From positions 1 through 24,642 of IMG/VR virus record IMGVR_UViG_3300009537_000164: a DNA stretch of 24,642 nucleotides; one strand, given 5' to 3'. The position numbers were made by a program, and so were the translations under genes. This document shows positions 1-24,642 of this stretch, one piece after another. Source of the DNA: a virus. Each line of letters begins with the position of its first letter. The stretch's first letter is position 1. The notes under the pieces were generated by a model. That model saw only the letters and a list, made by a program, of their open reading frames with translations, did not search any database and had not been told where the DNA came from.

Positions 1-130
1 AAAGTGTTTTTGATTTTATCCCCGTTATTTGGGCCAAGTTATCCAAAACGGGATCATAACGCCCAGATCGGACGCCCTCGACAATATCATCATATAGTGC
101 CCCCCAATTCACATTTAAGGGTTTTGGCAT
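1..130 (-). CDS. Partial gene after the lysis cassette, C-terminus outside the window
   Basis: An open frame starts with ATG at 130, one base after the stop of the XhlA-like gene, and runs off the left edge after 43 codons. The visible product begins MPKPLNVNWGALYDDIVEGV and continues with a charged, helical-looking stretch (VRSGRYDPVLDNLAQ). No membrane segment is seen. I do not recognise a family. It sits directly behind the endolysin and holin-like genes, so it belongs to the same late transcript and could be a last lysis or accessory gene. No clear ribosome binding site is visible, so translation may be coupled to the upstream gene. The frame is certain to be open; the function is unknown. 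Confidence 0.6.
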   Translation of the reverse strand, partial: MPKPLNVNWGALYDDIVEGVRSGRYDPVLDNLAQITGIKSKTL

Positions 131-131
131 T

Positions 132-440
132 TTATTTGAATACGGATAAAATCAAATTGCCGACTAGGCCAATCCCTACCGCCCACGCCGACCGGTTAAG
201 ATTGATATATGCCTGGTCCACTTTGTCAACCCTCGCTTTTATTCCCGGCCCGTCGCCATTACCCCTTAATGCCCTGTCGTTTTTCTCGGCCAGGTCCCGG
301 GCGGCCTTTATTTTCTTGTCTTGGTCCTGATTCTTTTGTGCCTGGGCCTCGGTGTAGTGATTAAAATCATTTCTAAATAATATTAATTTTTGTTCAATGT
401 CCCTTAATACTTCTTTATTGGTCCTGTCGTTTCCTGCCAT
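132..440 (-). CDS. XhlA-like membrane protein, probable lysis accessory/holin
   Basis: This 102-residue protein has a charged, coiled-coil-prone N-terminal part (residues about 8-60, rich in K, D, E, Q and A) and one C-terminal membrane segment (residues 84-101, AWAVGIGLVGNLILSVFK). That layout, with a short soluble helical region and a single tail anchor, is the one seen in the haemolysin XhlA family of phage lysis modules. It lies two bases downstream of the GH25 endolysin gene, as expected for a holin or holin partner. The start at 440 is preceded by AGAGGT at good spacing. What I see is the topology and the context; the assignment to XhlA is by resemblance, not by search. Confidence 0.6.
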   Translation of the reverse strand: MAGNDRTNKEVLRDIEQKLILFRNDFNHYTEAQAQKNQDQDKKIKAARDLAEKNDRALRGNGDGPGIKARVDKVDQAYINLNRSAWAVGIGLVGNLILSVFK

Positions 441-442
441 GA

Positions 443-1369
443 TTAAACCTCTTTTCTATTGGTGTCGGCCCAATAACCAACCTCGGTTAATGCCTGGTTA
501 TAACCTAATATCTTGCCGGCCTTTTTACCTTCTTCGAACCGGTCAAGGCTGCCGCCGCCCCCTGGCGCGGGTTCCTCTATTGGGTCCCTAAATTCAAGAT
601 AGGCGTTAAACGCCTCGGCGCTTGAAAAATTACCAACGTTTAGGTCTATCGATGGTGGCCCCGTTTGGTATGATAATTGTTTTAACCCGTTCTCTGGTCC
701 CTTGGCGTTTCCGTCGGCGCTGTATTGCCAAATTTGCCAATCACTAACGCCCGCCGGCAAAACCGGGCTGCTAAATCTTAGATCGTACCGGTCCTGATAA
801 ACGTCGTTAAGCGCGTCATGCCAACCAAAATAGGGATACTGCGCTATCCATAGCGGGTATTTATCCGGGGCCGTTCTTAGCCAATAATTACCATATTGAA
901 ATAACCAATCCTGAATAATGTATCTGTTTGAGTAAAAGAAAACCCTTAACCCCGTTTCGTCCCGCAATGCGTCTATGATCGCCTTTGTATCAAACCCAAA
1001 TCGCATAGATGGCCGATTATTGCGTTTTTCGAAATCTACCGCTAAACCGTCCACGATATAACCCGGCGCCCGTTCCCAACCTTCGCCGGTATCGGCAGCG
1101 CTGGCGCTAGCTGCCTGCAAGATCGTGTCAACCTGATTTTTAACGCCGGCGTCATATCTCAAATAATGATACCCTATGACCTTTGGAACCGGTCGGACCT
1201 GGGTTAACTGCGGCGCTGGTTGGTCCTGGTGAGCCTCTTTGCCTAGGCGTAACCCTGGGTTAATATATCCCCCCTCGGACATTTTGATTATAATAAAATC
1301 GTGCTTTTTAACGCTAGCGTCGTAGGCGGGTTGGTAAGCGCTGTAAATATCGGGGCCTTGTGGTCGCAT
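443..1369 (-). CDS. Endolysin, GH25-type lysozyme
   Basis: The 308-residue product looks like a glycoside hydrolase family 25 muramidase, which cuts the N-acetylmuramic acid to N-acetylglucosamine bond of peptidoglycan at the end of infection. Seen in the sequence are an early acidic residue (D7), FIIIKMSEGGY (25-35), GYHYL (66-70), the catalytic-type VDFE (111-114), a Y-rich strand with WIAQYPY (174-180), WQIWQYS (211-217) and IDLN (241-244). These match the order of beta-barrel motifs in the family. A proline/glycine linker (about 263-275) leads to a short C-terminal helix (276-308) that is not a recognised wall-binding domain. There is no signal peptide, so release should need a holin. The start overlaps the upstream stop as TAATG. 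Confidence 0.85.
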   Translation of the reverse strand: MRPQGPDIYSAYQPAYDASVKKHDFIIIKMSEGGYINPGLRLGKEAHQDQPAPQLTQVRPVPKVIGYHYLRYDAGVKNQVDTILQAASASAADTGEGWERAPGYIVDGLAVDFEKRNNRPSMRFGFDTKAIIDALRDETGLRVFFYSNRYIIQDWLFQYGNYWLRTAPDKYPLWIAQYPYFGWHDALNDVYQDRYDLRFSSPVLPAGVSDWQIWQYSADGNAKGPENGLKQLSYQTGPPSIDLNVGNFSSAEAFNAYLEFRDPIEEPAPGGGGSLDRFEEGKKAGKILGYNQALTEVGYWADTNRKEV

Positions 1370-1941
1370 TATTTTACCGGGTACCTTCGCTTAATTATAA
1401 CCTGATCACTAAAACAATAAGACGCCCGCGGCTGGCCGTCGGGGCCATATAAATATTTTTTTGTCGTGGTTTCCCATGCGTTTTTACTCTCATTAAAAAA
1501 CGCCTCGCCGCGTATCTTGTAGACGGCTCGGCCGCCGTCTACCGGTTCGGGGTCCCAACCCTCAACCAACAAAATGACGCCGTCATCTAGCATGGTACCC
1601 TTTTCGCCCTCCAATACCATAAACCCCTTATCGTTGCGCCCAACCTCGACGGGTAGCGCCTGGCCCTGGCGGTTTTTGACTACCGAATAATAAACGCCGG
1701 CCCCCAAAATTGGACCCAAACCAATACCGTACTGATCAACGCCCTCGGTCGTTTTTGTTGGTTCCTCGGTTGGGTCGCTATCAGGTAACGGGTCCCCGCC
1801 CCGGTCGGGTAATGGTGCCGTTTTATAAGCCTCGGCCAACAAATTAACCGCCTTGGTTAATTCTTTTGTAGCCCTGGTTAATCCCTTGGTGGCCTCGGCT
1901 AATTCATTGTTAATTTTTGTGCTTCCGTCTTGTACTGCCAT
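1369..1941 (-). CDS. Virion-associated protein with N-terminal coiled coil, unknown
   Basis: The product has 190 residues. Residues 8-42 form an amphipathic, heptad-like helix (ELAEATKGLTRATKELTKAV), followed by a proline/aspartate/threonine-rich linker (about 43-70) and a compact C-terminal domain of about 120 residues with many predicted strands. No catalytic motif is recognised. The position between the DNRLRE tail protein and the endolysin suggests a tail-fibre accessory or trimeric tip protein whose N-terminal helix drives oligomerisation. The start at 1941 has AGGAG nine bases upstream. Function is inferred only from context. Confidence 0.7.
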   Translation of the reverse strand: MAVQDGSTKINNELAEATKGLTRATKELTKAVNLLAEAYKTAPLPDRGGDPLPDSDPTEEPTKTTEGVDQYGIGLGPILGAGVYYSVVKNRQGQALPVEVGRNDKGFMVLEGEKGTMLDDGVILLVEGWDPEPVDGGRAVYKIRGEAFFNESKNAWETTTKKYLYGPDGQPRASYCFSDQVIIKRRYPVK

Positions 1942-1958
1942 TTTTTTATTCTCCTATT

Positions 1959-3311
1959 CTAGATAATAAACTTCTGGGACGATTGCGGTATAGTATAAGT
2001 TATAACTAATTTCGGGCGTTCGCTGGCCGTGCCGTAATCCGAGGATCGGAAGTCCTGCTTATCATCGACCTCGGTATCCATCTTGATCAGGAAGCCGTTG
2101 TTGGTGAAGGCGGGCACGCTGCCGCACATCGCTTCCAACTCGGCATAATCAGCGCCGGCCCCATCCAGGGTGAACTGTTTTTCTCCGGCAGCTTCTGTGG
2201 CGGTGAAGGAACGGCTGCCGATCTCGGTGGCTTCGCGGTCGGTGGTGGTGTTGTTGGCCCCGGCGGTACCCCAGTTACTTATGCCGTCATAAGTGTTCCA
2301 GGTCGCGCCTGCCTCCGTCCAGGCTTGCAGTAAACGGTAGACGCGGGCGGTGCGGGTGTTGTCGGAAAATTCGCCGTACTGCCAGATCGAAAGTACACCC
2401 GATGAAATAATGGATCCGCTGGATATTGCAGAAAGATCGAACTGGATGAGCGTGCGGCGGGTGTTGTTGGGGGCGGCATTCTTCTCCCCGACATCAAAAC
2501 CGCTCGTGGTGCCGTAGTTGGTCGTGGCGCTGTTGCTGTCGATCTGGGCATCCTTCCCTGCGGCGGCATCGGGCTGTTCGGAATAGGTCGGGTCGATCGT
2601 TACAGGGAAGGCCGCCGATGATAACCAGTCAACCGGGACCCCCCAATAAATCTTAAACTTTTTGGGGCTTGGTAAATCAACGACGCGGATTAATATTTGT
2701 ATCTCGTCGCCGTTGGCGTCCCATGCGTGACCGGGGTTTATTGTTGTCCCGTCGCCCAATATATGCCCCCCCGTTAGATCGCCGGGCGCTGGCGGCGTTC
2801 CAAAAATATCTAAATGTTCCGTTTCAATTACGAATCGATCGCCTGACAAACCCGGCGGTAAGTTATCTATTATTAATTGCTCTTTGACGCCGTTCTCTTT
2901 GTTTATTTGCTCAAATTTATATATTCCGTGCTCCCTGGTTAACCGGTCCCCGTTTGCAATCGCCCCCGAAAACCCTACAAACTCGGTATAACTATCGCCG
3001 TTAATGTCTAATACGCCGGCGCCCCTTGATATATACCTGGATACCCGCCCCTTAAATCCGACTTCGCCGGTTGATTGTAACAAACCCGGCGCCCCCGCCC
3101 CGGCGTAAACATTATTAACGACGCTTAACCCGGTATCTATCGGCGCCATGACCCGCCCCCCGGTATCATAATAGGCCGGCTGAACCTGTAAAACGGTTAC
3201 GCGATGGCGCGGCCCGCCGTTATTAAAGGTTATACCATGCCTGGTCATGCCAACAATAGGTTTACTCGATAACGGACTGGACGCCATAAAATCGTTATGC
3301 CAGTTAACCAT
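1959..3311 (-). CDS. Tail/host-contact protein with C-terminal DNRLRE domain
   Basis: The 450-residue product has two parts. Residues 1-240 are phage-like, strand-rich and end in the FPVTIDPTYS motif that commonly precedes DNRLRE modules. Residues about 245-446 form a DNRLRE-type jelly-roll domain: DAQIDSNSATTNYGT, LIQFDLSAI, WTEAGATWN, and RPKLVITYT at the end are characteristic. Such domains occur on secreted and cell-surface proteins, often carbohydrate-associated, so a role in host adhesion is likely. The DNA for the domain (about 1995-2610) prefers AAC, GGC, CTG, ATC and AAG, while neighbouring phage genes prefer AAT, TTA, ATA and AAA. That points to recent acquisition. The start overlaps the upstream stop as TAATG; ATG at residue 9 is an alternative. 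Confidence 0.8.
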   Translation of the reverse strand: MVNWHNDFMASSPLSSKPIVGMTRHGITFNNGGPRHRVTVLQVQPAYYDTGGRVMAPIDTGLSVVNNVYAGAGAPGLLQSTGEVGFKGRVSRYISRGAGVLDINGDSYTEFVGFSGAIANGDRLTREHGIYKFEQINKENGVKEQLIIDNLPPGLSGDRFVIETEHLDIFGTPPAPGDLTGGHILGDGTTINPGHAWDANGDEIQILIRVVDLPSPKKFKIYWGVPVDWLSSAAFPVTIDPTYSEQPDAAAGKDAQIDSNSATTNYGTTSGFDVGEKNAAPNNTRRTLIQFDLSAISSGSIISSGVLSIWQYGEFSDNTRTARVYRLLQAWTEAGATWNTYDGISNWGTAGANNTTTDREATEIGSRSFTATEAAGEKQFTLDGAGADYAELEAMCGSVPAFTNNGFLIKMDTEVDDKQDFRSSDYGTASERPKLVITYTIPQSSQKFII

Positions 3312-3799
3312 TATGACCCCGCCACTTGTATACCAACCGTTACGATCAACCCTACGGCCGCCGTACTGTGTACCGCGTCAATATCAATCCTTAATAAATC
3401 GCCGGTCGCCACGTCGTCGTTTGACGTGTTAATAACCGCCGCGGTTGCCGCCGTATCCGTAGACGTTTCGCCGCTGTCAATGGTCATTTTTGTACTTAAA
3501 ACATCTACGGCATCGGTAACGTTATGTATTTGTATATCTTCGGTGCCGGTCGTGCCCGCCGTCAAAACGTCGGCCCGTACTTCGACAATATTGCCCGACG
3601 TTATCCCGGCCGGTATAATAAAATAGGCCGCCCCGTCGCCGGCGGCGTTATTTGTCGCGTTGGCAAAACTGAAAACCTCAATTTGATAATATCGTATCGT
3701 TTCGCGCAATGCCACAAGATTATCTATAATATCCGTATTATAGATCGACGACGTTATTAACGTCCCCGTGGTTCTTTGGGTTGGGTTGGTCCATGCCAT
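3311..3799 (-). CDS. Tail fibre / virion structural protein
   Basis: The product has 162 residues. The N-terminus (WTNPTQRTTGTLITSSIYNT followed by DIIDNLVAL) resembles the attachment motif at the start of many phage tail-fibre or receptor-binding proteins, in which a Trp/Thr-rich strand leads into a short helix with a conserved Asn-Leu pair. The rest is Thr, Ala, Val and Asp rich and looks like repeated beta strands without cysteine. It sits between the tail-tip proteins and the DNRLRE protein, so a small fibre or fibre adaptor is the best reading. The start has AGGAG upstream at normal spacing. Confidence 0.65.
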   Translation of the reverse strand: MAWTNPTQRTTGTLITSSIYNTDIIDNLVALRETIRYYQIEVFSFANATNNAAGDGAAYFIIPAGITSGNIVEVRADVLTAGTTGTEDIQIHNVTDAVDVLSTKMTIDSGETSTDTAATAAVINTSNDDVATGDLLRIDIDAVHSTAAVGLIVTVGIQVAGS

Positions 3800-3805
3800 A
3801 AAAAA

Positions 3806-4228
3806 TTAAACTCCTATGCCGTTGGCCTCGTTCTGTTTTTTTAGGTCCTCGGTCGTTTCGTCGCTGTGCCAGGTCCTTAAATTAGGATTAGACCTTAATA
3901 ATAAAATTCTCTCAATTTCGCCGCGGTTGCCGGGCCATAAAACCCGCCGGGCATAATAGCCGTTATTCGCGTTTACACAATTCGGACAAATAAAACCGTG
4001 GTCCGGTTCTATCACAACGCTTTCATTGCATACGTCGCAATTAACCGCCCAATTAGAATAATTAACCCATGCCTTTAACGGTTTTTTGCCTATCCCGGCG
4101 CCCTGGCGTATATCCCAATTGTACCAAGTCCCCGGCCAACGCTCATTAATCATTTGATCAACATAATCTTTGTATTCCTGACCCCTCAATCTTAACAACG
4201 GCTGCATGTTTGCGGTCCTAATTTGCAT
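3806..4228 (-). CDS. Small zinc-ribbon protein inside the tail cluster, unknown
   Basis: From ATG at 4228 the product has 140 residues. It carries a treble-clef or zinc-ribbon-like four-cysteine motif: CDVC, then sixteen residues later CPNC (about residues 65-87 of this form). Around it are basic and aromatic residues (WPGTWYNWDIRQG) and a C-terminal region rich in Arg, Leu and Glu. I chose ATG 4228 because AAAGGA lies ten bases upstream; a GTG at 4249 that overlaps the upstream stop would add seven residues. A metal-binding protein between tail-tip genes is unusual. It could be a structural tip component stabilised by zinc or an unrelated inserted gene. Confidence 0.65.
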   Translation of the reverse strand: MQIRTANMQPLLRLRGQEYKDYVDQMINERWPGTWYNWDIRQGAGIGKKPLKAWVNYSNWAVNCDVCNESVVIEPDHGFICPNCVNANNGYYARRVLWPGNRGEIERILLLRSNPNLRTWHSDETTEDLKKQNEANGIGV

Positions 4229-4245
4229 GATCTTGCAATCCTTTC

Positions 4246-5817
4246 TCACATCGGTCCTATATAGGTTGTATTTTCTAACTCGCTATAACCGGTCGTTCCA
4301 AGTAACCAATAACTAGACGGGTCGGCCGCCTCTAGGCCCCATGTAACCCGGGACACGCCCCGGGCATTTTTAAAACGTTCGCTAATAATAAAATATTCTT
4401 TTGTCGTGGTCCCGGTTTGTGTTTCACTTATCTTGATACGGTCCCCAATCGTGCGCGCCAACCCCTGGGCGGCGGCGTTGGTGCTATATTGTAGGTCCAG
4501 GGTCATGGATGTTATATTACCCCTGGGATCCTTGCGTAAGTCTACAATATAATTGGCCAATAATTGGGCGTCGTTTAAATTATCCATTTCGGCGGGGTGT
4601 GTGTACTTTTGTCGGCCGTAGTCAGAAATGCTTGTATCGTCCTGGGCGACGGCGTCCAATACGCCAAAATCGGTTATAAGGGTGCCTCGGACCTGGGCGC
4701 CGGCCATTACCCAAACTTCGCCGGGGTCGGTGCTGGTGTATGTAATAACCGCCTCTGTCGCCCCCTCGCTGTCTATTGCCGCCGTAACCCTGGCGGTTTT
4801 GTCGCCCCCCGTCCCGTCCTCCATGGTATTGGCGTTAAAGTCGGTCCCTCCCGATGGTGTAACGGCGTCCTTGCCTGCAATTCGGGCGCCCTCGCTTTGC
4901 CCTTCGTATCTAAATCTAATGGTTTTGGTCCCGTTGGGGAGTATCTTAAAGGCCCCGTCATACGTTCCCAAAACCGACGGGCTGCCCCCCTCCAATCTAT
5001 AGCGGGCCTTAACGGTCACGTCGTTAATAACGTCGTCGCCGTACTTATAACCTAACTCTATCATGTCGTCATTAAAGGTATACGATACGGTCGTATTTAA
5101 TATTAAGTGGTTTCGATTAAAAAAATTGATAACCCCGTTGCGGTCAACAAACAGGCGCCCAAACTCCCGGCCGGTAACTTCTTGTAATGCCTGGTATACG
5201 TTGGCGTCATTTCCCCAATTATCCCCGACATACATTAATGAACCTATGCCCGTATCGGCGTTTAGGTAGTCGGTCACGGTGCCCAATATTGTATTATTCC
5301 CTAGCTCACTAAACCCAACCTGACCCAATAACCAACGCCCCGAAAACCCGGGCGGGTATATCAAAGTATTAGCTAAAATTGTGGTTATTGCCTGGTCGGC
5401 TGTTATGTTTTCTTGCACCGATATAGATACCTCGGCGGTTTGAATACGGGATAAATACCCCCGGGCAATAATCTCGGTCGTTAATCGGTTGGGGCCTGGA
5501 TCCGGGTTGATTTCCTCAATCCATCCAACAAAATGAGTACGGTCCGTAGCTGAATAATTAGACGTAACCTTAATAACCCGCCCCTTTGTAAAATTACCGT
5601 ACCGGCTGGCGCTTGAATACTCCGGACTAAATTCTTTGTCGTTATTTCGCAACACTAGGGTTAATTCGGCTGCCTTGGCTATTGTGTCAAACGGCTTAGA
5701 AAACCCTAACTCCCATGCGGCGCTAATGACAAAGGCGCTTATATCCTCCCCCGTCCCCGAAAAATCGGCATCCTTATCCAGGTCTATAGCGTAGGTCCAA
5801 GTAATATTATTAAGCAT
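4246..5817 (-). CDS. Tail-tip/baseplate protein (distal tail or tail-associated type)
   Basis: The gene lies directly after the tape measure, where siphophages encode the distal-tail and tail-tip hub proteins. The 523-residue product is strand-rich throughout, with a long central region typical of tail-tip scaffolds. The motif WLLG..G.SEL occurs twice, at about residues 162-172 and again at the extreme C-terminus (about 502-512), where similar WLLG motifs end many phage minor tail proteins. I chose ATG 5817, which overlaps the tape-measure stop by eight bases; the frame stays open upstream to a GTG at 5850 that would overlap more. Assignment rests on position and general composition; the exact hub, Dit or Tal identity is open. 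Confidence 0.7.
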   Translation of the reverse strand: MLNNITWTYAIDLDKDADFSGTGEDISAFVISAAWELGFSKPFDTIAKAAELTLVLRNNDKEFSPEYSSASRYGNFTKGRVIKVTSNYSATDRTHFVGWIEEINPDPGPNRLTTEIIARGYLSRIQTAEVSISVQENITADQAITTILANTLIYPPGFSGRWLLGQVGFSELGNNTILGTVTDYLNADTGIGSLMYVGDNWGNDANVYQALQEVTGREFGRLFVDRNGVINFFNRNHLILNTTVSYTFNDDMIELGYKYGDDVINDVTVKARYRLEGGSPSVLGTYDGAFKILPNGTKTIRFRYEGQSEGARIAGKDAVTPSGGTDFNANTMEDGTGGDKTARVTAAIDSEGATEAVITYTSTDPGEVWVMAGAQVRGTLITDFGVLDAVAQDDTSISDYGRQKYTHPAEMDNLNDAQLLANYIVDLRKDPRGNITSMTLDLQYSTNAAAQGLARTIGDRIKISETQTGTTTKEYFIISERFKNARGVSRVTWGLEAADPSSYWLLGTTGYSELENTTYIGPM

Positions 5818-7675
5818 TTGCGAACTTCTTACCCCGGCGCTTGGCCTCACGTTCGACGCCCTCGAAGAATTTTGCCGGGTCGTCGTTGCCGTATATATTG
5901 ACGGTTTGTATAGATATATTCCCGCCCCCGCCCTGTACGCCGCCGGCTGCCTTTAGTCCGTTATTGCTGATTATTTCACCCGCCCGATCTGCAATGAACA
6001 ACTCCGGCCCTAACTCTCCAACCCGAACCGCATCACCCGGCTTAACTTTGCCGCCGGTTGCCATCCCCCCTATTAACCCGCTGGTCGAACTTTTCCCGCT
6101 TGCCCGCTTGGTCTTTCTGGGGCCGGTTAATTCTGGGCCAAAAACAATATCCCCCGCAAACGCCGACGCCCCTAAATTCCCGCCGGTGTATTTTGTGTCT
6201 ATTGACACACTGGCGTTTACCATCATGCCGTTAATTTCGTTTAGTCTGTCTAGTACGTCCTGCAATGTATCGGCTGACGCAAAAATAGACATTACGAACG
6301 CGTCGGGCAATGGGGTTATACCCTGCATGACCGCGATAGCCTCGGCGCTGTTTCTTTCCAATCCTTTAGTCAACTTCCCGGCAATGTCTAACCCGTTCCC
6401 AAGGTCCTGTCCACTGACGGCGGCGGCGTGCATACCTTCGACCAATCCCTGCAATGCGTCGCCCCCTTTGTTTTGCCATTCGATCGTATCTTTTAGATTC
6501 TCAATATAACTCCCCAAGTTGGTATTAATATCGTCGAACGCTACGGCGCCTTCGCGGATGGTATCAACAAAATTTTGGGCGCCTGGTTCCCCCATTACGT
6601 TTATCATTTCCGTTATACTTTCGGTCGCCAATCCGGTCCGCATGGCGTAGGCTTCGGCCGTCCATGCGCCCCTTTCCATAAATTGGTTTTGTTCGGATTG
6701 TCTAACGGCGGCATACTCGACCGCCTCGGCGTAATTTAACAATTCGCCGCTTGATGTCCTGTACTTCGCCGCCACCGTGTCAGCGGTTAAAACGCCGGTG
6801 TCTAAGGCGGCGTTAAGTATGTTCTCCATTTGTACCAACTGACTTGCCGCCGTAACCGCTGGCCCTAACGCTTGGCTTATCCACGCCTTAAAGCTGTTTG
6901 TTAAATTCTCCGTATTGGCCCTTAGAACGCTGTATGGGTCGGCCAGGCTTTCAACGGATCCGCCGACTTGATCAATAAGTACTTTGCCAGCGCGTAACGT
7001 TTCATTTAATAACGCCTGCTTTTGTTCCTCTGCTGTTAATGCCTCGACCGATTTCCCCAACATGGCGGCATATTTCTCGTTCGCCTCACCTATCCGAATT
7101 GTAAGGCCCAAATTATCGAGTATCAGGGGGCTGGCACGTTTTACCCCTAACGCTAAACTCTGGTACTGCTGTTCGACGGACCCAAGGGCGGGGTTAAGTT
7201 TATTAGCCGCCCGGGCAATAAGTAATAATTCCGGTGTAGCCTTGGCCAAACTCGTGGCTAACTTGCCCTGTGTCCCGGCTAACAAAGCCGACGTTGACGA
7301 CATAAGGTTAAGGGTTGGTATCGTCCCCCCGGCAGCGCTTTTCAACTGGTTAAGGATGGTAGGCCCCGCCCCGACCTTTTGCATTAATAGATCGAAACTT
7401 TCGCCCGTTTGCCTTATCTGCGCCCCTTGCTCCGATAAATCAAAGGTTTTCTTAAGTGCAAAACCAACACCGGCAACGGCAGCGGTTAACGGTATGGCCT
7501 TCTTTTTAAGGTCTTCGTAGGATTTCGATAAATCCTGGGTCGCCTTGGTAGTCCCCGCGGTTGCTTTTTTCTGCTTTTCTATTATTGCCCGGGTTTCGGC
7601 CAATAGCGGGTTAAGTTTTTTAACCTGTGCGCTGGCCTTGTCCTGGTATTCTAAGGTAAATTTAACGCCTGCCAT
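5810..7675 (-). CDS. Tail tape measure protein
   Basis: This 621-residue protein sets tail length and lies just downstream of the frameshifted chaperone genes, the classic place. The N-terminus is a long basic coiled coil (residues 1-60, rich in K, A, Q). It is followed by a hydrophobic stretch (AIPLTAAVAGVGFAL, about 60-74), long Ala/Leu-rich helices, and a C-terminal Gly-rich segment with GGMATGGKVKPGDAVRVGE and LFIADRAGEIIS, which is typical of tape-measure C-termini. At about 0.15 nm per residue the length would give a tail near 90 nm. There is no lysozyme or peptidase domain. The start overlaps the preceding stop as TAATG. Confidence 0.88.
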   Translation of the reverse strand: MAGVKFTLEYQDKASAQVKKLNPLLAETRAIIEKQKKATAGTTKATQDLSKSYEDLKKKAIPLTAAVAGVGFALKKTFDLSEQGAQIRQTGESFDLLMQKVGAGPTILNQLKSAAGGTIPTLNLMSSTSALLAGTQGKLATSLAKATPELLLIARAANKLNPALGSVEQQYQSLALGVKRASPLILDNLGLTIRIGEANEKYAAMLGKSVEALTAEEQKQALLNETLRAGKVLIDQVGGSVESLADPYSVLRANTENLTNSFKAWISQALGPAVTAASQLVQMENILNAALDTGVLTADTVAAKYRTSSGELLNYAEAVEYAAVRQSEQNQFMERGAWTAEAYAMRTGLATESITEMINVMGEPGAQNFVDTIREGAVAFDDINTNLGSYIENLKDTIEWQNKGGDALQGLVEGMHAAAVSGQDLGNGLDIAGKLTKGLERNSAEAIAVMQGITPLPDAFVMSIFASADTLQDVLDRLNEINGMMVNASVSIDTKYTGGNLGASAFAGDIVFGPELTGPRKTKRASGKSSTSGLIGGMATGGKVKPGDAVRVGELGPELFIADRAGEIISNNGLKAAGGVQGGGGNISIQTVNIYGNDDPAKFFEGVEREAKRRGKKFANA

Positions 7676-8306
7676 TATTGCGGGTCAATCCATCCTTTAT
7701 CAATTGCCATTAACATAGCTTCGCTTAATGTCTTGGCGGCCGTTGGGTTTTGTTTGGTCCACGTCTGCCAGTCTTTCGACCCTGCCCGATCCTCGTACCA
7801 AAAAACCACATTTTCGGCTGTAACCATGTTTTCAATCTCGAACCAATTTAAGGCCCGGCCGTAAACTCCCAAAACACCAAAACGATCGACATAATTTAGC
7901 GCCGCCAAATCGCCGGGGGCGGCGGCGTTTTGCCCATTATCTGCGTAGACATACGCCGCCGCCCTTACTATTTTTTTTTGTCTTGCCAGTCGTTCACGAA
8001 ATCGTTAACCTGGTTTGCAACCCACAGAATAACGCTTGTCGCGTCCGGGTCCGTCACCTCGGATAAATCGGCGTATAAATCGGGCAATGACTTACACTCC
8101 CAACTAGCCGGATCGATCATTAACCCGGCGCCCGCCCATAAATGAGGGACGTACAAACTCCCGGCCGCCGTTAACATTAGGCTTACGTATTTAATATGCA
8201 AATCTACTGTTATCGGGTTTTTCATCCTGAATTTAACGCCTAGGTCTTTTTGTTCATACTCTCGGGACAGGGTAACGGGGTTACTATCTTTTTCTTCGCT
8301 GCTCAT
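7675..8306 (-). CDS. Tail assembly chaperone, long form made by -1 frameshift (gpGT-like)
   Basis: Ribosomes reading the upstream frame can slip back one base on the A9 run at 7971-7979 and continue into the next open frame. The result is a product of about 210 residues: 112 from the first frame, then 98 beginning IVRAAAYVYADN. The downstream frame has no ATG or GTG start and no separate ribosome binding site before 7908, where only a TTG occurs, so it is best explained as the second half of this fusion. In siphophages such G/GT pairs sit between tail tube and tape measure and bind the tape measure during assembly, exactly as here. The coordinates span both frames and the shift. Confidence 0.75.
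7968..8306 (-). CDS. Tail assembly chaperone, short form (gpG-like)
   Basis: The zero-frame product has 112 residues and ends DWQDKKK just before TAG, immediately after the A9 run. It is mostly alpha-helical, acidic at the C-terminus, and has no recognised enzymatic motif. Position between the tail-tube genes and the tape measure identifies it as the abundant short chaperone that coats the tape measure before tube assembly. The start ATG at 8306 has only a weak purine stretch upstream (GTGAAAGTG). Family membership was not tested by search; the frameshift architecture and synteny carry the call. Confidence 0.75.
   Translation of the reverse strand: MSSEEKDSNPVTLSREYEQKDLGVKFRMKNPITVDLHIKYVSLMLTAAGSLYVPHLWAGAGLMIDPASWECKSLPDLYADLSEVTDPDATSVILWVANQVNDFVNDWQDKKK
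7971..7979 (-). other. Slippery A9 run for programmed -1 frameshift
   Basis: On the minus strand the codons GAC AAA AAA AAA TAG place nine adenines directly before the stop of the short chaperone. Slipping back one base gives ATA GTA AGG and a frame that stays open to 7675. The two frames differ by exactly -1. Homopolymer slippage by RNA polymerase would give a similar fusion. A GC-rich stretch (GGGCGGCGGCG) follows seven bases later and could form a stimulatory structure with GCCGCCGCC about 45 bases further on. Confidence 0.75.
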
Positions 8307-8344
8307 TTGTAAACACTTTCACTGGGTTTTGACAAAATGCGCTA

Positions 8345-8842
8345 CTAGGTTATAGCGGCGGTACCCCATGCGGGGACGGCTGAACCCGGGGCCATGCGAA
8401 AACGGGCCGTATATAAACCAGTGTTCGGATCCACTTTGTAAGACATACATAACATGCCGTTTGCTGAACTGGACGCCAACCCAAAAACGGGATCGCCGGT
8501 GGACCAGTTCGCCTGAATACCAAAGTAGAACGCAAACGCCAACGGCGTAACACCTCCGGGTAAATTATTTAAAACGACATGTGACCCTGACAAAGCCGGG
8601 GCCGCCCCTGATCCGCTGGCCGCTTGGGCGGCTGTGTTGTCGAACGGGCCGCCAATCTCGCCGACCCAATCGGGCTGACCTGAATAGGCGCCCTTTACCG
8701 CGTCTTGGAACGCTGCAAGGTCGATTTCCTCATAGTCTAGACCGACGCCGTTAATACTATTTACGGGTATATCCCGCAAGGTGCCGCCGCTGTCCTCTAG
8801 TTGGAATTTAAAATATTTTGCTACTGTTCTGCCTGTTGCCAT
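8345..8842 (-). CDS. Second tail-tube-like protein
   Basis: The 165-residue product begins MATGRTVAKYFKF, closely matching the start of the neighbouring 255-residue protein (MATGRTVSKYARV). The two also share a later GAYSG/GAYAG and PFDNTA/VFDNTA pattern, so they are probably paralogues. Composition is strand-rich with Gly, Ala and Ser, as expected for tail-tube or tube-decorating subunits. It lies between the larger tail protein and the chaperone genes. It may be a second tube subunit, a minor tube variant, or a decorating domain. AGAGGT precedes the start. Which of the two builds the tube cannot be decided from sequence alone. Confidence 0.65.
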   Translation of the reverse strand: MATGRTVAKYFKFQLEDSGGTLRDIPVNSINGVGLDYEEIDLAAFQDAVKGAYSGQPDWVGEIGGPFDNTAAQAASGSGAAPALSGSHVVLNNLPGGVTPLAFAFYFGIQANWSTGDPVFGLASSSANGMLCMSYKVDPNTGLYTARFRMAPGSAVPAWGTAAIT

Positions 8843-8870
8843 AATAATTAACCTCTTTTACTAAATTAGT

Positions 8871-9638
8871 CTATCCTCTAACAAATCCTAAAACAAATGT
8901 TACTGTGGTCGCCGTATTAAGGGATAGTTGCCAGCGCGTATACCGCTTAACTGCCGCTGTGGTCCCTAGGGCGACAACCCCGGATAACGGGGCGCCGCTG
9001 GCGTCGATCTCGCCTGAACTTACCAGGTCGCCAAAACTGCCGTCCAAATTAGTCGCGGCGTCCTGTATTTTTAATGTACATGTTCCATCCCCGGCCGTGA
9101 CATGATACATCATATAACCGCCCGCCGCGGTTGCTGCGCCGGTATGGTCCAACCCGGTCGCCGTATTTGCGGCCGTTTCGGCCGCTAGTGCATGTTCTAA
9201 ATACCCCCACGGGCGGGCGTATAATAGCGTACTGGCGGTGACTGAATAGGGGCCAAAAGGTATACTAGCGCCAACCAAGGACCCCCCGGCCGGCTCGGCC
9301 TTGTAGGCGCCCTGTAACGCCTCACACATAAACGCCGGATCGCCCTCGGTCGGGGCAGACTGTATACCCAATGCAACCAAAACGTCACGTTTTACCCCGG
9401 CCCCGCTGGCGGCTGCATGTAACCCAATTGTTGCCGTATTATCAAATACGCCGTTTAGTGGTCCCGGTGATACCATGCCATGACCGGCATAAGCACCCGT
9501 TACGGGGTCGCCATAGGTAACGCCGCTTTCCTCGTCAAAAGTTATATCTAGCGGCCCAATGCTGCGGGTATAACCCGATAGATCATACCCGTCCATATAA
9601 ACCCGGGCGTATTTCGATACCGTTCTACCCGTCGCCAT
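8871..9638 (-). CDS. Major tail tube protein candidate
   Basis: This 255-residue protein is Gly/Ala/Thr-rich, almost free of Lys and Cys, and predicted to be mostly beta strand. It lies after the tail-terminator candidate and before the chaperones, the standard place for the major tail protein. Its start MATGRTVSKYARVYMDGYDL contains the strand-turn pattern common in tube proteins. The start ATG overlaps the last codons of the upstream gene by 14 bases and has a strong ribosome binding site (GGAGGAT), in line with high expression. The C-terminal half (about 140-255) may be an added surface domain because the smaller paralogue lacks it. Confidence 0.7.
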   Translation of the reverse strand: MATGRTVSKYARVYMDGYDLSGYTRSIGPLDITFDEESGVTYGDPVTGAYAGHGMVSPGPLNGVFDNTATIGLHAAASGAGVKRDVLVALGIQSAPTEGDPAFMCEALQGAYKAEPAGGSLVGASIPFGPYSVTASTLLYARPWGYLEHALAAETAANTATGLDHTGAATAAGGYMMYHVTAGDGTCTLKIQDAATNLDGSFGDLVSSGEIDASGAPLSGVVALGTTAAVKRYTRWQLSLNTATTVTFVLGFVRG

Positions 9639-9852
9639 TTTTTACATCCTCCGGGGCTTTGCCCCCCGCCTTGTCGGCGATCCGCTGTTTTGACTTCTTT
9701 TTTTGTGGTTCATCGTCCTCGATATACTCGGCAATATACCCGTCTTTTAAATATTCGTCGGCTTGTGTTTTGCCAAGATCATCCAGAACGGCCCCGGGCA
9801 TAATAACCCGCCCTCTCTTTGTTCTAATTGGTTGAATTACACGATACCTCAT
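9625..9852 (-). CDS. Small virion-module protein, unknown
   Basis: The 75-residue product has a compact N-terminal half that looks like a small beta-barrel or KOW-like fold (RVIQPIRTKRGRVIMPGAVL) followed by an acidic patch and a very basic, Lys-rich tail (EPQKKKSKQRIADKAGG). The start overlaps the stop of the preceding gene as TAATG. It resembles in layout the 73-residue protein encoded at 11393-11614: a small strand-rich start and a lysine-rich end. A small neck or tail-assembly factor is plausible. No family recognised. Confidence 0.65.
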   Translation of the reverse strand: MRYRVIQPIRTKRGRVIMPGAVLDDLGKTQADEYLKDGYIAEYIEDDEPQKKKSKQRIADKAGGKAPEDVKNGDG

Positions 9853-10304
9853 TAATTTATAAACTCCGTTACCGTAACCGAAAAATCAAACCCGTGAAAC
9901 TGTGTGCCGGCGGGATCTTCAACCAAACCCCACGCCCCCAACCCGCCCCAATCTATATTTATAGTGGTCGCTAGGGTGTTTTGCGATACGGCGTCGATTA
10001 TTTCGCCTAGTGCTGTTGCCATGCCTTGCCAAATGTCCATATTTCCCCGTTCGTCGCCAACCTCGGCAAACAGGCAACGCCAATTTAAATTATATGTCAA
10101 CGTTTTCTTGGCCACCGACCAATCGCCGAAACTGTCAATAACCGGCGCCCCTAAATTACTAACAAAATTGGGGGCCGGTTGTACCAAGGGCAACCCCCTT
10201 TCGACGCTATCTTTTAATGCGTCCGCGTCTAACCAGTTAGTAATACTAGCGGCTGACAAACCTGTTATTGCTGTCGCCGCTGCAACAATCTGTATTGTAG
10301 TCAT
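9852..10304 (-). CDS. Tail terminator / tail completion candidate
   Basis: From ATG 10304 the product has 150 residues. I prefer this start because GAGGCGGG lies just upstream and the gene then begins one base after the preceding stop; an in-frame codon at 10376 would overlap the connector gene by 71 bases. The protein begins with a helix rich in Ala, Ile and Thr, has a Trp-rich middle, and ends FHGFDFSVTVTEFIN, a C-terminal strand pattern seen in tail terminator proteins that cap the tube. Position between the head-tail connector and the tail tube fits. The call is by context and length, not by a firm motif. Confidence 0.6.
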   Translation of the reverse strand: MTTIQIVAAATAITGLSAASITNWLDADALKDSVERGLPLVQPAPNFVSNLGAPVIDSFGDWSVAKKTLTYNLNWRCLFAEVGDERGNMDIWQGMATALGEIIDAVSQNTLATTINIDWGGLGAWGLVEDPAGTQFHGFDFSVTVTEFIN

Positions 10305-10305
10305 A

Positions 10306-10911
10306 CTATACCCGCCTCTTATAAAGGTTAATAACCGCCTTGGCGGTCCCTGGTACGTCTTTGGGTGAAATAACAACCCCCCCGGCGGTTATCTCGGCTA
10401 TACTTGATAAATTCTTGCCCTTGCGTCGGTTAACATACCCCCGGGTAATTTCCAAACAACAACCCAAAATATCGTCCGTGTGACTGGCCATAAATCCCCA
10501 CGTTCCGGCCAAACTAATGACCTGCTCGCGGTTTCCCGCACTGTCGGTTTCCCATTGTGCCGATGATACCCCGTTCGTGCCATACTCTTTTAACCTGACT
10601 TCAAAATATGGGGCCTTGTTAGTTGGAATTAATATATACTGGTCCGTGGTTAATACATCCCCGTTGCCATTCGTAAAGGTCGTAACCGTTAATAGATCGT
10701 CATCCAATAACAGGCGGCGGGGATCCTTGGGTATATCATAATAACGGGTATCGGTGCGGGCGTAAAAGGTCCGGCCGGTCATAATATCTATATAGCGGCT
10801 GGCGGCCTCTATTAAATTTTCTATGGCCCCGTCATCGGTGGCGTCTACGGTCGTTATATTGGCATACGCCTTATATTCAACTAGAGTTGCGTACCCGTTC
10901 TCTATTGACAT
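10306..10911 (-). CDS. Head-tail connector, HK97 gp6-like
   Basis: The 201-residue protein begins with the helical pattern of gp6-type adaptors: a Tyr/Ala-rich first helix, an acidic turn and a helix with IENLIEAASRYIDIMTGRTF (about 30-49). The Arg-Tyr-Tyr-Asp-Ile segment that follows leads into a strand region and a C-terminal helical bundle (ILGCCLEITRGYVNRRKGKN). These adaptors form a ring under the portal and receive the tail. The gene lies downstream of the capsid genes and upstream of the tail terminator candidate, the expected order. Confidence 0.75.
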   Translation of the reverse strand: MSIENGYATLVEYKAYANITTVDATDDGAIENLIEAASRYIDIMTGRTFYARTDTRYYDIPKDPRRLLLDDDLLTVTTFTNGNGDVLTTDQYILIPTNKAPYFEVRLKEYGTNGVSSAQWETDSAGNREQVISLAGTWGFMASHTDDILGCCLEITRGYVNRRKGKNLSSIAEITAGGVVISPKDVPGTAKAVINLYKRRV

Positions 10912-10921
10912 AAATTAACTA

Positions 10922-11308
10922 TCACCTTCCGGGTTCGTAGTAAACAATAACGCCGCCGGTTTTTGCGTTGCCGCCGCTGGCGATAGTTAATTTAAGTAAC
11001 CCGTCGATAATCGGCTTGACGTGTACCTCTTGGGTCCCGTTATAGGTTTGCGCCGCCCCAGCTTCGTCGTGTGCAACGTGACGGGGGTATAACGTCTGAT
11101 CCGTGTTAAAATTCGTGGCCGTCAATAGGGTCTTGTTTACGCCGCTATTCGTGTTTACAACCGTAATGGTTGCATCGACGCCGTCGGCATAGTCGCCATC
11201 AATCAACTCGACGGCAACCAACCGACCCAAAACGGCCCGGTCCGCCGTGTCGTTCCCGTCCCCGCTTTCGTCGGTGGTTACATTGATACGCAAACTGTCT
11301 AATCTCAT
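10922..11308 (-). CDS. Small beta-rich virion protein, unknown
   Basis: The 128-residue product is dominated by alternating hydrophobic and Thr/Asn/Asp residues, suggesting a beta sandwich, and has no Cys or Trp. It ends GGVIVYYEPGR. The gene sits between a perfect hairpin at 11348-11377 and the connector gene. Candidates are a capsid decoration protein or head fibre base; I do not recognise a family. A loose ribosome binding site (AGGCAGGA) precedes the start at 11308. Confidence 0.6.
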   Translation of the reverse strand: MRLDSLRINVTTDESGDGNDTADRAVLGRLVAVELIDGDYADGVDATITVVNTNSGVNKTLLTATNFNTDQTLYPRHVAHDEAGAAQTYNGTQEVHVKPIIDGLLKLTIASGGNAKTGGVIVYYEPGR

Positions 11309-11347
11309 TTTTTTATCCTGCCTTTATACATCCATCAAAAAGCCGTC

Positions 11348-11377
11348 AAATACCCCGGACCAAGGTCCGGGGTATTT
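11348..11377. terminator. Perfect intergenic hairpin
   Basis: Arms 11348-11361 and 11364-11377 are fully complementary over 14 base pairs with a two-base spacer (AA), including a CCCCGGACC core. On the plus strand the right arm runs into TATTTGTTTT; on the minus strand it is followed by TATTTGACGGCTTTTTG. It lies between two late genes on the minus strand. It could be a partial terminator that lowers expression of downstream genes, or an RNA-processing or stability element after the highly expressed capsid genes. Confidence 0.6.
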
Positions 11378-11392
11378 GTTTTACCTTGATCT

Positions 11393-11614
11393 CTACGCGT
11401 CGGCGTTTTCCTTGCCCTTTTTGGCCTTGGGGGCCTCATGGGTTCTTATTCGGTATACCTGGTCGGGTTCGACCTGGTCCGGGTTTACCTCTAGGGCTTG
11501 ACCATTGGATACCAACGGCCCGCCGTCGGCGGCCTCTAGATAAACCAGTTGGCCTATGGGGTATTCAATCCCGCCAACCTCAACGCCTGGGCTTGCGATC
11601 TGATATAAATTCAT
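11393..11614 (-). CDS. Small head-module protein, unknown
   Basis: The product has 73 residues: a short strand-rich domain (MNLYQIASPGVEVGGIEYPI, then QLVYLEAADG) and a C-terminal tail rich in Lys, Glu and Ala (EAPKAKKGKENADA). AAGGA lies eight bases before the start ATG. It lies between the beta-helix gene and the intergenic hairpin. Its layout recalls the protein at 9625-9852. A capsid accessory or small decoration protein is possible. No family is recognised. Confidence 0.6.
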   Translation of the reverse strand: MNLYQIASPGVEVGGIEYPIGQLVYLEAADGGPLVSNGQALEVNPDQVEPDQVYRIRTHEAPKAKKGKENADA

Positions 11615-11628
11615 TTCAGCCGTCCTTA

Positions 11629-12600
11629 TTAAGTGATTAACTCAACAGCTACGCCGGATCCGTCGGCCCCGGTAACTGCGCCCATATTACCAAACAAAAC
11701 GCCGCGATCATTTGCGTCCAGTTTTGTAACGTTATGGAACATACAATCTTGTAAAAGTAAAACGCGGGGTTCCCCCATTCCTGCGGGGATTACAAAGGCG
11801 CTTGTCATATCGTTGGCCGTCGAATTGTTGATAAATCGGCACAAAACAAAGGTGTTATCGCGATCTATACCCGTTGAATCGACAATCTCCACAAAGGCGG
11901 CCCCGGCATTACCGGCGCGCATGCGGAAAGTACAATTGTAAAACTCGTTACGGTGGGCCTCTCCGTCCATTAACATACCAACCATACCGGTAGCGGCGTC
12001 GATTGTGTCAACGCCGATAGTACAATCCTCGAATACGTTTTCTTCGGCGCCATCTAACTTCAAGGACGCCCCGCCGTCGATTGCCTGGGTGGCATGCCCT
12101 CCCCCGGCAAAATGTACCCGGTTAAAATAATTGCGGCCGCCGGTGACGGACACATTAATTAAACTGGTTGCGTCGTCGACGCCCTGAAAGATATAAAAAT
12201 TTGAAAAGATACACCCGGTCGCGGATATAGTTAACAAGGGGCTTGCCCCGGTTAATGTGGATAACTGAAATATCCGGGCGCGGTTGGCTGTTCGGGCCGG
12301 GGAAGAGATACCGATTAAATGGGTGTAGTTTTTAGACCACGTTAAGGCCGCCGTCATATTCAACCCCGAACTATCGCCAATTAAAAACACTATGTCGTTT
12401 TGATTGGCTGTACAGGTATCGTGTGCCTTTGTCACGGTTGCAAACGCTTTATCCGGACTTGTCCCGGCGTTTGCGTCGGATCCGTTGGCGGCGTTTACAT
12501 AATAGACGTTTCCCTGTGCTACGCCTATGCCAAACGCCCCGGCGTATCCGTCAACCAGGTCACTTAGTCTTGATACCCCTTTTCGTAAAATGTATGTCAT
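11629..12600 (-). CDS. Right-handed beta-helix protein next to the capsid gene
   Basis: The 323-residue product has the mark of pectate-lyase-fold proteins. It opens with YYVNAANGSDANAGTSPDKA (about residues 33-52), a motif that often begins parallel beta-helix domains, followed by coils with regular Asn, Phe and hydrophobic positions (FSNFYIFQG, YFNRVHFAGG, VFEDCTIGVD, EFYNCTFRM). There is no catalytic motif that I can point to, so it is probably structural. Tail spikes often have this fold, but the gene sits immediately after the major capsid protein. That suggests a head fibre or capsid decoration. AAAGGA precedes the start nine bases upstream. Confidence 0.75.
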   Translation of the reverse strand: MTYILRKGVSRLSDLVDGYAGAFGIGVAQGNVYYVNAANGSDANAGTSPDKAFATVTKAHDTCTANQNDIVFLIGDSSGLNMTAALTWSKNYTHLIGISSPARTANRARIFQLSTLTGASPLLTISATGCIFSNFYIFQGVDDATSLINVSVTGGRNYFNRVHFAGGGHATQAIDGGASLKLDGAEENVFEDCTIGVDTIDAATGMVGMLMDGEAHRNEFYNCTFRMRAGNAGAAFVEIVDSTGIDRDNTFVLCRFINNSTANDMTSAFVIPAGMGEPRVLLLQDCMFHNVTKLDANDRGVLFGNMGAVTGADGSGVAVELIT

Positions 12601-12622
12601 GTTCTTTTATTCCTTTGCCTCG

Positions 12623-12646
12623 GCGGGGGCCTCTGCGGCCCCCCGC
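12623..12646. other. GC-rich hairpin after the capsid gene
   Basis: GCGGGGGCC and GGCCCCCCGC pair around the loop TCTGC with one bulged C. No U-run follows on either strand, so it is not a standard intrinsic terminator. Located between the capsid fusion gene and the beta-helix gene, it may protect the 3' end of processed capsid mRNA or pause transcription. Confidence 0.5.
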
Positions 12647-12670
12647 TATCAGGCTGTCATATCGGATAAA

Positions 12671-14179
12671 TTACAGGCTAACGGCGTAAGAAATGGCGCT
12701 GGCCTCGGTGTCGCGGTAGACCATACCGACCCGCATTAATGCGGTAATTTCGGTAGTGTCGGCGCGAGGCACCCGTTCGGTTTCGATAGTAAGGCGACGC
12801 TTAAACCCAAATCGCCACTGGTCCCAACGGACGGCCAAGATTGCGCCGTAAAGGTTGTTAGCGGCTGTGTCCAGGTCAATTTTCCCTGCGCTGTCTGCTT
12901 TTAGTCCATAGGTGCTATCAGTGTTCCAACGGTGCATATTGGCGGTATGGTGGACCTTATACCCATAAATACCGGTTAAGTTACCTTTCTCAATCGTGGG
13001 GGATACGAAAACGTCGCGGGTTTTAACCTCGGGGATCTCCAAGGCCGCCCAATGGGTCCACGCGTCAAGGATAAAGCCGACCTTGTCTTTTTGCAGGGCG
13101 TTTTTACCTGCCAACCCCATAAGTTTTAGCGTTTCGGTAAAATCTGCAGACGTCAAACCGCCCGCGCTTCGACTGTTGGCCGTGTTGGTTACTAGGGCCA
13201 ATTTTCTAAACCCGTTTAAAACAAGGAAATAGTCTGTTGACGCTGGCGTTCCGGCAATGTCGTTAATGTTGGTGCTTGCGCCGGTTTCGGTATCGCCGTC
13301 AATGACTAAACTTTCCAGGACCTCGCGGCCCTCTTGTACTATACTGTCAATCAACTCCCCGGCCCATGGGATAACGCTATCCTCGACTAATTCGCCGGTG
13401 AAACTTGTACCGGCCCCCATTTTGGCCACGGTTAACGATTGGTTGGTCGTTGCGTTTTTCGACGTGGTGACGGTGTGGGTTGTTGGTCCTGGGTTACTAT
13501 CCTGCGCTGTTGCCTGTGCAACCTTGTAAAAGGTTGGTGGCGTACTCGCGACGGGAATGGTAACACTCTCGGAACCCTGGGGAACCTCAACGGTCGGGAT
13601 CATCCCGACAACGGGGGTGTCTTGGGCGATATTGTCCCACAACTCGGTCGAATATGTAACGCCTACCCATTCATCGCCGTAACTGGCTAAGGTGGATTGA
13701 TTAAGCTCGTTTGCCTTAAATGGCATCCCGGCCGCTTTCATGGCTGCTTTAGTACGACTATAACGCTTGTCTTTGTCCAGGTCCTCGGCGATACGAACGG
13801 CTAAAGCCTTGTACGCGTCCTCGGTGGCCTTTCTACCTTTACCTGACCGTCCGGCGCTTTCTAGTACGCCGATACCGAACGCCAGGGCGGCGGTCGGTTC
13901 GTTGTCATATTTCCATAGATTGGCAAATTTCGCAACGTTGGGAGCACCTTCCCCGCTAGATAGGCGGTTTGCCGCCTTTTCGGCCTCGGCTAATTTTTCC
14001 TCGACTTCCTTGATCTTGGCGTCGGCCGCCTCGGTAGCTGACTTAACGGCAGCGTCAATCTCGGCCTGTTTATCTTCGGCCGCTTTTTTTGCGGCGGCCT
14101 GTTCGGCTAAAAGCTCTTGTCGGGCTTTATCCTTTTCGGCCTCTAATTGGGCCTCTGTTAATTCCATAATTTCGGGCAT
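12671..14179 (-). CDS. Nested product: scaffold plus major capsid protein from an internal start
   Basis: An in-frame ATG (residue 213 of the full fusion) starts MPEIMELTEAQLEAEKDKAR, exactly where the coiled-coil scaffold begins. It has GAGG eight bases upstream, as good a ribosome binding site as the phage uses elsewhere. The 502-residue product would provide capsid subunits in excess over protease, as phage lambda does with the nested C and Nu3 genes. The internal start is seen in the sequence; its use is inferred. Confidence 0.55.
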   Translation of the reverse strand: MPEIMELTEAQLEAEKDKARQELLAEQAAAKKAAEDKQAEIDAAVKSATEAADAKIKEVEEKLAEAEKAANRLSSGEGAPNVAKFANLWKYDNEPTAALAFGIGVLESAGRSGKGRKATEDAYKALAVRIAEDLDKDKRYSRTKAAMKAAGMPFKANELNQSTLASYGDEWVGVTYSTELWDNIAQDTPVVGMIPTVEVPQGSESVTIPVASTPPTFYKVAQATAQDSNPGPTTHTVTTSKNATTNQSLTVAKMGAGTSFTGELVEDSVIPWAGELIDSIVQEGREVLESLVIDGDTETGASTNINDIAGTPASTDYFLVLNGFRKLALVTNTANSRSAGGLTSADFTETLKLMGLAGKNALQKDKVGFILDAWTHWAALEIPEVKTRDVFVSPTIEKGNLTGIYGYKVHHTANMHRWNTDSTYGLKADSAGKIDLDTAANNLYGAILAVRWDQWRFGFKRRLTIETERVPRADTTEITALMRVGMVYRDTEASAISYAVSL

Positions 14180-14815
14180 TTTATTTACCTCTTTGTAAAT
14201 TGTTTTAGCTTTTTGTTTTGTTTTGATTAATGCGCCTCCGTTTTCGTCCTGCGCTATAACGATAGCGCCTCCTGGACTGTCGGGGGCGTTTATATCCTCT
14301 GGTAATTCTAAACCGGCGATTTTGTAAATCGCCTTCAGCGCAGGAATTGCCACGGCATAACTGTTTGCTGGCTGTCGATCCTCGTCTACATCAAATATAG
14401 ATAACTCGGCTACGGGCCATTCACTTATAAACCCGTCAAGCCGTTTGCGTACCAAGTGGGTTATTGACCCACTGGACGCGAACGCTAGTTTTTTCTTGGC
14501 GGCTTCCCACACCCGGCGGGCCAACGATTTCGTTTTGTCCAATACGACCCGGTACCATATGCCGGCCTCGTCGACCCATCGATCAACGGCTTTTCCGATA
14601 TATTCAGGGGTCCCCGCTGGCTGACCCCCGGCCGTGTATCCGTGATAATACACGGCCGGGGGGAGGCCAAACTTATCTGGATGTGTATTCGTTTCTTTTG
14701 CGAAATATTCGCCGTCTGCATCCCGCCCATTAATAGGGCCTCCGAACGGGACCCCCAATACCTCTAAAACCCACTCCCCCTTATTATTCTTGTATGCTTT
14801 TTGTATCCTTGCCAT
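12671..14815 (-). CDS. Fused prohead protease, scaffold and major capsid protein (HK97 type)
   Basis: One frame of 714 residues joins three functions that are usually two or three genes. Residues 1-185 look like a prohead protease of the HK97 S78 type: VYYHGY (55-60, candidate catalytic His58), LAFASSGSITHLV (110-122, candidate nucleophile Ser114/115) and WPVAELSIFDVDED (133-146). Residues 219-285 form a long charged coiled coil, the delta-like scaffold. Residues about 290-714 are an HK97-fold capsid protein, including VTIPVAS and the late strand YGYKVHHTANM. The gene is preceded by its own strong promoter and a terminator-like leader. An internal start at 14179 could supply extra scaffold-capsid subunits without protease. 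Confidence 0.85.
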   Translation of the reverse strand: MARIQKAYKNNKGEWVLEVLGVPFGGPINGRDADGEYFAKETNTHPDKFGLPPAVYYHGYTAGGQPAGTPEYIGKAVDRWVDEAGIWYRVVLDKTKSLARRVWEAAKKKLAFASSGSITHLVRKRLDGFISEWPVAELSIFDVDEDRQPANSYAVAIPALKAIYKIAGLELPEDINAPDSPGGAIVIAQDENGGALIKTKQKAKTIYKEVNKMPEIMELTEAQLEAEKDKARQELLAEQAAAKKAAEDKQAEIDAAVKSATEAADAKIKEVEEKLAEAEKAANRLSSGEGAPNVAKFANLWKYDNEPTAALAFGIGVLESAGRSGKGRKATEDAYKALAVRIAEDLDKDKRYSRTKAAMKAAGMPFKANELNQSTLASYGDEWVGVTYSTELWDNIAQDTPVVGMIPTVEVPQGSESVTIPVASTPPTFYKVAQATAQDSNPGPTTHTVTTSKNATTNQSLTVAKMGAGTSFTGELVEDSVIPWAGELIDSIVQEGREVLESLVIDGDTETGASTNINDIAGTPASTDYFLVLNGFRKLALVTNTANSRSAGGLTSADFTETLKLMGLAGKNALQKDKVGFILDAWTHWAALEIPEVKTRDVFVSPTIEKGNLTGIYGYKVHHTANMHRWNTDSTYGLKADSAGKIDLDTAANNLYGAILAVRWDQWRFGFKRRLTIETERVPRADTTEITALMRVGMVYRDTEASAISYAVSL

Positions 14816-14835
14816 ATTCTCGGACCTTTTAACAA

Positions 14836-14873
14836 TAAAACCCGGCGGGGCGATTCTACCGGCCCGCCGGGTT
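14836..14873 (-). terminator. Terminator-like hairpin in the leader of the capsid gene
   Basis: On the minus strand AACCCGGCGGG (left arm, main stem bases 14863-14871) pairs with CCCGCCGGGTT (14841-14849), followed by TTTTATT. The hairpin lies downstream of a strong promoter and upstream of the capsid start, so read from that promoter it acts as an attenuator. It may equally end transcripts arriving from the portal and neck genes. Its left arm overlaps the 27-base block shared with the leader at 20.4 kb. Confidence 0.6.
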
Positions 14874-14889
14874 AATCCGGTCCTGGGGT
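14863..14889 (-). promoter_or_regulatory. Conserved leader block, copy 1
   Basis: This 27-base segment matches 20362-20388 at 23 of 27 positions without gaps (minus-strand core ACCCCAGGACCGGAT). Both copies sit in the 5' leader between a near-identical promoter and a terminator hairpin. Such conservation in noncoding leaders suggests a binding site for an antitermination or attenuation factor, acting as RNA or DNA. Confidence 0.6.
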
Positions 14890-14906
14890 TGTTTATCTAC
14901 ATTATT

Positions 14907-14935
14907 ATTATAAGGGTTTTTTTATCTACTTGCAA
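14907..14935 (-). promoter_or_regulatory. Late promoter upstream of the capsid fusion gene
   Basis: On the minus strand TTGCAA and TATAAT are separated by 17 bases, close to the sigma-70 consensus. The spacer ends GATAAAAAAACCCT, almost the same as in the promoter at 20427-20455. The -35 box lies next to the stop codon of the upstream neck gene. The transcript start would fall near 14900, giving an 85-base leader with a terminator-like hairpin. Confidence 0.75.
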
Positions 14936-14937
14936 CC

Positions 14938-15408
14938 TTATTTAACGAATTTATCAAGCGCCCGTTGTACCCAGGCGTCAAGCTGTTTTTCTAACAATGC
15001 CCGTTTTTCATTGGCAACGTCCAACCAGGTACGCCAACCAACCCGCTTAATGTGGGCGGGCTGTTTGTTGGATTCGTTCCCGGCCAACTTGTCGGCGTAG
15101 CTGGCCGCATTAACGGCTGTCGTTTTGTGGGTCGTTTGCTCAACCGTCCAACTTGTGCCGTATTTCTCACTATTCCCATAATTCGCCCCGCTGGCGCTCT
15201 GATACCCTACCCCTCTTTTATAGTATGGCGGCGGCGGCTGGGATCCCGGGGGGGCTGCCGGGTATTCTTTGATTCCCCTTGTTTTCAATATTTCATCCAT
15301 ACCCTCACGCCCCGCGGCTTTTGTTGCCGCCTCCAATTCCTCGGGGATCTGATCATTTGTTTTAATAAGATCGTCCAATCCCTCGACGGATATTTTTAAA
15401 TCAAGCAT
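14938..15408 (-). CDS. HK97 gp10-like neck/tail-joining protein
   Basis: The product has 156 residues from ATG 15408, which overlaps the upstream stop as TAATG; the frame is open further upstream but inside the preceding gene. Seen are an N-terminal helix (LKISVEGLDDLIKTNDQIPE), a proline-rich loop (YPAAPPGSQPPPPYYKRGV), the strand with NAASYADKLAGNE, and PAHIKRVGWRTW followed by a C-terminal helix. These match the gp10-like family, where the Tyr-Ala-x-x-Val/Leu-x-Gly strand and the Gly-Trp segment are typical. It usually lies after the connector gene; here it precedes the capsid gene, a local rearrangement. Confidence 0.75.
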   Translation of the reverse strand: MLDLKISVEGLDDLIKTNDQIPEELEAATKAAGREGMDEILKTRGIKEYPAAPPGSQPPPPYYKRGVGYQSASGANYGNSEKYGTSWTVEQTTHKTTAVNAASYADKLAGNESNKQPAHIKRVGWRTWLDVANEKRALLEKQLDAWVQRALDKFVK

Positions 15409-16337
15409 TAAGTACCCCCATCCGCAAACCCGCCCGGTTTGTCCAGTTGTTGCAGTTGTATATCGTCCAGTATATCGGTCCTGCTTTGCGTCCAACATCT
15501 ACAATTAACATGTGCCGGGGGATTAAAATACCTTTTACCATCCCCGCCGGTGAACTCGGCGTTTATCTTTACGCTTTTACCGTTTAGCGGGCCGCAAATC
15601 GGACAAACCAAATCATCCTGATTGGCAAACCATGTTTTAATAACCGTTACGCCTTCGTGTTCCTGGGCCAACGCTTCCCCGGCCAATTGCTGACCTTGTG
15701 CAAACATGCGAGTTAATTCTGTTACCGCTATACGTTCCAATCTATAATCTTCAAACACCCCGCTTAACCCGAACATAACATCATTAACCGTTACGGCCCT
15801 ATTCCCAACAAAATTGAACAACGTATTTCTTAAGGCTTGCTGCGTGGTTTGGTCCAATAGGTCAAACCAACCTTGGGCGCCCTCGTCGCCAGTGATATAA
15901 GTATTTAACCATTTTATCGCCGCGGTTCTCGGTCCCGCGGCGTCAATCCCAATCGGGACCGACGACAAAAAAAGATCTGTGCCTAAATTTAAACCCTCTA
16001 GCAGAACGGACCCGACCTTTTTATCTATATTTGGATCATCCCAAATGCTGCCGGGTAAATTTTCTATGATTTCCTCGACCCGGTCGCCGTCGGCCTTGGT
16101 ATATCGGGCCTTTCGATCCGGGTATTTAAACTCCATATACTTCCTTAAACGGCGGCGCTGGCCATTAAAGCGCTGCCTTAATCTGCGCTGCAACTTATCT
16201 TCGAGCGCGTGTTTCTCTTTGCGTCCGGGTTCCCTGGGATCTCGGCGCTTATACTCGGCCGGTATATAAATCCCCCTGGCCTTTAACCAGTCGGCTGTCT
16301 TGTCGATCATGACGTTAATATCAACGTCGTTAGTCAT
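15408..16337 (-). CDS. Minor head protein, Mu gpF / SPP1 gp7 family
   Basis: The 309-residue protein has a basic helical N-terminal part (35-75, RREPGRK-like and very Arg-rich) and the typical C-terminal domain. ITVTELTRMFAQGQ-like helix residues (about 220-235) are followed by VIKTWFANQDDLVCPICGPL (two Cys of the metal or turn motif) and, near the end, NPPAHVNCRCW, the family signature. These proteins associate with the portal and enter the procapsid early. The start overlaps the portal stop as ATGA, so the two are translationally coupled. Confidence 0.85.
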   Translation of the reverse strand: MTNDVDINVMIDKTADWLKARGIYIPAEYKRRDPREPGRKEKHALEDKLQRRLRQRFNGQRRRLRKYMEFKYPDRKARYTKADGDRVEEIIENLPGSIWDDPNIDKKVGSVLLEGLNLGTDLFLSSVPIGIDAAGPRTAAIKWLNTYITGDEGAQGWFDLLDQTTQQALRNTLFNFVGNRAVTVNDVMFGLSGVFEDYRLERIAVTELTRMFAQGQQLAGEALAQEHEGVTVIKTWFANQDDLVCPICGPLNGKSVKINAEFTGGDGKRYFNPPAHVNCRCWTQSRTDILDDIQLQQLDKPGGFADGGT

Positions 16338-17830
16338 TTTTTGCCCCTTTGTTGGTCAATAAGTGACAATAACGCGTCGCGTATTTCGGTAATTTGGGGG
16401 TCAAATATTAATGGGGATTTTCTCCCCACCCCCCCCCACAGGGACATTAACTCATCTTGCTCGACGGCCTCAAGGTATTTAAATCTAAATTCGTCCAACT
16501 TTTCGGCCTTGCCCTCGGTAACGCGCTTGCGGGCATAACGGTTAAACTGTTCTCTTTCCTTGGCCTTTAGGTCGCCGCCTGGCGCCTCAAACGTTTCTAT
16601 ACTCGGGATTTCCGTCCCGTTTTGGGACGCCGCACCCTTTGCCAATTCTAAAACCGTCATTTTGTCCCGTTCGTCGCCTAATGGCGCGTCCCCGTATTGT
16701 TTGGCCCGGACTTCCTCGATTGTATGGGTCCGCTCATACGCCTTTTGTTCCTCCAATTTAAGGTTACGATCCGATTGACGAACGTCCTCAAATCGGCCGA
16801 CAAGATTTTTGCCATATAGGGGTAAAAGATCGTTTGTTATCTTTTCGGCAAACGCTGTTAAAATTGGGTAAACGGATAACTCATAAAAAGCGGCCCGGCC
16901 GCTTTTGCTGTTGGCCTCGGTAGAATTGACCGCTAACCAACTATTTAACCCCGGCGCCAACCATGTAAATATTTCCTCCTTATTCATGTTACGACCCTCA
17001 ATAAATTGCATTTCGGCCTGGGTCAATCCGTTTTGGACCCACTCCACCCCGCCCTTACCGGCCCCCCTGATTAACATTAATTCCCGGGCCTTGGCGCGGC
17101 GTTCGATCTCATCTCGTATTTTATCCCATTCTGTTTGTTCGACCATGTCGGCAAAAGCAAAAAAGCCGGGTATTTTACCGCCCTCGCCTTGAAAGTATTG
17201 GGTATTATGCTGCTGCATTGCCAGATCGCCGACCGCTACGGTTGAAATTTGGCTTATTTGTGATAATCCAACAAATGAACTGTTTGGGTTAGTCCTCTTA
17301 AGGTGCATTATCATTTGAGGCGGTATAATTATAGGTTCCCCCCCGTCGCCCGGATTGTACGCGTACCCCTTAACATATAACTTGCCGTCGGGTATTGGTT
17401 CGATCATATATGACGGTATGGTCCACATTTCAACCGGCGCCCCTGTTTGACTTGGTGTATTAAGCCAGGTATAGGCATTGCCGGTTAATTTTAAAAATGA
17501 TATTTGATTACTCAAATACTCAAACCGGCTTTCTAGCGGGTTTGGTTTACCTAATAGGACCTCGAACGGATGGGCCTCGACTCCTTCCTCCCCTTCGCCA
17601 TCCTTGGCAAATACGTTAAACTCGGTCGGCGCTGCCGTTTCGGCAACTGTGTTAATTGCTATAGCAACCCAAGTTAATTTTGTGTACAAATCGGCCTGAT
17701 TTCTCGCCGTGTACAACGACGGCATATTGTATTCACCCCCCGACGCCATGCGGGCAAATAGGGCCGGGGATTGGGTTACTAGTGTCTTTGCGGCCTGGGC
17801 GGTTTGTCTAAATCTGTCAAAAAATCCCAT
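16334..17830 (-). CDS. Portal protein, HK97 type
   Basis: The 498-residue protein forms the dodecameric DNA channel. The N-terminus (MGFFDRFRQTAQAAKTLV) and the early helix YTKLTWVAIAINTVAETAA (about 48-66) are typical of HK97-like portals, as are HPFEVLLGKPNP (84-95), FEYLSNQISFLKLTGNAYTW (about 102-121) and the conserved central region with a Gly-Ala-Gly loop and Asn-Glu-Ala-Asn-like motif (VNSTEANSKSGR). It lies between terminase and minor head protein. GAGGT precedes the start. A run of nine G on the coding strand (plus 16429-16437) encodes WGGV near the C-terminus without disturbing the frame. Confidence 0.88.
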   Translation of the reverse strand: MGFFDRFRQTAQAAKTLVTQSPALFARMASGGEYNMPSLYTARNQADLYTKLTWVAIAINTVAETAAPTEFNVFAKDGEGEEGVEAHPFEVLLGKPNPLESRFEYLSNQISFLKLTGNAYTWLNTPSQTGAPVEMWTIPSYMIEPIPDGKLYVKGYAYNPGDGGEPIIIPPQMIMHLKRTNPNSSFVGLSQISQISTVAVGDLAMQQHNTQYFQGEGGKIPGFFAFADMVEQTEWDKIRDEIERRAKARELMLIRGAGKGGVEWVQNGLTQAEMQFIEGRNMNKEEIFTWLAPGLNSWLAVNSTEANSKSGRAAFYELSVYPILTAFAEKITNDLLPLYGKNLVGRFEDVRQSDRNLKLEEQKAYERTHTIEEVRAKQYGDAPLGDERDKMTVLELAKGAASQNGTEIPSIETFEAPGGDLKAKEREQFNRYARKRVTEGKAEKLDEFRFKYLEAVEQDELMSLWGGVGRKSPLIFDPQITEIRDALLSLIDQQRGKK

Positions 17831-17851
17831 GATATTTTATTACCTCAATAA

Positions 17852-19435
17852 TTAATTATTACTAATAAACGATATTAACCCCGACGCCGCGGGGCGGTTC
17901 CTCAAATCGTGCCATGCCCAATAGGCCGCATCGGCCAGGTCCAGGGGCTTGTTTGGGAAACGCATTAATGCCTTTTCTAGGGCGCCATGCGTCCCCCGGA
18001 CATGCACGATTGTCCCCCGTTCGTAGTCGGCTAACATTTGCAACCCTCGGTGCACCTTGGATCCATGCCCTGCACCCGCTTTGTCATCTTTGAACCCCGG
18101 GATAATGTCGGCGGGTCTATAATCTGGTTGACCCGGCTGGCCTATATGTGTGCTAATCAATAATCCCTCTTTTATTAAACCCTGAATAACGCGGGCGTAT
18201 ACGCTTCGCCAGGTATCCCCGCCTTGGTCCGTTTCTACCCCAACCGAAACGGCGCCCAATTCATGCGCCTTTAATATCGCTCGCCTTAATATATCCTCCG
18301 GGGTCGTTATTTGCTCAAAGCTGTATAACCGGTATATTTTGCCGTTGGGGCCTAATCCGTCGGCCTGGATGGCCATACAGTCGCTTTTATCCGTTGATGT
18401 AACGGCCGGATCCACCCACACGGCAACACGCGTTAATGGCGGCACATCGTTAAAATCAATATGATTAAATTCGATATGGTCATAAAAGCCGCCGGTCCGA
18501 TTAACTTCATGCTGCGCCTCCCTTAAAAATGCCGTTGGTCCCATTGTGTTAATTTGTTCTTCTACAACGCTTAACCCCTGTCCTTGCGGCCAGGTTGGCG
18601 TTCCACCAGTAACAGTATAATGCCCGGCGGCGTCCTGTTTATAGGTCAACCCGTCAACAGCAACGTATGGCCCCGATACCTTGCGCCTTAATAGGAACTC
18701 GGCCCGGCCGTCTACCAGTTGGGACATAACCCCATCAGGGACTATTAGATTTTGAATAAATAAAACGATAACATCCGGGGACCCGGCCGGTATAATGTTC
18801 TGGGTTATAATCTCAATTTTCTTCTCGGTCGTTTTTGGGCTATCGTGGCGGCTGTCAATGTCATCTAAAATTATAATATCCGGGCGGGCCTCAACCTGCT
18901 TAACCCCCCGCGTGGCCTTATCTAACCCCATGGCGTCTATCGTGTACCCCTGGGACGTTACCAACCTTGCCCGGCGCCAACCTTTAGACGCGCCATACTT
19001 CCCGACCGCCCGGTCGGATAGTCCGGGGTAATAATATTTTACCTCTTTGCTTTCTAGCAAATCGGCGATATTTTGTACTGACTTGTCGCTATTCTCCTGG
19101 GTTTCCCGAACATACCAACAATAACGCCGCCCGGCATGGGCGCCAAACTCCACGGCGGCCGCCTCGGCCCCGGTCGATTTCCCCCCGCCCCTCGGCCAAA
19201 TTGCCATAGAAGCGGGGACCACCTCGGGGTCCCTGTCGATTATTGATTTTACCCACGTCCAAAACTCGACATGATAAACGCTAAACCCCTTCGAGAATAA
19301 GCGGGGATAAACCAGGGTTAACCCGGTCAAATAATCGGGGGGCAACGATCCCCCGGCTCTGGAATTTATAACCCGCTTAAGTTTATCTAATTCCAGCGAC
19401 TTCAACGCCGGCGGCTGCAAATAATTCTTTAGCAA
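17852..19435 (-). CDS. Terminase large subunit
   Basis: The 527-residue packaging motor has a Walker A motif WPRGGGKST (80-88), a Walker B motif IIILDDID (187-194) and an RNase-H-like nuclease domain with acidic positions in VAVWVDPA (338-344), VGVETDQGG (399-406) and DLADAAYWAW near the C-terminus. It translocates DNA into the prohead and cuts concatemers. No ATG occurs before the conserved region: the longest form begins with TTG at 19435 and overlaps the small terminase gene by 53 bases, with further TTG codons downstream. The exact start is therefore uncertain. Coupling with the small subunit gene is likely. Confidence 0.9.
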   Translation of the reverse strand: MLKNYLQPPALKSLELDKLKRVINSRAGGSLPPDYLTGLTLVYPRLFSKGFSVYHVEFWTWVKSIIDRDPEVVPASMAIWPRGGGKSTGAEAAAVEFGAHAGRRYCWYVRETQENSDKSVQNIADLLESKEVKYYYPGLSDRAVGKYGASKGWRRARLVTSQGYTIDAMGLDKATRGVKQVEARPDIIILDDIDSRHDSPKTTEKKIEIITQNIIPAGSPDVIVLFIQNLIVPDGVMSQLVDGRAEFLLRRKVSGPYVAVDGLTYKQDAAGHYTVTGGTPTWPQGQGLSVVEEQINTMGPTAFLREAQHEVNRTGGFYDHIEFNHIDFNDVPPLTRVAVWVDPAVTSTDKSDCMAIQADGLGPNGKIYRLYSFEQITTPEDILRRAILKAHELGAVSVGVETDQGGDTWRSVYARVIQGLIKEGLLISTHIGQPGQPDYRPADIIPGFKDDKAGAGHGSKVHRGLQMLADYERGTIVHVRGTHGALEKALMRFPNKPLDLADAAYWAWHDLRNRPAASGLISFISNN

Positions 19436-19889
19436 GATTAACGCCTAATTCTTTAATAGCATCTTTGTATATTAATTCTCCGTTTTGGATCAACTCCACA
19501 ACCTGCGCCCTGTACATATCTATAGCGCCCGTTTCCAGCATGGCAGCCTCTAGGCGGGTAACGCGGCCCCAACGCTCGGGGAAACGCCGTTCCAAAATAA
19601 AGGCCGCTGCCCGCCATTGGGAGGGATCCAACTGTGCGGCCTGGGCGATAGTTGCGGCTAGTAAATATTCCCCCTCGCCCTCTGCTTGCTTTAAAGCCTC
19701 TAAAAACTCTAAAAATCTAGGATCTCCGTCCTCGGCTTTCTTTTTCCAATTGTAAAATGTCGCCGCGGACACTCCGGCAGCGTTTGCCGCCTGTTCGTAT
19801 GTCAACCCAAACCGTACGCCCTTAGCGATAACATCTATCGCCGTGTTAGTTAATTTTGATCTTCGTCCCCCCCTGTTTTTTTTGGTCAT
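19383..19889 (-). CDS. Terminase small subunit
   Basis: The 168-residue protein recognises packaging sites and hands DNA to the large subunit. Its N-terminus is basic (MTKKNRGGRRSKL) and carries a helix-turn-helix of the homeodomain-like type: YEQAANAAGVSAATFYNWKK (35-54). The rest is helical, with WRAAAFILERRFPERWG (93-109) typical of small terminases, and a C-terminal helical tail for oligomerisation. The gene directly precedes and overlaps the large subunit. GAAGGG precedes the ATG at 19889. Confidence 0.85.
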   Translation of the reverse strand: MTKKNRGGRRSKLTNTAIDVIAKGVRFGLTYEQAANAAGVSAATFYNWKKKAEDGDPRFLEFLEALKQAEGEGEYLLAATIAQAAQLDPSQWRAAAFILERRFPERWGRVTRLEAAMLETGAIDMYRAQVVELIQNGELIYKDAIKELGVNLAKELFAAAGVEVAGIR

Positions 19890-19917
19890 GCTGGCAACCC
19901 TTCATTAAATAGGTTTT

Positions 19918-19949
19918 GATCGGCCCCGGGCAGTAGTTCGGGGCCGATC
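19918..19949. other. Intergenic hairpin without U-run
   Basis: GATCGGCCCCG (19918-19928) pairs perfectly with CGGGGCCGATC (19939-19949) around a ten-base loop. It separates the holin-like gene from small terminase. No T-run follows on either strand, so it may be a stability or pausing element rather than a terminator. It could also be a packaging or terminase recognition feature because it lies next to the terminase genes. Confidence 0.5.
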
Positions 19950-19965
19950 CGTGGTATCCCTGTTT

Positions 19966-20313
19966 TTACGGGGATAATTTCAGATTTCTAAACACCTCTT
20001 TAGCCAATGCCTTATAAACCGCAATAACAAAGGCCACGGCCTGCAATATAACAAAAACGACGCCGTTTATATAATCCTGCAATAATAAGAGGGATCCGGC
20101 CGGGTCCGCAGCGTCCCAACCTGGGGGGCTAAAGGCCGCATAATCCGGGGCCGACCAGAACAAACCAAACACGGCCGCAACGACCAGGGACAACCAGGTT
20201 AAAAAACGCCTCGATAGGGGCTTATTCAATCGGGCCGCCAACAACTTAACAACCTGAACAATCACAACGGCCACAAACGACAAAACGCTTAACTGCTGTA
20301 AACTCAAACTCAT
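19966..20313 (-). CDS. Three-helix membrane protein, holin-like
   Basis: The 115-residue protein has three predicted membrane segments (about 8-26, 38-54 and 83-101) separated by a basic loop (RLNKPLSRR) and a Pro/Asp-rich loop (SAPDYAAFSPPGWD), with a charged C-terminal tail. Size and topology match class I holins. It is unusual in lying before the terminase genes, 18 kb from the endolysin, as the first gene behind a strong regulated promoter. It may be a holin, an antiholin to the XhlA-like protein, or a membrane protein for another step. AGGAG precedes the start. Confidence 0.65.
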   Translation of the reverse strand: MSLSLQQLSVLSFVAVVIVQVVKLLAARLNKPLSRRFLTWLSLVVAAVFGLFWSAPDYAAFSPPGWDAADPAGSLLLLQDYINGVVFVILQAVAFVIAVYKALAKEVFRNLKLSP

Positions 20314-20334
20314 TTTATAAAACTCCTAGGATAT

Positions 20335-20362
20335 TTAAAAAAAATAGGCGCTTTTTAGCGCC
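20335..20362 (-). terminator. Intrinsic terminator in the leader of the holin-like gene
   Basis: On the minus strand GGCGCT and AGCGCC pair around a four-base A loop, followed by TATTTTTTTT. This is a textbook intrinsic terminator, yet it lies between the promoter at 20427-20455 and the start codon at 20313, so most transcripts should end there unless antitermination occurs. The ribosome binding site (AGGAG) lies just after the U-run. Confidence 0.75.
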
Positions 20363-20388
20363 CCGTCGGGTAGATCCGGTCTTGGGGT
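20362..20388 (-). promoter_or_regulatory. Conserved leader block, copy 2
   Basis: This segment matches 14863-14889 at 23 of 27 bases (minus-strand core ACCCCAAGACCGGAT) and again lies between promoter and terminator. The differences are four single substitutions and no gaps. Confidence 0.6.
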
Positions 20389-20426
20389 ATTATCTCATTT
20401 TTTTGCCTACCTTTCACATATACCCC

Positions 20427-20455
20427 ATTATAAGGGTTTTTTATCCCCGTTGCAA
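20427..20455 (-). promoter_or_regulatory. Late promoter upstream of the holin-like gene and terminase
   Basis: On the minus strand TTGCAA and TATAAT stand 17 bases apart. The spacer shares GATAAAAAACCCT with the capsid-gene promoter. It also contains CGGGGAT next to the -35 box, which matches a half-site of the replication iterons (ATCCCCGTTG is shared with the iteron at 23109-23123 and its flank). The start would be near 20420, giving a leader of about 107 bases. This is probably the first promoter of the late operon. Confidence 0.75.
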
Positions 20456-20562
20456 CCTTTACCCCCTCTTTAAACATGTCTATTTTGTTGCCTGGGTGTA
20501 CGTGGGGGAACTTTGGGGCTTTGTATACCTTTATTATATACGTCCCTCTAAACGCCGTTTTA

Positions 20563-20571
20563 TGTTATACT
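20563..20571 (+). promoter_or_regulatory. Extended -10 element facing module A from the left
   Basis: TGTTATACT on the plus strand faces into module A, opposite to the minus-strand element at 20710-20718. No convincing -35 box is present. Together the two would transcribe the hairpins convergently. Confidence 0.3.
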
Positions 20572-20585
20572 TAATTTCTCCTCCT

Positions 20586-20703
20586 AAAATGGGCGCTAAT
20601 TCTGCCGGCTGAAACCGGCAGGGTTGGCGCCCTAATTCTTTAATCCAAACGGCCCCGTATGCTGATCGGGGGCCGTTTGGTCCAAATAAAGGAATTTTTC
20701 ACC
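20586..20703 (-). ncRNA. Putative small RNA, module A (two hairpins, terminator)
   Basis: An extended -10 element TGTTATAAT (20718-20710) would start a transcript near 20703. It carries the 14-base box AAAAATTCCTTTAT (20699-20686), a 12-bp perfect hairpin (CCAAACGGCCCC 645-656 with 669-680 of the 20 kb block), an A/T-rich linker, and a second hairpin with outer stem GGGCGC (20591-20596 with 20627-20632) and inner stem CTGCCGG (20602-20608 with 20615-20621), followed by ATTTTAGGAGG. The layout is shared with module B although the stem sequences differ, which is the mark of conserved RNA structure. No -35 box is evident. Confidence 0.45.
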
Positions 20704-20721
20704 ATTAAAATTATAACACCG

Positions 20722-20750
20722 TTTACGTTTCGGCGTTTTGGTGCTATAAT
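20722..20750 (+). promoter_or_regulatory. Plus-strand promoter facing module B
   Basis: TTTACG and TATAAT are 17 bases apart, and TGC precedes the -10 box as an extended element. It faces into module B and is back to back with the minus-strand promoter of module A, so the two share a 28-base region. Confidence 0.4.
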
Positions 20751-20763
20751 GTAATTACCTCCT

Positions 20764-20876
20764 AAAAACGGCCGCCGGCCTTGGTTCCCGCCAGGGTCGG
20801 CGGCCCTATCTTTTAAAAGGTTAGCCGCCCGGCTTACTGGTCCAGGCGGCTAACCGATCATAAAGGAATTTTTACC
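20764..20876 (-). ncRNA. Putative small RNA, module B (two hairpins, terminator)
   Basis: The -10 element TGCTATAAT (20891-20883) with TTAACG 18 bases upstream would start a transcript near 20876. It contains the box AAAAATTCCTTTAT (20873-20860), an 11-bp perfect hairpin (20819-20829 with 20845-20855), a short A/T linker, and a 15-16 bp hairpin (20770-20805) followed by GTTTTTAGGAGG, a good intrinsic terminator. Predicted length is about 113 nt. Box identity with module A is exact over 14 and 10 bases, while the hairpin bases are different. Confidence 0.5.
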
Positions 20877-20908
20877 GACTAAATTATAGCATTGTTTTTA
20901 ATCTTGCG

Positions 20909-21091
20909 TTAACCCTCCTTGTCCTTCGGGGCGGCCTTTGACTGGACTACCTCAATAAATTTTAAAATACCGGCGCGTATTATTATTGTTATCGAATAAT
21001 TACCGGTCGTTTTTCTCAACTCCCTAGATATAGCTAGGACCTCTTTTATATCGCTGTCTTTTATGGGTTGGGCGTCGTTTTTATCTCTCAT
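20909..21091 (-). CDS. Small basic-acidic protein, unknown
   Basis: From ATG 21091 the product has 60 residues; GAGGGG lies upstream and the start overlaps the previous stop as TAATG. A longer frame to 21139 lies inside the upstream gene. The protein has a charged N-terminus, a helix (SDIKEVLAISRELRKTTG), a strand-like stretch YSITIIIRAGILKFIEVV and a Lys-rich tail. The strand-helix pattern could suit a small DNA-binding ribbon-helix-helix-like protein, but no motif is decisive. It precedes the RNA module region. Confidence 0.6.
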   Translation of the reverse strand: MRDKNDAQPIKDSDIKEVLAISRELRKTTGNYSITIIIRAGILKFIEVVQSKAAPKDKEG

Positions 21092-21900
21092 TATATTAAA
21101 CCCCTCTTTTTTAATTCCTTGGTCGCCCTTTTGGGCCAATCACGGGACGCCCTCGGCTTAATCTGGTATTTTGGGTCCTCGGCAATTTGACGGGGCGACA
21201 TTTTGGCTACACGCCTTAATTCCGTAACTGGTAATTGCCTAAAATCCGTATAGGCATTTTGCGGCACGTTCCCGCCTACTGTGTAATTGTTGCCGGTTCC
21301 TGCCGGCATGTTGCCGGCATGTTGCCGCCCCTCTATTTGTTGTATAACTTGCCGATATGTTGCCCTGTAGCCAATAACCGCCGACGCTGGCAAACCCAAT
21401 AAAACCAATAGCGCCTGGACGATAATAATAACCAGGGCCAAAACAACCGCGCCGGTCCTGGCGCCACCATCTATCAAAACGTCAAGCGAAACGGCAAACT
21501 GCAAGGCGACATTTAAGGAAATTACCGTCAATAAATACGCCCCAAAAATCCAATATACCGGCCTTTCGGGTATCTGGTCCCGGCTGGCCCGGTTGCTTTT
21601 GTTGTGCATTATTACGGTTATCAATGTCCCCGCGCTGGCAAGGCCAACGCACTCAATAGCAACCGCTACGACAGCGGCGCTTAATGTGCTGAACCCCATT
21701 TCGGGGCCGGTTAGATGCTGATAGGATAGCGTAGCTGGGGCCAACGGTGCCGCCCACGGGCCAACGTCTAAAGCCAGGGCAAACAACAACCGGCCAAAAC
21801 GATCGACGACCTCTATTAATTTGTCGAACCCATAAAAAACGGCGTCGAAAATCCAATCTATTAATAATGTTAATATATTCCTTCGGGGCTGCTGATCCAT
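21091..21900 (-). CDS. Four-helix membrane protein with basic C-terminal domain
   Basis: The 269-residue protein has about four membrane segments (38-58, 71-97, 114-138, 150-173), a Gly/Asn-rich linker (195-215) and a basic C-terminal domain (222-269) with a helix-turn-helix-like pattern: VTELRRVAKMSPRQIAED, then KPRASRDWPKRATKELKKRG. That layout recalls membrane-anchored proteins carrying a DNA-binding tail, as in some plasmid-transfer and phage replication factors. Linking replication or transcription complexes to the membrane is a possible role. AAAGGA precedes the start. The linker DNA contains a short tandem repeat (21301-21327). The family is not recognised. Confidence 0.65.
   Translation of the reverse strand: MDQQPRRNILTLLIDWIFDAVFYGFDKLIEVVDRFGRLLFALALDVGPWAAPLAPATLSYQHLTGPEMGFSTLSAAVVAVAIECVGLASAGTLITVIMHNKSNRASRDQIPERPVYWIFGAYLLTVISLNVALQFAVSLDVLIDGGARTGAVVLALVIIIVQALLVLLGLPASAVIGYRATYRQVIQQIEGRQHAGNMPAGTGNNYTVGGNVPQNAYTDFRQLPVTELRRVAKMSPRQIAEDPKYQIKPRASRDWPKRATKELKKRGLI
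21301..21327. repeat. Short tandem repeat in the linker of the membrane protein gene
   Basis: TGCCGGCATGT occurs twice in tandem and is followed by a partial third TGCCG. It encodes part of the Gly/Asn/Met-rich linker. The length could vary by slippage. Confidence 0.6.
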
Positions 21901-21931
21901 TAAGGGTTAATCCTTTACTATGGTTTATGGT

Positions 21932-22252
21932 TTAATCTAAAAATCCCGGTATTTTGTCTTGAGGCAAAAAGCGCCCTTGTACCATTTGGTTTATAGTCAT
22001 AGGTCCCAAACAGGTTAAGCAAAACGACTTTGTGTTTTTTATGTCTTTTATCTTTTTTACCTCCCATATCGCTTTACTTTTACGCAAGTATTTATAATAT
22101 GCCTCGTTGCGGTATTTATACCCGCGGCCCTTTGCAATTATAATGCCGCATACGGTTCTATTTTTATTATTAGGTTTTTGAAAATGCCAAACATGAGTAG
22201 CTTTTATTCTAAGCGCCATTTTAGGGGCTTCTAATCTGTATTTTTTAACCAT
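21932..22252 (-). CDS. Small zinc-binding protein
   Basis: The 106-residue basic protein has THVWHFQKP (19-27), RTVCGI (32-37) and FCLTCLG (77-83). A His-x-n-Cys-Gly followed by Cys-x-x-Cys is the layout of a common class of small phage zinc-ribbon proteins. Lys and Arg are abundant, so nucleic-acid binding is likely. The start overlaps the upstream stop as TAATG. Confidence 0.65.
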   Translation of the reverse strand: MVKKYRLEAPKMALRIKATHVWHFQKPNNKNRTVCGIIIAKGRGYKYRNEAYYKYLRKSKAIWEVKKIKDIKNTKSFCLTCLGPMTINQMVQGRFLPQDKIPGFLD

Positions 22253-22527
22253 TAGTACCCGCCGACGGCATACCCCAGCATTACCAAAACGACAACCAAC
22301 CCGATCAAAAAGGCCAGGTTAATATATATGGCATAATCCTGCCCCATATAACAGATAACTTGCGGCGACGCCTGATAGAAAAATACCCCGGATATAAACC
22401 CGGCCAATGCCAGGGCCAGGACCCCGCCCAATAACGGGGTATGGGTCCAGGTTGAATTTAAAATAATCATACAAACCAACCATGATAGACCCGATACTAT
22501 AAAACTGTATTTCGTTAAATTATTCAC
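22252..22527 (-). CDS. Small membrane protein with three helices
   Basis: The 91-residue protein has three predicted membrane segments (6-24, 32-51, 67-88) and almost no charged residues. The start is GTG at 22527, with AGG seven bases upstream. It resembles an inner-membrane protein such as an immunity or superinfection-exclusion factor, but nothing specific can be claimed. Confidence 0.6.
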   Translation of the reverse strand: MNNLTKYSFIVSGLSWLVCMIILNSTWTHTPLLGGVLALALAGFISGVFFYQASPQVICYMGQDYAIYINLAFLIGLVVVLVMLGYAVGGY

Positions 22528-22566
22528 CGTTAAACCTAAACCTCCGTTAATTTGTTTTTTGTTCGA

Positions 22567-22821
22567 TCATTTTCTACGTCTTATGGCCTCCAACCAATTA
22601 ATACAAAATAGCGCCGTTTGCTCGACGGCAAAATAAACATTGCCGCCGCCGTTGATCGCAAACAATACCGATTGAAATATATTATTAAATAATATACCCG
22701 CTATTTCTCCATCCTTCATGTCATCGGGAACCCATTCCCCCGCGCATATTTTTATATCCCTGTATATTTCCGGACTAATACGTTCCGGGGGGCGGTCAAT
22801 AGGATTAATCGGGAATGTCAT
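22567..22821 (-). CDS. Small protein of unknown function
   Basis: The 84-residue product starts MTFPINPIDRPPERISPEIY and ends with a helix ALFCINWLEAIRRRK. A middle region is Gly/Asn-rich (INGGGNVYFAVEQ). The start overlaps the stop of the initiator gene as ATGA, so the two are coupled. It could be a helicase-loader partner by position (lambda P-like place), but it is far too short to be P itself. Confidence 0.6.
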   Translation of the reverse strand: MTFPINPIDRPPERISPEIYRDIKICAGEWVPDDMKDGEIAGILFNNIFQSVLFAINGGGNVYFAVEQTALFCINWLEAIRRRK

Positions 22822-23540
22822 TTGATAATAAACTCAGATAGGTCGCCGCCGGTATACTTGTCCTGTTCGTCGTCGCCAGGTAATGCCGGGGCGTCGTCCT
22901 GATCCCTGATTCTAGTTATAAGCAAACCAACCTTAACTCCCGGGTTTTTACTGCGGTCTAGGTCGTATTGCCTGGCGTGGGCCTTGGCATAATCCGGGGT
23001 AACGTGGGGCATGGCGGCCAATTTGTTTAGCATTGCCTTACCTATACCCCGGCCCTTAAGTATATCAATAATAACCGGGTTTGGTTGGGGGATTTTATCC
23101 CCATTAGCGGGGATAAAATCCCCGTTGTGGAGACTACTATTACTATCTTTGACTTTGTTTAAAGGATTAATTAATTTAGTAGTAGTAGTAGGGGCCATTA
23201 TGGGGATTAAATCCCCGTTATGGCCCAGTTGGGGGATTTTATCCCCATTAGCGGGGATTAAATCCCCATAATCGGGGATAACCTCTGCCGCCCAACTTAA
23301 AAACAATTGTCCAGAGGATGTCAGGAACCAACCGGCCCGGCCGCCATAGTCGCCAACCAGTCCAACGGCCATTAATTCCTTAAGGTATTTTGATACGGGC
23401 TTACGATCCATTTCCAACAACTCGGCCAACTCAACCGGGCCAGTTGGGCGCTTAAGTAACCCCATGGCAAACAATACAATAATTGATTTTTTTATGGATC
23501 TCAAAAACTCAATTGTGTGTTCTGGTACAGTAATTTTCAT
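22818..23540 (-). CDS. Replication initiator, lambda O-like, with origin inside the gene
   Basis: The 240-residue protein has an N-terminal winged-helix domain (about 15-82: SIIVLFAMGLLKRPTGPVEL, then KPVSKYLKELMAVGLV and GWFLTSSG). A middle region (91-153) repeats GD-x-IP five times because the DNA contains palindromic iterons. The C-terminal helical domain (about 155-215) may bind helicase or its loader. Initiators with iterons inside their own gene are known from lambda O and relatives. AAAGGA precedes the start. The protein would bind its iterons, melt the A/T-rich DNA between them, and load the replisome. No helicase or polymerase is encoded in the window. Confidence 0.7.
   Translation of the reverse strand: MKITVPEHTIEFLRSIKKSIIVLFAMGLLKRPTGPVELAELLEMDRKPVSKYLKELMAVGLVGDYGGRAGWFLTSSGQLFLSWAAEVIPDYGDLIPANGDKIPQLGHNGDLIPIMAPTTTTKLINPLNKVKDSNSSLHNGDFIPANGDKIPQPNPVIIDILKGRGIGKAMLNKLAAMPHVTPDYAKAHARQYDLDRSKNPGVKVGLLITRIRDQDDAPALPGDDEQDKYTGGDLSEFIIK
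23088..23279. repeat. Iterons of a probable replication origin
   Basis: Five copies of GGGGAT-NNN-ATCCCC lie at 23088-23102, 23109-23123, 23202-23216, 23232-23246 and 23253-23267, and a half-site GGGGAT at 23274-23279. Within each cluster, neighbours are 21 bases apart (two helical turns) or 30. The middle three bases are A/T only. Between the clusters lies an A/T-rich stretch (about 23131-23190) with TTAATTAATTTAG, suited to unwinding. All five copies keep GGG GAT and ATC CCC codons exactly. Confidence 0.75.
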
Positions 23541-23629
23541 TCGGCGTTTTCCTTTATTTGATTCTAGGTTTGATCTGTAACATTAAAACATGATCTCCTG
23601 AGCGTACGCCCGTTGTATTCGGTTCCAGT

Positions 23630-24001
23630 TTATATTAACCTCCCTTGATTTATGTCTCCCTCGATCTTGGCCCGCCGCCGTTGGGTGCGGATCCTTTGGA
23701 TCGTGCTTTGGGCGTCGGCTAAATCGGCCCTGGTATACTGGTCTAGCTCGTCCGGGTTGCGGGCTATAAAATAACCGCCTTTCCCTTTGCGCGTGGCGCA
23801 AATCCACGCCCCGGCGTCGGTGTTGGCCCGGACATAGTTAAGCGCCTGTCTAAACGTGCGGGCGCCAACCCGCGGCACATTGAGCGCCAACCGGGAATTA
23901 ATGGCTCTCAACAAATCGCCTAATAATATTTTGTTCATCTCGCCTTCGTGATCGCTTACGATCTCGATTATTATACGGCCTATGTCCTCTATGTTTTCCA
24001 T
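23630..24001 (-). CDS. Winged-helix DNA-binding protein
   Basis: I place the start at ATG 24001, which has AAGGAG nine bases upstream; an ORF start at 24070 has no such site. The 123-residue product contains a helical N-terminus, then VPRVGARTFRQALNYVRANT (about 43-62), and GAWICATRKGKGGYFIARNP (64-83), the wing of a winged helix with a Gly-Gly-Tyr hairpin. A C-terminal helix rich in Arg, Gln and Ala follows (QSTIQRIRTQRRRAK). It precedes the initiator gene and may be a regulator or replication accessory factor. A candidate promoter with a palindrome lies upstream. Confidence 0.7.
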   Translation of the reverse strand: MENIEDIGRIIIEIVSDHEGEMNKILLGDLLRAINSRLALNVPRVGARTFRQALNYVRANTDAGAWICATRKGKGGYFIARNPDELDQYTRADLADAQSTIQRIRTQRRRAKIEGDINQGRLI

Positions 24002-24014
24002 ATTTGCACACTCC

Positions 24015-24104
24015 TTAAAAATAAATATTAATAAATATTTTATCATTGTTAGGTTTTGCGCGCATGGCATACCATGGTAAAATATTAGCTAATGGGTAAC
24101 TCAA
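24015..24104 (-). CDS. Candidate short peptide, 29 aa
   Basis: A TTG at 24104 has AAGGAG nine bases upstream and opens a frame of 29 codons (begins MSYPLANILPWYAM) whose stop at 24015 overlaps the ribosome binding site of the winged-helix gene. That arrangement is typical of coupled leader peptides. It is short, uses TTG and crosses the candidate promoter, so it may be chance. Confidence 0.25.
   Translation of the reverse strand: MSYPLANILPWYAMRAKPNNDKIFINIYF
24037..24045 (-). promoter_or_regulatory. Candidate extended -10 promoter for the winged-helix gene
   Basis: TGATAAAAT on the minus strand lies 36 bases before the ATG at 24001. The -35 position has no good match, but it falls in the palindrome CATGG-CATA-CCATG (24063-24076), a possible operator. 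Confidence 0.35.
24063..24076. promoter_or_regulatory. Palindrome, possible operator
   Basis: CATGG and CCATG are exact inverted repeats separated by CATA. It lies at the -35 position of the candidate promoter for the winged-helix gene. A dimeric regulator could bind it. Only one copy is seen. Confidence 0.35.
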
Positions 24105-24123
24105 CCCCTCTTACTCCTTAAGA

Positions 24124-24157
24124 CAACAACCCCCGGCTTTTTGCCCGGGGGTTGTTG
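24124..24157. other. Strong intergenic hairpin
   Basis: A 13-bp perfect stem (24124-24136 with 24145-24157, core ACCCCCGG) has an eight-base loop CTTTTTGC. No U-run follows closely on either strand, but on the minus strand it is followed by TCTTAAGGAG, the same hairpin, T-rich, AGGAG order as in the RNA modules near 20.6-20.8 kb. It lies between the zinc-finger gene and the short peptide. Confidence 0.55.
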
Positions 24158-24181
24158 GTTAACCAAAAAAGACGGGTGTTT

Positions 24182-24427
24182 TTATCGGGGTTTTTTACGG
24201 CATTTTTTGACGTGGCGCTTAATGCTTGCTACTTGTTGCGGCAATTCCCTAGCGGTCCTTTTACAATAGGGACAAATCGCTTCACGGGCTAACCCCCCCG
24301 ATAATCTTGAGGGCGGGGGCGGTGCAGGCACAAAATTGTCTTGATCTCTTATTTCCAAAACGATCTTAACGTACCCCAGAACGCTGGCGGCGTATTTGTC
24401 TGGGTTCGATATTCGTTTTCTACTCAT
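24182..24427 (-). CDS. Small zinc-finger protein
   Basis: The 81-residue protein has an N-terminal part without known motif, a proline run (PAPPPPSR), and CPYCKRTARELPQQVASIKR followed by HVKKC. This is a C2HC zinc finger (Cys-x2-Cys, spacer about 18, His-x3-Cys) with many basic residues, so nucleic-acid binding is likely. The start overlaps the previous gene by eight bases. Confidence 0.65.
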   Translation of the reverse strand: MSRKRISNPDKYAASVLGYVKIVLEIRDQDNFVPAPPPPSRLSGGLAREAICPYCKRTARELPQQVASIKRHVKKCRKKPR

Positions 24428-24642
24428 TACTGGCTGCCTGTATGTCGATGTGTTCCCGGGCCGCCTTTTCGGCGTCGTTGATATTATGATATGTGCGGGA
24501 TAACTTACCCCGAATAAAACAAACTTTAAACTCCCCTGTCTTGCCGTACAACTTTAAAAAATATGCTTGATCTTTATAACGTCCTTGTACTTTGCGATAA
24601 TAACCTACTGCCGTATCGGGGTACATTAATTTGATTTTGTCT
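24420..24642 (-). CDS. Partial small protein, N-terminus probably outside the window
   Basis: An ATG lies at 24626, but the frame remains open to the window edge (DKIKL before the Met) and no ribosome binding site precedes the ATG. The protein probably starts beyond the edge. The visible 68 residues from the ATG are basic and aromatic (YYRKVQGRYKDQAYFLKLYG), strand-helix like, with a C-terminal helix DAEKAAREHIDIQ. It resembles small phage DNA-binding or integrase-arm-like domains in composition only. No family recognised. Confidence 0.55.
   Translation of the reverse strand, partial: DKIKLMYPDTAVGYYRKVQGRYKDQAYFLKLYGKTGEFKVCFIRGKLSRTYHNINDAEKAAREHIDIQAASNE

Follow-up and report, generated by a model that had tools for sequence, protein, structure and literature searches.

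What are the two hairpin-rich units that lie just ahead of the late genes of this uncultured phage, and which of their strands is the RNA? The sequence examined is one virus record, IMGVR_UViG_3300009537_000164, and its 24,642 bases are called the window here. The minus strand carries all plausible genes of the window, and transcription order begins with a few small upstream genes of unassigned function, followed by a 76-residue open reading frame (ORF, 20909-21139), a gap of 595 nt and the gene for a 115-residue membrane protein (19966-20313) that opens the late operon (Table 1). Both units fall inside this gap, immediately 5' of the late genes, which bears out their earlier placing between upstream and late genes. 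The nearest viral terminases are 58-61% identical to that of the window, and the terminase relatives in cellular genomes belong to an Anaerolineae MAG and to Rubrobacter (46-48% identity); a search for relatives of the neighbouring 269-residue protein found none.

The units (20563-20718 and 20742-20891) share a plan in which an extended -10 element, a 10-nt box, two hairpins and a 14-nt box are followed by an inward-facing extended -10. An earlier note, made from the letters alone, had described this plan, and every element that it named is in place: the inward-facing elements occur in both units and match TGNTATAMT, the spacing given as about 175 nt measures 174-179 nt, and the boxes are the same in both units. 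The hairpins too are present, with stem lengths that had to be corrected from 11-16 bp to 18 and 16 bp for hairpin 1 and 12 and 11 bp for hairpin 2, counted on the plus strand.

Table 1. Positions of the units, their elements and the surrounding genes (window coordinates unless a related locus is named).
Feature	Position	Strand	Remark
Extended -10 TGTTATACT, sRNA unit 1	20563..20571	+	no clear -35
Predicted sRNA 1, about 120 nt, CUCCUCCUAAAA...UUUUU	20578..20699	+	fold z -8.3; 5' box unpaired
5' box CCTCCTAAAA, unit 1	20580..20589	+	candidate anti-Shine-Dalgarno seed; identical in unit 2
Hairpin 1, unit 1	20591..20632	+	18 bp, 3 G-U on plus
Hairpin 2, unit 1	20645..20680	+	12 bp
3' box ATAAAGGAATTTTT, unit 1	20686..20699	+	outer stem 3' half and U-tract (putative terminator)
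Inward extended -10 TGTTATAAT, unit 1	20710..20718	-
Hairpin 1' and UUUU, possible terminator, unit 1	20586..20632	-	A-C mismatches in stem
Promoter TTTACG-N17-TATAAT with TG, unit 2	20722..20750	+	10/12 plus TG
Extended -10 TGCTATAAT, unit 2	20742-20750	+	within promoter 20722..20750
Predicted sRNA 2, 117 nt, ACCUCCUAAAA...UUUUU	20757..20873	+	fold z -8.7; 5' box unpaired
5' box CCTCCTAAAA, unit 2	20758..20767	+
Hairpin 1, unit 2	20770..20805	+	16 bp, 3 G-U on plus
Hairpin 2, unit 2	20819..20855	+	11 bp plus inner pairs
3' box ATAAAGGAATTTTT, unit 2	20860..20873	+
Inward promoter TTAACG-N18-TATAAT with TG, unit 2	20883..20912	-	10/12 plus TG
Extended -10 TGCTATAAT, unit 2	20891-20883	-	within promoter 20883..20912
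Hairpin 1' and UUUUU, possible terminator, unit 2	20763..20805	-	-25.9 kcal/mol
Candidate late-operon promoter P0, TTGCAA-N17-TATAAT	20427..20455	-
Intrinsic terminator T0 (GGGCGCTAAAAAGCGCCT ATTTTTTTT)	20338..20363	-	AGGAG and ATG of the 19966..20313 gene follow
115-aa membrane protein, first late-operon gene	19966..20313	-	holin-like by hydrophobicity
Terminase small subunit	19383-19889	-	PHROG E 1.2e-27
Terminase large subunit	17852-19435	-
Portal	16334-17830	-
Mu gpF-like protein	15408-16337	-
Major head protein	12671-14815	-
Tail proteins, then GH25 endolysin	443-1369 (endolysin)	-
Genes with UAGGAG Shine-Dalgarno	19966-20313 (first late gene), 3311-3799, 1369-1941	-
Promoter-terminator cassettes of relatives	L009:9472-9576, L010:279-385, L019:2729-2830	sense

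These hairpin units stand well above chance. Among all 120-nt stretches of the record, on either strand, they rank first and second in stability, with fold z-scores against dinucleotide shuffles of -8.3 (unit 1) and -8.7 (unit 2) on the plus strand and of -6.1 and -4.3 on the minus strand. Four of the six occurrences of TGNTATAMT in 24.6 kb lie within the units; none of 200 whole-window shuffles placed four inside 330 nt, and none of 2000 local shuffles yielded four. No further copy of either box is found in the window, even when one or two mismatches are allowed. Pair counts are based on the alignment of unit 1 with unit 2 (A3), in which the boxes are identical at 24/24 positions, the stems at 29/48 (60%) and the remaining positions at 19/41. 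All 24 aligned stem pairs are nevertheless standard in both units, with seven double changes and five one-sided changes via G-U, and pairing falls to 25-54% when the partner strand is slid by one to three columns as a control. The retention of every pair despite 60% stem identity, in a comparison of two sequences, upholds the suggestion that selection acts on structure over sequence; because the two are paralogues and no homologue was found beyond them, the covariation is that of a single pair of sequences.

The units had been read as small RNAs of about 115 nt from the minus strand; the size has stood, the strand has not, since the stem evidence favours plus. Within hairpin 1 and the outer stem, the pairs that are not Watson-Crick comprise eight G-U pairs on plus (six in the hairpin-1 stems, three per unit, and one in each outer stem) and none on minus, which has A-C mismatches instead, and the one-sided changes, in the plus reading, all run from C-G to U-G or from A-U to G-U. 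In the outer stem of the plus RNA the linker (UUCUUU or UCUUUUA) pairs with AAAGGA of the 3' box, with UUUUU following; the stem is weak (7-8 pairs plus hairpin 2), and together with the U-tract it is a plausible terminator in the modelled fold. In both units the 5' box falls at the predicted plus +1, and in the ensemble it stays unpaired. On the minus strand, hairpin 1 is indeed followed by the U-run described earlier (UUUU in unit 1, UUUUU in unit 2), and the complement of the 5' box, UUUUAGGAGG, sits past it; its conservation there is unexplained because no start codon follows the AGGAGG. Given the G-U bias, the outer stem with its UUUUU and the unpaired box at +1, the evidence favours the plus strand as the RNA kept by selection, contrary to the earlier reading.

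Promoter elements are present in both directions. Those of unit 2 score 10/12 plus TG either way, and the unit 1 plus promoter lacks a -35; both minus extended -10s are perfect matches, to which unit 2 adds the -35 TTAACG at a spacer of 18. The traits of an sRNA gene are distributed as follows: a promoter of its own directly 5' of a short non-coding transcript, with a -35 only in unit 2, and a conserved unpaired seed with conserved structure in both. A coding role was ruled out, as no reading frame is common to both units: a 7-codon frame on the plus strand of unit 1 has no counterpart in unit 2, and an ATT-start frame 3' of unit 2 was rejected as a gene for want of one in unit 1. The minus AGGAGG was likewise rejected as a ribosome site, ATG, GTG and TTG all being absent at a usable distance. 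As far as sequence and covariation can tell, the units are two paralogous plus-strand elements with the anatomy of sRNA genes; they probably specify two regulatory RNAs.

If so, the predicted 5' end, CCUCCUAAAA, which is unpaired, CU-rich and anti-Shine-Dalgarno, would be the part that meets a target. The complement of the seed core, UAGGAG, has five occurrences in the window, every one of them on minus; beyond the two that are complements of the boxes, each of the remaining three is a Shine-Dalgarno site (Table 1). At two of them (19966-20313 and 3311-3799) the seed outdoes the generic 16S 3' end (-8.6 vs -6.8); for many Shine-Dalgarno sites, pairing with ordinary 16S rRNA is at least as good. 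The seed would be expected to pair with Shine-Dalgarno sites, best where these read UAGGAG, in a match that is short (6 bp) and at three sites that may be coincidence.

The place of the units becomes clearer when related phages are considered. In some 65 loci we scanned as much as 3 kb 5' of terminase for promoters that have a terminator no more than 260 nt away. In three relatives (L009, L010 and L019) an intrinsic terminator lies 65-76 nt downstream of a sigma-70 promoter just before terS/terL, and the sense-strand promoter is TTGACA-N16-TATAAT (12/12) in L009 and L010 and matches at 11/12 in L019. After the L019 terminator a Shine-Dalgarno sequence leads into a membrane protein gene, much as P0-T0 precedes the 115-residue gene in the window; homology between the two membrane proteins was sought and not detected, so that they are similar in kind only. 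None of these relatives shows the hairpin units. The units thus sit in a late-operon control region whose plan of promoter and terminator on the sense strand is found repeatedly in the group, and the comparison exposes a recurrent arrangement before terminase in this group of uncultured phages. The product of ORF 20909-21139 (60-76 residues), directly upstream, has a ribbon-helix-helix-like pattern and no Pfam match, and L009 carries a clear ribbon-helix-helix protein (9283-9492) at the equivalent position; a small protein of this type might regulate the late promoter.

A comparable layout is known from the late control region of phage lambda, pR'-tR', where a promoter with a terminator close behind precedes the late genes and 6S RNA and Q come into play. 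The pR' template used in one study has its tR' terminator some 116 bp further on (PMC4604602). The short-range promoter-terminator pair before late genes is shared by P0-T0 and the three relatives, so that this trait of a late promoter with a close sense terminator is present; unlike lambda, the window has no recognised Q gene (no Q-like antiterminator family from Pfam or PHROGs among the upstream genes scanned), and its hairpin units are duplicated and bear promoters on the opposite strand.

We tentatively propose the following mechanism, the best model at present and one that could well be right, in which tandem plus-strand sRNAs mask Shine-Dalgarno sites and minus transcription counters them. 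Each plus sRNA gene would use its own extended -10 to make an RNA of about 117 nt with the 5' seed CCUCCUAAAA, two hairpins and an outer-stem terminator, formed by pairing of linker UCUUU with box AAAGGA ahead of UUUUU. The seed would occupy UAGGAG Shine-Dalgarno sites, for example the one that serves the first late gene at a distance of 0.27 kb, and late translation would be held down. A minus promoter opposes each copy, where relatives keep their late promoter, and transcription from it would yield full-length antisense RNA as well as opposed polymerase traffic with collisions, so that the sRNAs might be shut off or removed at the start of the late phase. From such repression and shut-off it would follow that the units are the RNA part of a late-gene switch. 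Production of the RNAs, their target and their timing are what we infer here, and the part given to the minus promoters in shutting them off is suggested by analogy with relatives that do not themselves show the units. Phage late-gene control has mostly been described through proteins, such as Q-type antiterminators and activators. The fullest form of the proposal, a late switch made of RNA in which duplicated sRNAs that mimic the 16S 3' end sit on Shine-Dalgarno sites and are erased by antisense from face-to-face late promoters, is unlikely as a whole; if true, it would mean RNA-on-RNA timing of phage assembly and lysis.

The main alternative is that the minus strand matters and the two-hairpin leaders act as attenuators, each unit placing a late promoter, a leader and a terminator ahead of the late operon; a phage antiterminator would be needed to open the late genes, whether this is a protein or, as with HK022 put, the leader RNA in its own right, and the plus promoters would only tune the process by antisense RNA or collision. 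We do not dismiss the minus strand, because its extended -10s are perfect and conserved and the sense-strand cassettes of the relatives, with their consensus or near-consensus promoters and close terminators before terminase, occupy the same place; the UUUU(U) after hairpin 1' and the P0-T0 pair that the window has of its own point the same way. What makes this account doubtful is the poorer pairing on minus, where both hairpin 1 stems and the outer stem contain A-C mismatches, the unexplained conservation of CCTCC past the minus U-run, where AGGAGG has no start codon after it, and the failure of the Pfam and PHROG scans of the upstream genes to recognise an antiterminator. The relatives, moreover, manage with a single promoter-terminator pair.

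Less likely still are two readings that dispense with a regulatory RNA. U-runs after hairpins in both directions would suit bidirectional terminators or insulators between gene blocks, with promoter-like edges and no important RNA product, yet such elements need neither an identical 10-nt box at the predicted +1 nor four inward extended -10s, and insulation against plus transcription lacks an obvious client because all genes share one direction; we regard this as quite improbable. The unit ends also form inverted repeats, TGYTATAAT...ATTATARCA (12 nt at 92% in unit 2), whose variable base matches within each unit, as expected of a MITE-like palindromic mobile element with a hairpin body that reached two copies by insertion or duplication. 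The ends, however, fit the sigma-70 extended -10 consensus, a clean target site duplication was not found in the sequence, and no more copies appear in the window, the 85 related loci, 301 Chloroflexota genomes or the IMG/VR box patterns, which makes a mobile element very improbable.

For the preferred plus-strand sRNAs, known systems offer likenesses of layout. Rfam 15 gave zero matches at gathering score, in keeping with the earlier statement that no described family has this arrangement, and sub-threshold matches (E 1.1 to 7.9), such as NrrF and ctRNA, were taken as chance. Phage HK022 put antitermination RNA, of about 70 nt and read from early promoters, consists of two adjacent hairpins with no U-run after them; it resembles the units as two neighbouring hairpins in a nascent phage leader and differs in that the better-paired strand here is the antisense one. 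Plasmid sense-antisense pairs and type I toxin-antitoxin loci have opposed promoters and complementary structured RNAs, as the units do, whereas the units encode neither a replication gene nor a toxin peptide. The nearest described arrangement, which would work alike, is that of LhrC1-5 of Listeria monocytogenes, five multicopy sRNAs of 111-114 nt with two stem-loops, whose CU-rich single-stranded motif pairs with the Shine-Dalgarno sequence (PMC4132741); by description the units share paralogous copies, similar size, two hairpins and a CU-rich unpaired Shine-Dalgarno-complementary motif, a likeness of layout for which no homology is claimed. The LhrC genes are chromosomal, induced by stress and nearly identical to one another, while the units are diverged in their stems and lie in a phage; the LhrC motif is in loops and linker, here it is the RNA 5' end; and, unlike LhrC, each unit is opposed by an antisense promoter. 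Firmicutes sRNAs of the UCCC-motif type (RsaE, SprD, FsrA, RNAIII) also have a C-rich unpaired motif suited to masking Shine-Dalgarno sequences (PMC4132741); in the units the motif, CCUCCUAAAA, forms the very 5' terminus, and an Rfam match is absent. Literature searches on phage-encoded anti-Shine-Dalgarno sRNAs, put RNA and terminase-linked structured RNA found nothing in the library searched.

The family has two members, because the covarying homologues that the earlier note had envisaged in related phages were not found with covariance model R1 (85 loci, 48 whole records). Related sequences with both boxes flanking hairpins proved equally elusive: two-box DNA patterns in IMG/VR retrieved two stretches in an unrelated phage, judged chance, and 11 others without the fold. 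Patterns of the 3' box with the minus -10, and of the -10 with the 5' box, retrieved 3 and 23 IMG/VR stretches, in which the unit is absent. Near-identity searches among phages and plasmids gave no match, nor did R1 on 301 Chloroflexota genomes; empty answers of this kind carry little weight. On the window and the 85 loci, the sole outside match of R1 was in L023 (27.6 bits); it was rejected, as the better fold there belongs to the opposite (sense) strand, and AGGAGG and a gene ATG come after the hairpin. Hairpin, U-run, AGGAGG and ATG occur in series in the unrelated or distant phages L118, L108, L121 and L023 (6257-6379), and the minus strand of the window units resembles this series minus the ATG. 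Intergenic hairpins in L007 (z -9.5) were set aside for their different layout, a bidirectional terminator and a palindrome. These are two long palindromes in a gap of an Anaerolineae provirus (L007:8880-8990), the terminator around CGGCCGTCTC...GAGACGGCCG and the other being ACCTTAAAGTTTT...AACTTTAAGGT.

Other structured stretches occur in the window. Palindromic runs of a GGGGATTWWATCCCC-type repeat at 23192-23267, within a winged-helix-like gene of 240 residues (22818-23540), encode NGDLIPANGDKIP repeats, and their local fold is almost as stable as the hairpin units. Strong hairpins with U-runs (about -25 kcal/mol) lie between late genes at 14815-14872 and 11308-11386, one of them directly 5' of the major head gene Shine-Dalgarno. 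In the tail region, the protein encoded at 1959-3311 carries a Disaggregatase-related repeat/CBM96 domain and is possibly a binder of host-surface glycans.
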